A DNA stretch of 64,000 bases, from positions 248,001-312,000 of the forward strand of contig NZ_CP033924.1 in NCBI RefSeq assembly GCF_003815875.1, in the 5' to 3' direction. A program made the translations under genes and the position numbers. The stretch is from Chryseobacterium lactis. Lineage in GTDB: Bacteria; Bacteroidota; Bacteroidia; Flavobacteriales; Weeksellaceae. Below, one piece after another: positions 1-64,000 of this stretch; positions within the stretch are counted from its first letter, which is position 1, and every line of letters begins with the position of its first letter. The notes under the pieces are model-generated. The model was not told where the DNA came from. It ran no database searches and saw only the letters and a program-made list of their open reading frames with translations.

Positions 1-1
1 T

Positions 2-235
2 GAGCAGAAAATTTCAGACATCTTAAATGAATATGTAGCTCCGGCTGTTGAAAATGATGGTGGAAAAATTTCTTTAATGGAATACGACCAGGCCAGCAAA
101 ACAGCAAAAATGCTGTTACAGGGAGCTTGTTCGGGATGCCCTAGTTCTACTGCAACCTTGAAAAACGGAATTGAGAATATCTTAAAACAATTTGTTCCGG
201 ATCTGGTAGAAAAAGTAGAAGCAGTAAACGGATAA
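2..235 (+). CDS. NifU-like Fe-S scaffold protein, C-terminal part (5' truncated by window)
   Basis: Only the last 77 codons are in the window; the start lies upstream. The visible part is a NifU C-terminal domain: an N-terminal stretch with the DGG turn (visible residues 19-21) and the CSGC pair at visible residues 43-46, followed by a helix and the stop at 233-235. Proteins with this domain carry or transfer [4Fe-4S] or [2Fe-2S] clusters to apo-proteins in the cytoplasm. It lies 8 bp before an FMN reductase and just ahead of ferrochelatase on the same strand, so a small iron/redox operon is plausible. Whether this is a stand-alone NifU domain or a longer Nfu protein cannot be told from here. 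Confidence 0.85.
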   Translation, partial: EQKISDILNEYVAPAVENDGGKISLMEYDQASKTAKMLLQGACSGCPSSTATLKNGIENILKQFVPDLVEKVEAVNG

Positions 236-243
236 AAGTACCC

Positions 244-771
244 ATGGCCTCCGGAAATAAAATACTGGTTATTATTGGAAGTGCTACAAAGAATTCCAGT
301 AATCAGAAACTTATGGAACAGGTATTTGTAAAAAGTACCCATATTGATTTTCAGATTTACGATGATCTTTCTATTCTTCCTCATTTTGACACGTCATTCA
401 CAGATGTTGATACACCGGAAGAAATCTTAAAAATCAGAGAAAAGATAGATCAATCGGCCGGCGTTATATTTTCTACTCCGGAATATATTTTCAGCATTCC
501 AAGCAGGTTAAAAAATGTACTGGAATGGTGTGTTTCTACCGAAGTCTTTTCAGATAAACCTGTTGCTTGTATCACAGGTTCTGCAAGCGGAGAAAAAGGC
601 CATGAAGAATTATTATTGCTTTTAACCACTCTCGGAGCTAAAATTGTTGATAAACATCAGCTTTTAATAAGAGGAATAAAGGGTAAGTTTGAGCCTGATG
701 GCTCAGTGGAAAACAATACCTTTGCTAAAGTACTACAATTGGTAACAGATTTTGAAAAGTCTGTTTCATAA
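244..771 (+). CDS. NAD(P)H-dependent FMN reductase family protein
   Basis: A 175-residue flavodoxin-fold protein. The N-terminal strand-loop GSATKNSSNQ (residues 12-20) fits the FMN phosphate loop of the NADPH-dependent FMN reductase family, and TPEYIFSIPSRLKN (residues 78-91) is the second hallmark of that family (usual form SPEYN-SIP-LKN). Members reduce FMN or quinones with NAD(P)H in the cytoplasm. The ATG start is 8 bp after the NifU-like stop, and hemH follows after 15 bp, which suggests one transcript. The electron acceptor cannot be read from the sequence. Confidence 0.85.
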   Translation: MASGNKILVIIGSATKNSSNQKLMEQVFVKSTHIDFQIYDDLSILPHFDTSFTDVDTPEEILKIREKIDQSAGVIFSTPEYIFSIPSRLKNVLEWCVSTEVFSDKPVACITGSASGEKGHEELLLLLTTLGAKIVDKHQLLIRGIKGKFEPDGSVENNTFAKVLQLVTDFEKSVS

Positions 772-786
772 TTAAAACTAGAAATA

Positions 787-1821
787 TTGAGTAAAAAAGG
801 AATTTTACTGGTTAATCTTGGATCTCCAAGATCTACGGCTGTAAATGATGTAAAGGAATATCTTGACGAATTTTTGATGGACGAAAGAGTAATCGATTAT
901 CGTTGGATTTTCAGAGCTCTTCTTGTTCGTGGAGTTATCTTAAAAACCAGGCCAGCCAAATCTGCTGAAGCCTACAAAACGGTTTGGACGAATGAGGGTT
1001 CTCCACTGATTGTCATCACAGAAAAAATTCAGAAAAAACTTCAGAAACTGGTAGATGTTCCTGTAGAAATCGGAATGAGGTATGCCGAGCCAAGCATTGA
1101 AACCGGTATTCAAAAACTAGTGGATCAGGGAATTTCTGAGATCGTGCTTTTCCCTTTATATCCGCAATATGCCATGAGTACAACGGAAACGGTGATCGAA
1201 CAAGCGGAAGAGGTAAGAAAGAAGAAGTTTCCAAAGGTAAAAATCAATTATATTCAACCTTTCTACAACAGAGATATCTATGTCAATTGTCTGGCAGAAA
1301 GTATTAAGGAAAAGCTTCCTGAGAATTTTGATGCTCTTCAGTTCTCTTACCACGGAGTTCCTGAAAGACACCTTTATAAAACAGATCCTTCGAAAACCTG
1401 TAAAATTGATGATGCCAATTGTATCAACAGTCAGGTGGATACTCACAATGCCTACTGCTACAGACATCAATGCTATAAAACAACTGAGGCTGTTATTGCT
1501 AAAATGGGACTTCCAAAGGAAAAAACAATTATTTCTTTCCAGTCAAGATTAGGAAAAGACAAATGGATTGAACCTTATACGGACGAAACATTTGAAACCA
1601 TTCCTGAAAAGGGAGTGAAAAATCTGGCTGTTGTTTGCCCGGCCTTTGTTTCAGACTGTCTCGAAACATTAGAAGAAATCTCTGTGGAAGGAAAAGAGCA
1701 GTTTATGCATGGCGGCGGCGAAAATTTCCATTACATTCCCTGCCTTAATGATGAAGACCGATGGATTGAAGTCGTAAAAGTACTTTGCGAAGAAAAACTG
1801 AATGATTTTTATTTAGTATAA
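787..1821 (+). CDS. hemH: Ferrochelatase (protoheme synthesis)
   Basis: A 344-residue protein of normal ferrochelatase length. It inserts Fe2+ into protoporphyrin IX, the last step of protoheme synthesis. FSYHGVPERH (residues 186-195) holds the metal-binding His189; SRLGKDKWIEPYTDE (253-267) and the CLETLEE segment around residue 293, with the conserved Glu, are also present. The N-terminal GILLVNLGSP is the usual first strand. The start is TTG, chosen because the family N-terminus begins right there and no upstream in-frame ATG is seen. It is the last gene before a hairpin at 1839-1872. Its place behind a NifU-domain protein suits an iron-handling operon. Confidence 0.95.
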   Translation: MSKKGILLVNLGSPRSTAVNDVKEYLDEFLMDERVIDYRWIFRALLVRGVILKTRPAKSAEAYKTVWTNEGSPLIVITEKIQKKLQKLVDVPVEIGMRYAEPSIETGIQKLVDQGISEIVLFPLYPQYAMSTTETVIEQAEEVRKKKFPKVKINYIQPFYNRDIYVNCLAESIKEKLPENFDALQFSYHGVPERHLYKTDPSKTCKIDDANCINSQVDTHNAYCYRHQCYKTTEAVIAKMGLPKEKTIISFQSRLGKDKWIEPYTDETFETIPEKGVKNLAVVCPAFVSDCLETLEEISVEGKEQFMHGGGENFHYIPCLNDEDRWIEVVKVLCEEKLNDFYLV

Positions 1822-1838
1822 TCATTTTGTCAAAATAT

Positions 1839-1872
1839 AAAATGGCTGTCTTAAAATTAAGACAGCCATTTT
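1839..1872 (+). terminator. Terminator downstream of hemH
   Basis: A near-perfect inverted repeat: AAAATGGCTGTCTTAA pairs with its reverse complement across a 2-base loop, and is followed by a short T-rich run. It lies 18 bp after the hemH stop and could act on both strands. Confidence 0.7.
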
Positions 1873-1936
1873 GCTTTTTATGACTTTATCTTAATAGTCG
1901 TTGATTAAAGAGTTATCAAACGATGCCTTAAATAAA

Positions 1937-1966
1937 AGAGTCTGCCTCGACCAGGAGACAGACTCT
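1937..1966 (-). terminator. Terminator of the M4 metalloprotease gene
   Basis: AGAGTCTG and CAGACTCT form a stem around a loop that can add CCT/AGG pairs. Read on the minus strand it comes about 20 bp after the protease stop and is followed by TTTTATTT. Confidence 0.55.
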
Positions 1967-1987
1967 ATATTCAAGATATGTAAGAGA

Positions 1988-3949
1988 TTATTTTTTCATT
2001 AAGTTTCCGGCTTTCTGACCGTTTACCGTTACAACATACACTCCAGGAAGAAGATTGGATGGCAATTGAATAGTAATTTTATTTGTTCCATCTGTGAGAG
2101 CCACTTTTTCAGAAACTTCTCTTTTTCCTGTCAGACTAATCAGTTCTACAACTCCTTTTCCTGTTTTCCCTTCAAATACCACTTCAAATCTGTCGGTTGC
2201 AGGATTTGGGCTTATAGTATAAGCTGAAGCATTTGGTGTAGCTGCAATAAGTCCTGCAGGAGAAGTTCCTCCTCCAACACCTACTGCATTCCATGCGTTG
2301 GTAACCTGTGTTACCTCATTGCTGGTAGCACCATATAAATCTGCCGCTGCCTGAAGAGAGTATGTTCTTGTATTGGCATAGTTAGACGATGAAGTAAGGT
2401 AAGTCGTCAACGTTCTGTATGCAATCGCTCCTGCTTTATCCAGTCCGATTCCTGATACATTGTAGGCAAAACCGTTATCGTTTGTTCCTGATCCTCCGGT
2501 TACCAGTAAGTAGTACCAGAAATTAAGAACTCCTGAATTGGTATGAACTCCACAGTAGTCATTCGTGGTTTGTCCCGGAACTGCACAACCTGTTGTTGTT
2601 GCATCTTTCCAATACTTTCCTTTATAGGTATCCGGCTGACTGTAGGCATTAGGATTTGACATATCTCTGATGACGTAACTGAAATCTTCGCCCAGCGTCC
2701 AGCTCGCCTGCGTAGGTCTTGCCCAACGTTCTATAGAGTTTCCAAAAATATCAGAAAACCCTTCATTCAAAGCTCCCGGTTCTCTTTGATACACAAGATT
2801 TGCCGTCTTAGACGTCATCCCATGGGTAATTTCGTGACCACAAACATCAATCGCAGTTAAGGGTTTCCCTCCATTTGTAGAAGCGCTTCCATCACCATAA
2901 GTCATTCTGGATCCATCCCAAAATGCATTGAAATAATTGGTTGAATAGTGAACATAAGATTTGATTGCAAAATTATTGTTATCAATACTCTTTCTTCCGA
3001 ATTTTGTATACAGATAATCTAACGTCATCTCTGCCCCCCAGTGTGCATCGGTGGCATATTGGTCTTTGTTTGTATTCACATTATTCCACACATTATCCGT
3101 ATCTGTAAAATCTACAGCAGAAGAATAATTGGTTCCTTTTTTCAAGTTATAGGTTTCTACAGCTGTTCCGGCATTTCTTCCGGTTTCTCTTAATCTGTAG
3201 CTTCCATTGTAAGAATCAGCGACGATGTTTCTGTTTCCGCTGTAACCTGTTGTTGCTGTTCCCGGAGCATTTACTTCATGAATGATTGCATCTATACCAA
3301 GTACTTTCCCGTTTTTAGCATCCACAAAAACATATTGTCTGCTTAATGGCTTTTCTGCATAAATATCGAATTTATAAGCTAGCTTTAAATCGTTCAACTT
3401 CTCGTCAGTAGGATCTGAATAGTATACCAATTCACCCTTTGGAGCATAGCTTGCCTGAGGATCATTGGATTCTTTTTTAAGAAAATCTTCTTCTTCTTTA
3501 TTTTGCCATTTGTATGACTCTGCTCCTATAAAAGATAAAGCATTTTGCAGTGCGATGTTTTCAGAAAGATTGGCTTTTTTCTCAATACCTTTACTTGGCA
3601 ATTCAAGAATCCATTTTCCTGATTCTCCCACGATTTTTCCGTCTTTGGTCTGTACGGCCATCATTCCGTATTCTACCGGAATATCATTAACGGTTTGTTG
3701 AAATCTGTGAGTTTCAAATCCTAGTTTGTCTCTCTCTAATCCCAACTTGCGGGCTTGCCCTTGCGATAATCTCTGAGATGCTTCATCAAATAAAACCGGG
3801 CTTCCCTGGAAAGTTGGTCCGTTTTTATCAAATCTCATTAACTCTGCGTGCAATCCACTTTTACCGGAAATTACTTTTGATGGTGTGTTTTGTCCAAAAA
3901 CAAAAGAGCAGGCAGCAACACTTGCCACTAAAATAAAATTTGTTTTCAT
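1988..3949 (-). CDS. Secreted M4-family (thermolysin-like) zinc metalloprotease with T9SS tail
   Basis: A 653-residue extracellular protease. Order of parts: signal peptide (1 to about 19), FTP/PepSY-type propeptide (about 45-225), M4 catalytic domain, and a C-terminal T9SS type-A sorting domain (last ~75 residues, ending GVYVVTVNGQKAGNLMKK). Zinc ligands are HEITH (372-376) and the Glu of NEGFSDIFG (395-403); HTNSG further on fits the second active-site His region. Family members cleave peptide bonds before hydrophobic residues and mature by removal of the propeptide. The gene stands alone on its strand, flanked by terminators on both sides. The T9SS plug gene lies next in the same direction. 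Confidence 0.93.
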   Translation of the reverse strand: MKTNFILVASVAACSFVFGQNTPSKVISGKSGLHAELMRFDKNGPTFQGSPVLFDEASQRLSQGQARKLGLERDKLGFETHRFQQTVNDIPVEYGMMAVQTKDGKIVGESGKWILELPSKGIEKKANLSENIALQNALSFIGAESYKWQNKEEEDFLKKESNDPQASYAPKGELVYYSDPTDEKLNDLKLAYKFDIYAEKPLSRQYVFVDAKNGKVLGIDAIIHEVNAPGTATTGYSGNRNIVADSYNGSYRLRETGRNAGTAVETYNLKKGTNYSSAVDFTDTDNVWNNVNTNKDQYATDAHWGAEMTLDYLYTKFGRKSIDNNNFAIKSYVHYSTNYFNAFWDGSRMTYGDGSASTNGGKPLTAIDVCGHEITHGMTSKTANLVYQREPGALNEGFSDIFGNSIERWARPTQASWTLGEDFSYVIRDMSNPNAYSQPDTYKGKYWKDATTTGCAVPGQTTNDYCGVHTNSGVLNFWYYLLVTGGSGTNDNGFAYNVSGIGLDKAGAIAYRTLTTYLTSSSNYANTRTYSLQAAADLYGATSNEVTQVTNAWNAVGVGGGTSPAGLIAATPNASAYTISPNPATDRFEVVFEGKTGKGVVELISLTGKREVSEKVALTDGTNKITIQLPSNLLPGVYVVTVNGQKAGNLMKK

Positions 3950-4250
3950 AATATAATATTTGTTAAATGTGAAAACGAATTTATAAACTTTTCACTTAAA
4001 AGGGATAATTTATTGAATAAAATTCAATAGATATTATAAATCAATTAATAAATCACAATAATGATTTTAAAAAAAAGAAAAATTATCAATGAAAATTTTT
4101 ATTGTATTGGTATTTTTAGTTAAAATATTTAATAAAAATCAAAATTTTGTGAATTATTTTTTTTCACTATGTTGTGCATTATATTTTATAACCTCAAAAG
4201 CGATCAACTCACTAAAGAACTCAGTGTTCATCATATACTTCAAAAAAAAG
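3950..4250. other. AT-rich intergenic region, protease promoter side
   Basis: About 300 bp of very AT-rich DNA upstream of the metalloprotease, bounded on the right by the plug-gene terminator. A possible 69-codon plus-strand frame here has low-complexity Phe/Ile/Lys composition and runs into the terminator; I do not call it a gene. No clear TAnnTTTG box was found for the protease. Confidence 0.4.
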
Positions 4251-4276
4251 GAAGCCATCTCCTACGAGACGGCTTC
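4251..4276 (-). terminator. Terminator of the T9SS plug gene
   Basis: GAAGCC-TCTC pairs with GAGA-GGCTTC (one internal mismatch) around a CTAC loop. On the minus strand it is followed by a run of eight T. It sits about 30 bp after the stop of the 4308-5528 gene. Confidence 0.7.
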
Positions 4277-4307
4277 TTTGTGTATATTTTTTATTTAAAT
4301 AAAATTC

Positions 4308-5528
4308 TTATCGTTTATTCGCAACAGGGGTTCTGAATTCACCATATCCCATTAACCCATCATAATTTCTTCCAAACGGAGCGTAATAAAGAAAGGCCTG
4401 GTAGAGGTTTTCTGTCTGCCAGAAATTCCCGTTTACTTCACCAAAATTCAAAGGTCCGTTAGCTTCTTTTGTTGCTAAAACGTAATTATAAAACCCTTGT
4501 TTTAAAAATATTCTTGCTACATATTGCTTGGTAGCGGCATCGTATTGCATCTGATTTTCTTTGCTGGGTTGAAAATTATTAAACCCTCCCAACACATAGA
4601 TTTCCTTATCTACAGGATCCGATTCGAGAGAGAAATACACCCATGAATAATCTGCTTCCCTTTCGGCATCTCTTTCTCTGCCCAGGTCATTCCTTCTGTA
4701 ATACCATGCACCGTTTACGTCAGGCTGATATTGATAATTTAAAGGAAAAGCCCAAACAGGATGCAGATAAGTCTGGTTCGCATCATCTTTTATTTCAGTC
4801 GCACGAACCATATCTGCCGGCATATTCATGTTTTTATTATCGAAATAATAAAATTCATTATCCCCGGGGAAAGTCAGATTCATTTGCTGAAAAAGCAACT
4901 GATTCCCTAAAACTGAACTTGGCTTTAAGTTGGGAATAACCATATTGGGATTGTTATTCTGCATTACATTCAAGCTCATGGAGTTGACATTTGAGGAAAT
5001 ATCTCCCGCGGCCGGAGCTGCTTTTATTTCTACCCTCTGATTGACATTAGGATTCTTGGCATCTGCTATTCTGGAGACATTTAAAGCCAGCGATGCCCCA
5101 TTTTCCACCAGATAGAATCTTCTTTTGAAAAGAGGTTTATCCACAGAATCTTTGTAAACAATCAGTTCATAATTTCCCGAAATTTTTGGCTGGATTTTAT
5201 CATTCGGAAAAGTCAGTTTATAATGAGTATAAGCCTGCAGTGTATTGAAAGAATACTGAAACTGGTCTAAAAGCGCATTCATGCTTCCATTGGCAAATTC
5301 TGTAAAGAACAGATTATCATCATTCCAGTTTCGGTCGTAATGTTTGATGGTATACCGGTAGATATCACTACGATTGGTAAGATCATCAAAACTCAGAACC
5401 AACTGTTCCCCGATCTTGATAACAGGAGTTTCATCGTTAGTCTGCGGGTTAAAAAGCTGGATACTCTGGATATTCTGTCCGTACACCAACCCTCCCAAAG
5501 AAAGTAAAAGTATTCGCAAAGTTTTCAT
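4308..5528 (-). CDS. Type IX secretion system plug protein (DUF5103 family)
   Basis: A 406-residue protein with a signal peptide (about 1-17, ending at VYGQ). Its N-terminal half carries the hallmarks of the DUF5103/T9SS plug family: IGEQLVLSFDDL, HYDRNWN, SFNTLQAYTHYKLTFPN and SGNYELIVY. The known plug protein sits in the periplasm and closes the SprA translocon of the type IX secretion system while it is idle. The C-terminal half (about 280-400) ends in an immunoglobulin-like segment with GGFNN and GFYNYVLA. Length fits the family. It is a single gene with its own terminator; T9SS cargo genes lie on both sides in the window. The role is by family; nothing here proves it. Confidence 0.78.
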   Translation of the reverse strand: MKTLRILLLSLGGLVYGQNIQSIQLFNPQTNDETPVIKIGEQLVLSFDDLTNRSDIYRYTIKHYDRNWNDDNLFFTEFANGSMNALLDQFQYSFNTLQAYTHYKLTFPNDKIQPKISGNYELIVYKDSVDKPLFKRRFYLVENGASLALNVSRIADAKNPNVNQRVEIKAAPAAGDISSNVNSMSLNVMQNNNPNMVIPNLKPSSVLGNQLLFQQMNLTFPGDNEFYYFDNKNMNMPADMVRATEIKDDANQTYLHPVWAFPLNYQYQPDVNGAWYYRRNDLGRERDAEREADYSWVYFSLESDPVDKEIYVLGGFNNFQPSKENQMQYDAATKQYVARIFLKQGFYNYVLATKEANGPLNFGEVNGNFWQTENLYQAFLYYAPFGRNYDGLMGYGEFRTPVANKR

Positions 5529-5572
5529 TATGACGAAGATAACGAAAAATAGCCATTTTCTTAATAATATCG

Positions 5573-5580
5573 TATTTTTG
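5573..5580 (+). promoter_or_regulatory. Minus-7 box (TATTTTTG) for the MBL hydrolase gene
   Basis: TATTTTTG matches the flavobacterial TAnnTTTG element and lies 19 bp before the start codon at 5600. A minus-33 TTTG at the usual spacing is not clear. Confidence 0.5.
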
Positions 5581-5599
5581 AAATAAAAAATATTCAGAT

Positions 5600-6238
5600 A
5601 TGCTTCAGATTCAAGGCTTCGTTTTCAATTTTGCGAGCGAAAATACATACATCCTTTACAACGAAAATAAAAATGCATGGTTAATTGATCCGGGAAATAT
5701 GAATGCCCAGGAAACCGAGGCCATCAATAATTTTATCATCGAAAAGGACTTAAAAATCCAGAAAATTCTTCTTACCCACGCTCACATTGATCATGTCTTT
5801 GGACTTCAGTGGGCTTTTGATACCTTTAAAGTTCCTGTGAATATGCATCAGGAAGATCAGGAAGTACTGGACATGCTTCAAGCCAGCGGGATAAGATTCG
5901 GAATGAGTATTGATCCTGTAAAAGTAGACGTAGAATATATAAACGAAGGTGATGAGTTGGAACTGGATGGCGAAAAATTCAAAATCTATCATGTTCCGGG
6001 ACATTCACCGGGCAGTGTTGTCTATCACAATGAAAATCAAAAATTCATGATTTCCGGAGATGTCCTTTTTGAAGGAAGCATCGGAAGAACGGATCTTTAC
6101 AAAGGAAATTATGATCAGCTAATCGACGGAATCAGAACGAAGCTTTTTGTTTTGGATCCTGAAACACAGGTTTTTTCCGGCCATGGAAATCCTACATCCA
6201 TCGGATTTGAGAAACAGTATAATCCATTTTTGAAATAG
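5600..6238 (+). CDS. MBL-fold metallo-hydrolase (glyoxalase II-like)
   Basis: A 212-residue metallo-beta-lactamase-fold hydrolase. The di-metal site is complete: HAHIDH (residues 60-65), His135 in VPGHSPGS, Asp154 in ISGDVLF, and His195 in FSGHGNPT. GSIGRTDL after the Asp ligand is typical of the glyoxalase II-like/YcbL group, which hydrolyses thioesters such as S-lactoylglutathione or related compounds. There is no signal peptide, so it should be cytoplasmic. It stands alone between a divergent plug gene and the tandem repeats. Its substrate is not determined by the sequence. Confidence 0.9.
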   Translation: MLQIQGFVFNFASENTYILYNENKNAWLIDPGNMNAQETEAINNFIIEKDLKIQKILLTHAHIDHVFGLQWAFDTFKVPVNMHQEDQEVLDMLQASGIRFGMSIDPVKVDVEYINEGDELELDGEKFKIYHVPGHSPGSVVYHNENQKFMISGDVLFEGSIGRTDLYKGNYDQLIDGIRTKLFVLDPETQVFSGHGNPTSIGFEKQYNPFLK

Positions 6239-6360
6239 ACGGGTTTTGGAGTCGGAGAATTTTAGGGTCTTAGAGTGTAAGTGTATAAGCGTTACACAGA
6301 TCTTTGTCATTTTAAGAGAATATAAATTATTGTCTTTAAAATAATATGGATTCTTGGGAA
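6239..6360. other. Intergenic spacer leading into tandem repeats
   Basis: Non-coding sequence after the MBL gene. It contains a degenerate GAGT-rich run (around 6250-6280) resembling another such run near 63620. No terminator hairpin is obvious. Confidence 0.35.
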
Positions 6361-6991
6361 AGAGATAATCTCACGCAGATCTAACAGATAAAGCAGATTT
6401 TTTTAAGTAAAAATTGAAGAGATTTTATAGCATATACATCTGCGAAATCCCCTGAATCTGCAAGAACAAAAACAACTATGCATTCCTGCGAAAAAGATCA
6501 TCTCACGCAGATCTAACAGATAAAGCAGATTTTTTTAAGTAAAAATTGTAGCGGTTTTTATAGCATAAACATCTGTGAAATCCCCTGAATCTGTGAGAAC
6601 AAAAAAACTACGTATTCTTTCGAAAAAGATCATCTCACGCAGATCTAACAGATAAAGCAGATTTTTTTTAAATAAAAATTGCAAGGGTTTTATAGCATAA
6701 ACATCTGTGAAATCCCCTGAATCTGCGAGGACAAAAAAAACATGCATTCCTGCGAAAAAGATAATCTCACGCAGATCTACAGATAAAGCAGATTTTTTTA
6801 AAATAAAAATTGTAGCGGTTTTATAGCATAAACATCTGTGAAATCCCCTAAATCTGCGAGCGAAAAAACTAAATATTCCTGCGAAAAAGATAATCTCACG
6901 CAGATCTAACAGATAAAGCAGATTTTTTTTAAACAAAAATTGTACCGGTTTTATAGCATAAACATCTGCGAAATCCCCTGAATCTGCGAGA
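6361..6991. repeat. Five tandem copies of a ~132-bp imperfectly palindromic repeat
   Basis: The phrase TCTCACGCAGATCT recurs at about 6369, 6501, 6633, 6765 and 6894, giving periods of 132, 132, 132 and 129 bp. Each unit also holds GCATAAACATCTGTGAAATC and CCCCTGAATCTGCGAGAACA-like arms. Within one unit the left part (CGCAGATC-AACAGATAAAGCAGAT) and right part (ATCTGTGAAAT-CTGAATCTGCG) are imperfect inverted copies, so each unit could fold into a long stem with a ~45-base loop. A solo right-hand arm lies at 21595-21629, showing that the family is dispersed. The repeated open frame on the minus strand is a by-product of the repeat. Confidence 0.9.
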
Positions 6992-7009
6992 ACAAAAAAA
7001 GCATAAAAA

Positions 7010-7041
7010 GAAACCGTCAGAATTATTTTCCTGACGGTTTC
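7010..7041 (-). terminator. Terminator of the trehalose-locus operon
   Basis: GAAACCGTCAG and CTGACGGTTTC form a perfect 11-bp stem with a 10-base loop. It lies about 20 bp beyond the receptor stop on the minus strand and is followed by T-rich sequence. Confidence 0.8.
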
Positions 7042-7061
7042 ATGTTATAAAGAAATAGAGT

Positions 7062-9503
7062 TTAAAAATCCAAAGTGATGGAAGCTCTGGCAGCGGCTCC
7101 CATGATAGGTCTTGCCATGATAATACCATCTCCTGTAGGTGATCCTGCTCTAGGGTCCCCTTCTGTGATACCAATTGTATTAAATATATTGGTTCCATCT
7201 ACTGCAAAACGAATCTTTCCAAGCTGGTAAGACATTCCTGCACCAAATTCTGTGAACGAAGGTAAGGTCTGAACATTCAATTCATCCTGGAAACGTTTTC
7301 CATAGTAATTCATGCTCACATAAGCTCTCCATGATTTTGTAATATTCACGGCAGGCGAAATATTAAAATAAATTTTCGGCATTCTTCTTACGGTATTTCC
7401 TTCTAACAGACTTCCTGCTTCAAGATTCTTATATTTAGGATTTTGAATCGTTCCGTTGAAAGTTACCTCCAATAAATTATTAAATAAACGGGCATATCCT
7501 TCCAATTCTACCCCAAAATTTTCTGTATTGGCAAATATATTTTCTGATCTTCCATCAGAGAAAACATCAGTAAATGAAAGGTTCTTCAATGATGAATAGA
7601 ATGGAATAACCGCTAAGTCGAAAGTACGGGAGTAATATTTATACCCTACTTCCAGCTGATTGGTAGATACCGATTTTAAAGGTTTATCAGGTGTCGGATT
7701 GGAAAAGTAATTATAATATGCTTCTTCATTCGGCGATCTGAAACCATTAGAGAAACGGGCATATACCGCATTTTCTCTGTTAATTTTATAATTAGCGGCC
7801 AACGTGAAGGAAACTTTATCAATATTATAGTTCCAATAGGTAAATTTATTTCCAAGGACACTCATATTGTCATCCGCTGTAGTGGTTAAAAAACTATGAG
7901 TCCCATCTGTTGTTAATCCGGAGTTATTTAAATTCGAAGTTGTTGTATTGGCGAAGTTTCCTTTATAATAATCATGGCTGTAACGAATTCCTCCGTTTAG
8001 GCTCAATGCATCGGTAACATTATAATCAAGGTTTACATAGAGATCATTTAAACTTCCTTGAGTTTGTGTATTTCTTTGCAGAAACGTCATATCCATTACC
8101 CCGTTGTAGGTTTTGGAATATCCTGTATCAGATGGACTAAGAGAAGGATTAACCAAGTTCAAAAGTTCAGGCCGATCTGTGGCGGTTGTCAAAATATTAC
8201 TCCAGTTCCAGTATTGTTGGGATTTCCAGTTGGATTTATAGAAACCGGCAGTCACATTTCCTTTATCAAATTTGTAGTTGAATTGTAGATCATTCACAAA
8301 ATTATTCATCTGCTTGTCGATCGCCCAGAATCCTAATTTTTGCACATACTCAGGATTTACAACCGTGCCGTTGCTTACAAGAGAATACTGATAATCGCTC
8401 ATTCCAAGACCTCCGTCTTTCACTGCGTCAGTGGCATATTTAGAGGCGAGCTTGGGACCTCCGGCTGGGAAAATCCCTGTGTAATTCATGTTGATATTGG
8501 TATATCTTGTTTTGTTTAACACACTGAAGTTATTTCCAAGGTCATATTTAAATTCAGCTCCCAACACATCAACTTTAGGATGAATTCCATCTTCTAAGTT
8601 TCTGCTGAAAAAGCCACCTCCTGCCTGTGGAATATTCAACTGGCTGATAGCTCTGTAACTGTATGTCCCGTAGTTTGGATCAAAACCACCAAATCCTTTC
8701 AACTTATCACCGTTTTGCACCAAAGGAATAGGAAGGAAAAATGTATTTCTGTCATCCAGTTTTTTATAATACACTTTAACATAGCCTTTATCAAAGACAT
8801 ATTTCAGGTTCATTCTGATTTGGCCTCCATTATTGGCTTTAAAACCTGTTTTTCTGATACCGTCATCAACCCTGTAAAAACCACCTACATTGAAAAACAA
8901 TTTATCTTTTACCAACGCTCCTCCGAGATTAATATCTGTACGCATCAATCCGTAAGTACTCGTTTCCAGTTTCGCTGTACCTCTGAAATCATTGGTTCCT
9001 TCTCTGGTAATAAAGTTGATAAGACCACCGGGAGAATTATTGGCATAAATAGAACCTGAGCCTCCTCTCAAAGCCTCCAATCTGCTTACCGAATTGTCTA
9101 CACGGAAAAAATTATCCGCATTGGCAAACTGAAGTGCTCCGTCTTCAAAAACCGGAAGACCATCTTCCTGCACTTGTACAAATTCATACGCTCCCGCAGA
9201 AGGAATCCCTCTTGCAAAAAGGTTATTTCCTACTTCACCTCCTGAAGTCTCAACAGCAAAACCCGGTACCCGCTGTAATAAAGCAGCAGCACTGATAGGA
9301 TTTTGCTTTTGAATTTCTTTAGCACTGAACGTAGAGATTGCCGTACTGGATTCTATTTTTTTCTTCGGATTTGAATTTCCCGTAATGACAATCTGGTCGA
9401 TAGAAGAAACTTTTGCAGAGTCTTGCGGAGTTTCCTGAGCATAAGCATTATTAAAATATAACGTAGCTGTAGCGGCGACTAAAAAGGTTGATATTTTTTT
9501 CAT
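7062..9503 (-). CDS. TonB-dependent outer-membrane receptor of the trehalose locus
   Basis: A protein of about 813 residues. The start at 9503 gives a clean signal peptide (MKKISTFLVAATATLYFNNAYAQ region); a longer frame reaching 9566 would overlap the trehalase gene and lacks a sensible N-terminus. Next come a plug domain (about 40-170; ending GGLINFITREG) and a 22-strand-type barrel with many aromatic turn motifs, ending in an aromatic residue (ASITLDF). It imports a ligand across the outer membrane with TonB energy. It is the third gene of a minus-strand operon with trehalase and an MFS carrier, 23 bp after the trehalase stop, so a trehalose or related glucoside ligand is inferred. No SusD-like partner is present. 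Confidence 0.88.
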   Translation of the reverse strand: MKKISTFLVAATATLYFNNAYAQETPQDSAKVSSIDQIVITGNSNPKKKIESSTAISTFSAKEIQKQNPISAAALLQRVPGFAVETSGGEVGNNLFARGIPSAGAYEFVQVQEDGLPVFEDGALQFANADNFFRVDNSVSRLEALRGGSGSIYANNSPGGLINFITREGTNDFRGTAKLETSTYGLMRTDINLGGALVKDKLFFNVGGFYRVDDGIRKTGFKANNGGQIRMNLKYVFDKGYVKVYYKKLDDRNTFFLPIPLVQNGDKLKGFGGFDPNYGTYSYRAISQLNIPQAGGGFFSRNLEDGIHPKVDVLGAEFKYDLGNNFSVLNKTRYTNINMNYTGIFPAGGPKLASKYATDAVKDGGLGMSDYQYSLVSNGTVVNPEYVQKLGFWAIDKQMNNFVNDLQFNYKFDKGNVTAGFYKSNWKSQQYWNWSNILTTATDRPELLNLVNPSLSPSDTGYSKTYNGVMDMTFLQRNTQTQGSLNDLYVNLDYNVTDALSLNGGIRYSHDYYKGNFANTTTSNLNNSGLTTDGTHSFLTTTADDNMSVLGNKFTYWNYNIDKVSFTLAANYKINRENAVYARFSNGFRSPNEEAYYNYFSNPTPDKPLKSVSTNQLEVGYKYYSRTFDLAVIPFYSSLKNLSFTDVFSDGRSENIFANTENFGVELEGYARLFNNLLEVTFNGTIQNPKYKNLEAGSLLEGNTVRRMPKIYFNISPAVNITKSWRAYVSMNYYGKRFQDELNVQTLPSFTEFGAGMSYQLGKIRFAVDGTNIFNTIGITEGDPRAGSPTGDGIIMARPIMGAAARASITLDF

Positions 9504-9526
9504 AGCCTTATTTTTTATTGTTAGTT

Positions 9527-11023
9527 TCAGTTTTGTTGTAATTGCAAATACACTCCATTCGTCCAACCGAATCCGTCCTGATTGGGGTATTCCCCGCCGC
9601 CTGCTATTGTTTCCGTATCTAAGGCATTGTATTTTTCCATTAGCTTTCCGGTGTTTTTATAGACTCTCTCTACATTGGAACACCAGTTGTTTTTTATTTT
9701 TTCTGCCAGATCATCAAACCCATAATTTTTCATTGCCTTAAAACCCAGCCATTGATAAGGTGCCCAGGCATTGGGTAAATCCCACTGCTGGCCTGTTTTC
9801 TTTGTGGTAGTAACCAATCCGCCCTGATACAAAAACTTTTCTTCAATAATCTGAGCTACGGCTTCCGCCTGTTGTTGATCTGCAAGGCCTAAAAACAGAG
9901 GGTAAAGAGCAGCAATATGTTCAGACGGAGTGTTTGTGTTTTTTTTAATGTGATAATCTTTGTAATTCTTAGTTTGTTCATCCCAGAAGTATTTATTGAT
10001 CATCTGTCTGCGCTTTGCTGCTCTTTCAGTAAAATAATTTTCTTTTTCTGTAAGTTTTAGAAGTGCTGAAGATTGAGCCAAAGTTTTTTCCAAATGCCAT
10101 AAAAGACAGTTCAGATCTACCTGTGCAAGGTTCAGCGTTTCTATTGTTTGTATATGTTCGCCGTCCGCAAACCATCTGCTGGAAAAATCCCAGCCGGATT
10201 CACAGGCGCTTCTTATATTTCTGTAAAATTCATCTCCTGAAGCATTTTCATGATCTTCAATATCGATTAAATAACTCTCAGGACGGGGTTCATTTTCTGC
10301 GTCATAATAACGGTTTAAAATGTCTCCACTACTTGTTTTAACTACTCTTTTTATGTCTGAATCTTTTTCAAGATTTTCTTCTCCATTCATCCAGAAGGCA
10401 TATTCTTTTTCCAACGTATCATGATATCGGGTATAAATACTTTCATCATGAGTGGTCTCAACAAGAAGATCAAGCATTAATGAAAAATACGGAGGTTGAG
10501 ACCTGCTTAAAAAGTGAGTTCTGCTGGCATTGGGGACAAAACCGACATGCTGGATCAGGTAGGAACAATTTTCCACAATATTTTCCATCATCTCTACTCT
10601 TCCGGAAGCCTTTAATCCCAGCATAATAAAATAGCTATCCCAGTAGAAAAATTCGTTAAAACGACCTCCCGGTACGATGTAAGGTTTGGGTAATTTCAGT
10701 AGAGTGCCTTTTTCTTCATAAGCCGTGCGGGTCAACTCATCCCAAAGCTTTTCGATATGCTCTTTAATGGGAAGATGATTTTCTCTTTGAACAGAAACTC
10801 TTGCTCCCAGAAAATCAAAATGAGTCATCACAAAATTCTTCAGGTCAAACCCAGCCGCATTTTTCTCCTTTTCATATGTATCATTGATTTCAGCAATGGA
10901 AAATAAAGGAACGGCATCAGTCATCATTTTTTGATCTTCAAAAATTTTTGACCTCTGTACATCATCAAAAAGGGCCTGGATTTCATTTATATAAAGTGGA
11001 TTATTCATTTTATTTCTTAGCAT
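9527..11023 (-). CDS. Trehalase, glycoside hydrolase family 37
   Basis: A 498-residue cytoplasmic enzyme (no signal peptide) that hydrolyses alpha,alpha-trehalose to two glucose molecules. Both family signatures are present: PGGRFNEFFYWDSY (residues 118-131) and QWDLPNAWAPYQ (413-424). SGWDFSSRW in the middle supplies the expected catalytic acid Asp, and GGGEYPNQDGFGWTNG (near 475-490) the catalytic Glu. Length matches bacterial GH37. The first ATG (11023) overlaps the MFS stop by 14 bp; a second ATG at 11008 follows that stop directly and could be the real start. Its place between a sugar carrier and a TonB receptor supports a trehalose use operon. Confidence 0.94.
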   Translation of the reverse strand: MLRNKMNNPLYINEIQALFDDVQRSKIFEDQKMMTDAVPLFSIAEINDTYEKEKNAAGFDLKNFVMTHFDFLGARVSVQRENHLPIKEHIEKLWDELTRTAYEEKGTLLKLPKPYIVPGGRFNEFFYWDSYFIMLGLKASGRVEMMENIVENCSYLIQHVGFVPNASRTHFLSRSQPPYFSLMLDLLVETTHDESIYTRYHDTLEKEYAFWMNGEENLEKDSDIKRVVKTSSGDILNRYYDAENEPRPESYLIDIEDHENASGDEFYRNIRSACESGWDFSSRWFADGEHIQTIETLNLAQVDLNCLLWHLEKTLAQSSALLKLTEKENYFTERAAKRRQMINKYFWDEQTKNYKDYHIKKNTNTPSEHIAALYPLFLGLADQQQAEAVAQIIEEKFLYQGGLVTTTKKTGQQWDLPNAWAPYQWLGFKAMKNYGFDDLAEKIKNNWCSNVERVYKNTGKLMEKYNALDTETIAGGGEYPNQDGFGWTNGVYLQLQQN

Positions 11024-12239
11024 TTATTTTTAATTTATTCATGAAAACGGCCGATGTAATCAATAATGAAAGTGGGATTAAGGAAAGGTAAAAAGCCTGT
11101 TGGCCACTAAATTCCTGAAATACAAAACCGGTAATAATAGAACCTATCGTTCCTCCAATCGCAGAAAAGACAACGATCAATCCGGACATTGCACTATGCA
11201 AATATTTGGGAATTGAGGCCAGAATCACTGAATTAATACTCGGATAAATAGGTGCCAGTAAGCCACCCATCAAAGGGAATATGTATACCACCAAAGGAGC
11301 ATTCAACCAATTTGTCTGGGTATCTATGTTGATGTTATGTGTCAATGGAAGAACCAATAATAAACTGATCGCAAAACCGATTACACAAAAAGAAACCACA
11401 TAGATCCAGCTGAATTTTTTCGAAAAGAATCCTGATAAAAATCGTCCTAACGCAAAGGCTCCCGCTAATACGGCTCCTGCCTGAATACTCATTGAAGTTG
11501 GTACTTTTAGAATTTCTTTATAAAATGTAGGTGTCCAGGTTTGAAAACTTTGCTCTACCAGTACAAAAAGGAAGGCACACAATAAAAAACATAATACTTT
11601 TTTATAGCTGAACAGGCTTGCACTGTTTCTTAAATCTCCCCATAAATCGGTCTTTTCACTTTTTGCATCTTTTTCATTTAATCTGGAAAAGAACAGGAAT
11701 AAAAAAGATAGTGTTGAAAGTACACCCAGGATCCAGTACACATTCAACCAATGCGTCGACCTCGGATTATGATCATCAATATATAAACTGAATAAAACAT
11801 TTCCTGCCAATACTCCGATCATAAAAAAGCCTTCCAAAAATCCCATGAAGCTGGAATGTTCCTTATCGGTTTCGGTAACCAGCCCGATAGAAGTGAAAAC
11901 TGAGATTTTAATCAAAGCAAAAGAAACCCCAACAATGGTAAATAATATTTTAAAAAACCAAAAAGCATTGGCAAAAGGCATCACAAAACACATGCAGCTT
12001 ACCAGAAACAATGCAATGAGCATGGATTTCTTAATCCCGATTTTTGGAAGAAATGAAGCCAGAATAAACGAACAAATAGCAATCGGAAGATCTTTAAATC
12101 CCTCCAGCACGCTGGCTGAAGATTTTGAAATTCCGAAATTTTGCTGTACCTGCAAAATAACCGTTCCCACAGAATTCAAAAGAATTGCGAAAACAAAATA
12201 ATTTAAAAATAATACAGCTTTAATGTTGAAATTTTTCAT
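11010..12239 (-). CDS. MFS transporter, probable trehalose/sugar carrier
   Basis: About 409 residues with 12 predicted membrane segments, of the major facilitator superfamily. A charged cytoplasmic loop in the middle (near residues 195-210, rich in Asp/Lys) separates two six-helix halves, and a glycine-rich helix GAFALGRFLSGFFSKKF marks the start of the second half. First gene of the trehalase/TonB-receptor operon. It presumably carries the sugar across the inner membrane, by symport. ATG codons at 12248 and 12239 are both possible; the second gives the more usual KNFNIKAVLF N-terminus. The substrate is inferred from the neighbours alone. Confidence 0.85.
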   Translation of the reverse strand: MKNFNIKAVLFLNYFVFAILLNSVGTVILQVQQNFGISKSSASVLEGFKDLPIAICSFILASFLPKIGIKKSMLIALFLVSCMCFVMPFANAFWFFKILFTIVGVSFALIKISVFTSIGLVTETDKEHSSFMGFLEGFFMIGVLAGNVLFSLYIDDHNPRSTHWLNVYWILGVLSTLSFLFLFFSRLNEKDAKSEKTDLWGDLRNSASLFSYKKVLCFLLCAFLFVLVEQSFQTWTPTFYKEILKVPTSMSIQAGAVLAGAFALGRFLSGFFSKKFSWIYVVSFCVIGFAISLLLVLPLTHNINIDTQTNWLNAPLVVYIFPLMGGLLAPIYPSINSVILASIPKYLHSAMSGLIVVFSAIGGTIGSIITGFVFQEFSGQQAFYLSLIPLSLLITSAVFMNKLKINAKK

Positions 12240-12362
12240 CCAGATCATTTCTTGTCGGCTAAGATAGAAGCATTTCTGTTAACGATAATTTAACACAGTA
12301 AATCAATATTTGAACAATATTAATATAATTAGTATTTTTAGTGAATAAATATGATTAATTAA
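12240..12362. promoter_or_regulatory. Divergent control region between trehalose operon and AraC regulator
   Basis: 123 bp hold both promoters. An inverted repeat GTTAA-N7-TTAAC lies at 12278-12294, on the operon side, and is a candidate regulator site. Upstream of the araC-type gene a TATTTG (near 12307) followed by an AT-rich stretch could be its minus-33 element. Assignments are tentative. Confidence 0.4.
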
Positions 12363-13268
12363 ATGAAAGTTACTTTTGAAAGAGTAATTCCCAATGAGAA
12401 AAGCTCCTTTCGCACCATTCATAATAACTCTCCTATTTCAGAATTCAAATGGGAATATCATTATCATCCGGAAATTGAACTTGTATGTGTCATTTCCGGG
12501 AGCGGAACCCGACACGTAGGCTACCATAAAAGCAATTATACCCACGGTGATCTTGTACTGATTGGCTCCAATATTCCCCACTCCGGATTTGGTTTGAATT
12601 CTATTGATCCGCACGAAGAGATTGTGCTGCAGTTTAAAGAAGAAATTCTTCAGTTCCCGGAACAGGAGACCGAAGCCAGGTCTATCAAAAATTTGCTGGA
12701 ACTTTCAAAGTATGGGATTCATTTTCATCATAAAGAAAAAAAATCGCTCTTACCCAGACTAAGGCTTATGTTGGAATCGGAAGGTTACAAGAGATATTTA
12801 CTCCTTCTTGAAATTCTTTTTGAATTGTCTAAATGTAAAGATTATGATCTTTTGAATAAAGAAATCATGCCGTACACGATTATCTCCAAGAACAAAACGC
12901 GTCTTGAAAATATCTTCACCTATGTGGAACATCATTATGATAAAGAAATCAACATTGAAGAGGTTGCGAAACTTGCCAACCTGACATTGCCGGCTTTCTG
13001 TAACTTTTTTAAAAAGGCCACCCAAATCACTTTCACAGAATTTGTTAATCGTTATCGGATCAATAAAGCATGTCTGCTGATGGCACAAGACAAAACTATT
13101 TCAGAATGCAGTTATAGTTGTGGCTTCAATAATGTGACCTATTTCAATAGGATGTTTAAAAAATATACTGGAAAAACACCGTCGGAGTTTATTAAGAATT
13201 ATTCTCATAATAAAGTCAATGTAGATTTGAAGGTTGAAAATGAGACTAAAGCTAAGGTAAGTTTTTAA
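12363..13268 (+). CDS. AraC-family transcriptional regulator, probable regulator of the trehalose operon
   Basis: A 301-residue cytoplasmic DNA-binding protein. The N-terminal half is a cupin-like ligand domain: EYHYHPEIELVCVISGSGTRHVG (split here as EYHYHPEIEL then VCVISGSGTRHVG, about residues 31-53) and GDLVLIGSNIPHSG (72-85). The C-terminal ~100 residues carry two helix-turn-helix motifs with NIEEVAKLANLTLPAFCNFF and CGFNNVTYFNRMFKKYTGKTPSEF, the standard AraC signature. It is divergent from the MFS-trehalase-receptor operon with 123 bp between them, so local control, probably in response to a sugar, is inferred. AraC proteins of this type usually activate. Confidence 0.9.
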   Translation: MKVTFERVIPNEKSSFRTIHNNSPISEFKWEYHYHPEIELVCVISGSGTRHVGYHKSNYTHGDLVLIGSNIPHSGFGLNSIDPHEEIVLQFKEEILQFPEQETEARSIKNLLELSKYGIHFHHKEKKSLLPRLRLMLESEGYKRYLLLLEILFELSKCKDYDLLNKEIMPYTIISKNKTRLENIFTYVEHHYDKEINIEEVAKLANLTLPAFCNFFKKATQITFTEFVNRYRINKACLLMAQDKTISECSYSCGFNNVTYFNRMFKKYTGKTPSEFIKNYSHNKVNVDLKVENETKAKVSF

Positions 13269-13278
13269 TTAAAAGACT

Positions 13279-13420
13279 ACGCTGAGACTCCTACGGAGTG
13301 ACAAGGGGAATGAATAGACCATTTTTCGTATTTGTCATTCCGTAGGAATCCAGATTTCTTAGTTATAAAAACTTTTTGAGGTTTACAAAAAAGCTATGCT
13401 GAGACTCCTGCGGAGTGGCA
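13279..13420. repeat. Dispersed CTCCTACGGAGTGACAA-type repeat, two direct copies and one inverted
   Basis: GCTGAGACTCCTACGGAGTG appears at 13281-13300, and again with two changes at about 13398-13417. Between them TTGTCATTCCGTAGGAATC (13332-13350) is the inverted form (17 of 19 bases match). The first copy and the inverted copy can form a ~65-base stem-loop. This type of intergenic element is common in chryseobacterial genomes as far as I know; no coding function is seen. Confidence 0.75.
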
Positions 13421-13460
13421 AAGTGTGTGGATAAGCTGTGTACAATGCGTGCAATCAACA

Positions 13461-13486
13461 AAAAAGCCACTCAAAAAGAGCAGCTT
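13461..13486 (-). terminator. Terminator of the thioredoxin-like gene
   Basis: AAAGC-CA-CTC and GAG-CA-GCTTT pair around AAAAA with one internal loop. On the minus strand it is followed by six T, about 45 bp after the stop at 13530. Confidence 0.55.
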
Positions 13487-13529
13487 TATATTATAACGAA
13501 CTAGCAACTAAATCACTAGTAACCTCTAC

Positions 13530-14084
13530 TTATTTCCATTTAATATTGCATCCCATACTTGGTCTCTGAATTTCGTCCTGAGCTTCATCTGCTAAAAGAT
13601 TTTCAAAAGCAATAATTAAATCTTCTCCGGTCACATCTTTATTATTTCCCGGTCTTGAATCATCCATCTGGCCTCTGTAGATAAGATCCAGTTTATCATC
13701 AAAGAAATAAAAATCAGGGGTACAAGCCGCATCAAAAGCTTTGGCCACTGCCTGACTTTCATCAAATAAATAAGGAAAATCAAATTTTCTTTCAATCTGA
13801 AATTCAATCATTTTTTCCGGAGAGTCTGCCGGATATTTCTCAATATCATTAGAATTGATAGCAATGAATTCGATTCCTTTATCATTGTAGTCTTCGTACA
13901 ATTCATTGATCTTGTCAATCACATGAAGAACAAACGGACAATGGTTGCACATGAAGATGACCAACGTCCCTTTTTCTCCCTTCAGTTCTTCCAAAGACTG
14001 AAGTTCATTTGTTTTTGACGGGTTTGGAAGCTCAAAAAATGGAGCTTTCGTTCCTAATGCCAACATATTTGAAGGAGTATTCAT
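13530..14084 (-). CDS. Thioredoxin-fold protein of the AhpC/TSA-like type
   Basis: About 184 residues. The start at 14084 (MNTPSNMLALG) is preferred over an upstream ATG (14105) because the family begins near there. FMCNHCPFV holds a CxxC pair (about residues 46-49), placed where thioredoxin and peroxiredoxin-like proteins have their active Cys. AINSNDIEKYPADSPEKM and GTPDFYFFD-like CTPDFYFFD (the cis-Pro strand) follow. No signal peptide, so cytoplasmic. Proteins of this family are usually annotated as thioredoxin family protein; substrates are unknown. Single gene, convergent with the araC-type gene. Confidence 0.85.
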   Translation of the reverse strand: MNTPSNMLALGTKAPFFELPNPSKTNELQSLEELKGEKGTLVIFMCNHCPFVLHVIDKINELYEDYNDKGIEFIAINSNDIEKYPADSPEKMIEFQIERKFDFPYLFDESQAVAKAFDAACTPDFYFFDDKLDLIYRGQMDDSRPGNNKDVTGEDLIIAFENLLADEAQDEIQRPSMGCNIKWK

Positions 14085-14335
14085 ATCTTTTTTCTTTAGA
14101 TGCAAAGATAAAAATTTCTTTGATTATATGATAAGGAAGATAGAGAGCGAAAGAGCTAAATCATTAATTATATAAAAAAAATTAGTTCTCCCATTGAATG
14201 ATTGACTCAGGCTATTTACCACATTAATTTTTACAATAACTTCAACAAGACCTACTTAAACTGCTTCCAATAAACATTTTTTCAGCTCTCAACTAATTTT
14301 ACAAACCAGTCTTTAACGTTAAAAGACAAATTTCA
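14085..14335. other. Intergenic region before the TetR gene
   Basis: About 250 bp of AT-rich DNA between the divergent thioredoxin-like and TetR genes. Apart from the TetR promoter and operator described separately I see nothing distinct in it. Confidence 0.4.
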
Positions 14336-14368
14336 TTTGGAAGATATCTTAAAAAGTTTGTAGTTTTG
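14336..14368 (+). promoter_or_regulatory. Promoter of the TetR gene
   Basis: TTTG at 14336-14339 and TAGTTTTG at 14361-14368 fit the flavobacterial minus-33 and minus-7 elements with a 21-bp spacer. The expected transcription start (about 14374) falls inside the palindrome that follows. Confidence 0.65.
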
Positions 14369-14381
14369 CTAACACTGTTAG
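14369..14381. promoter_or_regulatory. TetR operator, copy 0 (CTAACACTGTTAG)
   Basis: A perfect 13-bp palindrome (centre C) placed directly after the minus-7 box and 9 bp before the TetR start codon. The same core occurs three more times in front of the efflux operon. Position over the transcription start predicts autorepression. Confidence 0.75.
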
Positions 14382-14390
14382 TAAATAAAT

Positions 14391-14987
14391 ATGGGCCTAC
14401 ATGAACGCCGTCAAAGAGAAAAAGAATCCATCCGTGCAAATATTTTGCAGGCGGCCTTTACTTTGGCTAAAACTGAAGGCTGGGCATCCCTATCCATGCG
14501 GAAAATTGCTGATGCCATTGAATACAGTGCACCCGTAGTTTATGATTATTTTGAAAACAAGGAGGCTATTTTATTTGAAATTTCTTTGGACGGATTTCAT
14601 AACCTGCACATTGAGTTACTAAAAGCTCAAAAGAAATATGACACTCCGGAAGAGCAACTTGTAGCGATTGTAGATGCCTACTGGAATTTTGCTTTTAAAA
14701 ATAAAGAATACTACCAGCTGATGTTTGGTTTGGGAATGCAATGTTGTGGAAAGGGACAGATGAAAAAAGAATTTTCATCATTTCAGGAGTTGATTTACGA
14801 GTGTACTTACGAGATTATTAAGAAAAACGGATCCAACCCGGATAATGCCTGTCATATGTCACATGCTTTATTTTCTGCAGTACATGGGATGATCTCTATT
14901 ATGATGATGCGTAATGCAGATATACCATCTACTATGAATAAAACGTCATTGGACGAAACTGTTTCATCTTTTATTAAGTCTTTATAA
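14391..14987 (+). CDS. TetR/AcrR-family repressor of the RND efflux operon
   Basis: A 198-residue regulator. Residues about 12-60 form the TetR helix-turn-helix (AAFTLAKTEGWASLSMRKIA, then YSAPVVYDYFENKEAILFE); the rest is the all-helical ligand domain. Proteins of this class repress efflux genes and let go of DNA when a toxic compound binds. It lies directly upstream of, and co-directional with, adaptor, pump and outer-membrane channel genes. The palindrome in its own promoter occurs three more times in the 15.0-15.3 kb region, so it is the obvious candidate to bind there. The ligand is not known. Confidence 0.92.
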   Translation: MGLHERRQREKESIRANILQAAFTLAKTEGWASLSMRKIADAIEYSAPVVYDYFENKEAILFEISLDGFHNLHIELLKAQKKYDTPEEQLVAIVDAYWNFAFKNKEYYQLMFGLGMQCCGKGQMKKEFSSFQELIYECTYEIIKKNGSNPDNACHMSHALFSAVHGMISIMMMRNADIPSTMNKTSLDETVSSFIKSL

Positions 14988-15007
14988 TTTTTTTTTGAAC
15001 TAAATAT

Positions 15008-15018
15008 TAACACCGTTA
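15008..15018. promoter_or_regulatory. Efflux operator copy 1 (TAACACCGTTA)
   Basis: One mismatch from the perfect palindrome TAACA-N-TGTTA. It is 20 bp after the TetR stop and is preceded by TTTTTTTTGAAC. A partial second site (TTAACACT) follows 8 bp downstream. Confidence 0.65.
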
Positions 15019-15084
15019 GGAAATTTAACACTCAATTAATTTAACTCACTCTTTTAAACTTCATTAAAAAACAAAAAATCAGTA

Positions 15085-15114
15085 ATGCAAAACGTTTACA
15101 AATTCACTTGCTAA
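15085..15114 (+). CDS. 9-codon mini-ORF 1 in efflux leader
   Basis: ATG followed by eight sense codons and TAA (MQNVYKFTC). It starts 77 bp after operator copy 1, the same distance at which the adaptor gene starts after operator copy 3. It may be a translated leader or the remnant of a duplicated gene start. There is no evidence for a product. Confidence 0.25.
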   Translation: MQNVYKFTC

Positions 15115-15139
15115 GGTAGCCATTTTTTCCCTTATTAAT

Positions 15140-15150
15140 TAACACCGTTA
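15140..15150. promoter_or_regulatory. Efflux operator copy 2 (TAACACCGTTA)
   Basis: Identical core to copy 1, 132 bp further on, and again followed by A/T bases and TAACACT. It lies 25 bp after mini-ORF 1. Confidence 0.65.
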
Positions 15151-15215
15151 GCAAATATAACACTTATTACACCTCATCTTTTTTATATATAAACCAACAT
15201 TTTAAATTTTCAATT

Positions 15216-15245
15216 ATGGAAACTATCGACTTGATCGGACATTAA
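15216..15245 (+). CDS. 9-codon mini-ORF 2 in efflux leader
   Basis: ATG, eight sense codons, TAA (METIDLIGH). It begins 76 bp after operator copy 2, mirroring mini-ORF 1. The peptide sequences of the two mini-ORFs are unrelated; only the layout repeats. Confidence 0.25.
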   Translation: METIDLIGH

Positions 15246-15275
15246 AAATTCTGTAATTTTTTTTGAACAAATCAT

Positions 15276-15286
15276 TAACACTGTTA
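15276..15286. promoter_or_regulatory. Efflux operator copy 3 (TAACACTGTTA)
   Basis: Perfect 11-bp palindrome, 81 bp before the adaptor start codon and 136 bp after copy 2. Like copy 1 it is preceded by TTTTTTTTGAAC, so both seem to share a duplicated promoter. Confidence 0.7.
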
Positions 15287-15356
15287 GGAAAAAAAACAGC
15301 ATTTATCACAAAAACATTACTTAAATCTAACACTTCATTAAAAAAATTAAACCAAA

Positions 15357-16517
15357 ATGAAAATACCTGGAAAAACAAGGTTTATTGTACTTATTTCAAG
15401 TATAATTCTTTTACAGAGCTGTACAAAAGCTGCCGAAGGATCCAATGCCGCGCCACCAGCTCCAGAACTTCCGGTTTATACCGTTATCTCTTCTCCTGCT
15501 ACTACTTATCAAGAATTTCCTACTGCCCTGGAAGGAAAAAATAATGTTGAAATCAGATCTCAGGTAGATGGCTATCTGGACAGAATTTATGTAGAGGAAG
15601 GTGCTTATGTAAGAGCCGGACAACCCTTATTTAAAATAGATTCAAGAAGCTATGGTGAGCAAATGAATATGGCTCAGGCTAATCTTCAGGCCGCCAATGC
15701 AAATATTGAAAAAGCAAGAGTAGAAGTAGACAGACTTCAGCCTCTGGTAGCAGCAAAAGTAGTTTCTGATGTACAACTGAAAACTGCAAAAGCTAATTAT
15801 GCTGCAGCTGTTGCCGCCGCTTCACAAGCAAGAGCTTCTGTAGGAAATGCAAAAATAAACGTAGGATTTACCACTATCACGGCTCCTGTAAGCGGTTATA
15901 TCGGAAGAATTCCTTATAAAAAAGGAAGTTTGATCTCCAGAACAGATCCTAGTCCATTGACTTTATTATCTGACATCAGTGAAATTTACGCCTACTTCTC
16001 TCTAAGTGAGCTTGATTTTATTGCTTTTCAAAATAAATATCCGGGGGCTACTTTGGATGAAAAGCTAAAAAATATGCCGATGGTTGAATTGGTGATCGCT
16101 GATAACAGTACATATCCTGAAAAAGGAAGACTGAGTATTGTAGACGGACAGTTTGACAAAACTACAGGTGCCATCAGCGTACGTGCTGTTTTCCCCAATG
16201 CAAACGGAACGCTGAGAACCGGAAATACCGGAAGAATACGTATGCCGCAATTGATCTCAAATGCAGTAGTTATTCCTCAGGAATCCACTTTTGAAATTCA
16301 GGATAAAACCTATGTATATGTAATGGGCAAAGATCAGAAAGTAACCGGAAAACCGATTAAAATCTCCGGAAAAACAGACAACTATTACTTTATTTCTGAA
16401 GGTCTTTCTCCGGGAGAAAAAATCGTATACACCGGAATTGGAAACTTGAAAGACGGAGCATCAATTAAGCCGAAAAACATGTCATCTGATAGCTTACTGA
16501 ATGCAAGACCTTTGTAA
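15357..16517 (+). CDS. RND efflux periplasmic adaptor (AcrA/MexA-like lipoprotein)
   Basis: A 386-residue membrane-fusion protein. A lipobox LLQSC puts the lipidated Cys at residue 22, so it is anchored in the inner membrane facing the periplasm. NNVEIRSQVDGYLDRIYVEEGAYVRAGQPLFKID is the biotinyl-lipoyl half (seen as NVEIRSQVDGYLDRI then GAYVRAGQPLFKID), followed by an alpha-hairpin coiled coil (about 95-165) and the second lipoyl half with ITAPVSGYIGRI. Beta-barrel and membrane-proximal domains complete the normal length. It bridges the pump at 16713 and the channel at 20109. Confidence 0.95.
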   Translation: MKIPGKTRFIVLISSIILLQSCTKAAEGSNAAPPAPELPVYTVISSPATTYQEFPTALEGKNNVEIRSQVDGYLDRIYVEEGAYVRAGQPLFKIDSRSYGEQMNMAQANLQAANANIEKARVEVDRLQPLVAAKVVSDVQLKTAKANYAAAVAAASQARASVGNAKINVGFTTITAPVSGYIGRIPYKKGSLISRTDPSPLTLLSDISEIYAYFSLSELDFIAFQNKYPGATLDEKLKNMPMVELVIADNSTYPEKGRLSIVDGQFDKTTGAISVRAVFPNANGTLRTGNTGRIRMPQLISNAVVIPQESTFEIQDKTYVYVMGKDQKVTGKPIKISGKTDNYYFISEGLSPGEKIVYTGIGNLKDGASIKPKNMSSDSLLNARPL

Positions 16518-16712
16518 TAGAGTCTCACATGACTATTTAAGAGCAGTTTAAACTTTATATCTCTTTTTTAACATTTAAGTTATTTGAAGCAATCAACGAT
16601 ATGTTGATTCAGATAATTTTCATCTAAAGTGCCTTTGATATTTTCAAGCGCCCCATTCCATCAACTTGAGTGTTTTAAAAAAGTTTAAACAACATTAAAA
16701 AATAAACTTCTT

Positions 16713-19700
16713 ATGTTAAAACAATTTATAGAAAGACCGGTACTTTCAACGGTCATCTCCATAATACTTTTATTATTGGGAGCTTTGTCTCTCTTTAATT
16801 TACCCATTGCCCTCTTTCCGGATATTGCACCGCCAAGTGTTCAGGTAACCGCCTTTTATCCGGGAGCGAATGCTGAGGTAGTGGCACGTTCTGTAGCCAC
16901 TCCTATTGAGGAAGCGGTGAACGGGGTTGAAAACATGACTTACATGACGTCAAACTCAAGTAACGACGGTACAATGACCCTGAGTGTATTCTTCAAACAG
17001 GGAGCTGATGCTGATAATGCAGCAGTAAACGTTCAGAACCGTGTATCAAAGGCAATGAGTCAACTTCCTCAAGAGGTTGTACAGGCTGGAATCTCGACGC
17101 AGAAAGTTCAGAACAGTATGATCATGTTTATGGGACTTACCAGCGAAGATGAAAAACAATACGACGAACTATTCTTGCAAAACTACCTGAAAATTAACGT
17201 AATCCCTCAAATACAGCGTATTCCTGGGGTCGCTCAGGCTCAGGTATTCGGAACGAGAGATTATTCGATGAGAATCTGGCTGAAACCGGATCGACTGGCT
17301 GCTAATAATCTTTCTCCACAGGAAGTTCTTGCAGCAATCAAAGATCATAACCTTGAAGCGGCTCCTGGTCGTCTTGGACAAGGAAGTAAGGAAACGTATG
17401 AATATATCCTTAAATATAAAGGAAAACTAAACAAAGGTGAAGATTACGAAAATATTGCTATTAAAGCCAATAGTGACGGATCATTCCTTAGATTAAAAGA
17501 TGTAGCAAGAGTAGAATTTGGTTCTTATACATATACGGCAACCAACAGAGTAGATGGAAAACCGGTTGCCGGATTTGCAATCTTACAGACTGCCGGTTCT
17601 AATGCCAACGAAATTCTTACTGAAATTGAAAAGCAGGTCAAAGTAATGGAAACGACTCTGCCTAAAGGAGTGAAGCCAATTATCATGTATAATTCCAAGG
17701 ATTTCCTTGATGCTTCTATTCATCAGGTAGTGGAAACGCTGGTTATAGCATTTATTCTTGTGTTTATTGTAGTTTATATTTTCCTTCAGGATTTCAGATC
17801 TACATTAATTCCGGCCATTGCAGTGCCGGTAGCGATTATTGGGACTTTCTTCTTCCTTCAATTATTTGGATTCAGTATCAACATGCTTACTTTATTTGCA
17901 TTGGTACTCGCCATTGGTATTGTAGTGGATGATGCGATTGTGGTAGTGGAAGCCGTCCATTCCAAAATGGAACAAACGGGAATGCCGGTTGAACAGGCAA
18001 CGACGAATTCGATGAGTGAAATTTCCGGAGCGATCATTTCCATTACATTGGTGATGTGTGCCGTGTTTATTCCGGTAGGTTTCATGCAAGGGCCGGCAGG
18101 AGTATTTTACAGACAGTTTGCCTTCACTTTAGCCATCGCCATTCTTATTTCTGCTGTAAATGCATTAACATTAAGCCCGGCATTATGTGCTATGTTCTTA
18201 AATGACCCTCAGGGAGAGCATGGTGAACACGGTCATAAAACAGGTTTTGGAGCAAGATTCTTCAATGCTTTTAATGCGAGCTTCAACAACATGACCAGAA
18301 AATATATTTACAGCCTTAAGTTTTTAATTAAAAATAAATGGGTTGCCATCGGAGGTCTTGCGCTTATTACAGCAACAAGTATCTTCCTGATTAAAAAAGC
18401 TCCATCCGGGTTCATTCCTACGGAGGATCAGGGATTTGTATTGTATGCGGTGAATACGCCTCCCGGAAGCTCATTGGAAAGAACCCACAGAGCTACCGAA
18501 CAGATCGATAAAATTATCAATGGTGAAAAAGCAACCAATCACCTATGGGTGGCAGACGGAATGAACTTCATCAGTAATGCCAATGCATCACCTTATTCTG
18601 CAGGTTTTATTAAGCTTAAAGATTATGACAAACGAGGTGATATGAAAGATCCGGATCAGATTGCAGGGACACTGACAGGAAAAGTAAGTCAGGTGAAAGA
18701 TGCGAATGCATTCTTCTTCAACTTCCCTACCGTACAAGGTTTTGGTAACGTTTCCGGTTTCGAATTCATGCTTCAGGATAAAACGAACGGTTCTTTTGAA
18801 CAATTAGGCACAACCACTCAGAAATTTATTGGTGAGCTGATGAAACGTCCTGAAATTGCCTTCGCATTTACAACGTATGCTGCAGGAAATCCACAATACA
18901 CCATTGATGTGGATACAGATAAAGCCAATCAGCTTGGAGTTTCAGTGACAGAATTGATGCAAACCATGCAGATTTATTTCGGAAGTAGTTTTGTATCCGA
19001 TTTCAACAGATTTGGAAAATACTACCGCGTAATGGCTCAGGCGGATATTCCATACCGTACAGATGCCAACTCACTGGAAGGTATTTATGTAAAAAATAAA
19101 ACGGGCGAAATGGTTCCTGCAAAAACGTTGGTGACTTTAAAAAGAACTTTTGGCCCTGAAACGGTAACCAGAAATAACCTTTTCAACGCTGTGACAATTA
19201 ACGGAACTCCAAAACCAGGTTATAGTACCGGAGATGCCATTAAAGCCGTAGAAGAAGTTGCTCAACAATCACTGCCAAGAGGTTATGGATATGAATGGAC
19301 AGGGATTACCCGTGAAGAGATTAAAACAGGAGGCCAAACGGTATTTATCTTCTTGCTAAGTATCTTGTTTGTGTACTTCCTTCTGGCGGCACAGTATGAA
19401 AGTTACATCCTTCCGTTTGCCATTATTCTTACCATTCCTACTGGAGTATTTGGGGTATTTGCCTTCACAGGACTGGCTGGAATTGATAATAATATTTATG
19501 TACAAGTTGGATTGATCATGCTTGTAGGACTTTTGGCCAAAAATGCCATTCTGATTGTGGAATTTGCCGTACAAAGAAGAAAAGCAGGGAAATCATTGAT
19601 AGAATCTGCTCTTCAGGCTTCAAGATTACGTTTAAGACCGATCCTGATGACTTCTTTTGCCTTTATCGTAGGAATGCTGCCATTAGTCTGGACTCAGGGA

Positions 19701-19895
19701 GCGTCTGCAAAAGGGAACCATTCAATCGGTTACAGTACCGTGGGAGGAATGCTGACAGGAGTTATCTTCGGAATTTTTATCATCCCGGTAATGTACGTAA
19801 TATTCCAGTACCTGCATGAAAAAATGCCAAGCAGAAAGAAGAAAAGACTTCAAAGACAAAAACTGGAGGCAGAACTTTTATCAAGTCCTCATTAA
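16713..19895 (+). CDS. RND multidrug efflux pump, HAE1/AcrB family
   Basis: 1060 residues, the normal size for an AcrB-type inner-membrane proton/drug antiporter. It begins MLKQFIERPVLSTVISI, the typical first helix, then ALFPDIAPPSVQVTAFYPGA. The helix-4 motif GIVVDDAIVVVEAV holds the proton-relay Asp pair, and NAILIVEFA marks helix 10. GFIPTEDQG and PVAIIGTFF are further family marks. It expels lipophilic compounds from the periplasm or inner leaflet with the proton gradient. A gap of 195 bp without clear promoter separates it from the adaptor gene. Substrates are not predictable from the sequence. Confidence 0.96.
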   Translation: MLKQFIERPVLSTVISIILLLLGALSLFNLPIALFPDIAPPSVQVTAFYPGANAEVVARSVATPIEEAVNGVENMTYMTSNSSNDGTMTLSVFFKQGADADNAAVNVQNRVSKAMSQLPQEVVQAGISTQKVQNSMIMFMGLTSEDEKQYDELFLQNYLKINVIPQIQRIPGVAQAQVFGTRDYSMRIWLKPDRLAANNLSPQEVLAAIKDHNLEAAPGRLGQGSKETYEYILKYKGKLNKGEDYENIAIKANSDGSFLRLKDVARVEFGSYTYTATNRVDGKPVAGFAILQTAGSNANEILTEIEKQVKVMETTLPKGVKPIIMYNSKDFLDASIHQVVETLVIAFILVFIVVYIFLQDFRSTLIPAIAVPVAIIGTFFFLQLFGFSINMLTLFALVLAIGIVVDDAIVVVEAVHSKMEQTGMPVEQATTNSMSEISGAIISITLVMCAVFIPVGFMQGPAGVFYRQFAFTLAIAILISAVNALTLSPALCAMFLNDPQGEHGEHGHKTGFGARFFNAFNASFNNMTRKYIYSLKFLIKNKWVAIGGLALITATSIFLIKKAPSGFIPTEDQGFVLYAVNTPPGSSLERTHRATEQIDKIINGEKATNHLWVADGMNFISNANASPYSAGFIKLKDYDKRGDMKDPDQIAGTLTGKVSQVKDANAFFFNFPTVQGFGNVSGFEFMLQDKTNGSFEQLGTTTQKFIGELMKRPEIAFAFTTYAAGNPQYTIDVDTDKANQLGVSVTELMQTMQIYFGSSFVSDFNRFGKYYRVMAQADIPYRTDANSLEGIYVKNKTGEMVPAKTLVTLKRTFGPETVTRNNLFNAVTINGTPKPGYSTGDAIKAVEEVAQQSLPRGYGYEWTGITREEIKTGGQTVFIFLLSILFVYFLLAAQYESYILPFAIILTIPTGVFGVFAFTGLAGIDNNIYVQVGLIMLVGLLAKNAILIVEFAVQRRKAGKSLIESALQASRLRLRPILMTSFAFIVGMLPLVWTQGASAKGNHSIGYSTVGGMLTGVIFGIFIIPVMYVIFQYLHEKMPSRKKKRLQRQKLEAELLSSPH

Positions 19896-19907
19896 TAAAA
19901 AATGAAC

Positions 19908-20086
19908 TACAAAACTTTGAGGAAATTTTAAAACAAAAAATTGATTTAAAATTTCATTAAAAAGCTAAGGGTCGTAAGCTGATTTATCAAACGTACGCCT
20001 TACCTCTTTTTAATGGTTTACAAAAGCAAAGTATTTTCTCCTACTAAAGACAAACTGTGCATATAAAAACCTCTCAAAGTTTTGTA
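19908..20086. repeat. Inverted-repeat element between pump and channel genes
   Basis: TACAAAACTTTGAG (19908-19921) is the exact reverse complement of CTCAAAGTTTTGTA (20073-20086). Inside, CATTAAAAAG (19955-19964) and CTTTTTAATG (around 20005-20015) form a second, nested pair. The 179-bp unit could fold into a large hairpin in the efflux transcript. TTAATGGTTTACAA in its right half also occurs near 22792, so it may be a dispersed element or MITE remnant. Confidence 0.65.
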
Positions 20087-20108
20087 TTCAATTAAAAGTT
20101 TAAAAACT

Positions 20109-21521
20109 ATGAAAAGACTAAAAAATATAATTCTAACATTCGCGATAGCTTTAGGAGCTGTTTCATGTGTGTCTAAAATGGCATTCAAGGAACCTGACCT
20201 GCCGCTTCCCGAAAAATTCCAGTACACCGCGACTGCCGATACCGCCAGTGTTGCTAATCTGGAATGGAAACAATTTTTCAACGATCCTATTTTGCAGGGA
20301 TTGATTGAGAAAGGAATTAAAAATAATTATGACCTTCAGATTGCCTTAAAGCAGGTTTCTGCATCACAGGAAAAACTGAAACAAGCCAAATACATGCAAT
20401 ATCCTGATGTAGGATTCGGGGTAACAGGTCAGATTTCAAAGCCTTCTAAAAATAGCATGAACGGGCAAAGCTTAAATTTATTTTTAGGACAAAGCCACGT
20501 TGAAGATTATAATGCAGCCTTCAATCTTTCCTGGGAAGCTGATATTTGGGGGAAAATCAAAAATCAGCAGGAAGTTTCAAGAATGCAGTATCTGCAGACT
20601 TATGAAGGTTCCAAAGCGATTCAGACTCAGGTTGTAGCAGCGATTGCCCAGGGATATTATAATCTTCTGATGCTTGACAAACAATTAGGTATTGCAAAAT
20701 CAAATCTGGAGTTAACAAATAACACCTTACTGATCACTCAAAAAATGTGGGAAAGTGGTGATACCACTTCTTTAGGAGTACAACAGGCAAGTGCTCAGAA
20801 ACAGGCTACCGAACTTCTGATTACTCAATTGGAACAAAACATTGCTATCCAGGAAAATGCATTGAGTATTCTGGTTGGTGAGACTCCGAATAAAGTAAAC
20901 AGAACGCTGGAAATGTCTGACAGCTCTCTTCCTCAAAACATCAGTGCAGGACTTCCAGCAGCAATGGTGAGCCGCAGACCGGATGTCCGTCAGCAGGAAC
21001 TTGTATTGCTGGAATCTAATGCTATGGTAGGAATTGCACAGGCAAGCATGTACCCGGCATTGAAAATCACAGCAAACGGAGGAGTAAATTCATTCAAATT
21101 TGATAACTGGTTCCAGATTCCGGCATCGTTATTTGGTTCAGTATTAGGAGGACTGACACAACCTATTTTCCAGAAAAAGCAATTGAAAACAGATCTGGAA
21201 GTAGCCAAAATACAGCGGGAGAAAAATGTACTGGCATTTCGTCAGTCTGTCCTGAATGCCGTTGGTGAAGTTTCCGACGCTTTGGTTTCTAACGAAAGTT
21301 TAAAGACTCAGGAACAGAAAGCTGCCGAACAGGCAACCACCCTAAAGGATGGAATTAAAAGTGCACAACTTCTTTACAGAGGAGGTTCAGCCAATTATCT
21401 TGAAGTAATTACCGCACAAGGAAATTCGCTTCAGGCGGAACTCAACCTGGCTTCCATTAAAAGACAGAGATTAAGCAGCATTGTAGATTTATACAGAGCG
21501 CTGGGCGGCGGTTGGAAGTAG
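20109..21521 (+). CDS. TolC-family outer-membrane efflux channel (lipoprotein, OprM-like)
   Basis: About 470 residues from the ATG at 20109; the longer frame from 20082 has no signal-like N-terminus. The N-terminus has a lipobox ending VSC (about Cys18), as in OprM/NodT-type channels. Two repeated outer-membrane efflux domains follow (about 50-245 and 270-465), with RRPDVRQQELVLLESNAMVGIAQASMYPALKI in the middle as the family mark (read in parts: RRPDVRQQEL and AQASMYPALKI). It forms the trimeric outer-membrane duct of the efflux complex. Third gene of the operon, followed by a terminator. Confidence 0.93.
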   Translation: MKRLKNIILTFAIALGAVSCVSKMAFKEPDLPLPEKFQYTATADTASVANLEWKQFFNDPILQGLIEKGIKNNYDLQIALKQVSASQEKLKQAKYMQYPDVGFGVTGQISKPSKNSMNGQSLNLFLGQSHVEDYNAAFNLSWEADIWGKIKNQQEVSRMQYLQTYEGSKAIQTQVVAAIAQGYYNLLMLDKQLGIAKSNLELTNNTLLITQKMWESGDTTSLGVQQASAQKQATELLITQLEQNIAIQENALSILVGETPNKVNRTLEMSDSSLPQNISAGLPAAMVSRRPDVRQQELVLLESNAMVGIAQASMYPALKITANGGVNSFKFDNWFQIPASLFGSVLGGLTQPIFQKKQLKTDLEVAKIQREKNVLAFRQSVLNAVGEVSDALVSNESLKTQEQKAAEQATTLKDGIKSAQLLYRGGSANYLEVITAQGNSLQAELNLASIKRQRLSSIVDLYRALGGGWK

Positions 21522-21547
21522 TAAGTAAATAAATTATATTGTTTTAG

Positions 21548-21567
21548 TGCGGTTCTCAGGAGCCGCA
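21548..21567 (+). terminator. Terminator of the efflux operon
   Basis: TGCGGTTC and GAGCCGCA pair (one G-T) around TCAG and are followed by TTTTATTTTC. It lies 26 bp after the channel stop. Confidence 0.8.
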
Positions 21568-21594
21568 TTTTTATTTTCTTACAAAGTAACATAC

Positions 21595-21629
21595 AGATCT
21601 GCGAAATCTCCATTATCTGCGTGAAATAA
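21595..21629. repeat. Solo arm of the 132-bp repeat family
   Basis: CAGATCTGCGAAATCTCC followed by ATTATCTGCGTGAAAT matches the right arm of the tandem units at 6361-6991. It shows that the family occurs elsewhere in the genome as fragments. Confidence 0.7.
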
Positions 21630-21677
21630 TAAAATATCATAAATTGAACGGATAAAACAGCTTACACCTATTCAGAA

Positions 21678-22598
21678 TTATTTTTGAAACTGCTCACAAA
21701 TCCAGTGAAGTAAATCCTCATAATCCTGTTGAGTATATCCCAACTGCAAATAATGAATATCATCCGCTTTTCTGTACCACGTTAACTGACGTTTCGCATA
21801 CCTGCGACTATTTTTTTTAATCTCAGACACTGCAAAATCAAGATCCCATTCTCCGTCAAAATATTTGAACAATTCAGAGTATCCTACTGTATTCAATCCA
21901 GTGAGTCCTTTAAATTTTTCAAGACCTTTTACCTCATCCAACAGTCCATTTTCCATCATGATATCAACCCTGCGATTAATTCTGTCGTAGAGTTCTTCTC
22001 TCGATGCTTCAATTCCAATTCTGATCACATTGAAATCTCTGGAATCCTGAGAAACGGCAATCTGTTCCGAGTATTTCTTATGGGTCTGCCAGATGACATC
22101 AATGGCCCTTAAAAGTCTGCGATGGTTGTGAATATCTACCACTCCAAAATATTCCGGATCGAGTTCTTTTAGAATTTCCTGAAGTTTTTCTACTCCTTCC
22201 TCTTCTAATATTTTCTGAAGTTTCTCCTGGTTGTCAGCATTTGCTTCAGGCAAATCATTTAAACCTTCAATGACTGCTTTTTCATACATCATACTGCCGC
22301 CAACAAGAATAACGGTATCATGAGTTTTATAAAGTTCATTGAGTTTTTGCAGAGCATCTTCTTCATACTGCCCTATGGAATAATATTCTTCTATTGAAAG
22401 ATTTCCTATAAAATGATGAGGTGCTCCGGCAAGTTCTTCCTCTGAAGGTGCTGCGGTACCTATTTTCATTTCTTTAAAAAACTGCCTGGAATCACAGGAA
22501 ACAATCTCCGTATTGAAATGTTGAGCCAAATCAATTGCCAATCTCGTTTTACCAATTCCGGTGGGTCCTACTACAGAAATCAAATTTTTCTTTTTCAC
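21678..22598 (-). CDS. miaA: tRNA dimethylallyltransferase
   Basis: A 306-residue enzyme that attaches the dimethylallyl group to adenosine 37 of tRNAs reading UNN codons. GPTGIGKTRLA (residues 11-21) is the P-loop, SCDSRQFFKEMKIGTAAP the substrate segment that follows, and RRLLRAIDVI, RKNSRRYAKRQLTWYRK-like NSRRYAKRQLTWYRK the RNA-binding part near the C-terminus. Length is normal. The start codon is GTG. Monocistronic by position, convergent with the efflux operon. Confidence 0.95.
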   Translation of the reverse strand: MKKKNLISVVGPTGIGKTRLAIDLAQHFNTEIVSCDSRQFFKEMKIGTAAPSEEELAGAPHHFIGNLSIEEYYSIGQYEEDALQKLNELYKTHDTVILVGGSMMYEKAVIEGLNDLPEANADNQEKLQKILEEEGVEKLQEILKELDPEYFGVVDIHNHRRLLRAIDVIWQTHKKYSEQIAVSQDSRDFNVIRIGIEASREELYDRINRRVDIMMENGLLDEVKGLEKFKGLTGLNTVGYSELFKYFDGEWDLDFAVSEIKKNSRRYAKRQLTWYRKADDIHYLQLGYTQQDYEDLLHWICEQFQK

Positions 22599-22877
22599 AG
22601 CGCTAATTTACGAAAATGAGTTTATTTGAATTTTTATTTTTAAAGACAAAATCTACAAAAAAAGCTATGATTTATTTTGAACTAGTAAGAACATTTATGT
22701 CATTAAGTTTAATGAAGACAAATAGATTTTTCATAGGCATTACGTTAAAAGCGAAGTTCATCTTTATATTCTCAACTTCTTACTTAAAATCTTAATGGTT
22801 TACAATGAATTTAACATTGAATAATCAGATCATGTATGTTGAAGTTTCATCTTATTACATTATAGACTTTAAATGTT
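22599..22877. other. Intergenic region between miaA and the yicC-like gene
   Basis: Around 280 bp of AT-rich, apparently non-coding DNA. It holds ATCTTAATGGTTTACAA (near 22790-22805), shared in part with the inverted-repeat element at 19908-20086. A short self-complementary CATTAAGTTTAATG also occurs near 22700. Confidence 0.4.
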
Positions 22878-22885
22878 TATCTTTG
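22878..22885 (+). promoter_or_regulatory. Minus-7 box (TATCTTTG) for the yicC-like gene
   Basis: Match to TAnnTTTG, 17 bp before the ATG at 22903. No clear minus-33 TTTG is seen. Confidence 0.5.
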
Positions 22886-22902
22886 TACAACAATAAAAAA
22901 CT

Positions 22903-23760
22903 ATGATTTTATCAATGACCGGCTTCGGTAGAGCCGAAGGTGTTTTTGAAGGAAAAAAAATAACAATAGATATTAAATCATTGAACAGCAAGAGCTTTGA
23001 TTTAAATATTAAAATTCCTTTACGTTATAAAGAAAAAGAATTTGAAATCAGAAAAATTCTTAACGATAGAATTATCCGTGGAAAAGTAGACTGCTACGTT
23101 AACCTGGAAAACCTTGAAGAATCTAACGATGTAAAAATTAATAAGAGTTTAATTGATTCCTATGTCAAGGAACTTAAAAATATTGCATCAGACGGTCCCG
23201 ACTTCGAATATCTGAAAATGGCAGTGAGACTTCCTGACGCTATTACTTCCAGACCTGATGAGCTTACGGAGGGTGAATGGGAATCATTAGCCAAAATCGT
23301 CTATGCAGCTATAGATCGTTTCGAAGAGTTCAGAAAGACTGAAGGCAGTATTTTACATGAAGAATTAAACAGAAACATTCAGAATATTGATAAATATCTG
23401 AGTGAAGTCATTCCTTTTGAGGAAGAAAGAATTGTAAGTGTAAAAGAACGTTATCAGAAAACGCTCAAAGAATTTGAAAACGTTGATGAAACACGTTTCT
23501 ACCAGGAAATGGCCTATTTTACTGAAAAATTGGATATTTCAGAAGAAAAGGTAAGACTTGGCCAGCATCTTAAGTACTACAAAGAAGTGATGGATAATGA
23601 AGATTTTAATGGAAAAAAACTAGGTTTTATTTCCCAGGAAATCGGAAGAGAAATCAATACTTTAGGCTCAAAAGCCAATCATGCTGCCATTCAGAAACTG
23701 GTTGTTATGATGAAAGATGATTTGGAAAAAATTAAAGAACAGACATTAAACGTACTGTAG
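22903..23760 (+). CDS. YicC/YloC family endoribonuclease
   Basis: 285 residues, the usual length. It begins MILSMTGFGRAEG, the family N-terminal mark, with KSLNSKSFDLNIKIP next, and ends with the conserved DUF1732 part FISQEIGREINTLGSKANHAAIQKLVVMMKDDLEKIKEQTLNV (read in parts: FISQEIGREINTLGSKAN and MKDDLEKIKEQ). Family members are stress-related endoribonucleases. It is followed by guanylate kinase, which is a conserved pairing in many bacteria. Confidence 0.92.
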   Translation: MILSMTGFGRAEGVFEGKKITIDIKSLNSKSFDLNIKIPLRYKEKEFEIRKILNDRIIRGKVDCYVNLENLEESNDVKINKSLIDSYVKELKNIASDGPDFEYLKMAVRLPDAITSRPDELTEGEWESLAKIVYAAIDRFEEFRKTEGSILHEELNRNIQNIDKYLSEVIPFEEERIVSVKERYQKTLKEFENVDETRFYQEMAYFTEKLDISEEKVRLGQHLKYYKEVMDNEDFNGKKLGFISQEIGREINTLGSKANHAAIQKLVVMMKDDLEKIKEQTLNVL

Positions 23761-23850
23761 TTACGAGGTGCGAGAGCCGAGGTTATAATTACACCGGAAA
23801 AAGGTAAAATAACCCCGGAACTCGCAATCCGAAATGTGAAACGAAAAAAT
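23761..23850. repeat. Degenerate intergenic repeat between yicC-like gene and gmk
   Basis: A GC-richer spacer with ACGAGGTGCGAGAGCCGAGG, then GGAACTCGCAATCCG near its end, resembling the short intergenic fillers seen in chryseobacterial genomes. No open frame or hairpin of note. Confidence 0.35.
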
Positions 23851-24414
23851 ATGGACAAAGTAATTATATTTTCAGCACCATCCGGGAGCGGAAAAACTAC
23901 ATTGGTAAAGCATGCACTGGAAACATTTCCGGAACTTAAGTTTTCAATTTCCTGTACTACAAGACAGCCAAGAGGAAGTGAAATTCACGCCGTGGATTAT
24001 CATTTTCTGACGCCTGAAGAGTTCAGACAGAAAATTTCAGAAGATGCTTTTGTAGAATATGAAGAAGTATATACTGATAAATATTACGGTACTTTAAAAT
24101 CTGAAGTAGAAAAAATCTGGAATCAGGGAAAAGTTGTTATTTTTGATGTGGATGTAAAAGGAGGTATTTCTTTAAAAAAATATTTTGCTGAAAAAGCGTT
24201 ATCTATTTTTATAGAACCCCCATCCATTGAAGAATTGGAACGAAGATTGATTTCAAGAAATACTGATGATGCAGAAACCATCAAAACCCGTGTAGCAAAG
24301 GCTGAGGAAGAAATGTCCTATGCCACCGGGTTTGACATGATTGTGATCAATACCGATCTTGATATAGCAAAAAAAGAAATAGAAAGTTTAATAAAAAGTT
24401 TTATCAGTAACTAA
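23851..24414 (+). CDS. gmk: Guanylate kinase
   Basis: About 187 residues from ATG at 23851; an in-frame GTG at 23836 adds five residues that the family lacks. It phosphorylates GMP to GDP. IIFSAPSGSGKTTLVKH is the P-loop; SISCTTRQPRGSE and DYHFLTPEEF are the GMP-binding segments, and ISRNTDDAETIKTRVAKAEEE the lid region. Cytoplasmic. It lies 90 bp behind the yicC-like gene and about 105 bp before nadA. Confidence 0.96.
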   Translation: MDKVIIFSAPSGSGKTTLVKHALETFPELKFSISCTTRQPRGSEIHAVDYHFLTPEEFRQKISEDAFVEYEEVYTDKYYGTLKSEVEKIWNQGKVVIFDVDVKGGISLKKYFAEKALSIFIEPPSIEELERRLISRNTDDAETIKTRVAKAEEEMSYATGFDMIVINTDLDIAKKEIESLIKSFISN

Positions 24415-24465
24415 GGGCTGTGAAATGGAAACAGGATGATGAAAGTACCACCATACACTCTCCAT

Positions 24466-24498
24466 CTGACTTCTGATTTCTAACCACTGACTTCTGAT
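24466..24498 (+). repeat. Short direct repeat CTGACTTCTGAT before nadA
   Basis: CTGACTTCTGAT occurs at 24466-24477 and again at 24487-24498, 21 bp apart. It belongs to the spacer between gmk and nadA and has no visible coding role. Confidence 0.6.
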
Positions 24499-24519
24499 AA
24501 TAAAAAAACTGAGGTTGAT

Positions 24520-25539
24520 ATGAGTACCGAAACATTAGAAAAAGCTAAATCTGCGATTCCTGTAAAAGGGTTTCTGGATATAAAGGATATAGCAATTCCT
24601 CAAGGAGAAGAATTGGTAAAAGCAATTCTTAAGCTTAAAGAAGAAAAGAATGCTGTAATTCTTGCCCATTATTACCAGCCGGGAGAAATTCAGGATATCG
24701 CTGATTTCCTGGGTGATTCTTTACAGCTGGCAAGACAGGCAAAAGATACCAATGCTGATATGATTGTATTCTGTGGAGTACATTTCATGGCAGAAGCTGC
24801 TAAAATTCTGAACCCAACTAAAAAAGTAGTTCTTCCTGATACAATGGCTGGATGCTCTCTGGCAGACGGATGTTCCGGTGAAGGCTTGAGAAAAATGCGT
24901 GAGCAGCATCCTAATGCTTTAATTGCCACCTACATCAACTGTAATGCAGAAACCAAAGCAGAAAGTGATATCATCGTAACCAGCTCAAATGCTGAAACGG
25001 TTATTGAAGCACTTCCAACAGACAGACCGATCATTTTTGCTCCGGATAAAAACTTAGGAAGATATTTATCTAAAAAAACCGGTCGTGATATGATCCTTTG
25101 GGATGGAAGCTGTGTGGTACACGAAGCTTTCTCAATGGAAAGAATTGCTCAGCAGCTTGCAGATAATCCGGATGCAAAATTAATTGCTCACCCTGAAAGT
25201 GAAGAAGCAGTATTGAAGCTTGCCCACTTTATAGGATCCACTTCTGCCCTATTGAATTATGTGGAAAAAGACGATTGTCAAAAATTTATCATTGCTACTG
25301 AGGAGGGAATTCTTCACGAAATGAGAAAACGTGCTCCTCACAAAGAATTGATTCCGGCACTTGTTTTTGATGAAAGCTGCAATTGCTCAGAATGTTTCTA
25401 CATGAAGCGTAATACCATGGAAAAATTATACTTATGTATGAAGTATGAACTTCCTGAGATTCTGATCGACGAAGAATTACGATTGAGGGCACTAAAACCT
25501 ATTGAGGCTATGCTTGATCTTTCAAAAAGCATAAAATAA
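24520..25539 (+). CDS. nadA: Quinolinate synthase
   Basis: 339 residues. It condenses iminoaspartate and dihydroxyacetone phosphate to quinolinate for NAD synthesis and needs a [4Fe-4S] cluster. AHYYQPGEIQDIADFLGDSL is the first substrate motif; FCGVHFMAEAAKIL supplies the first cluster Cys, WDGSCVVHE the second and FDESCNCSECFYMKRNTMEKL the last Cys group (read in parts). Length and motif order are normal. No nadB or nadC is next to it. Confidence 0.96.
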   Translation: MSTETLEKAKSAIPVKGFLDIKDIAIPQGEELVKAILKLKEEKNAVILAHYYQPGEIQDIADFLGDSLQLARQAKDTNADMIVFCGVHFMAEAAKILNPTKKVVLPDTMAGCSLADGCSGEGLRKMREQHPNALIATYINCNAETKAESDIIVTSSNAETVIEALPTDRPIIFAPDKNLGRYLSKKTGRDMILWDGSCVVHEAFSMERIAQQLADNPDAKLIAHPESEEAVLKLAHFIGSTSALLNYVEKDDCQKFIIATEEGILHEMRKRAPHKELIPALVFDESCNCSECFYMKRNTMEKLYLCMKYELPEILIDEELRLRALKPIEAMLDLSKSIK

Positions 25540-25540
25540 T

Positions 25541-25572
25541 TTTTTTTCACTATTGAATATTTATTATATTTG
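25541..25572 (+). promoter_or_regulatory. Promoter of the first GG-leader peptide gene
   Basis: TATATTTG (25565-25572) is a full match to the flavobacterial minus-7 box; a T-rich stretch at 25541-25547 lies at minus-33 spacing. The start codon follows 21 bp later. Confidence 0.6.
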
Positions 25573-25593
25573 GAATCTAAACTAATAATAAAT

Positions 25594-25755
25594 ATGAAAA
25601 ATTTAAAGAGATTAAACCGAGAAAATCTTAAAAATGTAAACGGAGCCGGAGGAGGTTCTTGCAGCCGTTGCGGAATAAGTGAAATTTGCGATATAGGATG
25701 TTATGGACAGCCTGTGTGTATTCCAAAGTTGCATTACTTCCCTGTTGATTGTTAA
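25594..25755 (+). CDS. Bacteriocin-like GG-leader peptide 1
   Basis: A 53-residue precursor. The N-terminus MKNLKRLNRENLKNVNGAGG fits the short leader seen in chryseobacterial bacteriocin-like peptides: a Lys/Leu/Asn-rich helix ending in a Gly-Gly-type cleavage site. The remaining ~33 residues are Cys-rich (six Cys, e.g. SCSRCG and CDIGCYG), which suggests a secreted disulfide peptide or a modified natural product. The ATG at 25594 is chosen; an upstream TTG gives a non-leader N-terminus. It is opposite in direction to two similar genes. No exporter or maturase gene lies in the window. Activity unknown. Confidence 0.7.
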   Translation: MKNLKRLNRENLKNVNGAGGGSCSRCGISEICDIGCYGQPVCIPKLHYFPVDC

Positions 25756-25762
25756 AAAATAA

Positions 25763-25789
25763 ATAGGCTATCTCGATGAGATAGCCTAT
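25763..25789. terminator. Bidirectional terminator between peptide genes 1 and 2
   Basis: ATAGGCTATCTC and GAGATAGCCTAT form a perfect stem with a GAT loop. T-rich runs flank it on both strands (ATTTTTAG right, complement of AAAAAATAA left), so it can end both convergent genes. Confidence 0.85.
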
Positions 25790-25798
25790 ATTTTTAGT

Positions 25799-26017
25799 TT
25801 ACTTATAGAAGTCAGAATAATCAGGACCGTAACAATCTGCACTTACATCTACGCAGTTTCTGCAATTTGCAGATAACGCCCAGTAGCTCCAGCAGCTATT
25901 AGTATACTCCGGTCCTTCACCATAATTACCACCTGTAGGACATCCCCCACAACCAGATATTCCTTTACCATAGATATTCTTTAAGCTGGATTTTGATAAT
26001 TTTTTAATTGTTTTCAT
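25799..26017 (-). CDS. Bacteriocin-like GG-leader peptide 2
   Basis: A 72-residue precursor. The leader MKTIKKLSKSSLKNIYGKG is of the same type as peptides 1 and 3 but has GKG where GG-type sites stand. The core is rich in Cys (seven), Gly and Tyr: CGGCPTGG, SCWSYWAL, CRNC, CYGPDYSDFYK. It probably shares an export route with the neighbours. Role unknown. Confidence 0.65.
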   Translation of the reverse strand: MKTIKKLSKSSLKNIYGKGISGCGGCPTGGNYGEGPEYTNSCWSYWALSANCRNCVDVSADCYGPDYSDFYK

Positions 26018-26084
26018 ATTATTTTAGTTTTTTAAATTATAAATAAAGAGCATTCTTTTACAGTACTCTTTTATGATAAATAAA

Positions 26085-26279
26085 TTAAAAAGGTTCAAAA
26101 CATTCCCAGCTAGCCAACACTCTTTTTTTACAGCATTCAGAAAGGGCTGCAAAGTCTCCGCATGATTTTTGTTCATTTGGTCCATATGGACCGTCTGGGC
26201 AAGTTTCATTACAATTTCCGATTCCACCACCGTTGATTGATTTTAAGCTCAATCTGCTCATTTTTTTTGAATTTTTCAT
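26085..26279 (-). CDS. Bacteriocin-like GG-leader peptide 3
   Basis: A 64-residue precursor: leader MKNSKKMSRLSLKSINGGG with a clear double-glycine site, then a core with six Cys (CNETCPDG, CGDF, ECCKKR, CFEPF). Its promoter lies at 26305-26336. It has a different core from peptides 1 and 2, while leader spacing is alike. It may be transcribed together with peptide 2, which follows on the same strand after 67 bp. Confidence 0.68.
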   Translation of the reverse strand: MKNSKKMSRLSLKSINGGGIGNCNETCPDGPYGPNEQKSCGDFAALSECCKKRVLASWECFEPF

Positions 26280-26304
26280 GATTTTTTTGTTATAGTTCAG
26301 ATGA

Positions 26305-26336
26305 TAAATGTAGGATTTTTAGTTAGTTAATACAAA
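26305..26336 (-). promoter_or_regulatory. Promoter of GG-leader peptide gene 3
   Basis: On the minus strand TTTG (26336-26333) and TACATTTA (26312-26305) are spaced by 20 bp, which fits the flavobacterial pattern with one mismatch in the minus-7 box. Confidence 0.55.
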
Positions 26337-26390
26337 TAATCTATTAATTACTTCTCTATAATAAGAGTTACAATAATTATTTTAAAAACC

Positions 26391-26420
26391 CTTGCTATTT
26401 CAAAATAATTTGTACATTTG
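26391..26420 (+). promoter_or_regulatory. Promoter of the threonine operon
   Basis: CTTG (26391-26394) and TACATTTG (26413-26420) with an 18-bp spacer. The leader peptide ATG at 26431 is only 10 bp after the minus-7 box, so the message would start within a few bases of that codon. Confidence 0.65.
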
Positions 26421-26430
26421 TTCTTTAACA

Positions 26431-26532
26431 ATGAGTTTATTAAGAAACATATCTGATATTTCTGCTCTGAAATCACCTATTTCAGGCATATCTTCTGTTT
26501 CTACAATTACAACTACAACAACTACCCCATAA
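26431..26532 (+). CDS. Threonine operon leader peptide (33 codons)
   Basis: A short frame placed between the operon promoter and thrA. The last nine residues before the stop read TITTTTTTP, seven of them Thr, and the peptide holds five Ile codons in all. This is the classic layout of an amino-acid attenuator: ribosome stalling on Thr or Ile codons when charged tRNA is scarce would change the fold of the RNA that follows. I know of such thr leaders in other bacteria; assignment here rests on sequence and position. Too short for usual gene finders. Confidence 0.8.
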   Translation: MSLLRNISDISALKSPISGISSVSTITTTTTTP

Positions 26533-26537
26533 CGGGG
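26524..26537 (+). promoter_or_regulatory. Attenuator hairpin overlapping the leader stop
   Basis: ACCCC and GGGGT pair around ATAAC, with the leader stop codon in the loop. A translating or stalled ribosome would decide if this stem forms. It could be the switch partner of the hairpin at 26568-26587. Confidence 0.5.
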
Positions 26538-26567
26538 TAAATTTTCACATATTATTTTGGGCTCCTG

Positions 26568-26587
26568 TACTCTTTTTCTAAAGAGTA
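26568..26587 (+). terminator. Leader terminator hairpin upstream of thrA
   Basis: TACTCTTT and AAAGAGTA form a perfect 8-bp stem with a TTCT loop; the T-rich run (CTTCCTTTTTATTC) comes 7 bp later. It lies 37 bp before thrA. The weak run placement means the stop may be partial, as an attenuator needs. Confidence 0.5.
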
Positions 26588-26624
26588 AACACTTCCTTTT
26601 TATTCAATCTCAAATAAATAATTG

Positions 26625-29075
26625 ATGAAAATTTTAAAATTCGGCGGAACTTCCGTCGCCAACTCACAGAATATTTTACTGGTCGAAAAAATTATAAAAA
26701 AAGAATCTCTGCAAAATAGAATTGTAGTCATTGTATCGGCATTGCATGGTGTTACTGACCAACTGATCAAAGCGGCTGAATATGCTGCTGCTAAAGATGA
26801 TTCTTATGTATCAATCATTAAAAACCTTGAAGAAAAACATCTGCAACTGGTCAAGGAACTGATCCCTGTTTTAGAACAGAGTTCATGGCTAAGCTTTGTT
26901 AAAAAGCACTTTAACGATATCGAAGATTTATACAACGGGATTTTTGTTCTGGGTGAGCTTACTGACAGAACAAAAGATAAAATTACTTCATACGGTGAAT
27001 TTTTATCTTCCAACATTATCGCCGCAAGACTTCAATATCAGAATCTGGATTGTACATGGATGGATTCTTCACAGCTAATCAGAACAGACAGCCACTTTAC
27101 CCAGGCGAAAGTACATATTGATCTCACTGAAAAAAATATCCAACAGTACCTGGATATTCATCCTAATCAAATTATCATTGGCCCTGGTTTCATTGCTCAG
27201 GACGAAAAAAACAATATAACCACCTTGGGAAGAGGTGGCTCGGATTATACAGCGGCTCTTATTGCTGCTGCCATTCAAGCAGAAGAACTTCAGATATGGA
27301 CCGATGTAAGCGGAATGATGACTGCTGATCCACGTCTTGCATCACATGCCAAACCAATCTCAGAAATATTGTATCATGAAGCTATGGAACTGTCGCATTT
27401 TGGAGCAAAAGTTCTCTATCCGCCATCCATTCAACCCGTCATGACAAAACACATTGATCTTAAAATCAAAAATACTTTTGATCCGGATGCTCATGGGACA
27501 TTGGTTTCTCATCGTCTGAAAAGTTCAGAAAATGAAAAAAAACAAATTGTGGTGGGAATTTCAAATATGAGTCATATTGCTTTACTTACTTTAGAAGGAA
27601 GTGGAATGGTGGGAATTCCCGGCATTTCTGCAAAATTGTTTCAGGGACTTCAGCATGGGAATATCAATGTGATCCTGATTACACAAGGATCTTCAGAACA
27701 TTCTATTACCATTGCTATTCATGAAAAAGATAGGCAGGCTGCCGAGCATGTCATTAATGCTTCATTTGCAGATGATATCAGTTTAAAAAGAATTTCTCCC
27801 GTAAAGATTGAAACTGGACTTTCCATTGTGGCACTTGTGGGAGAAAACATGAAAAGCAGAAGCGGAGTAAGTGCTAAAATGTTTGGATGCCTGGGAAATA
27901 ATGGGATCAACATCAGAACAATTGCACAGGGATCTTCCGAAAGAAATATCAGCATTGTCATCTCTGAAAAAGATACCCGAAAAGCAGTCAATATTCTGCA
28001 TGAAGAATTTTTTGAATCGGAAATTAAACAAGTACATCTTTATATTTGTGGAACCGGTAACGTAGGCTCAAAATTGATCCGGCAGATCTATGATCAAAAT
28101 CAATATTTGAGAGAAAACCTTCTCATCAACCTGAGAATAGCCGGACTTTCCAATAGCCGTAAAATGCTGTTTTCTGATCAGGGAATCTCCCCGGAAGATT
28201 ATATCACCTGGAATGAAAACGGCCACGAAGCTTCAGTACACGATTTTGCACAGGAAATTATATCCCGGAACCTAAGAAACTCTGTCTTCATAGATATTAC
28301 AGCAAGCTCCGAAATTCCGAAAGTGTATGAAGGTTTATTAAAAAGGAGTATCAATATTGTAGCCTGTAATAAAATTGCAGCTTCATCAGATTTTGACAAT
28401 TATAAAACATTAAAGGATACCGCCAGAAATCACAACTGCAATTTCCACTTTGAAACCAATGTGGGAGCTGGCCTTCCCGTAATAGGAACCATTAATGATC
28501 TGATTAAAAGCGGAGATAAAATAACTTCTCTTGAAGCGGTACTTAGTGGAACCTTAAACTTTGTCTTCAATAATTATGATGGAAGCCGAATGTTTTCTGA
28601 AGTGGTAGCTCAGGCACAAAAGGAAGGCTATACAGAGCCGGATCCAAGACTCGACCTATCCGGAACTGATGTCGCCCGTAAAATTTTAATTCTTGCCAGA
28701 GAAGCTGGATATTCCCTTCAATTTGACGAAATTGAAAACGTAGGATTTCTTCCTGAAGCCTGCATGCTGGGAAGTGTAGACAACTTCTATGAAAAACTTA
28801 CAGAACATGAAGACCATTTTAAAAAACTATGGTCAGACGCCCAGAGAGAAGGTAAAATATTGAAATATGTAGCTGAATTTAAAGATGGAAAAGCAAAAGT
28901 TGGTCTTCAGCATGTTTCTCCGGAAAGCGATCTCTTCCACCTGTACGGAAAAGACAATATTGTTATTTTCAAAACATTGAGGTATTCTGAGCAACCATTG
29001 GTTGTAAAAGGCGCCGGTGCAGGTGCCGAAGTGACCGCAAGTGGAATTTTCGCAGATATTATCCGTTCCGTTTAA
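26625..29075 (+). CDS. thrA: Bifunctional aspartate kinase / homoserine dehydrogenase
   Basis: 816 residues. N-terminal aspartokinase (KFGGTSVAN at residues 4-12, and GRGGSDYTA further on) phosphorylates aspartate; two ACT-type regulatory domains follow (about 305-460, with VGIPGISAKLFQGL and RSGVSAKMFGCLG); the C-terminal part (about 465-816) is homoserine dehydrogenase with the NAD(P) loop GTGNVGSKLI. It catalyses steps one and three of threonine/methionine synthesis. The ATG at 26625 is used; a TTG three bases earlier is in frame. First structural gene after the leader. ThrA proteins are often inhibited by threonine through the ACT domains. Confidence 0.96.
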   Translation: MKILKFGGTSVANSQNILLVEKIIKKESLQNRIVVIVSALHGVTDQLIKAAEYAAAKDDSYVSIIKNLEEKHLQLVKELIPVLEQSSWLSFVKKHFNDIEDLYNGIFVLGELTDRTKDKITSYGEFLSSNIIAARLQYQNLDCTWMDSSQLIRTDSHFTQAKVHIDLTEKNIQQYLDIHPNQIIIGPGFIAQDEKNNITTLGRGGSDYTAALIAAAIQAEELQIWTDVSGMMTADPRLASHAKPISEILYHEAMELSHFGAKVLYPPSIQPVMTKHIDLKIKNTFDPDAHGTLVSHRLKSSENEKKQIVVGISNMSHIALLTLEGSGMVGIPGISAKLFQGLQHGNINVILITQGSSEHSITIAIHEKDRQAAEHVINASFADDISLKRISPVKIETGLSIVALVGENMKSRSGVSAKMFGCLGNNGINIRTIAQGSSERNISIVISEKDTRKAVNILHEEFFESEIKQVHLYICGTGNVGSKLIRQIYDQNQYLRENLLINLRIAGLSNSRKMLFSDQGISPEDYITWNENGHEASVHDFAQEIISRNLRNSVFIDITASSEIPKVYEGLLKRSINIVACNKIAASSDFDNYKTLKDTARNHNCNFHFETNVGAGLPVIGTINDLIKSGDKITSLEAVLSGTLNFVFNNYDGSRMFSEVVAQAQKEGYTEPDPRLDLSGTDVARKILILAREAGYSLQFDEIENVGFLPEACMLGSVDNFYEKLTEHEDHFKKLWSDAQREGKILKYVAEFKDGKAKVGLQHVSPESDLFHLYGKDNIVIFKTLRYSEQPLVVKGAGAGAEVTASGIFADIIRSV

Positions 29076-29088
29076 AAAACAAAAAAAT

Positions 29089-30015
29089 ATGAAAAAAGTA
29101 AAACTAAAAGTCCCGGCCACCGTTGCCAATCTGGTATGCGGGTTTGATATCCTGGGAATGGCCATCCATGAGCCTTACGATGAAATGGAAATCAAATTGC
29201 TTGACATCCCCGAAATCATTATAAAACATGTGGATTCCTTTGGACTTCCTGAAGAAGCTTCAAAAAATGTTGCCGGCGTGGTTCTTCAAAAAATTCACGA
29301 ACACCTTAAACTTACTACCGGATTTGAGGTAACGATCCGAAAACATATCAAACCGGGAAGCGGGCTCGGCTCCAGTGCGGCAAGTGCCGCCGGAGCCGCC
29401 TTTGGAGCCAATGTATTATTGGGAAATATTTTATCTGATGATGAAATGATTCATTTTGCCATGTTTGGGGAGGAACTGGCATCCGGAGTACGCCATGCAG
29501 ACAATATTGCACCCTGTATTTACGGAGGTATCACACTGGTGAAATCCACGGTTCCAATTGATATTATTCCACTGAATACTCCTGACTTATTTGTCGCAGC
29601 AGTACATCCTCAGGTTGAGGTAAAAACATCAGATTCAAGGCAGATTTTAAAGAAAACTATCCCTATGAAAAGTGCGGTAGAACAATGGGGAAACATTGCA
29701 GGACTCATAGCCGGAATAGAAAAAAATGATTTCTCTTTGATCGGAAGAAGTCTGAACGATGTGATTGTAGAACCTATACGGAGTATTTTAATTCCAAAAT
29801 TTGATGAGATCAAAACAAAAAGCCTGCAAATCGGTGCGCTTGGAGGAGGAATTTCAGGATCCGGGCCTTCCATCTTTATGCTTGCAGAAAAAAAAGAAAC
29901 GGCTGAAAAAATAGCCCATCTCATGAAATCTGTTTACAATCAGATGGAGATTGAAAGCTATACCTACGTTTCAAAAATAAATCCGACAGGAATTGAAATT
30001 ATTGAAGAATCATAA
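29089..30015 (+). CDS. thrB: Homoserine kinase
   Basis: 308 residues, start at ATG 29089, 13 bp after thrA (an earlier start would overlap thrA). A GHMP kinase: KVPATVANLVCGFDILGMA at the N-terminus and the ATP loop PGSGLGSSAASAAGAA (about residues 83-98). GALGGGISGSGPSIF is the third GHMP motif. It phosphorylates homoserine for ThrC. Second gene of the operon. Confidence 0.95.
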   Translation: MKKVKLKVPATVANLVCGFDILGMAIHEPYDEMEIKLLDIPEIIIKHVDSFGLPEEASKNVAGVVLQKIHEHLKLTTGFEVTIRKHIKPGSGLGSSAASAAGAAFGANVLLGNILSDDEMIHFAMFGEELASGVRHADNIAPCIYGGITLVKSTVPIDIIPLNTPDLFVAAVHPQVEVKTSDSRQILKKTIPMKSAVEQWGNIAGLIAGIEKNDFSLIGRSLNDVIVEPIRSILIPKFDEIKTKSLQIGALGGGISGSGPSIFMLAEKKETAEKIAHLMKSVYNQMEIESYTYVSKINPTGIEIIEES

Positions 30016-30035
30016 AATAATCCACATAAAAAATA

Positions 30036-31340
30036 ATGAAATATTATAATTTAAAAGACAAGTTTGAAGCGGTCGATTTCAAGACAGCAACTATAAAAAG
30101 CCAAGGTAAAGACAAAGGTTTATTTTTCCCTGAAAATATTCCTCAGTTTGAAGAAGATTTTATAACCAATCTGTCTCAATACTCTGATCAGGAAATTGCT
30201 TACCGTTGTATGAAAGACTTTGTAGGGGATGAAATTCCTTCCGAAGTATTACAGACCATTGTTGATGAAACAGTGAATTTTGAAATTCCTTTAAAAAAAA
30301 TAAATGATACCATTTCCGTTTTAGAGCTTTTTCACGGACCTACACTGGCGTTTAAAGATATTGGCGCCCGGTTCATGAGCCGGTGCCTGTCTTATTTTTT
30401 AAAGGATCAAAATAAAAAAGTAACTGTTTTAGTGGCAACTTCAGGAGATACCGGCGGCGCAGTTGCCCATGGATTCTATGATCTTCCTGGAATTGAAGTT
30501 GTCATCCTTTATCCAAAAAACAGGGTCAGCCATGTTCAGGAAAAACAACTGACTGCTTTGGGCAAAAATATCTTTGCCCTGGAAGTCAACGGAAGTTTCG
30601 ATGATTGTCAAAACCTTGTTAAACAAGCATTTTCTGATGAGGAAATAAATAACAGGCTATTTCTGACTTCGGCAAACTCTATTAATATTGCGAGATGGCT
30701 TCCACAACAGATATATTATTTATTAGCATTAAAGCAATGGCAGTCAATTGAACAAAAAGCACCTGTTATTTGTGTTCCGAGTGGTAATTTTGGTAATATT
30801 TGCGCAGGACTTCTGGCTCATTTCAGGGGACTTCCGGCAGAACATTTTATTGCCGCCTGTAATTCAAATGATATCATTCCCGAATATTTACAGACTAAAA
30901 ATTTTAAACCAAAAGAAGCTTTGCCCACCTTATCCAATGCTATGGATGTGGGAAATCCAAGTAATTTTGTAAGAATTCTGGAACTCTTCGGGCATCAATT
31001 TGATTCATTTAAAAATAAAGTTTCAGCCTACTCCACTGATGACACAGACACAATGAATACCATTAAAGAAGTTTATAAAAAATACAATTATATTCTTGAT
31101 CCGCATACTGCCGTAGCCTTTGCCTCCCTGAAGCAATATCTGGAGGAAAATCCGGATAAAAAGGGGTTTATCCTGGGAACCGCTCATCCTGTAAAATTCC
31201 CGGAAGCAGTAGAAAAGGCAATACATCTGGAAATCGATATTCCGGAAGCATTAAATGACTTAATGACAAAGGAGAAAAAAACTGTAGAAATAAATCCAGA
31301 TTTTGAAGAATTAAGACGATTTTTGCTTCATCAAAATTAA
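30036..31340 (+). CDS. thrC: Threonine synthase
   Basis: 434 residues of the pyridoxal-phosphate fold type II. FHGPTLAFKDIGARFMSR holds the cofactor Lys (about residue 108), and VATSGDTGGAVAHGF binds the cofactor phosphate. It converts O-phosphohomoserine to threonine. 20 bp after thrB. The order leader-thrA-thrB-thrC is complete and all three genes look intact. Confidence 0.96.
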   Translation: MKYYNLKDKFEAVDFKTATIKSQGKDKGLFFPENIPQFEEDFITNLSQYSDQEIAYRCMKDFVGDEIPSEVLQTIVDETVNFEIPLKKINDTISVLELFHGPTLAFKDIGARFMSRCLSYFLKDQNKKVTVLVATSGDTGGAVAHGFYDLPGIEVVILYPKNRVSHVQEKQLTALGKNIFALEVNGSFDDCQNLVKQAFSDEEINNRLFLTSANSINIARWLPQQIYYLLALKQWQSIEQKAPVICVPSGNFGNICAGLLAHFRGLPAEHFIAACNSNDIIPEYLQTKNFKPKEALPTLSNAMDVGNPSNFVRILELFGHQFDSFKNKVSAYSTDDTDTMNTIKEVYKKYNYILDPHTAVAFASLKQYLEENPDKKGFILGTAHPVKFPEAVEKAIHLEIDIPEALNDLMTKEKKTVEINPDFEELRRFLLHQN

Positions 31341-31345
31341 AAACA

Positions 31346-31714
31346 ATGAGCAAAATATATCTTGAAGATGTAAAAATATATGCCTATCATGGAGTTCTGC
31401 CTGAAGAAAATATTATAGGAACCTATTATATTATCAATGCGGAACTTCATACCGATCTCTGGAAAGCATCAGAATCCGATGATCTTAATGATACGATAAG
31501 CTACGCAGACATCAATGATATCCTTCATCAGGAGATGAAAATAAAATCAAAACTTCTGGAACATGTAGCAGGTAGAATTATTTCAAAAATTTATAATAGC
31601 TTTCCACAGATTGATTATATTAAGCTTAAAATCACAAAAACTGCCCCACCGATGCAGGGAGAGATGAAAGGAGCCAGCATTGAACTGGAAAAAAGTTTTA
31701 AGCCTGAAAATTAA
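31346..31714 (+). CDS. folB: Dihydroneopterin aldolase
   Basis: 122 residues, the usual length. It cleaves dihydroneopterin to hydroxymethyl-dihydropterin in folate synthesis. LEDVKIYAYHGVLPEENIIG has the tyrosine/histidine active-site segment, and TISYADINDI and KLKITKTAPPMQGEMKGASI are further family marks. It starts 5 bp after the thrC stop and so is very likely read from the thr promoter; no functional link to threonine is needed. Confidence 0.93.
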   Translation: MSKIYLEDVKIYAYHGVLPEENIIGTYYIINAELHTDLWKASESDDLNDTISYADINDILHQEMKIKSKLLEHVAGRIISKIYNSFPQIDYIKLKITKTAPPMQGEMKGASIELEKSFKPEN

Positions 31715-31747
31715 ATTCTTATTTTCGTTCTATAAAAAATATACAAA

Positions 31748-33112
31748 TTGAAATTCGTTAAAATATTATTTTTAGTTACCTGTATCAACGTTTTTGGACA
31801 AACCGGTGTTGATAATCAATTAGCCCATTACAATTTTCCAAAAATCAGATCGAGTATTACAATGCCTGTAACGATTCCACTTTCGGAACTGAGTAATATG
31901 GTTAATGCTTCTGTGAAAGATCTGATTTATCAGGACGATTCTTATACAGATAACAATAACGACCAGTTCAAGGTAAAAGTATGGAAAACAAGACCCATTC
32001 GCCTGGTTGGAGGTACCAGTCAAAATCTTTTGATTGAAGTTCCTTTAAAAATATGGGCAGAGAAAGGAATAGGAACTCTGGGTGTATACACCTATCAGAA
32101 TACCACTTTTGAAACGGTCATGTCTTTCAACACTACGGTAAGTTTTAAAAACAACTGGACAATTACTACCACTACCCGTCCCAATGGTTTCAGATGGGTC
32201 ACAAAACCCGTTCTGGATTATGGAAAAATTCAGATTCCAATCACTCCAATTGTTGAAAAGAATCTGAAAGAGCAACAGGAAAAGTTCTGCAAAACGATTG
32301 ATCAGCAAATGGCTACCCAATTAAACTTCCAGCAGTATGCCGTAATGGCCTGGAATACTTTTTTACAACCGTTCAATATTTCAGAAGAATATAATACCTG
32401 GTTGAAAATAAGCCCTGTCGGAGTTAATATTACTCCGTTAAAATTCTATGGAAACCAGATCACGGCTACCCTTGGGCTTGATATCTACTCCGAAACTTTT
32501 ACAGGAAATAAGCCGGGAGCTTCTTTACCGGTAACTTCAGCTGCCAATTTTAATTTTTCCCCTACTGTGGCGGATCGTTTTGTATTGCAGACTACGGCCA
32601 ATATTCCTTTTACAGAAGCAAGTGGTATGGCCAGAAAAACTTTTTTAAATAAAGAATTTGATATTCGTGATTCCAAGGTTAAAGTGACAGACATCAGGGT
32701 ATATGGTGTTGACAACAGAGTTGTGATTGAAGCCCAGACGGACGGTTATATTAAGGGAACATCCATTATTTCGGGAATTCCGGTTTATGATGAAGCAAAA
32801 AGGAAAATCGTTTTGTCTGATACGAAATTTAAACTCAAGACGACCAATATTCTGCAGAAAACCGCATCTCTCCTGTTTCAGGGAAAAATCGTAAAAATGA
32901 TTGAAGAAGAATACGGAATTCCAACTCAGGAATTGGAAGAAGCATCAAGGAAAAGTATTGAAGACGCATTCAACAAAGAATATTACAAAGGTTTAAAAAT
33001 GACCGGAAAAGTTTTCAACCTCAAACCCAGCAAAATTCTATTGAGCGATACCGGTATCACAGCGGTCATTGACACCAATGCAGCTTTAAAATTACTTGTT
33101 AATGGATTTTAA
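31748..33112 (+). CDS. DUF4403 family protein (secreted or lipid-side, beta-rich)
   Basis: 454 residues with a signal peptide (about 1-18, ending VFGQ). The body shows the DUF4403 features: repeated TITTTTRPNGFRWVTKPVLDYG-like strand pairs and the KISPVGVNITPLKFYGNQI segment in the middle. The family occurs in Bacteroidetes and has a tubular lipid-binding-like fold in predictions, with unknown function. Start is TTG, without an alternative ATG near the signal peptide. Co-directional with folB and RDD genes (gap 33 and 39 bp). Confidence 0.78.
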   Translation: MKFVKILFLVTCINVFGQTGVDNQLAHYNFPKIRSSITMPVTIPLSELSNMVNASVKDLIYQDDSYTDNNNDQFKVKVWKTRPIRLVGGTSQNLLIEVPLKIWAEKGIGTLGVYTYQNTTFETVMSFNTTVSFKNNWTITTTTRPNGFRWVTKPVLDYGKIQIPITPIVEKNLKEQQEKFCKTIDQQMATQLNFQQYAVMAWNTFLQPFNISEEYNTWLKISPVGVNITPLKFYGNQITATLGLDIYSETFTGNKPGASLPVTSAANFNFSPTVADRFVLQTTANIPFTEASGMARKTFLNKEFDIRDSKVKVTDIRVYGVDNRVVIEAQTDGYIKGTSIISGIPVYDEAKRKIVLSDTKFKLKTTNILQKTASLLFQGKIVKMIEEEYGIPTQELEEASRKSIEDAFNKEYYKGLKMTGKVFNLKPSKILLSDTGITAVIDTNAALKLLVNGF

Positions 33113-33151
33113 AATTTAAACTAAAAAACTAAGCATCAACTAATAACCACC

Positions 33152-33661
33152 ATGAGAAAATATTTAGCCGTTGTAGACAGAAACAGGTCACAGAAAATGG
33201 TAAGATTGGCACATCTTATCATTGACAGACTTGTCATATATTTCATTTTTATTGCCTTTGGATTCTTTTCATCCTTACTTTATGAACTGACAGGTATCGC
33301 TTTCTTTTTCGAGATTGTTCAGAAAATGGCTTCCGTAAGTAAAGTCACAGATATCCTGATCACGGCTTCAGTTTATTTTATATACATTTTCCTTATTGAA
33401 TATTTTACCAAAGGAAGATCTATCGGAAAATACATCACAGGAAGCAAAGTGATTTGTATTGATGGAAGCGAACCGACTTTTAAAGATTATTTTATCCGGA
33501 ATATTTCCAGATTTGTCCCCCTGGATGCATTTTCTTTCATTGGAGAAAATGGCTGGCACGACAGCTGGAGTGAAACAAGGGTAATTAACCTTAAAAATTA
33601 TAAAGCTGAAAGACAGGCAAAAAGCGAAATCGATGAGCTTGGAAGGAAAGAAATTGCATAA
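33152..33661 (+). CDS. RDD family membrane protein
   Basis: 169 residues with three to four membrane helices. It starts with cytoplasmic LAHLIIDRLVIYFIFIAFGFF (first helix, RxxD-type motif as LIIDRLV), and carries GRSIGKYITGSKVICIDG and FIRNISRFVPLDAFSF, the standard second half of RDD proteins. These proteins are integral inner-membrane proteins of mostly unknown role, some linked to Na+/H+ exchange. Last gene before tRNA-Cys. Confidence 0.88.
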   Translation: MRKYLAVVDRNRSQKMVRLAHLIIDRLVIYFIFIAFGFFSSLLYELTGIAFFFEIVQKMASVSKVTDILITASVYFIYIFLIEYFTKGRSIGKYITGSKVICIDGSEPTFKDYFIRNISRFVPLDAFSFIGENGWHDSWSETRVINLKNYKAERQAKSEIDELGRKEIA

Positions 33662-33666
33662 AAACT

Positions 33667-33696
33667 TTTGTTCATAAAGAATTTTTGCTATATTTG
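33667..33696 (+). promoter_or_regulatory. Promoter of tRNA-Cys
   Basis: TTTG (33667-33670) and TATATTTG (33689-33696), spacer 18 bp; the tRNA begins 24 bp downstream of the minus-7 box. Confidence 0.7.
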
Positions 33697-33719
33697 CACA
33701 CCTCAAAAATGGTAAAAAT

Positions 33720-33793
33720 GGTACTTTGGCCGAGCGGCTAGGCAGTGGTCTGCAACACCATCTACAGCGGTTCGAATCCGCTAGGTACCTCCA
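33720..33793 (+). tRNA. tRNA-Cys (anticodon GCA)
   Basis: A complete cloverleaf with encoded CCA. Acceptor GGTACTT pairs with AGGTACC (one G-T), the T arm GCGG-TTCGAAT-CCGC is perfect, and the anticodon loop CTGCAAC carries GCA. It is single, with its own promoter and terminator. Confidence 0.95.
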
Positions 33794-33821
33794 AAAACCT
33801 CTAATTTATTTTAGAGGTTTT
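33794..33821 (+). terminator. Terminator of tRNA-Cys
   Basis: AAAACCTCTAA pairs with TTAGAGGTTTT around a 6-base loop, followed by TTTT. It starts right after the CCA end. Confidence 0.85.
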
Positions 33822-33914
33822 TTTATGTCCTGTTAAGATCATTCTGATTTTATTATTTTCATTCTCAAATCTTATAAAACGATCTCTTTTCACATTTTAT
33901 ATAGGCAAAAAAAA

Positions 33915-33935
33915 ATCCTCGGAAATTCCGAGGAT
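33915..33935 (-). terminator. Orphan minus-strand terminator-like hairpin A
   Basis: ATCCTCGG and CCGAGGAT pair around AAATT; the left flank is nine A, so on the minus strand it ends in nine T. No convincing minus-strand gene precedes it. It is followed on the plus strand by ACTAATAACCATGAAAAC. Confidence 0.6.
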
Positions 33936-34310
33936 AAAAACTAATAACCATGAAAACTCAAATTAAACATGAGTTGCGTTTGTATATTGAAAAATCGTGC
34001 CAGAATCGCAATTTTAGAAAAAATATTTTTAAATATATTTTTCTGAAACCAACCGATATTTTTCAATAATTTCTTCTGTTTTTTTAATATTATTAAAAAG
34101 TTTTCGATACTAATTACAGGAGTTTTAAATAAAAACAAGCCTTCGACAAAATTAATAAAAAATTCATAATAGAAAATCAACTAAGTTAAAAATTTGCATT
34201 TCCTAAAAAAATTAGCACAATTATATATACTACAAAATAATTGATATTAAAAAAACGGAAAATGGCATAATTTATTCTTCTATTTAATAAAATCATTAAA
34301 TTTCAATATT
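33936..34310. other. AT-rich region with possible small transcript
   Basis: A 39-codon plus frame (33950-34069, MKTQIKHELRL...) and an opposite 79-codon frame overlap here; both are Lys/Phe/Ile-rich and unsupported. Apart from hairpin A no clear feature is seen. Confidence 0.3.
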
Positions 34311-34538
34311 ATGGAAAATAAAATTTTCATGAAAGAAGATTTCGTCAGAAATAAAGATAATGAGTACGAACTACAGTTTAAAGTGTCAGAAATAGGTGAA
34401 GGTTCTAATCTCATTACAGAAAGACTCAATGAAAAAAACGAATATGAAACAGTCCAGGTTCAAATACGAAGATTTGATGACTTTGTGTTTATCGTTTGGG
34501 ATAAGCCATTTGATGGAAGAATATTTTTTGACAACTAA
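34311..34538 (+). CDS. Small hypothetical protein, 75 residues
   Basis: An acidic, soluble small protein (MENKIFMKEDFVRNKDNEYEL at the N-terminus, split as MENKIFMKEDF and VRNKDNEYEL; FIVWDKPFDGRIFFDN at the end). It has good codon use, an ATG and a hairpin about 16 bp after the stop. No recognised domain. It sits between tRNA-Cys and a lone glycosyltransferase with no operon partner. It is plausible but not proven. Confidence 0.55.
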   Translation: MENKIFMKEDFVRNKDNEYELQFKVSEIGEGSNLITERLNEKNEYETVQVQIRRFDDFVFIVWDKPFDGRIFFDN

Positions 34539-34553
34539 GTGTTTTAGTACTTA

Positions 34554-34579
34554 CAAAAAAAGCCTCCAAAATGGAGGCC
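34554..34579. terminator. Hairpin B after the 75-residue gene, part of a repeated hairpin/micro-ORF unit
   Basis: GCCTCC and GGAGGC pair around AAAAT. A-runs on its left give eight T on the minus strand; on the plus side the sequence continues CTCAAAAAACACAAATGATG rather than a T-run. The same hairpin and following sequence recur at 35871-35900. Confidence 0.5.
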
Positions 34580-34592
34580 TCAAAAAACACAA

Positions 34593-34640
34593 ATGATGAA
34601 AAAAAAATTTTATATCAGAAATAAAAATTTAATCGTTTAA
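34593..34640 (+). CDS. 15-codon micro-ORF B (candidate)
   Basis: MMKKKFYIRNKNLIV then TAA. The upstream sequence ACACAAATGATGAAAAAAA (34588-34606) is identical to that of micro-ORF C at 35898. Both are 15 codons and end in a hydrophobic pair. No other support. Confidence 0.25.
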   Translation: MMKKKFYIRNKNLIV

Positions 34641-34965
34641 TCCTATCTCAAAATTATACAGTCTTTTTTATCTATTTTATGACTCCACTCATAAAATTTG
34701 AGCTTTACATTTTATTTATTGAGGCTACGAAAGGGTTTTGATTATATAAGTCCAGCTTCATTCAATATTTTATCTATGTTATTGTCTCACAACAAAAAAG
34801 ATTGATATATTTTACCACATTCACACTCATATAAAAGTTTAAAAATAAAATTTACACTAATAATCTCCATAATATAAGAAAAAAATACAACATAAGCTAT
34901 GATCGAGGTTATATTTTTAAAGTAGATAAAGTCATAGTTTTACCTATAATTTAATTCAAAATATT
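34641..34965. other. Intergenic region before the glycosyltransferase
   Basis: About 325 bp of AT-rich sequence. TAATTTTG on the minus strand (34656-34649) could be a minus-7 box for a transcript ending at hairpin B; no matching minus-33 box was found. Otherwise nothing is seen. Confidence 0.35.
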
Positions 34966-35796
34966 GTGATAAAATTTTCTATACTTATAGCCCACTATAA
35001 TAATGGAAAGTATTTTAAGGATTGTTATGACTCGTTAATCGGTCAGAGCTATGAAAATTGGGAAGTTATTATTGTAGATGATGCTTCTACTGATGATTCG
35101 GTAGAAGTGATAAGATCATTCATTAATAATGATCCCCGGTTTAAGCTGTATTACAATTCAACAAATAAAGGTTGTGGCTTTACCAAAAGAGAATGCATGA
35201 AATATGCAGAAGGTGAAATCTGCGCCTACTTAGATCCGGATGACGCCCTCTATCCGGAAGCCCTGGAAAAAACGGCACATGAATTCATCAGTGATCATGA
35301 GATTGTAGCAGCCTACTCTCAAATGATGTTATGTAATAATGAGCTTACACCCGACAAAGTTTTTGCCAGCACCAAGCAAATCTACAACAGCCGCTACTTT
35401 TTTAATTGCCCGACTCAGTTTGCTCACTTTTTTACCTTTAAAAAAGAAATTTATTTAAAGACCTCAGGTATTAATCCAAAATTAAAAAGTGCCGTAGATC
35501 AGGATTTATATTTAAAAGTACTGGAGTATGGTGATGTAAAATATATAAAAGAACCTCTCTATCTATACCGTCTTCATTCTAATGGGATCTCACAGCAAAG
35601 CGCAAAGAAAAATGCAAAAGAGTCCTTTGCAAGAGTAATCCACGACACCATGAAAAGAAGAGGTATAAAAAAAATAAACAACCAACTGGTCCCCGAATCT
35701 TATACCAGCTCTCAGGAAATCTATGAATTGCTTGACTATCAAACCAACAAAATTCATCGCCTCATCAATAAAATAAAGGTTACTTTAAATCTATAA
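34966..35796 (+). CDS. Glycosyltransferase family 2
   Basis: 276 residues with a GT-A fold: FSILIAHYNNGKYFKDCYDSL (first nucleotide-binding strand), VIIVDDASTDDS (residues about 34-45), and the metal-binding DPDDA (about 91-95) as the DxD motif. VDQDLYLKVLEYGDVKYI is the acceptor-side acidic segment. It transfers a sugar from a nucleotide donor, perhaps to a surface glycan. Start is GTG with no nearby ATG; no other glycan gene is adjacent. Ends at a terminator. Confidence 0.9.
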   Translation: MIKFSILIAHYNNGKYFKDCYDSLIGQSYENWEVIIVDDASTDDSVEVIRSFINNDPRFKLYYNSTNKGCGFTKRECMKYAEGEICAYLDPDDALYPEALEKTAHEFISDHEIVAAYSQMMLCNNELTPDKVFASTKQIYNSRYFFNCPTQFAHFFTFKKEIYLKTSGINPKLKSAVDQDLYLKVLEYGDVKYIKEPLYLYRLHSNGISQQSAKKNAKESFARVIHDTMKRRGIKKINNQLVPESYTSSQEIYELLDYQTNKIHRLINKIKVTLNL

Positions 35797-35806
35797 GTAC
35801 AAACTC

Positions 35807-35827
35807 CTCAGCAATTGAGGAGTTTTT
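35807..35827 (+). terminator. Terminator of the glycosyltransferase gene
   Basis: ACTCCTCA and TGAGGAGT pair around GCAAT, followed by TTTTTTATTTT. About 10 bp after the stop. Confidence 0.85.
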
Positions 35828-35870
35828 TATTTTCAAAATCTTAGGTGAGGATATATAAAATAGAAACGGC

Positions 35871-35888
35871 CTCCATTCGGAGGCCTAA
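35871..35888. terminator. Hairpin C, second copy of the repeated hairpin/micro-ORF unit
   Basis: GGCCTCC and GGAGGCC pair around ATTC; then TAAAAAACACAAATGATG. The glycosyltransferase has its own terminator upstream, so this one is not needed for it. It could end a minus-strand message from 35949-36131. Confidence 0.5.
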
Positions 35889-35897
35889 AAAACACAA

Positions 35898-35945
35898 ATG
35901 ATGAAAAAAATCTATTTAGAAAAATCCAAACAGAATATTGTATAA
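35898..35945 (+). CDS. 15-codon micro-ORF C (candidate)
   Basis: MMKKIYLEKSKQNIV then TAA. Shares length, first four residues, hydrophobic last two residues and 19 identical upstream bases with micro-ORF B. May be a repeat-encoded peptide or chance. Confidence 0.25.
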   Translation: MMKKIYLEKSKQNIV

Positions 35946-35948
35946 GGC

Positions 35949-36131
35949 TTATTGGTATCTTTTCTTATTGTACTTTTTCCAATACGGAAAATCATAAGTG
36001 TAGCACCAAAATCCAGATTTATGATTAATTTTTTTAAGAACACAACAACATCCAGAAATAATAAGCATTGATAAGGCAAACAAAATACCCAACTCCAAAA
36101 TCAATGAATCATCAATAATTTCCATTATCAT
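35949..36131 (-). CDS. Small membrane protein, hypothetical, 60 residues
   Basis: One membrane helix (LELGILFALSMLIISGCCCVL), then a basic and aromatic tail (FWCYTYDFPYWKKYNKKRYQ). ATG codons at 36131 and 36125. It has a hairpin (35871-35888) downstream on its strand. No family known to me. Modest support: composition is protein-like but the frame is short. Confidence 0.4.
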   Translation of the reverse strand: MIMEIIDDSLILELGILFALSMLIISGCCCVLKKINHKSGFWCYTYDFPYWKKYNKKRYQ

Positions 36132-36220
36132 ACAGTTTTTTTTAGTTTTTATAATTAAAATTTAATAGTAATCATTAAATACAATATGAAAAACTAGTAT
36201 AAACTATATGTTGATTAAAA

Positions 36221-36239
36221 AATCCTCATAATGAGGATT
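36221..36239 (-). terminator. Terminator of the 36275-36718 gene
   Basis: AATCCTCA and TGAGGATT pair around TAA; on the minus strand six T follow. About 35 bp after the stop. Confidence 0.75.
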
Positions 36240-36274
36240 TGTAAATGTAGTTAAATATTTTGTTTTTCACAAAG

Positions 36275-36718
36275 TTATTCTTCCCAAATTATCGGAATAT
36301 ATATTGTAACATAACCGTCTGCATCTACGCTTGCATCGGACACTGTTGCTACAACTGAACCATATCCTACCCAACCTCCTTGTCCCTGCATCGCATAGAA
36401 AGTATAAGTTCCTTCCGGAAGACCATCATAATATTGCGGAACCGTTTGAAGTCCTCCACTGTAATAAGTGTCATACATATCTCCGGTAGCCATATTTTCA
36501 GCAATAAAACTTCCTACGTCGTAGCTTCCTGATAGAATTTTTGTTCCATCTTTTGCCAGAAGACCATAGCGAATTTTATATGTCTGTTCCTTCGTTTCTT
36601 TATCAGATACTTCTGAACGTTCTTTAGATAAAGTCTTCACTGCATCTTGAGAAGAAAAAGAAGTTGTGATAGTCAGCAGCCCAATAAAAGCCGATACTGT
36701 AAAAATTGATTTTTTCAT
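36275..36718 (-). CDS. Small secreted protein, hypothetical, 147 residues
   Basis: Start at ATG 36718 gives a clear signal peptide (MKKSIFTVSAFIGLLTITTS, cut near SFSS). The mature part is rich in Gly/Tyr and beta-type: ILSGSYDVGSFIAENMATGD, GLPEGTYTFYAMQGQGGWVG and a final DADGYVTIYIPIIWEE. No known domain recognised; the layout resembles a single immunoglobulin-like or prealbumin-type strand domain. Promoter TATTTTTG on the minus strand at 36746-36739. Terminator follows. Secreted but not obviously T9SS cargo: the C-terminal tail is not of sorting-domain type. Confidence 0.65.
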   Translation of the reverse strand: MKKSIFTVSAFIGLLTITTSFSSQDAVKTLSKERSEVSDKETKEQTYKIRYGLLAKDGTKILSGSYDVGSFIAENMATGDMYDTYYSGGLQTVPQYYDGLPEGTYTFYAMQGQGGWVGYGSVVATVSDASVDADGYVTIYIPIIWEE

Positions 36719-36738
36719 ATTAAAGAAATTTGGTATCT

Positions 36739-36746
36739 CAAAAATA
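36739..36746 (-). promoter_or_regulatory. Minus-7 box (TATTTTTG) of the small secreted protein
   Basis: CAAAAATA on the plus strand, i.e. TATTTTTG on the minus strand, about 20 bp before the ATG at 36718. Confidence 0.45.
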
Positions 36747-36806
36747 CGCAACTTATATGAATTCAATGGAAATTATTAATTAAATAAAACTTACAATTAC
36801 AAAAAA

Positions 36807-36827
36807 TTCCCTGACCGAGCCAGGGAA
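36807..36827 (-). terminator. Orphan minus-strand terminator-like hairpin D
   Basis: TTCCCTG and CAGGGAA pair around ACCGAGC; six T follow on the minus strand. No minus-strand gene lies upstream of it, so its transcript is unknown. Confidence 0.5.
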
Positions 36828-37055
36828 CTATGATGAATCTCGTTTAGAAGATTAATTTTCTGATATGAAAACCAGTATATTAATGACAAACTTTATGCCT
36901 TAACCGGTGTTAACCCCCTATTTTTATATGAAATTTATCATTATGTCCTTTTTCAAGAATTAACTTTAACACTCTTTAACTAAAACTTGGCTTCATAATT
37001 GAAAATAAAACTAAAACTAAAGTCGTTGTGACTTAAGCTTATTAAAATTTGAATT
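36828..37055. other. Intergenic region before the glycine-zipper lipoprotein
   Basis: About 230 bp. It holds AACTTTAACACTCTTTAACT, a direct TTTAAC pair 10 bp apart, and an isolated AACCGGTGTTAACC palindrome-like site near 36901. No gene. Confidence 0.35.
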
Positions 37056-37610
37056 ATGAAAAAGATAATATTAGCAGGTTTCTTATCCGTTTTTTTGATA
37101 ACGGCCTGCAAGAAGGATGACAGAACAGCTGAGAAGTCTCTGGATGAACAGAAACTTGAATTTCAGGCGAGACAGCTTGAAATAGAAAAGCAGAAACTGG
37201 CTATTGAAAAAGAAAAACTAGTCTATGAGGCTCAGAAAAAAGCAGATAGCATTTCAGAAAAAAGAGCAAAAGCTACTGCTGAAAATAATTCAAAACCACA
37301 GGTGATAAGAGAGACAAGAACTGTATATAGAGACAGAAGATCAAACTCTAATTCCGGAGGCGGCAGTAACGGAGGTTATGCTGACAACGGAACTGGTACA
37401 TCACAAGGAACTACAAAGAAAAAGGGAATGAGTAAAGCAGCTAAAGGTACAATCATTGGTACTGTTGGTGGAGCAGCGGTAGGAGCTATTGTTGCTAAGA
37501 ATAACAGAGGTCTTGGTGCTGTAATCGGAGGTGTGGTAGGTGGAGCTACCGGATATACAATCGGTAGATCACAGGACAGAAAAGATGGAAGAGTACAACC
37601 TCGCAGATAA
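37056..37610 (+). CDS. Glycine-zipper (YMGG-like) lipoprotein
   Basis: 184 residues. A lipobox ITAC gives the lipidated Cys near residue 18, followed by a highly charged coiled coil (about 25-75, Lys/Glu/Gln-rich) and a Ser/Gly/Asn linker. The C-terminal part has the glycine zipper: AKGTIIGTVGGAAVGAIVAKN (read in parts: GTIIGTVGGAAVGA and GAVIGGVVGGATGYTIG). Such zipper domains sit in or under the outer membrane. Function unknown; common in Bacteroidetes. A terminator separates it from the next gene. Confidence 0.8.
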   Translation: MKKIILAGFLSVFLITACKKDDRTAEKSLDEQKLEFQARQLEIEKQKLAIEKEKLVYEAQKKADSISEKRAKATAENNSKPQVIRETRTVYRDRRSNSNSGGGSNGGYADNGTGTSQGTTKKKGMSKAAKGTIIGTVGGAAVGAIVAKNNRGLGAVIGGVVGGATGYTIGRSQDRKDGRVQPRR

Positions 37611-37630
37611 TATTTTTAACTATAACATAT

Positions 37631-37658
37631 AAAGATTGCTTATTTTTAGGCAATCTTT
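37631..37658 (+). terminator. Terminator after the glycine-zipper gene
   Basis: AAAGATTGC and GCAATCTTT pair around about 10 bases, followed by TTTT. About 20 bp after the stop; the next ATG is only a few bases behind. Confidence 0.7.
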
Positions 37659-37662
37659 TTTT

Positions 37663-39297
37663 ATGATATTGATTCTACTTTCTTCGATCTTCATTATTCC
37701 GGTCTTAATGGGCTGGGGAAAAATCGTGGAAAATGTATACGGCAGTCTATTTCAGGGCATCTCAGCAAAAATGTTGTCGGGAACTCTCGTTTTAAGTCTG
37801 GGATGGGCGATCATTTCTTTTTTTACACCGTTAAACATTTATGTAGAAATTATTACTGTTTTGTTGGGCTTGTTTTTCTTTTTCAAGAATCAACTTTATC
37901 ATGCTTTTTATCAATTTTCAAAAAAAGAATATTGCCTGATAGCAATTGTTTCGGGGACTATTTTATTGGCGGGATCTTATTATCCTTATATATTAGATCA
38001 TTTTGGATATTATGTACCTACCATCAGGTGGCTTACCGAATATGGTCTGATTCAAGGAATTTCCAATCTCGATCTTACACTGGGACAAATGTCGGTATGG
38101 CATATTTTTCAGGCTGGATTTTCAAATTTCTCAGATCCTTATTTGAGGATCAATACGATTCTCCTGCTTATTTATGCTCTCTATAGTATTGAAACAAAAA
38201 CCTGGATCCATCTGTGTTTTATTCCTGTTCTTCTCCTGTTCTCACAATCTCCAAGCCCTGATCTTCCGGCCATTGTTTTTTCTTTGATTGTTTTAAATGA
38301 ACTTATTGCAGGTCACAAAAACACGGTTTTACTTTTTGCCTTATCTATTTTAGCTTTTACCATTAAGCCAACTATGATATGGCTCCCGGTACTGGCTTTC
38401 TTGTATTTTACATTAATTATTAAATCAAATTTCAGAAAACTTACTTTCGGAATATTAATTCTCTTTTTATTCTGTATTAAAAATATCTGGACATTTGGAT
38501 ATCCGTTATTTCCTGTTGCATTGGGTGATCTCGGGATACCCTGGAAACCGAATGCTGAAATTTTAAAAACGTCCTCGCATTATGCCATTCAGAAAACGTA
38601 TGACATGCAGTATTCTTATGAGGAAATTAAACAATTTTCAACATGGGATCATATAAAAAACTGGTTTTTTCTGAATGGTATCAAATCGAAAATAAATATA
38701 CTGTTCATCCTGAGCCTGATATTCTTCATCGTTTTTGCCTGTATAAAGAAAAGAAAAACAATCACTTTAATTTGTATTTCATTACTGATCAAAAGCATAT
38801 TGGTACTGGCATTTTCAGCTCAGTACAGATTTTTTATTGATGTTTTTTTTGTATTATTTTTTGTATTGTTCTACAGGTATTTTGATAAAAGAAAATCAAT
38901 CATTGTATTTTCAGCGGCAAGCTTATTTTTCATTTCTCTATTATCTTTTCCTGGCTTTATACAGCAATATGTACCGAGTTTCAGACTGGGAAATTTCATG
39001 GCAGGATTTGAAAAAGAACAACTTTATAAACCGTCGACCTATGAATATAATCAGTTTCAAACATTTAAATTGGGGAATCTAAAGTTTAATATTTCCAAAA
39101 ATTATCCCTACAATTTTGACACTCCCCTTCCTGCAATTTCTCCAGGTTATATTTTTGATGATAAAAGAGCAGGTATTTTCCCTCAACTTAAGGACAAAAA
39201 TGATGTTAGAAAAGGATTTATCTGGAAAAAGCTCAATCCCGAGGAAAAAATGGAATTGGAAAAGATTATCAATAATATCAAAAACACTGATAAATAG
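37663..39297 (+). CDS. Polytopic membrane protein, hypothetical
   Basis: About 544 residues from ATG 37663; a TTG in the terminator loop upstream is not a likely start. The protein is mostly hydrophobic with about 10-12 helices in the first ~450 residues and a soluble C-terminal tail (about 455-544). YPYILDHFGYYVPTIRWLTEYG (seen as YYPYILDHFGYYVPT) and HIFQAGFSNFSDPYLRIN fit a GT-C-like loop of a membrane glycosyltransferase or ligase, and the LIC_10190-type family may apply. No operon partner next to it. Function uncertain. Confidence 0.6.
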   Translation: MILILLSSIFIIPVLMGWGKIVENVYGSLFQGISAKMLSGTLVLSLGWAIISFFTPLNIYVEIITVLLGLFFFFKNQLYHAFYQFSKKEYCLIAIVSGTILLAGSYYPYILDHFGYYVPTIRWLTEYGLIQGISNLDLTLGQMSVWHIFQAGFSNFSDPYLRINTILLLIYALYSIETKTWIHLCFIPVLLLFSQSPSPDLPAIVFSLIVLNELIAGHKNTVLLFALSILAFTIKPTMIWLPVLAFLYFTLIIKSNFRKLTFGILILFLFCIKNIWTFGYPLFPVALGDLGIPWKPNAEILKTSSHYAIQKTYDMQYSYEEIKQFSTWDHIKNWFFLNGIKSKINILFILSLIFFIVFACIKKRKTITLICISLLIKSILVLAFSAQYRFFIDVFFVLFFVLFYRYFDKRKSIIVFSAASLFFISLLSFPGFIQQYVPSFRLGNFMAGFEKEQLYKPSTYEYNQFQTFKLGNLKFNISKNYPYNFDTPLPAISPGYIFDDKRAGIFPQLKDKNDVRKGFIWKKLNPEEKMELEKIINNIKNTDK

Positions 39298-39335
39298 AAC
39301 AAATCCTGAAACTTTATTATATGAAGAAAAAAAGG

Positions 39336-39343
39336 TAATTTTG
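39336..39343 (+). promoter_or_regulatory. Minus-7 box (TAATTTTG) of aroC, adjacent to start codon
   Basis: TAATTTTG ends 4 bp before ATG 39348; TTTA (39313-39316) fits the minus-33 distance. Together these predict a message with almost no 5' leader. Confidence 0.5.
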
Positions 39344-39347
39344 TATT

Positions 39348-40418
39348 ATGTTCAACACATTAGGTAATCTTCTTAGTCTTACAACATTTGGAGAAAGTCA
39401 CGGAGTGGCTTATGGCGGTATCATCAATAATTTTCCGGCAGGTTTAACGGTAGATCTCGATAAGGTTCAATACGAATTGAGCCGAAGAAAACCAGGACAG
39501 TCTGCGATTGTTACTCAAAGAAAGGAAAGTGACACTGTAAAGTTTCTTTCAGGACTCTTTGACGGAAAAACTACGGGTACGCCCATTGGTTTTATTATTG
39601 AAAACGAAAATCAGAAATCAAAGGATTATGATCATATTGCACAAGCATATCGTCCTAGTCATGCAGATTTTACATATGACCAAAAATTTGGTTTAAGAGA
39701 TTATCGCGGTGGTGGAAAATCTTCTGCGAGAGAAACCATGAACTGGGTGGTAGCAGGTGCTTTAGCCAAACAATTATTACCGGACATCGAAATCAATGCT
39801 TACGTTTCTTCTGTGGGCGATATCTTCTGTGAAAAACCTTATCAGGCTTTAGACTTTTCTCAAACGGAAAGTAATGACGTTCGTTGTCCTGATGCTGAAA
39901 CAGCAGAAAAAATGATCTCAAGAATCAAAGAGATCAAAAAAGAAGGTAATACCATTGGCGGAACAATAACCTGCGTCATTAAAAATGTTCCGGTGGGAAT
40001 TGGTGAGCCTATATTCTCAAAACTTCAGGCAGAACTGGCAAAAGCAATGCTGAATATTAATGCTTGCAAAGGTTTTGAATATGGAAGCGGTTTTTGTGGT
40101 GCTAAAATGACAGGAAAGGAGCACAATGATGCTTTTAACACAGATTTTACCACAAAATCTAATCTTTCAGGGGGAATCCAGGGAGGAATTTCCAACGGAA
40201 TGGATATTTATTTCCGCGTAGCATTCAAGCCTGTGGCAACGATTTTAAGACCTCAGGACAGTATTGACAAAGAAGGAAATCCTGTGGTCGTAGAAGGAAA
40301 AGGACGCCATGATCCTTGTGTGGTTCCAAGAGCTGTTCCTGTTGTGGAAAGCCTTGCAGCATTTGTATTAGCCGATCTCTTTTTGATCAACAAAACAAGA
40401 AATATCAATAATTTTTAA
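39348..40418 (+). CDS. aroC: Chorismate synthase
   Basis: 356 residues, usual length. It removes phosphate from EPSP to make chorismate and needs reduced [16 protein letters not shown] at the N-terminus (about residues 14-26), [22 protein letters not shown] (read as [14 protein letters not shown] and [14 protein letters not shown]) and [15 protein letters not shown] near the end are the three family signatures. Cytoplasmic. First of a run of four co-directional genes with thioredoxin-fold proteins; the link is only by position. Confidence 0.96.
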
Positions 40419-40435
40419 TATAAACATTTTTCGTA

Positions 40436-40999
40436 ATGAAAAATTACTGGGATAAAGGAATTTCTTTTGAAGAATACCTTCAAATTGCACAAGAAAGATT
40501 AGAGAATCCTGCTAACCAACAGGAGGCTGATTTTAAACAATATTACGAGCTCGGACTTCAGAGAATGGACAGAACGGTAAAAAAATACGTCCCGAATGAA
40601 GATCAGCTCAATGAACTGAAATCCAAAAACTTTGATGGAAAGATCCTGATTATTTCTGAAGCATGGTGCGGTGATGCCAGTGCAACAGTTCCAGCTCTTT
40701 TCAAATTCTTTGAGGGGCATAATGACGTAAAAGTTTTTCTGAGAGACAGTGATAAAAGTTTAATCAATCAGTTTTTAACCAATGGTACAGAATCTATTCC
40801 TAAGGTTCTGATTCTGGATAAAGATTTTAATGTAAAAAATTCATGGGGTCCTCGTCCGAAATACGGTTATGAGTTACTGATGAAATATAAGGCAGATCCT
40901 GAAGCATATCCGAAAGATAGTTTCTACAATGATCTGCAGATATATTATGCCAAAAACAGAGGAAAAGATGCTGTTCAGGAAATTTTAGATCTGCTATAA
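40436..40999 (+). CDS. Thioredoxin-family protein with WCGDA site
   Basis: 187 residues. A helical N-terminal part (1-70) is followed by a thioredoxin-like domain with SEAWCGDASATVPALFKF, where a single Cys plus Asp replaces the CxxC pair. ESIPKVLILDKDFNVKNSWGPRP is the cis-Pro strand. Widely found in Bacteroidetes as thioredoxin family protein, role not known. 17 bp after aroC. Confidence 0.82.
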   Translation: MKNYWDKGISFEEYLQIAQERLENPANQQEADFKQYYELGLQRMDRTVKKYVPNEDQLNELKSKNFDGKILIISEAWCGDASATVPALFKFFEGHNDVKVFLRDSDKSLINQFLTNGTESIPKVLILDKDFNVKNSWGPRPKYGYELLMKYKADPEAYPKDSFYNDLQIYYAKNRGKDAVQEILDLL

Positions 41000-41008
41000 A
41001 AACAGAAT

Positions 41009-41548
41009 ATGAAAAAAAGTCTCATTTATATTGTAGTAATCGTTATTATCGGCGTTGTAGCATTTGTACCGGGGATAAGGAATTTTCTGAAAGATACCTT
41101 CTTCCCTATTGCAACTATTGAAAATGCCGTTCATATAAGCGATGAGGATTACGATATAGAACTGAAAGGAATAAATGCACCGAGCACCAATCTTAAGAAT
41201 TTTAAAAACAAACCTGTTTTCCTGAACTTCTGGGGAACATGGTGCCCGCCATGCAGAAAAGAATGGCCCTCTATTCAGAAATTATATGATTCCCGAAAAG
41301 AGAACGTAGATTTTGTACTGATCGCCATGAATGATAAAGAAGAGGATGTAAGAAAATTTTTAAAAGAAAATAATTATTCCGTTCCTGTTTATATCGCACA
41401 AAGTCCTATTTCAGAAAAAATTCTTCCAAGAGTATTCCCTACAACGTTCCTTTTAGACAAGACCGGTAGGATTCTGATTAAGGAAGATGCCACCAAAGAT
41501 TGGGACACAGAGACTGTGCATCAGTTCATTGACAACATCATTAAATAA
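41009..41548 (+). CDS. TlpA-like thiol:disulfide oxidoreductase, membrane-anchored
   Basis: 179 residues. An N-terminal helix (about 5-21) anchors it; the soluble thioredoxin domain has WGTWCPPCRKEW with Cys79 and Cys82, and PTTFLLDKTG as cis-Pro strand. Expected to act in the periplasm in reducing disulfides, as TlpA/ResA proteins do. Directly after the WCGDA protein (9-bp gap), so the two may act in one redox path (inference). Confidence 0.88.
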   Translation: MKKSLIYIVVIVIIGVVAFVPGIRNFLKDTFFPIATIENAVHISDEDYDIELKGINAPSTNLKNFKNKPVFLNFWGTWCPPCRKEWPSIQKLYDSRKENVDFVLIAMNDKEEDVRKFLKENNYSVPVYIAQSPISEKILPRVFPTTFLLDKTGRILIKEDATKDWDTETVHQFIDNIIK

Positions 41549-41631
41549 TTTTTTAACTAAATTTATAATTTGTTGGTACAGGATTTGTGAAATTTATAGC
41601 GTTGAAAAATTTGTTTAAATCCAAACACAAA

Positions 41632-41973
41632 ATGAAATATTCAAAATTAAATCTTGCAAAAGAAGCTATCAATCACAAGGGCTTTGTAAAAAAGATCCCT
41701 GATATTTTCAGAATGGTCAAAATGTGGAGAAAAGGAGTCTATCCAATGAAATCCATTGACATTATCCTGCCTTTGCTGGGAATTTTATATGTCATCTCTC
41801 CTATTGACCTTCTTCCTGAGTTTGCCATACCTATATTGGGAGTAATGGATGATCTGGCGGTATTATCGCTCACGATTCCTAAACTTATCAAAGAGGTAGA
41901 TAAATTTTTACTTTGGGAGGCTGAACGAAAATATAACGGCACCCAGGTCATTGACGCTGAAATTTTAAAATAA
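41632..41973 (+). CDS. YkvA family protein (DUF1232)
   Basis: About 113 residues from ATG 41632; a GTG 45 bases earlier is in frame but adds a weak N-terminus. The DUF1232 segment is IILPLLGILYVISPIDLLPEFAIPILGVMDDLAVL (read in parts: LYVISPIDLLPEF and GVMDDLAVL), a short hydrophobic region with the family SPIDLLPE signature. Function unknown; these small membrane-associated proteins are widespread. Last gene of its run, followed by a hairpin. Confidence 0.85.
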   Translation: MKYSKLNLAKEAINHKGFVKKIPDIFRMVKMWRKGVYPMKSIDIILPLLGILYVISPIDLLPEFAIPILGVMDDLAVLSLTIPKLIKEVDKFLLWEAERKYNGTQVIDAEILK

Positions 41974-41989
41974 TAGTTTATTATATTTT

Positions 41990-42020
41990 AAAACCATCTT
42001 GAGAAATTCAGGGTGGTTTT
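41990..42020 (+). terminator. Terminator before pyrE-pyrF gene
   Basis: AAAACCATC pairs with GGTGGTTTT (one G-T) around about 13 bases, followed by TTTATT. Confidence 0.65.
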
Positions 42021-42066
42021 TTATTGACAAATGAGTGATAAATTTTTAAGCCTTATTTCAAATCCT

Positions 42067-42074
42067 TAAATTTG
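42067..42074 (+). promoter_or_regulatory. Minus-7 box (TAAATTTG) of the UMP synthase gene
   Basis: TAnnTTTG match, 19 bp before ATG 42094. Confidence 0.5.
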
Positions 42075-42093
42075 CAATATCTAATAAAAAATA

Positions 42094-43473
42094 ATGGAAA
42101 GTAAAAAAGAATTCTTCTTAGAGTGTTACAAACTGGGCATCATCAAATTTGGAAGGTTTACCTTGAAAAGTGGCATTGAAAGTCCTTTTTATGTAGACTT
42201 GAGACCTTTGGCTTCAGATCCTAAAATTTTAAAAAATCTCGCTAATTATTTGTTGGAGATGCTTCCACTGGATAATTTCGATTTAATCTGTGGCGTTCCT
42301 TATGCTGCACTTCCGATGGCGACTGCGATGTCACTGGAAAGTTATATTCCATTAATTATTAAAAGAAAAGAGGCAAAAAGCTACGGAACCAAGAAACTGA
42401 TCGAGGGAATTTACCAGAAAGGGCAAAACTGTCTGTTGGTAGAAGACGTAATTACTTCAGGAAAATCTTTGGTAGAAACTATTGCTGAAGTAGAACAGGA
42501 AGATCTAAAAGTTGCTGATATTGTTGTGGTATTAGACAGAGAGCAGGGAGGAAAACAACTGCTGGAAAGTAAAGGATACAGAGTTCATACGCTATTCAAT
42601 ATTTCAGAGGTTTGCGAAATTCTTCAGGAAACCGGGGAGTTATCAGATGAGGAAGTGAAAAGAATTCAGGATTTCTTACAAGGAAATCACATTCAGTTTG
42701 AAGAAGAAATCAGACCTTCTTATGAACAGAAACTTCAAAATGCACAACATTCGGTTTCAAAAAAGTTATTAGAAACAGCGTTGGCAAAAAAATCTAATCT
42801 TATTGCATCTGCTGATGTTACTACGACACAAGAACTTTTAGCCCTGGCTGAAAAAGTAGGTCCTCATATTATTGCCTTAAAAACGCATATTGATATTATC
42901 TCGGATTTTGAGTACGAAAAAACAATCACACCTTTAAAAGAAATCGCTGCAAAACATCAATTTTTATTGATGGAAGACAGAAAGTTTGCAGACATTGGAA
43001 ATACTCAGGAATTGCAATTCACCAGCGGTGTTTTTAAAATCACAAACTGGGCAGATTTTGTAACGTCTCAGGTGATCGGAGGATTTGAATCATTAGACTG
43101 TTTCAACAACGTAGGAGTGGTAGCCATCGTTGGAATGTCTTCCAAAGGCGCATTAACTACTGCGAGCTATCGTGAAGAAGCCTTGAAAATCGTTTCATCT
43201 CACCCTAATGTTATCGGTGGAGTATCTCAGAATAAAATTCTTGAAGATCTTCTATTATTCACTCCGGGAGTAAATCTTGCAGATTCTGGAGATGGCAAAG
43301 GACAGCAATACAACACGCCGGAGCATGTTTTCAAAACTTTACACACAGATTTTATCATTGTAGGAAGGGGAATTTATAAATCGAACGATCCTGAAGCCGC
43401 TGCGGTAACTTATAAAACTGAAGGGTGGAACGCATATATTAATTCTTTAGAAAAAAAAGCAATTCAGAACTAA
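42094..43473 (+). CDS. Bifunctional orotate phosphoribosyltransferase / OMP decarboxylase (UMP synthase-like)
   Basis: 459 residues joining two enzymes of pyrimidine synthesis. Residues 1 to about 205 form OPRT: FTLKSGIESPFYVDLRPL and the PRPP loop LLVEDVITSGKS (114-125). A linker with IRPSYEQKLQNAQ (about 206-218) leads to OMP decarboxylase: ASADVTTT (238-245), ALKTHIDII (261-269), and EDRKFADIGNT (294-304), which holds the catalytic Asp-Lys-Asp set. The DRKFADIGNT form is that of eukaryotic-type decarboxylases. The fused order OPRT-ODC is that of eukaryotic UMP synthase. The enzyme makes UMP from orotate and PRPP. Stand-alone transcription unit. Confidence 0.93.
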   Translation: MESKKEFFLECYKLGIIKFGRFTLKSGIESPFYVDLRPLASDPKILKNLANYLLEMLPLDNFDLICGVPYAALPMATAMSLESYIPLIIKRKEAKSYGTKKLIEGIYQKGQNCLLVEDVITSGKSLVETIAEVEQEDLKVADIVVVLDREQGGKQLLESKGYRVHTLFNISEVCEILQETGELSDEEVKRIQDFLQGNHIQFEEEIRPSYEQKLQNAQHSVSKKLLETALAKKSNLIASADVTTTQELLALAEKVGPHIIALKTHIDIISDFEYEKTITPLKEIAAKHQFLLMEDRKFADIGNTQELQFTSGVFKITNWADFVTSQVIGGFESLDCFNNVGVVAIVGMSSKGALTTASYREEALKIVSSHPNVIGGVSQNKILEDLLLFTPGVNLADSGDGKGQQYNTPEHVFKTLHTDFIIVGRGIYKSNDPEAAAVTYKTEGWNAYINSLEKKAIQN

Positions 43474-43502
43474 AATCCTGTAAACTATATGACAAAATAA
43501 GC

Positions 43503-43510
43503 TATATTTG
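43503..43510 (+). promoter_or_regulatory. Minus-7 box (TATATTTG) of the 43528 gene
   Basis: Match to TAnnTTTG, 17 bp before the TTG start at 43528, which supports that non-ATG start. Confidence 0.5.
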
Positions 43511-43527
43511 GGCTTTATCACGAATAT

Positions 43528-46350
43528 TTGAAAAAGATCAGCATTTGCCTTATTTTGTTTTGGGGAGTCGGACAAGTTTCTGCACAGAAGGACAGCATCT
43601 ATATTGGAGCAAAGTTATCTTCTGACAGAAAAACTATAGAGGTCAATCAGGAGATTGTTTATTACAATCATTCTGATAAAGATCTTACTAGCGTAAAACT
43701 TCTGAATTGGATTTCCGCGTATAATAAACGGGGGACCTCATTAGTCTACAGAAAACTGGAAGACCGAAATAATGATTTGCATTTTGCAAAAAGCAATCAA
43801 CTGGGAAAACTGCTGGATCTGAGCGTTAAAAATTCAGACAATCAGGTAATTCCTGTTGATAAACTTTCGGAAGAAAACCTTTTTGTTCCTCTGAAAGAGG
43901 CTTTACAGCCAGGTAAAAGCATTACATTGCAATTACAATACAGACTCCAGCTTCCCGATAAAAAATTTACGGGATATGGAACTTCTGATCAGAATATTGC
44001 ATTAAAATACTTCTTTATTGTTCCGGATCATTTTGATCCGGACAATATTTCTCCAAGAAAATATCATGACATTGAAGAGCCGGTAAGTTTTAATACTTTT
44101 TGGACAGTCAATTTTGATATTCCTGTCAATAGTTTTGTAGACGGTAACCTTCCGCAAACTCAGATGAATTCTTTTAAAGGATATTTGGATTCTGATCCTG
44201 AGTTTTTAATTTCGCCAAGTACATATCCATCAATAAAAACTGATATTGACGGAAGCACTACTGAAGTTAAATTCGGTTACAACTTAAAACCGGAAGAAAG
44301 GCAAAACCTGGAATTTTATCTGCCACTGCATTTAAAGTTTATTAAAGAGAAAATAGGATATCTTCCGGCAAGCATCTATATTTCAGATAAATTCAGAGCT
44401 AAGGAAGATTTTTTCGGAAATAATGATATTACTTTCTGGAAATTCAGGTTTCAGTTATTTACTGATGGTGAAAAAACAGATCTTGATTATTTTGGAATGA
44501 TTACCAAGAAAATTCTTGATGAAAGCGTTATTGCCGACAAGCAGAAAGATCATTGGTTTAAAAATGGTTTAAAATCCTATCTCGAAATCCAGTATCTCAA
44601 AAAATTCTATGGAGAAACCAAACTTTTAGGCTCACTACCGGAAACAAAAATATTTGGGATTAAACCTTTAAAATTATTCCATGCTTCCAAAGTAAAACTA
44701 CTCGACCGTTACGGACTTGCCTATCAGTACATTATGCTACAAAATCTTGATCAAAAGATTGATGAAGACTTTACTTCTTTGAGCAACTTTAATGAAATGA
44801 CCATCAGCAGTTTCGAAACAGGAAGCCTGTTCAGCTATTCTGCAGCAAAAATGGGCGAAAATACCTTTAATGATACTGTAAAAAACTATATTTCTCAAAA
44901 CTCCGGCAAAAAAGTAAATCCTGATGAATTTCTGAAAACTCTTTCTCAAAAGGATAAATCCACAACTTATCTTTCTGATTTTCTCAACCATAAAAACAGG
45001 ATTAATTTTAAGCTGGGGCATATTGATAAAAAAAATGATTCTTTACAGATCAACATTTCAAAAAATACATCCGCTTCCATTCCTGTAAAACTGGAAACGG
45101 AAACCAAAGAAGGCCATAAAAAAACATATTGGATTGATACTGAAGAAAATAAAAACATAACCAGCGTTAACCTACCGGCTTCTGATAACATTTATAAAGT
45201 CACATTAAACAGCGGTTATATATTCCCGGAATCAAAGTATAGAGATAATTTTCTGTATGCAAAAGGATTGTTCTCAAATGCAAAAAGAATCAAGATAAAA
45301 TTAATAAAAGATATTCCTGATCCTGAATATAATGAAATCTACGTAAGTCCAAGGGTTCGTTTCAACAACACTTATGATAAGTTCCTTTTGGGAGTCAATC
45401 TTAAAAATCAATCATTTTTTGATCAGAAATTCCTGTATTCCGTTACACCCACATACAGTACCGGAACTGGAAAACTTACGGGATCCGGGGCAGTTGCCTA
45501 CTCTTTTTTACCAGCTGAAAGCATTATCCGAAGTCTTACTTTAGGAGTTTCCGGTTCTTACTTTCATTATGATTATGGTTTGGCTTACAGAAAAGCGACT
45601 TTATCTTCCAACATCAATTTCAGAAAGAACCCCAGAAGTACGGTAAGCAGAGGTTTAGGCTTATCTTACAGCTATTTTGAAAGAGACCTGAGCCCTAAAA
45701 TGATTGCTAATGATGATTATAAAAAGTATAATCTATGGAGTCTGGGATACGGATACACCGACAATCAGATGATCCATGAGAAAAGCTTGAGTCTTAGTAC
45801 GCAGGGAATGGAGGATTTCAATAAAATTACGGCAGAAGGTTTTTACCGATGGGAATTTGCTCCAAAGCAAAAACTGAGTCTTCGCTTATTTGCAGGATAT
45901 TTTCTAAGAAATAACACCCGAAATGATTTGTTTGATTATGGAATTTCAAGGGTATCCAATTACGCATTTTCTTATACACTTTTAGGAGAAAGTGCCAATA
46001 GCGGCCTCCTTTCGCAACAGTTTATTTTAGCTGACGGAGGGTTTAAATCCTTTATTCCCGGAACGGTCAACCAATGGATTACTTCTTTCAATGTAGATTC
46101 CAGTGTGTGGAAAATATTCCATGTGTATGCAGATGCAGGGATGTATAAAAACAAAGATTTTCCTACAAAATTTATCTGGGACAGTGGTATTAAAGTAAGA
46201 ATCATCCCTGATTTCCTGGAAATTTATTTCCCGATTCAGTCTTCATTAGGATTTGAACCGGCATTTAAAGATTATGCAAAACGAATCAGATATACATTGG
46301 TTCTTAACCTGAGTTCAATTATTAACGCTGCAAGAAGAGGATGGTATTAG
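43528..46350 (+). CDS. Outer-membrane barrel protein with degenerate M1-peptidase-like N-terminal region
   Basis: 940 residues. TTG start; signal peptide (about 1-19, ending VSAQ). The first ~500 residues follow the shape of M1 aminopeptidases: a beta-rich N-domain, then KDHWFKNGLKSYLEIQYLKKF, which aligns with the usual NEGFAxYxE helix but has KNG instead of NEG, and no HExxH zinc site appears upstream. Residues about 620-940 are rich in alternating aromatic strands and end in a barrel-like RIRYTLVLNLSSIINA, as an outer-membrane beta-barrel would. So the peptidase part is probably not catalytic. Function unknown; ends at a strong hairpin. Confidence 0.7.
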   Translation: MKKISICLILFWGVGQVSAQKDSIYIGAKLSSDRKTIEVNQEIVYYNHSDKDLTSVKLLNWISAYNKRGTSLVYRKLEDRNNDLHFAKSNQLGKLLDLSVKNSDNQVIPVDKLSEENLFVPLKEALQPGKSITLQLQYRLQLPDKKFTGYGTSDQNIALKYFFIVPDHFDPDNISPRKYHDIEEPVSFNTFWTVNFDIPVNSFVDGNLPQTQMNSFKGYLDSDPEFLISPSTYPSIKTDIDGSTTEVKFGYNLKPEERQNLEFYLPLHLKFIKEKIGYLPASIYISDKFRAKEDFFGNNDITFWKFRFQLFTDGEKTDLDYFGMITKKILDESVIADKQKDHWFKNGLKSYLEIQYLKKFYGETKLLGSLPETKIFGIKPLKLFHASKVKLLDRYGLAYQYIMLQNLDQKIDEDFTSLSNFNEMTISSFETGSLFSYSAAKMGENTFNDTVKNYISQNSGKKVNPDEFLKTLSQKDKSTTYLSDFLNHKNRINFKLGHIDKKNDSLQINISKNTSASIPVKLETETKEGHKKTYWIDTEENKNITSVNLPASDNIYKVTLNSGYIFPESKYRDNFLYAKGLFSNAKRIKIKLIKDIPDPEYNEIYVSPRVRFNNTYDKFLLGVNLKNQSFFDQKFLYSVTPTYSTGTGKLTGSGAVAYSFLPAESIIRSLTLGVSGSYFHYDYGLAYRKATLSSNINFRKNPRSTVSRGLGLSYSYFERDLSPKMIANDDYKKYNLWSLGYGYTDNQMIHEKSLSLSTQGMEDFNKITAEGFYRWEFAPKQKLSLRLFAGYFLRNNTRNDLFDYGISRVSNYAFSYTLLGESANSGLLSQQFILADGGFKSFIPGTVNQWITSFNVDSSVWKIFHVYADAGMYKNKDFPTKFIWDSGIKVRIIPDFLEIYFPIQSSLGFEPAFKDYAKRIRYTLVLNLSSIINAARRGWY

Positions 46351-46404
46351 ATTAATGGAAAGTTGAAAATTGCCAGTATCATTTTTATGATCTTACAATC
46401 ACAT

Positions 46405-46445
46405 AAAAAAATAACAGCTCATCATCGATGGGCTGTTATTTTTTA
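46405..46445. terminator. Bidirectional terminator between convergent surface genes
   Basis: AAAAAATAACAGC and GCTGTTATTTTTT form a long stem around ~15 bases, with runs of A and T at its feet. It serves the barrel gene (plus) and the lamin-tail gene (minus). Confidence 0.85.
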
Positions 46446-46451
46446 TCAAAA

Positions 46452-47261
46452 TTAATCTTTTATAATTTTTTGTGAGATAGGAACGTTATTAATCGTGCCG
46501 GTTACAATATATGTTCCTCTCGGAAGTTCTGTGATATCTAAAGCCGAAGCCAGTTTTGTAGGTGATTTTTTGACAACCTGCCTGAAGGTATCATACACTT
46601 TCACATCCTTTACTTCTGTTCCAAAGAGCACTTTACCATCTTTTATAAATGGATTTTGTACAAAACCTGATTTTGCGGTTCCTTCAAGTGAAAAATCTGA
46701 CATATTATCATTGCTTTCATTCAAAGTTCTTTTTATCGCTGTCGTTGTTGTGGGGGAAGGTGCAGGTCCATCTCCTTTAAACTGATCTGCATTAGCTCCA
46801 TATCCTACAAAATCCAAAACATTGGAAGAAGTAGGTGTGGCAACCTGAACAATACTTCCAGCTAATGCTACTTTACCGGAGACATTTGAAATCCTTAACC
46901 CTGAAGATTTATTGGGTGTTCCGTCAAAATTGGTGATTGTAGTGGCTATAAAATCTGGCGTTGGTAAGTTTTCAGTACCTCCGTCTACTGCTGCTTCCTG
47001 AATGAGATATGTCTCATTGGGGCCTAAAGTAAAATCCGGTAATGTATGATATTCAGTGAAAGCTCCCACTGCCGGGGCATATTGTATACTTGCTCCCGTT
47101 AAAGAAACCAGATTGGTTCCGATATTTTTAAGGACAATATAATTGTTTTTTAAAACGGCACCGGAATTTCCGTTACCGCCATAAATTTCATTAATAACGA
47201 TTTGAGCATTGGCAAAAACAGCCATTGACACTAATCCAACAAGAGTAAAGATTTTTTTCAT
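46452..47261 (-). CDS. Secreted lamin-tail-domain protein with T9SS-type tail
   Basis: About 269 residues. Signal peptide MKKIFTLVGLVSMAVFANAQ (about 1-20), then a lamin-tail domain (about 21-160) recognisable by IVINEIYGGNGNSGAVLKNN and the beta-rich Ig-like body (FTLGPNETYLIQEAA). The last ~70 residues are a type-A sorting domain with VKVYDTFRQVVKK and LPRGTYIVTGTINNVPISQKI. Lamin-tail domains in bacteria occur in surface proteins and nuclease-associated proteins; role here not known. First of three tandem T9SS cargo genes. Confidence 0.85.
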   Translation of the reverse strand: MKKIFTLVGLVSMAVFANAQIVINEIYGGNGNSGAVLKNNYIVLKNIGTNLVSLTGASIQYAPAVGAFTEYHTLPDFTLGPNETYLIQEAAVDGGTENLPTPDFIATTITNFDGTPNKSSGLRISNVSGKVALAGSIVQVATPTSSNVLDFVGYGANADQFKGDGPAPSPTTTTAIKRTLNESNDNMSDFSLEGTAKSGFVQNPFIKDGKVLFGTEVKDVKVYDTFRQVVKKSPTKLASALDITELPRGTYIVTGTINNVPISQKIIKD

Positions 47262-47382
47262 CATCGTACAATTTTAGGAATAAATTTATGATAAAAATAT
47301 CAAAAATAATACCAGCGGATTGAAAAAATCAACAAAAAATTGGGTAAAAATTGAGTATCAATTAATACATTATCCTTAAAAA

Positions 47383-47413
47383 AATCCGGCCACTTCTTCG
47401 AAGTGGCCGGATT
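47383..47413 (-). terminator. Terminator of the second T9SS cargo gene
   Basis: AATCCGGCCACTT and AAGTGGCCGGATT form a perfect 13-bp stem around CTTCG; seven T follow on the minus strand. About 22 bp after the stop. Confidence 0.92.
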
Positions 47414-47435
47414 CTAATTTTTATCTGTAGAAAGA

Positions 47436-48236
47436 TTAGTCTTTCAAGATTTTTTGAGATACCAACTGGTTGTTTACTGTACCTGTTACGATATAGTTTC
47501 CTTTTGTCAGTTCAGCAACGTTTACTGATCCGTTTTGTTTTACAGAAGCTTCTTTTACAACTTGTCCGTTCATGTTGAACACTTTTACATCTTTAGCATC
47601 TGATCCGAAAGTAATTTCGTTGTTTTTAACAAGAGTATTCTTAACGAAGTTTCCAGCTTTTTTATTTTTAACATCGGAAACAGCTAATGTTCCACCAACA
47701 GTTTTGATAACGATGTTATCTAAATAAGCTCTGAAAGAAGCATTTGTAGTTTCAAATGTAACTGTTGAATTAGCTTGTCCACCTGTAAAGTTTACTGTTT
47801 TAGATTCAGGAGTTCCAGACATTACGGCTGCATAAGTTACAGTCTGATCTGCTAAATTAGTAACTTTCACAGTTAAAGTACTTGGAGTACCAGTCCACCC
47901 TTTTACATCAAAAGTGATTACTACGTTTCCTCCGTCAGTAGACAAATCTAATGTCTTTGAAGTCATGCTTCCAGTAGCACTAGATGTACCTAATTTCACC
48001 ATACCACCTGCACTGTATGCTTTAGAACCAGCAGGAAAGTTAGCTACCGGCGCAATAGGATTAGTAGCTGTTCCAGGGTTGTAAACATCTACCCCGTTAG
48101 GAGCGTTAGTACCAGTTGAAGCTGTGTTCCCTCCAGCTGAATAAGCAGCAAAATCTTCAGATAAAGCAACTGTTTGCTGAGCATTAGCTACAAAAGCCAT
48201 AGCAGCAATTCCAAAAATAGTAAAGACCTTTTTCAT
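47436..48236 (-). CDS. Secreted T9SS cargo protein, beta-rich
   Basis: 266 residues. Signal peptide (about 1-19, ending VANAQ), a Thr/Ser/Gly-rich beta region of ~160 residues (NVVITFDVKGWTGTPSTLTV, with FRAYLDNIVIKTV at its end as in carbohydrate-binding or MAM-like jelly rolls), and a C-terminal sorting domain: DVKVFNMNGQVVKEASVKQNGSVNVAELTKGNYIVTG (read in parts) ending QLVSQKILKD. No enzymatic motif seen. Very similar in layout to the genes on both sides. Confidence 0.82.
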   Translation of the reverse strand: MKKVFTIFGIAAMAFVANAQQTVALSEDFAAYSAGGNTASTGTNAPNGVDVYNPGTATNPIAPVANFPAGSKAYSAGGMVKLGTSSATGSMTSKTLDLSTDGGNVVITFDVKGWTGTPSTLTVKVTNLADQTVTYAAVMSGTPESKTVNFTGGQANSTVTFETTNASFRAYLDNIVIKTVGGTLAVSDVKNKKAGNFVKNTLVKNNEITFGSDAKDVKVFNMNGQVVKEASVKQNGSVNVAELTKGNYIVTGTVNNQLVSQKILKD

Positions 48237-48278
48237 AAAATAATTTTTTTTTAATTTCTGGGATAAAAGTACAAAAAA

Positions 48279-48303
48279 ACCGCCAATCCACTTAATTTGC
48301 GGT
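48279..48303 (-). terminator. Terminator of the third T9SS cargo gene
   Basis: ACCGC and GCGGT pair with further A-T pairs beyond, around about 15 bases; seven T follow on the minus strand. About 25 bp after the stop at 48328. Confidence 0.6.
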
Positions 48304-48327
48304 ATATATTTAACAATAAGTTAAAGT

Positions 48328-49083
48328 TTACTTCTTATTTATTTTTTCTGAAACAATTCTTCCGGCTATGGTTCCGGTTACAAAATAAATTCCTTTTGGA
48401 AGTTCTGTAACACTTAATGTTCCATTTTCAATTACTGAACCTGTTTTTACCAGTTGCCCGTTTACATTATAAATTTTCACCTGTGATTGGGCACCAAAAT
48501 AAATATCATCTTCTACGGATGTATTTTTAACAAAGTTTTTTAAAGAGATCTTTGTATCAGTCACACTTAACGATCCATTCATATTAACTTTTATATCATC
48601 AATAAAAAACCGCTTTGAAGTAGCTGCTGCCGAGAATTTCAATTTTGTTGTTGAAGTACCTCCAACTATATTTACTGAATAATTGGAAAATGCAGAATTC
48701 GTTAAAGTAAAACTGCTTGTTCCATTAATAGTGCCACCACCGGTAATACTTACTGTCAAAGTAGTATTATCTGTATTGAAGCCTCCTGCTCTGAATGTTA
48801 AAGTTGCATCTCCGGAAAGTCCGTTCAATGCAGGAGTTGTTACGGCACCTACCGTACTGGAAGAACCTGCTTTTATACATTGTGAAGCACCTCCAGCTCC
48901 TGAGAATACCCAGCCTGCCGTTGTATAGGTACTTAATGAGCTTGTTCCGACATTACCGGACCAGGTATTATCATTGCCTCCAGTGCCTGCTAAGTCGTCA
49001 AAAGTAGCGTTGAAAATAGTAGTTTGTGCAAAAGATACTGTTGCAAACATTGCTGTTGCAAATAACGAATAAAGTTTTTTCAT
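48328..49083 (-). CDS. Secreted T9SS cargo protein, beta-rich
   Basis: 251 residues. Signal peptide (about 1-19, ending VSFAQ), a jelly-roll-like body with TIFNATFDDLAGTGG at its start and KRFFIDDIKVNMNG at its end, and a sorting tail: VKIYNVNGQLVKTGSVIENG and LPKGIYFVTGTIAGRIVSEK. The FxxDDIKV strand is a common end of secreted carbohydrate-binding-like modules. Third of the tandem paralogs; the tail is conserved more than the body. Confidence 0.82.
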   Translation of the reverse strand: MKKLYSLFATAMFATVSFAQTTIFNATFDDLAGTGGNDNTWSGNVGTSSLSTYTTAGWVFSGAGGASQCIKAGSSSTVGAVTTPALNGLSGDATLTFRAGGFNTDNTTLTVSITGGGTINGTSSFTLTNSAFSNYSVNIVGGTSTTKLKFSAAATSKRFFIDDIKVNMNGSLSVTDTKISLKNFVKNTSVEDDIYFGAQSQVKIYNVNGQLVKTGSVIENGTLSVTELPKGIYFVTGTIAGRIVSEKINKK

Positions 49084-49232
49084 GATTCAAAATTTAATGT
49101 GTTAATAATTTCAAAGACTAAAATACATTGAATTTTAAGGACTTCGCAATAATTAGATTAATTTTCTGTTAATAATTCTAGACCTCTTAGTATTAACATT
49201 TTTTAATTATTTTTACGAATTATTTTCACAGC

Positions 49233-52200
49233 TTGCGGAATTCTATCCTTCTATTCGTTTTGTTGTTCTTAGGCATATTTTCAGGAAATGCTCAGGTCTT
49301 TTCGTGGAAAAATCCCAACGTTGCGGAAGACAGTATCAAAAGGGACAGCATTCTTGCTGCAAGGCTGGAACAGGACATTTTTGCAAAAGACACTTTAGAC
49401 TTTATAAGAACGCAAAACAGGATCATTGTAGATGAGGCTGTACTGGCGAAAAACGATAAAAAAAGATTTCTGGGCGAGCTTAATTCCAAAGGTTCCATTA
49501 TCCGTGGAATTACATTTGGTAATAACCAGGGACAATCTGTACAAAGTTCGATGGATTTACAAATCTCGGGACGATTATCCAAAGATGTCACTATTTTAGC
49601 AAGTATTTCAGATCATAACCTTCCTATTCAGGCTGATGGATATACCCAAACTTTAGAGGAGTTTGATAAGATTTACATACAGCTTAATATTAAAGATAAA
49701 TCCATCCTTAGAGCAGGCCATCTGGATCTTGTAGAAGCGAAAAATTATTTTGCCAAGTACCAAAGAAGAAGCATGGGAATCCAGTTTCAGACCGAATTGG
49801 GGAAAGAGAATAAAACCTTCATAGACATCTCTGCAGGCGTTGCCCGGAGTGAGTTTCACAGAGTTCGTTTTCAGGGAGTGGAAGGTAACCAGGGACCTTA
49901 CCGTCTGACAGGGAAAAACGGAGAACAGTTTATTACACTGATCTCAGGTTCTGAACAGGTTTTCATTGACGGGATTTTAATGAAGCGAGGAGAAAACCAG
50001 GATTACGTCATCAATTACAATACCGGGGAAGTTACTTTTACCAGTTTTCGTCCCATTTTCCAGCAGAACTTCGTGACGATTTCTTATAACTATGCCAACA
50101 GAAATTATTCAAGATATTTATTTACAGGTAAGATTGAACATCAAAGAGAAAAATTTAAAGTAGGACTTAATTGGTTCCTTGAAAATGATAACAAAAATGC
50201 ACCACTATCTTTAAATTTATCTAAAGAAGATGAACAAATCCTGGCTGATGCCGGAAATGATCCTAACCTGATGTATGCACCTTCCGGTGTTCTTACTGAA
50301 TATGATGTTAATAAAATTTTGTATCGTAAGAATCCTGCAGGAAATTATGAATTTTCGACAGATCAAAATGAACCGCTTTATCAGGTTTCTTTCACTTACT
50401 TTGGAGTCAATCAGGGAGATTATAAAACGGCACAAACCACCAATAATGGACGTGTTTTTGAATATGTAGGTCCTAATGCCGGAGATTACAGAGCCGTTAG
50501 AAAACTTCCTTCGCCACAGAAATCACAGGTATTTTCACTTAACACGGAATATTTATTAAATGAAGGAAAGATAGGTGCCGATATTTCCCTGAGTAATTAT
50601 GATGTGAATTTATTTTCGTCAAAAGATTCTGATCAGAATATAGGCTATGCGTACCGTATTTTCGGAAATAAAAGCTTTACTAAAAACTCATGGAAAGGAA
50701 CTCCAAGTTTTGAGTATCAATACATTGACAAACAGTTCCATATCTTAGACCGTATCAATGATGTCGAATTCTCAAGAGATTTCAACCTGGTTCAGGAATT
50801 TAATAAGAAAACGCAAAACAGATTTATTTTCAGCTTTTTAAACAAATGGAATAATAAATCGACTTTGAATTACCGCATCAACTACCTGAATGAGCAAGAT
50901 TCATACAAGGGTATTAAAAATGATCTTGATTTTGGATGGATTACAGGAAAATTTCTTACAAAAGGAAATCTGTCTTATCTTAATACCACCGCTACTCTTC
51001 AGGATACTAAATTTATCAGAGGAGGTGTTTCCACAGAATATACAGGTAAAAAAGGAAGCTGGGCCATCGGAGGAAGCATGGAACATAATGAGAAAAAGTA
51101 TAATGACACTCAACTTATGGATGTTACCAGCTTTAGTTGGAAAGAAATTTTTGTACAAAAGAAAATCGGTGACAGCACCCGTACAAAATTACTTGCCAAA
51201 GTGTATATGAGAGATAACGACTCGGTACGTGATAACAGACTTCAGAATATGAATAATATATTGGGGATCATGGCTGAAAGTCAGATTATCAAGACAGAAA
51301 AAACAAGTTTAAATGCGTTGATCCACTACAGAAAATTTTTCTATCAGAACGTAGATCCTAGCGTAACGACCAGAAATAATGATTTCGTGGTAGGAAATAT
51401 TCTGTATAATCAGCAGCTTTTCAGAAACGGGATGCGCTTGCAGGCATTTTATGAACTTGGAAATGGTCAGGAAGCTCAAAGAGAATTCCAGTATATTAAA
51501 GTAACTGATGGACAAGGAATCTACAAATGGACGGATTATAATGGTGATGGCATACAGCAATTGGATGAATTTGAAATTGCAGAATATTCCGATCTGGCCA
51601 AATACATCAGGGTGTATACCAACTCTGTACGATATATTCCTTCCAATAAAAATAAATTACAGCTTGCTTTATTTGTAAATCCTGCTATTGTTTTCAATTC
51701 TGAAAATGCATTTTTAAAGCGATGGAATTTCAATGTTTCATTAAATTCCCAAAACTCTTTCTATAAAAAAGATAAAGTTTTAGTATTGAATCCATTTGAA
51801 AAAAGCAGCGATCAGATTCTTAAAAATCAGAATATTTTAGCGTCAATACAGTTTAACCCAACCGATAAATCGGGATGGAACGGAAATTACCGATTCATCA
51901 GCAATGATAACCTTATCAATGCCAATTTCAGTAATGAAGAACGTGAGCAGGTTTCTCATTTCCTGAATGTAGGATACTGGTTCAATAAAGAATTCAGGGT
52001 AGATTGGGAAAATTCCGTTCATGACATTAAAAATTCGTCGCAGCTTTTCACAACGAGAGATTATCGTTTGAATAATTTTGAAACAAAACCGAAAGCTACT
52101 TACAAATTTACAGATGCTATCCAGGCTGAACTTTCTTCTGCTTACCGCCAAAAACAAAGATTGGACGGTGAAGAATTGTTAAAAGCTTTTGATGTTACGG

Positions 52201-52460
52201 GAACGATCCAATGGGAACGCAGAAAGACATCCATCCGTGGAAACTTCTCATTTATTAATAATAATTTCAATGGGAATAACTTCAGTATCGTAGGAAATCA
52301 AATGCTGGACGGTCTGAAACCGGGAAAAAACCAGGTATGGAGTGTATTTATCCAGCAAGCGATCAATTCTTTCATTCAATTAAATTTAAATTATGAAGGA
52401 AGAAACTCGGGAGAACGAACGATTCACATTGGAAGTATGCAGGTGAAGGCAAGCTTTTAA
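49233..52460 (+). CDS. Large outer-membrane beta-barrel protein, hypothetical
   Basis: 1075 residues. TTG start; signal peptide (about 1-20, ending SGNAQ). After a charged N-terminal segment (about 21-75), the protein is an almost continuous series of alternating hydrophobic/aromatic strands up to a C-terminal end in Phe (MQVKASF). The segment QVFIDGILMKRGENQDYVINYNTGEVTF (seen as GENQDYVINYNTGEV) matches the periplasmic hairpin found in large Bacteroidetes barrels such as SprA-like proteins. No TonB box or plug domain seen. Likely an outer-membrane channel or assembly protein; it is in a neighbourhood of T9SS cargo. Not further named. Confidence 0.65.
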   Translation: MRNSILLFVLLFLGIFSGNAQVFSWKNPNVAEDSIKRDSILAARLEQDIFAKDTLDFIRTQNRIIVDEAVLAKNDKKRFLGELNSKGSIIRGITFGNNQGQSVQSSMDLQISGRLSKDVTILASISDHNLPIQADGYTQTLEEFDKIYIQLNIKDKSILRAGHLDLVEAKNYFAKYQRRSMGIQFQTELGKENKTFIDISAGVARSEFHRVRFQGVEGNQGPYRLTGKNGEQFITLISGSEQVFIDGILMKRGENQDYVINYNTGEVTFTSFRPIFQQNFVTISYNYANRNYSRYLFTGKIEHQREKFKVGLNWFLENDNKNAPLSLNLSKEDEQILADAGNDPNLMYAPSGVLTEYDVNKILYRKNPAGNYEFSTDQNEPLYQVSFTYFGVNQGDYKTAQTTNNGRVFEYVGPNAGDYRAVRKLPSPQKSQVFSLNTEYLLNEGKIGADISLSNYDVNLFSSKDSDQNIGYAYRIFGNKSFTKNSWKGTPSFEYQYIDKQFHILDRINDVEFSRDFNLVQEFNKKTQNRFIFSFLNKWNNKSTLNYRINYLNEQDSYKGIKNDLDFGWITGKFLTKGNLSYLNTTATLQDTKFIRGGVSTEYTGKKGSWAIGGSMEHNEKKYNDTQLMDVTSFSWKEIFVQKKIGDSTRTKLLAKVYMRDNDSVRDNRLQNMNNILGIMAESQIIKTEKTSLNALIHYRKFFYQNVDPSVTTRNNDFVVGNILYNQQLFRNGMRLQAFYELGNGQEAQREFQYIKVTDGQGIYKWTDYNGDGIQQLDEFEIAEYSDLAKYIRVYTNSVRYIPSNKNKLQLALFVNPAIVFNSENAFLKRWNFNVSLNSQNSFYKKDKVLVLNPFEKSSDQILKNQNILASIQFNPTDKSGWNGNYRFISNDNLINANFSNEEREQVSHFLNVGYWFNKEFRVDWENSVHDIKNSSQLFTTRDYRLNNFETKPKATYKFTDAIQAELSSAYRQKQRLDGEELLKAFDVTGTIQWERRKTSIRGNFSFINNNFNGNNFSIVGNQMLDGLKPGKNQVWSVFIQQAINSFIQLNLNYEGRNSGERTIHIGSMQVKASF

Positions 52461-52578
52461 GAGTTGAAAATTCATCCTTTGATCCTCACTATCAAGCACT
52501 CCCAATCTCAAACAATTTATTTAAATTCATCATTTACACTGATAGATAATATCATATTTCCGGATATTTAGAATTTTG

Positions 52579-52586
52579 TAAATTTG
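52579..52586 (+). promoter_or_regulatory. Minus-7 box (TAAATTTG) of dusB, adjacent to start codon
   Basis: TAAATTTG ends 4 bp before ATG 52591. A message starting at the usual distance would begin near or inside the first codons. Confidence 0.5.
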
Positions 52587-52590
52587 CACC

Positions 52591-53586
52591 ATGATAAAAA
52601 TAGGCAATATAGAACTGCCGGAATTTCCACTTTTGCTGGCTCCGATGGAAGATGTAAGTGATCCTCCGTTCAGACGTTTGTGTAAAATGCACGGTGCTGA
52701 CTTAATGTATTCGGAATTTATTTCTTCTGAAGGCTTAATTCGTGATGCTATTAAAAGCCGTAAGAAACTGGATATCTTTGATTATGAGAGACCGGTGGGC
52801 ATACAAATTTTTGGTGGAGATGAAGAGGCAATGGCTATGTCTGCAAGAATTGTGGAAACGGTAAATCCTGATCTGGTAGATATTAATTTCGGATGTCCTG
52901 TAAAAAAAGTGGTTTGTAAAGGAGCCGGAGCAGGTGTTTTGAAAGATATTGACCTGATGGTTCGCCTTACTAAAGCCGTTGTAAGTTCTACACATTTGCC
53001 GGTAACGGTTAAAACCCGTTTGGGCTGGGACAGTACCTGCATTAATATTGATGAAGTGGCAGAACGTTTACAGGAAACAGGAATCAAAGCCTTGACCATT
53101 CATGCGAGAACCCGTGCACAGATGTACAAAGGAGAAGCGGATTGGGAACATATTTCAAGAATCAAACAAAATCCAAATATTGAAATTCCAATTTTTGGAA
53201 ATGGTGATATAGATTCTCCTGAAAAAGCATTAGAATACAAACAAAAATATGCCTGCGACGGAATCATGATTGGTCGTGCAGCAATTGGTTATCCGTGGAT
53301 ATTTAATGAAATCAAGCATTTCTTTAAAACAGGTGAACATTTACCTGCTCCCACAATTTCCGACCGTTTATTAGCCGTACGTCAACATGCGGAATGGAGT
53401 GCAGAATGGAAAGGGGAAAGATTAGGATTGGTAGAAATGAGACAACATTACAGTAATTATTTCCGTGGTGTCCCTCATTTCAAAGAATTCAGAAAAAAAT
53501 TCCTGGAAGTCTTCACATTGGAAGAAATGAACATCTTAATTAAAGAAACCCAAGAATTCTACGAAGAATATCAAGCACAAGTATAA
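52591..53586 (+). CDS. dusB: tRNA-dihydrouridine synthase
   Basis: 331 residues, normal length. An FMN enzyme that reduces uridine in tRNA D-loops. LLAPMEDVSDPPFRRLC near the N-terminus, NFGCPVKKVVCKGAGAG (about residues 97-113, with the catalytic Cys in GCP), VKTRLGWD and HARTRAQMYKGEADW are the family marks, and GIMIGRAAIGYPWIF follows. Assigned to the DusB group by length and motifs; other Dus subtypes are possible. Single gene with terminator after it. Confidence 0.9.
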   Translation: MIKIGNIELPEFPLLLAPMEDVSDPPFRRLCKMHGADLMYSEFISSEGLIRDAIKSRKKLDIFDYERPVGIQIFGGDEEAMAMSARIVETVNPDLVDINFGCPVKKVVCKGAGAGVLKDIDLMVRLTKAVVSSTHLPVTVKTRLGWDSTCINIDEVAERLQETGIKALTIHARTRAQMYKGEADWEHISRIKQNPNIEIPIFGNGDIDSPEKALEYKQKYACDGIMIGRAAIGYPWIFNEIKHFFKTGEHLPAPTISDRLLAVRQHAEWSAEWKGERLGLVEMRQHYSNYFRGVPHFKEFRKKFLEVFTLEEMNILIKETQEFYEEYQAQV

Positions 53587-53589
53587 AAT

Positions 53590-53619
53590 AAAAACCATCA
53601 ATTTGAATTGATGGTTTTT
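53590..53619. terminator. Bidirectional terminator between dusB and deoC
   Basis: AAAAACCATCAAT and ATTGATGGTTTTT pair around a short TTGA-type loop, with T and A runs at the ends. Serves both convergent genes. Confidence 0.85.
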
Positions 53620-53635
53620 ATTGAGTTTAAAATTT

Positions 53636-54379
53636 TTAATATCCTCCTGATGAAGATTCGTTTTTGATTAATGCCAATGCAGAAGATGTTCCGATTCTCT
53701 TGACACCCATGTTGATCATTCTTTCGGCATCTTCAGGGGTTCTCACTCCCCCGGCTGCTTTCACAGGAAGTCGACCAGCATTATCAAGCATGATCTTTAT
53801 TCCTTCGAATGTAGCTCCGTTAGGCTTTCCGCCGGTAGTTTCATAAAATCCTGTTGATGATTTCACAAAAATATGGGGTAAATCATTTTCTGAGAAATTT
53901 TCTTCTGCCCAGTTGGAAATATTTTTGGTAAGATCTGCAATCTGCTCATCTGTAAGAGCTGCAATTTCAATAATCCACTTGGCAATCTTTTGATTTTCCA
54001 GTGCTAATCGGGTGCATTTTACAAATTCATCTTTTACCAACTCTGTGTTTCCCTGGAGATAAGCGTTGTAATTAATCACAAAATCCAGCTCATCTGCACC
54101 GTCTTCAATTGCTTTTGAAGCTTCTGCAAGTTTCTCATCAACTGAATACGTTCCTTCATGAAAACCTATTACAGTTCCCACTGCAACATTTGAATTTCTT
54201 TCCTGAATATACTTTTTGATTTCTGATACATAATCCGGACGAATCATCACTGCAAAAATACCATTGTCAATAGCTACCTGAGCAAGTTCTTTATCTTTTT
54301 GAAGAGTTTCTTCGTTGGAAATACCTGATTGTTCCGGTGTTTTCAAATAAGTTGAATCCAAATATTGGGCTATGTTCAT
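53636..54379 (-). CDS. deoC: Deoxyribose-phosphate aldolase
   Basis: 247 residues. It splits deoxyribose 5-phosphate into acetaldehyde and glyceraldehyde 3-phosphate. FVKSSTGFYETTGGKPNGAT holds the Schiff-base Lys (about residue 173), VGTVIGFHEGTY and ADELDFVINYNAY are earlier family marks, and VKAAGGVRTPEDAERMI holds the second active-site Lys. Third gene of a minus-strand run behind the EEP and Lrp genes, 4 bp after the Lrp stop. Confidence 0.94.
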   Translation of the reverse strand: MNIAQYLDSTYLKTPEQSGISNEETLQKDKELAQVAIDNGIFAVMIRPDYVSEIKKYIQERNSNVAVGTVIGFHEGTYSVDEKLAEASKAIEDGADELDFVINYNAYLQGNTELVKDEFVKCTRLALENQKIAKWIIEIAALTDEQIADLTKNISNWAEENFSENDLPHIFVKSSTGFYETTGGKPNGATFEGIKIMLDNAGRLPVKAAGGVRTPEDAERMINMGVKRIGTSSALALIKNESSSGGY

Positions 54380-54383
54380 ATCG

Positions 54384-54854
54384 TTATACTTTCAATTGTC
54401 TATAAATACCTTGTTCCAAAGATATGAAAGTTTCTGTTCTTGTTACTCCTTTCAACTTTTGAAGTTTGCTAAGGATTTGCATCAAATGATCGTTATCTTT
54501 ACAAAGAACCTTTAAGAATATTGTATAATTTCCGGTTGTATAGTGCGCTTCCACTACTTCGTTGATATCATGCAAAGATTTTACCACTTCAGGATAGTGG
54601 CTTGGCTGATCCAAAAACACACCGATGTAAGAGATAACCTTATATCCGATTTTTTTTGGATTAAGGAATGAAATTGAATTTTCAATTACTCCCGCGTGTT
54701 CCAGTTTTTTGATTCTTTGATGTACTGCAGTCGTGGAAATTCCTACATTTTTTGAGATGTGAGCTAAAGAAGTTTTAGCGTTATCCATCAACATGTAGAT
54801 GATTTCTTTGTCGATTGAATCTAAGTGATAGCTTGTGTTGCTCGAATTTTTCAT
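54384..54854 (-). CDS. Lrp/AsnC-family transcriptional regulator
   Basis: 156 residues: N-terminal helix-turn-helix (DSIDKEIIYMLMDNAKTSLAHISKNVGISTTAVHQRIKKLE region, about 12-55) and a C-terminal AsnC/RAM ligand domain (about 75-150) with VISYIGVFLD and AHYTTGNYTIFLKVLC. These regulators sense amino acids or nucleosides. It is directly before deoC in one transcript, so nucleoside metabolism is a possible target; this is inference. Confidence 0.9.
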   Translation of the reverse strand: MKNSSNTSYHLDSIDKEIIYMLMDNAKTSLAHISKNVGISTTAVHQRIKKLEHAGVIENSISFLNPKKIGYKVISYIGVFLDQPSHYPEVVKSLHDINEVVEAHYTTGNYTIFLKVLCKDNDHLMQILSKLQKLKGVTRTETFISLEQGIYRQLKV

Positions 54855-54881
54855 TTTCTACTTTTTTATTATTTATGTTTT

Positions 54882-55823
54882 TTACTGTAAATTTTTAAAT
54901 TTTACAAAAACCGGAAAGTGATCGCTGTATCCACCTAAATACCGTGTACCGGCATAAGTTCGAAAAGGCCTTCCTTCAAAGTTTCTGGTTCTGCTGCTGA
55001 TTTTTTCAGAATTAAAAATACAGGCTTCCTGAAAAGCCAGCGTCTTATTATCAAGAAGTGATCTTGACATAATGATCTGATCATACAGCAATCCAGACTT
55101 ATAATGAAAAGTAGAATAATTTCTTGTAGAAAACAACTCCTGAAAAGGATTCATCAATACCTTCTCATGATCGTTGTCATAGAGAATTTGGACTAAATTT
55201 TCATCATCCGGGTTTTCGTTAAAATCACCACACAATATAACATGTTCCTTATCAGCATCTACAATTTTCATGATCCGCTCGCGAATCTCATTCAGGATAA
55301 AGGCTCTTTTTGGTTTATTAATATCTCTTTCACGCTTAGAGGGAAGATGCGCGATAAAGACATTGATAATTTCCCCTTTATACTTAACTTTTGAAAAAAG
55401 TACGTCTCTGGTTGTGTCGTAATTTCCTGTGTTTTTATTTATTATTTCAAAAAAGAAAGTAATGGTTTCAGAATCGATCACCTCTACTTTATTTTTATCA
55501 TATAACATTGCTACATCAACCTTTCTTTCATCCATAGAATTGTAATGTACAATCCCATATTCTGAATTAAAAGGCTCCATTTGTACAAGATCTTCCAAAA
55601 CTTTCCTTCCGGAAACTTCAGACAATCCTATCATAAATGGGAGTACACCATTTTCCTCCTTCATCAATTGAAATACGTGCGAGATTTTAAAAAGCTTGTT
55701 TTTATATCTCTTCTCATCCCAGTTCCTTAAACCTGACTTTGTAGGATCTAATTTGTGAACAGGCTTCGGATCTGGTAAAAATAAATTTTCAACATTGTAA
55801 AAAGAGAACAGTTCCGTCAACAT
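54882..55823 (-). CDS. Endonuclease/exonuclease/phosphatase (EEP) family protein
   Basis: About 313 residues from ATG 55823. EEP-fold metal-dependent hydrolase: FYNVENLF (first strand), IGLSEVSGRKVLEDL with the metal-binding Glu, HLPSKRERD, LCGDFNENPDDE with the catalytic Asp/Asn, and GGYSDHFPVFVKF with the final Asp-His pair. All five typical blocks are present, so it is probably active on nucleic acid or a phosphorylated small molecule. No signal peptide. First gene of the run with Lrp and deoC (gap 27 bp). Confidence 0.9.
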   Translation of the reverse strand: MLTELFSFYNVENLFLPDPKPVHKLDPTKSGLRNWDEKRYKNKLFKISHVFQLMKEENGVLPFMIGLSEVSGRKVLEDLVQMEPFNSEYGIVHYNSMDERKVDVAMLYDKNKVEVIDSETITFFFEIINKNTGNYDTTRDVLFSKVKYKGEIINVFIAHLPSKRERDINKPKRAFILNEIRERIMKIVDADKEHVILCGDFNENPDDENLVQILYDNDHEKVLMNPFQELFSTRNYSTFHYKSGLLYDQIIMSRSLLDNKTLAFQEACIFNSEKISSRTRNFEGRPFRTYAGTRYLGGYSDHFPVFVKFKNLQ

Positions 55824-55826
55824 CAA

Positions 55827-56192
55827 TTCTATACTTTATTTATTTTGTTCTTTTTCTTTTAACTATATCGCCATTATTTTTTTCAAATTTCACTGATTCT
55901 TATCAAACTATTAAAAATATTTTTCTCAATAAGATATTTCAAATATAATAAAAAAATCAATAAAACCAAATATTTTAAATTAAATTTTCAATTATTTATC
56001 AATATTATAGAATTAATCGAAATAATCCCAACTTGGGAAATTTAGAATAATGAAAATAAAATTTTAATATGAAGCTAAAAACACTAATATTTTCCTATGC
56101 TTTTACACTTGCAACAAATATTATTCCATTTAATATCTTAATAAATGGAATAAGTGAAAAAAACAATAATTAAAAAATTTAAGTAATTCTTT
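55827..56192. other. AT-rich intergenic region between trmD and EEP genes
   Basis: About 365 bp, extremely AT-rich. A 34-codon plus frame at 56069-56173 (MKLKTLIFSYAFTLATNIIP...) has a signal-like hydrophobic core but no other support. An inverted repeat ATTCCATTTA/TAAATGGAAT at 56123-56151 lies inside it and could be a terminator for trmD on the minus strand. Confidence 0.4.
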
Positions 56193-56864
56193 TTATAGTA
56201 AATCGGGACGTTTTTCTTTAGTTATCCTTACTGCTTCATCATGGCGCCATTCTTCAATTTTCCCTAAATTTCCACTTAATAAAATCTTAGGAACATCCAG
56301 ACCTTTATAACTTTCGGGTCTTGTATAAATGGGTGGCGATAAAAGATCATCCTGGAAACTGTCTGTTAAAGCACTTTGTTCATCATTTAAAACTCCCGGA
56401 AGTAGTCTGATTACAGAGTCTGCCAAAACGCACGCCGCCAATTCACCACCTGTAAGAACATAGTCGCCAATTGAAATTTCCTTTGTAATATGAAGATCAC
56501 GCAGTCTTTGGTCTATTCCTTTATAATGACCACAAAGAAAGATCAGATTATTTTTTATAGAAAGAGTGTTCGCTATTTTTTGGTTTAAAGTAACTCCATC
56601 CGGTGTCAGATAAATAACCTCATCGTATTCTCGTTGAGATTTAAGTTCCGATATACATTTATCCAGTGGTTCTATCATCATGACCATTCCGGCTCCGCCT
56701 CCATAAGGTTCATCATCAATTTGCCTGTGTTTGTTGATTGCCCAGTCTCTTAACTGATGAAAATGTACTTCAACCAGTCCTTTGTCCACTGCTCTTTTCA
56801 AAATAGAAGTTTGAAATGGACTTTCCATCAATTCAGGAAGTACGCTTATGATATCAATTCTCAT
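56193..56864 (-). CDS. trmD: tRNA (guanine-N1)-methyltransferase
   Basis: 223 residues, the normal length. It methylates G37 of tRNAs with S-adenosylmethionine. [20 protein letters not shown] at the N-terminus, [23 protein letters not shown] and [15 protein letters not shown] form the knotted SPOUT-type SAM site; [14 protein letters not shown] and [15 protein letters not shown] end the protein. Its ATG overlaps the stop of the NADH dehydrogenase gene (ATGA), so the two are translationally coupled. Confidence 0.96.
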
Positions 56865-58123
56865 TGTAATGTTTCGTTTTTCTTAGTAGGTAAAATAATT
56901 AATCTTAAAGAAGAATCTTTGTTGATATAGCTCCACATCCAGTTGAAGAATATGGCAAGCTTATTTCGAACGCTCAAAATTAGCATTAAATGGAGAAACA
57001 TCCAGAAGTACCATGCTAAAAAGCCTTGAAACTTGATAAATGGCAGGTCAACAACGGCTCTGTGCTTACCTATTGTTGCCAATGAACCTTTATCATCATA
57101 CTCATACTCATTCCATTCACTTGGATTTTTTCTAAGAAGGTTTTTACCTAAATTTTTTGCCTGATTAATAGCTACGTTGGCTACCTGTGGATGTCCCTGT
57201 GGATATTTAGGTGTTTCCATATAGGCAATATCTCCAATAGCATAGACGTTTTCGTACCCTTTTATTTTATTGTACCGATCTACGATATATCTGTTTCTGA
57301 CTAATTTTTCTTCCGGAAAACCGCCTACGACATTACCGGTAACTCCTGCTGCCCAAATTACATTATTGGATGGGATTTCTTTTCCGCTTTTCAGGTGTAC
57401 CTTATCGCCGTCGTAGTCTGTTACTACTTCTCCACTCATAAAAGTTACCCCAAGATCTTTCAGGTATTTTTCAGATTTATCCTGAGCCTCAGCACTCATC
57501 ACTGCAAGTGGTTTCTCCGTAGAACTTACCAAAATAATTTTCAGATGGTCAAAGTTCATATACGGATAATCTCTGGGAAGGATATCTTTTTTCATTTCGG
57601 CAAAAGCTCCTGCAAGTTCTACTCCGGTTGGTCCGCTTCCGACGATAACGATATTCCAGTTTCCATCGTCACTTCGGCTTTTTTCCAAAATTAACTTTTC
57701 AAAGGTTATCAGCACATGATTTCTGATGCTGATGGCCTCCTGAGTATTTTTCATTCCGAAAGCCTTTCCTTCAAGTTCTTTATTTCCGAAAAAATTGGTT
57801 TTACAGCCCGTTGCAATAATTAATTTATCATAAGTGAATTCAGCTTCATCGGTAATGACTTTATTATTGGCAGTATCAATTTCTTTGACGTCTGTCATAC
57901 GGAACTGCGTATTTCTGGATTGCTGAAAAATTTTTCTAAAAGGGAAAGAAATGTTGGAAGGCTCTATCCTGCCTGAGGCTACCTGATAAAAAAGCGGCTG
58001 AAACATATGGTGATTCATCCGATCCAGAACAATGACTTTTTTGTTCTTGTTATTCAATGTTTTTGCAAGCTGCAGCCCCGCAAATCCTCCTCCTATAATG
58101 ATGATTTTTTCGCGTGTTTCCAT
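56861..58123 (-). CDS. Type II NADH dehydrogenase-like FAD oxidoreductase
   Basis: About 420 residues from ATG 58123. Two Rossmann domains: [15 protein letters not shown] (FAD, about residues 6-20) and [19 protein letters not shown] (NADH, about 163-181). [10 protein letters not shown] is the FAD-binding end motif and [21 protein letters not shown] with a C-terminal amphipathic/membrane-binding helix is typical of NDH-2. It moves electrons from NADH to quinone without pumping protons. Overlaps trmD by 4 bp. Divergent from the lysozyme gene. Confidence 0.9.
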
Positions 58124-58171
58124 AATACACAAATTTACTGATTTTATTTAGCATTTAGTAGTGAAAAAAGT

Positions 58172-58179
58172 TAGTTTTG
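58172..58179 (+). promoter_or_regulatory. Minus-7 box (TAGTTTTG) of the lysozyme gene
   Basis: Match to TAnnTTTG, 9 bp before ATG 58189, in the divergent space between it and the NADH dehydrogenase gene. The 5' leader would be short. Confidence 0.5.
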
Positions 58180-58188
58180 CAAAACTTT

Positions 58189-59052
58189 ATGACACCAAAA
58201 AAGTACACCAAAAAAACTGCCAAACAGATCCATAAGCACAGACGAAAGAACTATTTTTTCCGTCGCTGGGTCCTATTGGCTATTTTAATTGTGGCTTTAA
58301 TTGGTACCGGTTTTTATCTGAAACAATCCATCAGCTACTATTACGCATTGTACTTCAATAAATTTACGCATAAAAAGCTTCATAACAGTGAAAAAGAAGC
58401 GTTAAGAATTCAAAGAATCCTCACGAATAATCTTGATAAAACCTATGGGTTTGATGTTTCTCATTATCAGAACAGAGAAGATATCAAATGGGATAGTTTA
58501 AGTATTGGAAATAAAACCATCCCATTGGAATTTGTGGTCATGCGGGCCACAATGGGAAACAAAAGTGCCGACAAACATTTCGATGAATTTTGGGAAAAGG
58601 CTAAAAAGCATAATCTCATCCGTGGTGCATACCATTTTTACAGAGCTGATGAAGATCCGGTCATTCAGGCCAACAATTTTCTGGCTAATGTAAAGCTGGA
58701 AAGTGGTGATCTGCCTCCTATTTTAGATATTGAAAAAATCCCGAAACGTAAAACCAACAAAAAGCTGATAGAAGATCTAAAGGTCTGGTGTAAGATTGTA
58801 GAGGAAACCTATGGTGAAAAACCTATCATTTATACCTATTATCATTATTATAAGGATTTCCTCAAGGGTGAGTTTGAAGGATATCCTCTTTGGCTGGCCA
58901 ACTACAATGATGTTCCGTCTCCTTCGCCTGATGATCAGTGGGATTTCTGGCAGTTTACGGAAAATGGAATTGTACATGGAATTAATGCCAAAGTTGACCT
59001 GGATATTTACAATGGTAATTCCTGGTCTTTGAAAAGACTGACATTGGATTAA
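58189..59052 (+). CDS. GH25 family lysozyme, membrane-anchored
   Basis: About 287 residues. A very basic N-terminus (residues 1-30) and one membrane helix (WVLLAILIVALIGTGFYL) make it a signal-anchor. The rest is a GH25 muramidase: YGFDVSHYQNREDIKW (Asp as a nucleophile-side residue), VMRATMGN, GAYHFYRADEDP, LPPILDIEKI (the catalytic Asp-Glu pair) and WLANYND. It cuts the glycan strand of peptidoglycan, with action in the periplasm. Terminator-like inverted repeat follows at 59060-59157. Confidence 0.88.
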   Translation: MTPKKYTKKTAKQIHKHRRKNYFFRRWVLLAILIVALIGTGFYLKQSISYYYALYFNKFTHKKLHNSEKEALRIQRILTNNLDKTYGFDVSHYQNREDIKWDSLSIGNKTIPLEFVVMRATMGNKSADKHFDEFWEKAKKHNLIRGAYHFYRADEDPVIQANNFLANVKLESGDLPPILDIEKIPKRKTNKKLIEDLKVWCKIVEETYGEKPIIYTYYHYYKDFLKGEFEGYPLWLANYNDVPSPSPDDQWDFWQFTENGIVHGINAKVDLDIYNGNSWSLKRLTLD

Positions 59053-59059
59053 TGAGTAA

Positions 59060-59157
59060 GGAAGCGGGAAGATAGAAGTTTTTGAAGTCTGAAAAAAAAC
59101 TTTAAGTTTTGTTCATAATGATCCAAAATAACTTCCAGCCTCCATCTTCCTGCTTCC
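59060..59157. repeat. Inverted repeat between convergent genes
   Basis: GGAAGCGGGAAGAT (59060-59073) and ATCTTCCTGCTTCC (59144-59157) match as inverted copies at 13 of 14 positions, and flank about 70 bp. They sit in the space between the lysozyme and the hydrolase-fusion gene and may act as bidirectional terminator or as a dispersed element of the genome. Confidence 0.7.
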
Positions 59158-59163
59158 TCCTAT

Positions 59164-60819
59164 TTATTTTTTCCCGATAAAATTCATAATATCTGTATTA
59201 AGCTGATCCGGTTTTTCAAAAGGAACCATGTGGGTAGTGTCTTTATAAATCTTCATTTCTGCATTGGGAATCTGTTTAGAAATAAACTCAGTGTGATCTG
59301 GTTTTATTACATCTCTGTCTCCTGCAATAACCAGAACCTGACTTTTTATTGTATTCAAATCATTTTTACTGATATGAGGTTCTGTAAGCATGATTTTTAA
59401 AAGCCGACGCTCATTTAATGTTTCAGCAGGACTTAATTGATTCAGCTGTGTCATCTGAGTTGTGAAACGTTCAATGAGTTTACTTTCTACCCCTTCAGGA
59501 AAGGCATTAGCTCCTATGGTGACCAATTTATTAAGGTGATCGGGATATTTCAAGGCAAATTCAAGCCCAGTGTTTCCTCCATCACTCCAGCCGACAATAT
59601 TAATTTTATCAAGCTTCAGATCGTCTGCCAATGCTTTTACATCATCTGCAAATAATCTATAGGTAAAATCTTTTTTGGAAATATCTTTACTTTTCCCCTG
59701 CCCTCTTGTATCTACTGCAATGACTTTATAGTGTTTGGAAAGTATGGGAATCTGCTGATAAAAATCTTTTATACTTCCCGAATTGCCATGAAGCAAAACC
59801 AAAGGTTCGCCTTCACCATACACTTCATAATAAAGGTCGGTATCTTTTAATTTCAGATATTTTCCTGCAGATTCATTTTTCCCAAATATAGATTGATCTG
59901 CTTCCTGTATATTTTTTGAGTTATCGGCAATCCAGCTCTGAGCCGCATCGTCGTCTGCGTAGCCACCATCATCATCCTTGGTATCTTTTCCGTTTTTATC
60001 CATTTTCACATCGATATTAATAGCCGGCGCTGCAATCGTCATTTTTTTCCAGTCGCCATAAAACTCTCTGATAAATCCTGTTTTAAATAACGCCGCACTG
60101 ATCTTAATATTTCCGTTAAATTCTTTTAAAAACTGAATTCCCACAAAAAACTTTCCTTTAATCCAGATGTTATGATCATTGACATCGAGTGTGTAAGTTC
60201 CGTCTTTAATCATATCTTCAGTAAGCCGAACGGTAATTTCTTCATCCAGGATATTTTTATCCGGGAAGCCATCTTTCTCACTGTAAATACTGTATCGCAT
60301 CAGAACCGGCTCTGTAGAGGTGTAACGAGCAATATTCAGGTTGATATTTCTGATTTTTGACCTTTTCTTAGCATTAAATTCTAATGCCGTTTCTCCCAGA
60401 AAATTATCTTTATTTAATTCAGGATTAACGGAATATAAAACATTTTTGGTTTTAGTATTAACACCCCAGTTTTTATCCACCAGTTTTTTAGGCTTAATTG
60501 CAATCTCCTTTATATTCTTAGTTTTCTCATTTAAAAATATCTTTTGCAGATGATGCGTCTTAAAATCCCGGACTGTCTCCTCATATACTTCATATCCCGG
60601 AACTTCAATTTTTACCTTTTGTAAGGGGTCTATATCGGAAAGGTCTATTGAAAAATTTCCATTGCCGTCAGAAATTGTTCCGGACGTTTTCTTTTCAACC
60701 CCAATTTTCACATAAGGAATAGGCTGGCTTTCATTTTTAGAAATAATAGTTCCGGAAATCACCTGGCCATTAAAGGCAGATACCGCAATAAGAAAGGGGA
60801 AAATACTAAGTTTTTTCAT
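59164..60819 (-). CDS. Fusion of carboxypeptidase-regulatory-like domain and alpha/beta hydrolase
   Basis: About 551 residues from ATG 60819. Signal peptide (about 1-17, ending AFNGQ), then a carboxypeptidase-regulatory-like beta domain (about 19-90: VISGTIISKNESQPIPYVKI and TISDGNGNFSIDL), a middle region of ~200 residues rich in beta strands, a Gly/Asp linker (about 275-300) and an alpha/beta hydrolase (about 325-551). Catalytic parts: GWSDGGNTGLEF (nucleophile Ser), AGDRDVIKPDH (Asp) and KDTTHMVPFEKP (His). Exported, target unknown. The combination is unusual to me. Convergent with the lysozyme gene. Confidence 0.82.
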   Translation of the reverse strand: MKKLSIFPFLIAVSAFNGQVISGTIISKNESQPIPYVKIGVEKKTSGTISDGNGNFSIDLSDIDPLQKVKIEVPGYEVYEETVRDFKTHHLQKIFLNEKTKNIKEIAIKPKKLVDKNWGVNTKTKNVLYSVNPELNKDNFLGETALEFNAKKRSKIRNINLNIARYTSTEPVLMRYSIYSEKDGFPDKNILDEEITVRLTEDMIKDGTYTLDVNDHNIWIKGKFFVGIQFLKEFNGNIKISAALFKTGFIREFYGDWKKMTIAAPAINIDVKMDKNGKDTKDDDGGYADDDAAQSWIADNSKNIQEADQSIFGKNESAGKYLKLKDTDLYYEVYGEGEPLVLLHGNSGSIKDFYQQIPILSKHYKVIAVDTRGQGKSKDISKKDFTYRLFADDVKALADDLKLDKINIVGWSDGGNTGLEFALKYPDHLNKLVTIGANAFPEGVESKLIERFTTQMTQLNQLSPAETLNERRLLKIMLTEPHISKNDLNTIKSQVLVIAGDRDVIKPDHTEFISKQIPNAEMKIYKDTTHMVPFEKPDQLNTDIMNFIGKK

Positions 60820-60967
60820 GTTAAAAGTTTGATGCAAACTTATCTATTTAGAACGATCAACATTCATAAGGCCTTATTAAATTTAATTCCTTTTTAGTTA
60901 AAGTTATTCTAAGTATTTTATGATTTACTGTTAAAACTCTAAAAAACATTTAAATAGCATTGTACTT

Positions 60968-61480
60968 CTATAGGATATTCATGATTTCTTCCCATGAATT
61001 TACTCTCTCATACGTTTCATCTTCTACAAATTCATTATGAGGCTGGGTAAAGATCAGTCGTTGTCCTGAAAAGTGATTTAAATTCTTCGGATAATCATCA
61101 ATCATAATATCTCCTGAAACGACTCTTTTGCTTCCGCAAAGAACAATTTGCTCCCAGGTAATGAATGGGAAATGCTCTTCCAGCCAGTCGTATTTTTCTC
61201 TTAAGCTGTTTGGGAATTCCATTCCTGCAGATACAATATATAATTCATATTTGTTGTTCAGGTATTCTATTGCCTCGCGACTTCCCTTCATAAGTGGTAA
61301 AGTTCTGAAAAACCCTACTTCATTTACATGTTTTTTCCCATTGGGAAATGCTTCTATTTCAGGTTTTCCGGCTAAATCACCGATTTGTATTTCGTTTCCT
61401 GAGTCTCTTTTTTCAAATTGTACCAGCTGATGATATACATCTGCCATTACCCCGTCCATATCGACAATTACTTTTTTCAT
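60968..61480 (-). CDS. 5'(3')-deoxyribonucleotidase, cytosolic type C-like
   Basis: 170 residues of the HAD superfamily. VDMDGVMADVYHQ is the catalytic Asp motif (Asp pair about residues 7 and 9), LMKGSREAIEYLNNKYELYIVSAG contains the second motif, and DIMIDDYPKNLNHF the last metal-binding Asp pair. It removes phosphate from dUMP/dTMP-like nucleotides in the family. Cytoplasmic, single gene. Confidence 0.87.
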   Translation of the reverse strand: MKKVIVDMDGVMADVYHQLVQFEKRDSGNEIQIGDLAGKPEIEAFPNGKKHVNEVGFFRTLPLMKGSREAIEYLNNKYELYIVSAGMEFPNSLREKYDWLEEHFPFITWEQIVLCGSKRVVSGDIMIDDYPKNLNHFSGQRLIFTQPHNEFVEDETYERVNSWEEIMNIL

Positions 61481-61637
61481 TTCTTCAAATCAGATTTTGT
61501 ATTATTTGTTATTGATCATTAGATCTTATCAAATTTACTGAATAGTTTTTTCAGACAACGGATCCAGTTTATTAAAAAATCATAAATATTCATTTTTAAT
61601 AAGAGTGCTTCGGAAAGTTTTTATGCCTGTATTTTCG

Positions 61638-61645
61638 TATTTTTG
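61638..61645 (+). promoter_or_regulatory. Minus-7 box (TATTTTTG) of the ABC-F gene
   Basis: Match to TAnnTTTG, about 39 bp before ATG 61685. Confidence 0.45.
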
Positions 61646-61684
61646 CCATTCAATTCAAAATCAAAATCAAACCATTAATTTCCA

Positions 61685-63580
61685 ATGAATTACGTTTCTG
61701 CCGAAAATCTTACCAAATCTTACGGTATCAAAGTTTTGTTCGAAAACATTTCTTTTCACATCAATGAAGGAGACAAAATTGCTATTGTTGCCAAAAACGG
61801 AAGTGGAAAATCTACCCTTCTTAAAATATTAATGGGTAAAGAAATTGCAGACAGCGGCGCTGCAATTATCAATAAGGATATTCAGGTAGTTCTGTTTGAC
61901 CAGGAAATCTATTATGACCCCAACCTGACTATTGATGAATTTATGATGACTTTGGATTCGGCACCTATTCTTGCGCTGAAAAATTATCACAAGTCTCTTC
62001 ATTCAACCGATAATTCTTTTATTGAAAAAGCGTTGGCTGACATGGAAGCTCACAAAGCATGGGATCTGGAAAATGAAATGAAACAAATTCTTTCCCAATT
62101 AAAGATCACGGATCTGGAAGCAAAAATGGGAACTCTTTCAGGAGGACAGATCAAACGTGTGGCCCTGGCAAAGCTATTGACAGAAACAAGAGCAGAACAC
62201 AGACATACTTTGTTGATCATGGATGAACCTACCAACCACCTCGACGTGGACATGGTAGAATGGCTTGAAAATTATCTGAATAAAGCAAAAATTACTTTAC
62301 TGTTGGTAACCCACGACAGATATTTCCTGGACAGCGTCTGCGATATTATCTGGGAAATGGAAGATGGAAATCTTTATACCCACAACGGATCTTATGCGAC
62401 TTACCTGGAAAACAAGATGATTCGTGAAGATAATTTGAATGCAACGATTGACAAGGCCAATAATTTATACAGAAAGGAACTGGAATGGATGCGAAGACAA
62501 CCAAAAGCCAGAACCACAAAATCAAAAAGCAGAATTGATTCCTTCTATGAAACAGAAAAAGTAGCTAAAACCGATACCAGACAAGAAGGATTGGAACTGG
62601 ATTTTGAAATGAAACGTCTGGGTAATAAAATTCTTGAATTAAAAAATATTGATAAAAGCTTTGGAAACAAAGTATTATTAACGGATTTCAGCTATCAGTT
62701 TCAGCGTGGAGAAAAAGTAGGTATTATTGGAAAAAACGGAGCCGGTAAATCGACTTTACTAAATATTATCCAGGGGTTTGAAAAGGCCGACAAAGGTGAA
62801 ATTGAAACAGGGGAAACCATTTCCTTCGGATATTTTTCGCAAAAAGGTCTTACTTATAAGGAAGACGAACGTGTTATTGATTTTATCAAGGAAATTGCAG
62901 AATTTTATCCTTTGGCTAATGGAAGAAGTTTGTCTGCCTCGCAATTCCTGAGATTATTCTTATTTGATGATCAAACACAATATTCTCCTATCTCAAAATT
63001 ATCCGGAGGGGAAAAAAGAAGGCTTCACCTGATGTATATTTTGTATCAGAATCCTAACTTCCTGATTTTTGATGAACCTACCAATGACCTGGATCTTCCT
63101 ACATTGACGGTTCTTGAAAACTTCCTGCAGCAATTCCAGGGATCTTTGATTATCGTTTCCCACGACAGATATTTTATGGACAGAATTGTAGATCATGTTC
63201 TGGCTTTTGAAGGAAATGGTAAAATAAGAGATTTCGTAGGAAACTTCTCAGAATACAGAGAGGCAAAAAGCAGAGAAGATGCTTTGGAGAAAAATACAGC
63301 CGCAAAAGCAGAATCTCCAAAAGAAATTGCTCCAACAGCGGAAAATATACCGTCTTCCAATACTAAAAAAAGAAAGTTGTCCTTTAAAGAACAGCGGGAA
63401 TTGGAAACCATCGAAAAAGAAATGCCTGAACTGGAAAATCAACGTTCAAAAATTCTTGATCAGCTTAATAATGAAACAGATTACGGAAAAATAGCCAAGC
63501 TCTCAGCAGAATTGGAAACAGTTTCTGAAAAACTGGAAAATCACGAGATGAGATGGCTTGAATTACAGGAAGAGCTTTAA
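61685..63580 (+). CDS. ABC-F family ATPase (Uup-like)
   Basis: 631 residues with two ABC domains and no membrane segments. Domain 1 (about 1-250): KNGSGKSTLLKILMG, LSGGQIKRVALAKLL, LLIMDEPTNHLD. Domain 2 (about 310-540): GKNGAGKSTLLNIIQG, KLSGGEKRRLHLMYI, FLIFDEPTNDLD. The linker (about 250-300) is charged, with RRQPKARTTKSKSRIDSF as in ABC-F proteins. A C-terminal coiled coil (about 575-631) fits Uup. ABC-F proteins act on ribosomes or on DNA/RNA intermediates; this is not a transporter. Not typed as an antibiotic-resistance subclass. Confidence 0.92.
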   Translation: MNYVSAENLTKSYGIKVLFENISFHINEGDKIAIVAKNGSGKSTLLKILMGKEIADSGAAIINKDIQVVLFDQEIYYDPNLTIDEFMMTLDSAPILALKNYHKSLHSTDNSFIEKALADMEAHKAWDLENEMKQILSQLKITDLEAKMGTLSGGQIKRVALAKLLTETRAEHRHTLLIMDEPTNHLDVDMVEWLENYLNKAKITLLLVTHDRYFLDSVCDIIWEMEDGNLYTHNGSYATYLENKMIREDNLNATIDKANNLYRKELEWMRRQPKARTTKSKSRIDSFYETEKVAKTDTRQEGLELDFEMKRLGNKILELKNIDKSFGNKVLLTDFSYQFQRGEKVGIIGKNGAGKSTLLNIIQGFEKADKGEIETGETISFGYFSQKGLTYKEDERVIDFIKEIAEFYPLANGRSLSASQFLRLFLFDDQTQYSPISKLSGGEKRRLHLMYILYQNPNFLIFDEPTNDLDLPTLTVLENFLQQFQGSLIIVSHDRYFMDRIVDHVLAFEGNGKIRDFVGNFSEYREAKSREDALEKNTAAKAESPKEIAPTAENIPSSNTKKRKLSFKEQRELETIEKEMPELENQRSKILDQLNNETDYGKIAKLSAELETVSEKLENHEMRWLELQEEL

Positions 63581-63589
63581 TAATAAAAA

Positions 63590-63719
63590 GTTATGAATTA
63601 TGAGTTGACAAGTCAGAGAGTTTGAGTTTCGGAGGGTTTGAGAGTAAAAAGACGAAAATATTTTACCATCAACCTATGAACTTAAAATTTAACCTTTCAA
63701 TCAACTCATAATTCACAAC
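63590..63719. repeat. Long inverted repeat between convergent genes
   Basis: GTTATGAATTATGAGTTGA (63590-63608) and TCAACTCATAATTCACAAC (63701-63719) match in 18 of 19 bases as inverted copies. The ~90 bp between contains GAGAGTTTGAGTTTCGGAGG-type repeats. It lies between the ABC-F gene and the oxidoreductase. Confidence 0.75.
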
Positions 63720-63726
63720 CTATTTT

Positions 63727-64000
63727 TTATAGGTGAATCACTTTTTCTTCTTTTGTACTTTCCAGAGAGGCATCGATAATTTTCATATTTTGGATAACTT
63801 CTATTCCGGGTGATGGTAAAGGATATCCAAAAACGATGTGTTCGTAGATTTGCTGATAGTAATCCATATAATTTCCTGCTTCACTGGATGTCAGGAGTCT
63901 TTCTGTTTCGGAGTTTTCATTTAAAATATTTAAAATTCCGTCTGCTTCCTTCAAAGGGTTAGTCCATTCTTTACCATAGACAGGAATTGCTCCGGCAACT
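63727..64000 (-). CDS. Gfo/Idh/MocA family oxidoreductase, C-terminal part (truncated by window)
   Basis: The last ~91 residues of the protein are visible; the frame stays open to the window end. The end TSSEAGNYMDYYQQIYEHIVFGYPLPSPG, followed by IEVIQNMKIIDASLESTKEEKVIHL, is the standard C-terminal helix pair of Gfo/Idh/MocA oxidoreductases, which use NAD(P) to oxidise or reduce sugars and inositols. The frame should not be started at the internal TTG (63954). Its partner genes are outside the window. Confidence 0.85.
   Translation of the reverse strand, partial: VAGAIPVYGKEWTNPLKEADGILNILNENSETERLLTSSEAGNYMDYYQQIYEHIVFGYPLPSPGIEVIQNMKIIDASLESTKEEKVIHL

What the first reader, a model, noticed from the sequence alone, without database searches (positions are those of the whole stretch)
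14369..15357. Four copies of one TetR operator, three of them in regular modules with 9-codon mini-ORFs before an RND efflux operon
The palindrome TAACA-C-(T/C)GTTA occurs at 14370, 15008, 15140 and 15276. The last three are spaced 132 and 136 bp, and each is followed after 76-81 bp by an ATG: mini-ORFs of nine codons at 15085 and 15216, then the adaptor gene at 15357. Modules 1 and 3 share TTTTTTTTGAAC just before the palindrome. This points to a tandem duplication of promoter, operator and leader, with truncated gene starts, or to a stack of three repressed promoters with translated leaders. The first operator overlaps the TetR gene's own start site.
Basis: partly seen in the sequence, partly recalled or inferred. 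Interest (0 to 1): 0.7.

Follow-up and report, generated by a model that had tools for sequence, protein, structure and literature searches.

The report
Repeated repressor sites guarding efflux pump
A drug-pump operon in Chryseobacterium is preceded by three (in relatives two to four) copies of its own repressor's likely binding site, with tiny genes in between; the array recurs in two bacterial families, so it looks like a real control device whose exact working is open.

Summary
TAACACYGTTA occurs four times in the window, all at this locus (0.05 expected), at the stated coordinates and spacings. Relatives make it stronger. Of 171 genomes with tetR and adaptor, 151 have three operators in the tetR-adaptor gap, 11 two and 9 four (3 of the 9 count a closely placed extra match). 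A second family with 42-45% identical TetR has 3-4 operator-like sites in 13 of 13 loci; a paralogous operon has one. A T-tract precedes 410 of 511 gap operators and none at tetR, but only 24 of 48 in the second family. The mini-ORFs are not mere remnants. An ATG lies 50-62 nt before the last operator in 163 of 171 genomes (23.6 expected). A 17-codon module-1 ORF in 34 genomes is plainly coding. The window's METIDLIGH* shows moderate coding constraint; its MQNVYKFTC* shows none. Best reading: a TetR repression array, probably tandem repressed promoters. The rival, favoured by the lack of canonical -7 boxes in the gap, is a ladder of TetR roadblocks to read-through from the tetR promoter.

The parts
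14336..14339 (+). TTTG, -33-like element of the tetR promoter
   Evidence: TTTGG 96-100% conserved at this position in the 171 loci; role inferred
14361..14368 (+). TAGTTTTG, canonical -7 box (TANNTTTG) of tetR
   Evidence: TANNTTTG within 100 bp upstream of tetR in 171 of 171 genomes; position
14370..14380 (+). Operator 1 (tetR autoregulation), TAACACTGTTA
   Evidence: a TAAC-N3-GTTA site near the tetR start in 170 of 171 genomes
14391..14987 (+). tetR, TetR-family repressor, 198 aa
   Evidence: PF00440 E 4.1e-12, PF13305 E 3.5e-8; 144 of 148 same-genus genomes
14988..14996 (+). T-tract of module 1 (T9, then GAAC), directly after the tetR stop codon
   Evidence: T-run >=6 in 171 of 171 first modules, 0 of 170 at the tetR operator
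15008..15018 (+). Operator 2 (module 1)
15085..15114 (+). Mini-ORF 1, MQNVYKFTC* (9 codons); no evidence of coding constraint
   Evidence: N/S ratio 1.24 for its set of 36; A at -3 in 4 of 36
15123..15128 (+). T-tract of module 2 (T6)
   Evidence: T-run >=6 in 82 of 169 middle modules
15140..15150 (+). Operator 3 (module 2)
15216..15245 (+). Mini-ORF 2, METIDLIGH* (9 codons), moderate coding constraint
   Evidence: N/S 0.64 for its set of 50, p 0.036, other frames 1.32 and 2.57; A at -3 in 46 of 50
15257..15264 (+). T-tract of module 3 (T8, then GAAC)
   Evidence: T-run >=6 in 157 of 171 last modules
15276..15286 (+). Operator 4 (module 3)
15357..16517 (+). RND periplasmic adaptor (MexE/AcrA-like)
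   Evidence: TIGR01730 E 1.1e-78
16713..19895 (+). RND permease (AcrB-type)
   Evidence: PF00873 E 0, 1071 bits
20109..21521 (+). Outer-membrane efflux protein (NodT type)
   Evidence: TIGR01845 E 3.3e-86 (translated from the TTG at 20082); first ATG of the ORF at 20109

Best explanation
It is a multi-copy repression array for an RND multidrug efflux operon. TetR binds one operator over the start site of its own canonical promoter, and three further copies between its gene and the pump. In the uninduced cell TetR blocks transcription into the pump at each of the three; a ligand (unknown) releases all of them. I think it most likely (about one in two) that each gap module is a weak, non-canonical promoter (T-tract, operator, 5' leader, start codon), so that P1 and P2 lead into mini-ORFs and P3 into the adaptor, giving tight repression and additive output on induction. 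The mini-ORFs are translation start sites in the leaders; in the window the second is probably translated, the first may not be. Shown: the sites, their conservation, coding constraint on some mini-ORFs. Inferred: TetR binding, promoter activity, induction, translation.
For: Repeated operators in the tetR-adaptor gap in 171 of 171 genomes and, operator-like, in 13 of 13 loci of another family; the same site once in the paralogue. Four of 148 genus members lack tetR, and these four lack a close adaptor too, best 40-43% identity. In the window each gap operator is followed at 76-81 bp by an ATG, the last being the adaptor's. T-tract and operator keep a steady distance in the main set and before many middle operators of the other family. 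In the paralogue TTTTG lies 10 nt before the operator (counted by eye). TTTTTTTG is one mismatch from the -7 box in 143 of 171 first and 122 of 171 last modules. A at -3, a translation enhancer in F. johnsoniae (PMC6847099; passages and section 14 seen), precedes mini-ORFs in 34 of 34, 46 of 50 and 79 of 97. A promoter without a recognised box is not rare: in F. psychrophilum 1194 of 1884 mapped starts had one (PMC9723704, section 15 part 1).
Against: No canonical -7 box (TANNTTTG) on the + strand of the gap in 162 of 171 genomes, nor in the first 235 nt of the gap in 9 of 13 loci of the other family; the T-tract's one mismatch falls on the near-invariant A-11. Sites in the other family are only 54-60 bp apart for the first two intervals in 11 of 13, little room for separate promoters and leaders. 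Start codons keep their distance to the next operator (sd 3.8) better than to the preceding one (sd 17.6; adaptor 4.2), which a promoter-leader module does not predict. T-runs are missing in half of middle modules (82 of 169 have one) and in 24 of 48 sites of the other family.
Confidence: 0.48

Rival explanations
1. Roadblock ladder. The pump is transcribed by read-through from the canonical tetR promoter. TetR on the gap operators stops elongating polymerase, whose RNA 3' end then sits in the T-tract 12-20 bp upstream, where the weak hybrid is released. The first site acts as a repressor-made terminator of tetR mRNA, so tetR stays expressed while the pump is shut. Several sites are needed because single roadblocks leak; mini-ORFs place a ribosome behind the stalled polymerase.
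For: Canonical -7 box upstream of tetR in 171 of 171 genomes but on the + strand of the gap in 9 of 171; 13 of 13 against 4 of 13 in the other family. T-run >=6 before 171 of 171 first and 157 of 171 last gap operators and 0 of 170 tetR operators. First operator starts 20-22 nt after the tetR stop codon in 170 of 171, and 19-23 nt in 13 of 13 of the other family. No structured terminator in the window after tetR (z +0.82). ATG 50-62 nt before the last operator in 163 of 171 whatever the ORF length. A trailing ribosome can help polymerase past a LacI roadblock (PMC4132739, passages).
Against: No transcript data. TTTTG-N10-operator in the paralogue fits a promoter as well. Only 24 of 48 sites in the other family have a T-run, mostly middle ones, and 4 of 13 of its loci have an ATG 50-62 nt before the last site. 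Translation before a roadblock would weaken repression. Where the RNA 3' end of a blocked polymerase lies is recalled, not computed.
Confidence: 0.3
2. Leader-peptide attenuation. Mini-ORFs sense slowed ribosomes (for example by ribosome-targeting drugs) and thereby control transcription or translation of the pump, in addition to TetR.
For: 17-codon ORF under purifying selection (changes by codon position 50/12/72; N/S 0.41 over codons 2-17, other frames 2.4 and 9.9); stop swaps among TAA, TGA and TAG at codon 6 (15 swaps, 5 losses among single-base changes, 31% swaps expected, p 6e-5); leaders with C far above G, which could be Rho targets. Known analogues: toiL (PMC12121999, abstract), tetQ (table entry in PMC5418344).
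Against: Seven leader stretches of the window fold no better than shuffles (z -0.58 to +1.04); ORF sequence and length differ between clades; in 24 genomes the module-1 ORF is a start codon followed at once by a stop; 5-codon and module-1 9-codon sets show no amino-acid constraint; over all changes stop swaps and losses are 16 and 14.
Confidence: 0.1
3. Neutral remnants: tandem duplications left extra operator copies and truncated gene starts without function.
For: Copy number varies 2-4 and some copies are degenerate, above all in the other family; first and last modules share a core of about 40 bp.
Against: Repeated operators persist in 171 and 13 loci of two families, T-tracts and start codons in most of the first set, while leaders diverge; coding constraint on some ORFs.
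Confidence: 0.06
4. Extra operators mainly titrate TetR (decoys), setting the induction threshold rather than blocking transcription locally.
For: Sites keep sequence but no helical phase: no periodicity at 10, 10.5 or 11 bp over 59 distinct spacings.
Against: Does not explain T-tract spacing, ATG placement or confinement to the gap.
Confidence: 0.04

Closest known systems
TetR/AcrR-repressed RND efflux operons (AcrR-AcrAB, TtgR-TtgABC; recalled; TtgR 8v90 is a weak sequence match, E 4.6e-4)
   Same: TetR-family repressor next to adaptor, permease and outer-membrane genes; operator over the repressor's own promoter
   Different: Three operator copies (two to four in relatives) in the gap, with T-tracts and mini-ORFs; repressor upstream and co-directional
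Attenuator leader peptides of resistance genes (toiL, PMC12121999 abstract; tetQ, ermK, fexA, vmlR in the table of PMC5418344)
   Same: Short ORFs upstream of a regulated gene, some under coding selection
   Different: No RNA structure beyond shuffles in the window; ORFs sit between repressor operators; no single conserved peptide
Repressor roadblocks (LacI roadblocking, PMC4132739, passages)
   Same: Operators downstream of the only canonical promoter seen
   Different: Repeated natural sites, most with a T-tract in front; roadblocking itself not shown
peTrpL and the SmeR/SmeAB system of Sinorhizobium (PMC7298713, abstract)
   Same: A leader peptide and a repressor bear on one multidrug efflux operon
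   Different: peTrpL acts in trans on repressor mRNA; here ORFs lie in cis between operators

Membership tests
TetR-autoregulated RND efflux operon | TetR_N DNA-binding domain and TetR C-terminal domain | tested here: met
   PF00440 E 4.1e-12 and PF13305 E 3.5e-8, both above the gathering score
TetR-autoregulated RND efflux operon | Adjacent adaptor, RND permease, outer-membrane protein | tested here: met
TetR-autoregulated RND efflux operon | Palindromic operator at the repressor's own promoter and before the pump, conserved with the repressor | tested here: met
   the paralogue has the site only before the adaptor
TetR-autoregulated RND efflux operon | Repressor binds the operators and is released by a ligand | not testable with these tools
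   No binding data; best PDB sequence match E 1.3e-10 to a TetR-family chain, 3cjd
Leader-peptide attenuator | Upstream short ORF under coding selection | tested here: inconclusive
   Met for the 17-codon ORF (34 genomes), moderately for the METIDLIGH type (50); not for the 5-codon set (97) nor the module-1 9-codon set (36), which includes the window's mini-ORF 1
Leader-peptide attenuator | Competing RNA structures or intrinsic terminator | tested here: not met
   Seven stretches of the window fold no better than shuffles, z -0.58 to +1.04; relatives not folded
Leader-peptide attenuator | Ribosome stalling in the ORF changes expression | not testable with these tools
   Needs experiment
Tandem sigmaA promoters | A -7 box TANNTTTG in each module | tested here: not met
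   On the + strand of the gap in 9 of 171 genomes, against 171 of 171 upstream of tetR; 4 of 13 in the other family. In the window only 9 of 29 genes have TAHHTTTG within 150 bp, so absence alone is weak evidence
Repressor roadblock | Transcripts ending just before the operator in repressed cells | not testable with these tools
   No RNA data

The most novel reading that the evidence does not exclude
The array is a repressor-operated ladder of terminators: TetR bound at successive operators stops polymerase with its RNA end in a T-tract, so the repressor makes the terminator of its own mRNA and keeps the pump off. Translated mini-ORFs of 1-17 codons with starts at a set distance before the next operator bring a ribosome to the rear of the stalled polymerase, so that translation state tunes how much pump is made.
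Probability: 0.15. Interest if true: 0.8.

Novelty: new variant of a known kind. Interest (0 to 1): 0.52.

Why it matters
Repressor arrays of this kind could explain how a repressor and a pump in one co-directional unit are expressed at different levels, and give a comparative test bed (two to four copies, mini-ORFs of 1, 5, 9 and 17 codons, two families) for whether repressors act on elongating polymerase. Chryseobacterium indologenes is an emerging, often multidrug-resistant hospital germ (abstract start of PMC12382657 in the listing). I found no description of this control in the open-access library searched (listings).

Tried and rejected
Wrong pattern first: TAACANCNGTTA, one base too long, missed all four sites; corrected. 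Helical phasing of operators: no signal over 59 distinct spacings. RNA structure and intrinsic terminators in the window: none above shuffles. Whole-module duplication: pre-T-tract segments (median z 0.52 and -0.07; control -0.15) and leaders (0.15-0.49) are no more alike than composition, in every fourth tip of the tree (35-43 comparisons). Antisense promoters: the operator's right flank resembles a minus-strand -7 box at one mismatch in 112 of 171 first, 94 of 166 middle and 91 of 171 last modules, and perfectly in 22 of 166 middle ones; a full TANNTTTG is on the minus strand of the gap in 45 of 171 genomes, the window included. I lean to this flank belonging to the operator, since an AT-rich flank also follows the tetR operator in the other family, but antisense transcription is not excluded. 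Titration and neutral remnants are kept as weak rivals. A regulon beyond this locus: none above chance in the window's genome.

Limits: changes were counted by parsimony on a tree of tetR alone; ORF sets were defined by length, which conditions on the stop codon; binomial p values treat inferred changes as independent; shuffles keep base content only. For the stop-swap test all changes give 16 swaps and 14 losses; single-base changes give 15 and 5. Genus names: Chryseobacterium and Epilithonimonas come from matching contig positions to handles; g23 (probably Elizabethkingia) and g35 (probably Flavobacterium) are my inference, no call names them. Of 179 loci with tetR, 6 duplicates, L159 (no adaptor) and L142 (broken tetR) were dropped before the 171-genome counts; G089 was not fetched because its contig ends next to tetR. 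The automatic adaptor start was misplaced in two or three of the 13 other-family loci (L300, L303, perhaps L307), so one search misses the last site of L300 and L303, which searches show.
Full report
What is there. A tetR gene (14391-14987) is followed in the same direction by an RND adaptor, an AcrB-type permease and an outer-membrane protein. TAACACYGTTA occurs at 14370, 15008, 15140 and 15276 and nowhere else in the window (4 found, 0.05 expected). In the whole genome there are four further matches, which is chance level.

Is it conserved? TetR is in 144 of 148 sampled genomes of the genus at E 1e-30 and in 70 of 197 of the family, in 3 of 33 genera. I read the tetR-adaptor gap of 171 genomes. 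With the pattern TAAC-N3-GTTA, 151 have three operators in the gap, 11 two (one of these with a third, one-mismatch copy) and 9 four; three of the nine (L107, L124, L133) count an extra match placed close to another. The first operator starts 20-22 nt after the tetR stop codon in 170 of 171, and an operator lies near the tetR start in 170 of 171.

A wider control. A search of the order with a paralogous TetR matched 46 of 296 genomes, 13 of them in another family. TetR there is 42-45% identical to the window's in the five compared. All 13 gaps have 3 or 4 operator-like sites with at most one mismatch (0.01-0.06 expected); the first two intervals are 54-60 and 54-57 bp in 11 of 13 and the third 79-81 bp in the 9 that have one. 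The first site starts 19-23 nt after the stop codon in 13 of 13. The paralogue itself, in two genomes of the window's genus, has one operator of the same sequence in a gap of about 73 bp, none before its tetR, and no mini-ORF. So the same kind of operator goes with diverged branches of this TetR lineage, and the array is probably older than the genus.

Anatomy of a module. The tetR promoter has a canonical flavobacterial -7 box directly in front of its operator: TANNTTTG in 171 of 171 genomes and 13 of 13 in the other family. The published consensus TAHHTTTG is from PMC6847099 (passages and section 14) and PMC9723704 (passages and section 15 part 1). The gap lacks TANNTTTG on the + strand in 162 of 171 genomes and in 9 of 13; on the minus strand 45 of 171 have one, the window included. 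Gap operators instead tend to have a T-tract about 10 bp upstream: a run of six or more T in 171 of 171 first, 82 of 169 middle and 157 of 171 last modules, and in 0 of 170 at tetR; in the other family 24 of 48 sites, mostly the middle ones. Downstream of the operator a GNAAAWWTAACA flank is conserved. First and last modules thus share about 40 bp, but their leaders are no more alike than composition predicts.

The mini-ORFs. In the penultimate module an ATG lies 40-80 nt before the last operator in 169 of 171 genomes; the ORF has 5 codons in 93, 9 codons in 51 (nearly all METIDLIGH-like), and other lengths in 25. An ATG lies 50-62 nt before the last operator in 163 of 171 (23.6 expected) and before the second operator in 91 of 160 (27.5 expected); in the other family in 4 of 13. 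In module 1 or, in some four-module species, module 2, 34 genomes carry a 17-codon ORF (such as MKYDFFTLFLAIFFPYH). In 33 of them it starts 51 nt before an operator, so that its stop codon is the operator's first three bases; in L118 the next matching operator is 172 nt away. Changes by codon position in codons 2-11 are 50, 12 and 72, p 1.3e-6. The nonsynonymous to synonymous ratio is 0.41 for this ORF over codons 2-17 (0.56 over 2-11; 2.4 and 9.9 in the other frames) and 0.64 for the METIDLIGH type (p 0.036; 1.32 and 2.57 in other frames). It is 1.77 for the 5-codon set and 1.24 for 9-codon module-1 ORFs such as the window's MQNVYKFTC, that is, no sign of peptide constraint; tetR itself gives 0.064. 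Stops at codon 6 change among TAA, TGA and TAG more often than expected (15 swaps, 5 losses among single-base changes; 16 and 14 over all changes). A at -3, a translation enhancer in F. johnsoniae (PMC6847099), is found in 34 of 34, 46 of 50 and 79 of 97, but in 4 of 36 of the module-1 9-codon set. In 24 genomes the module-1 ORF is a start codon followed at once by a stop. The plain reading is that a start codon before the next operator is selected, that the peptide matters in some lineages, and that the window's first mini-ORF has the weakest case.

How it may work. The two leading models both have TetR holding the pump off at several sites between its own gene and the pump. Tandem repressed promoters are the more usual design and fit the operator-leader-ATG geometry, but need promoters without the canonical -7 box; such starts are not rare, since 1194 of 1884 mapped starts in F. 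psychrophilum had a recognised site. A roadblock ladder fits the missing -7 boxes, T-tracts where the stalled RNA end would be, the fixed first site after the tetR stop, the close packing in the other family, and start codons held at a distance from the next operator (sd 3.8 against 17.6 from the preceding one). The patchy T-tracts of middle modules and of the other family speak against both in their simple form. I put the two at about 0.48 and 0.30. Attenuation through RNA structure is not supported: seven stretches of the window fold no better than shuffles.

Known or new. TetR-controlled RND operons (recalled), leader peptides of resistance genes (PMC5418344 passages; PMC12121999 and PMC7298713 abstracts) and repressor roadblocks (PMC4132739 passages) are known. 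I found no account of a conserved multi-operator array with mini-ORFs: searches, listings only, in an open-access library. I rate it a new variant of a known kind.

Noticed in passing
window 15152-15159 (-): A perfect minus-strand -7 box (TATATTTG) directly to the right of operator 3, in the same arrangement as the tetR promoter and its operator: a possible antisense promoter. 45 of 171 genomes have TANNTTTG on the minus strand of the gap.
   Followed up: no
L159 (G256:C9, genus g9): tetR, its operator, and the first T-tract and operator remain, but the pump is gone: no orthologous adaptor in the genome (best 39% identity) and other open frames follow.
   Followed up: partly
L142 (G127:C1:831930-832522): tetR is interrupted (two TGA in the match, two overlapping pieces) while the operators and the 9-codon mini-ORF MDIIDLIGH are there; decay or a sequencing error.
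   Followed up: no
L094, L116, L117, L125, L131, L186: Genomes with a fourth module; in L186 two neighbouring modules both carry the ORF MEMTI, a likely recent tandem duplication.
   Followed up: partly
window 15241-15268 and relatives: ATTAAAAATTCTGTAATTTTTTTTGAAC before the last module is conserved beyond the T-tract in many species; it resembles the tetR 3' end by eye, but not significantly.
   Followed up: partly
L124, L133: An extra operator-like site 18 bp downstream of the second operator.
   Followed up: no
G052, G066, G078, G098: Four same-genus genomes lack both this tetR (E 1e-30) and a close adaptor (best 40-43% identity).
   Followed up: partly
12363-13268 (+) and 13530-14105 (-): Upstream neighbours: an AraC-type regulator with a cupin domain and a redoxin-family gene transcribed away from tetR.
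   Followed up: no
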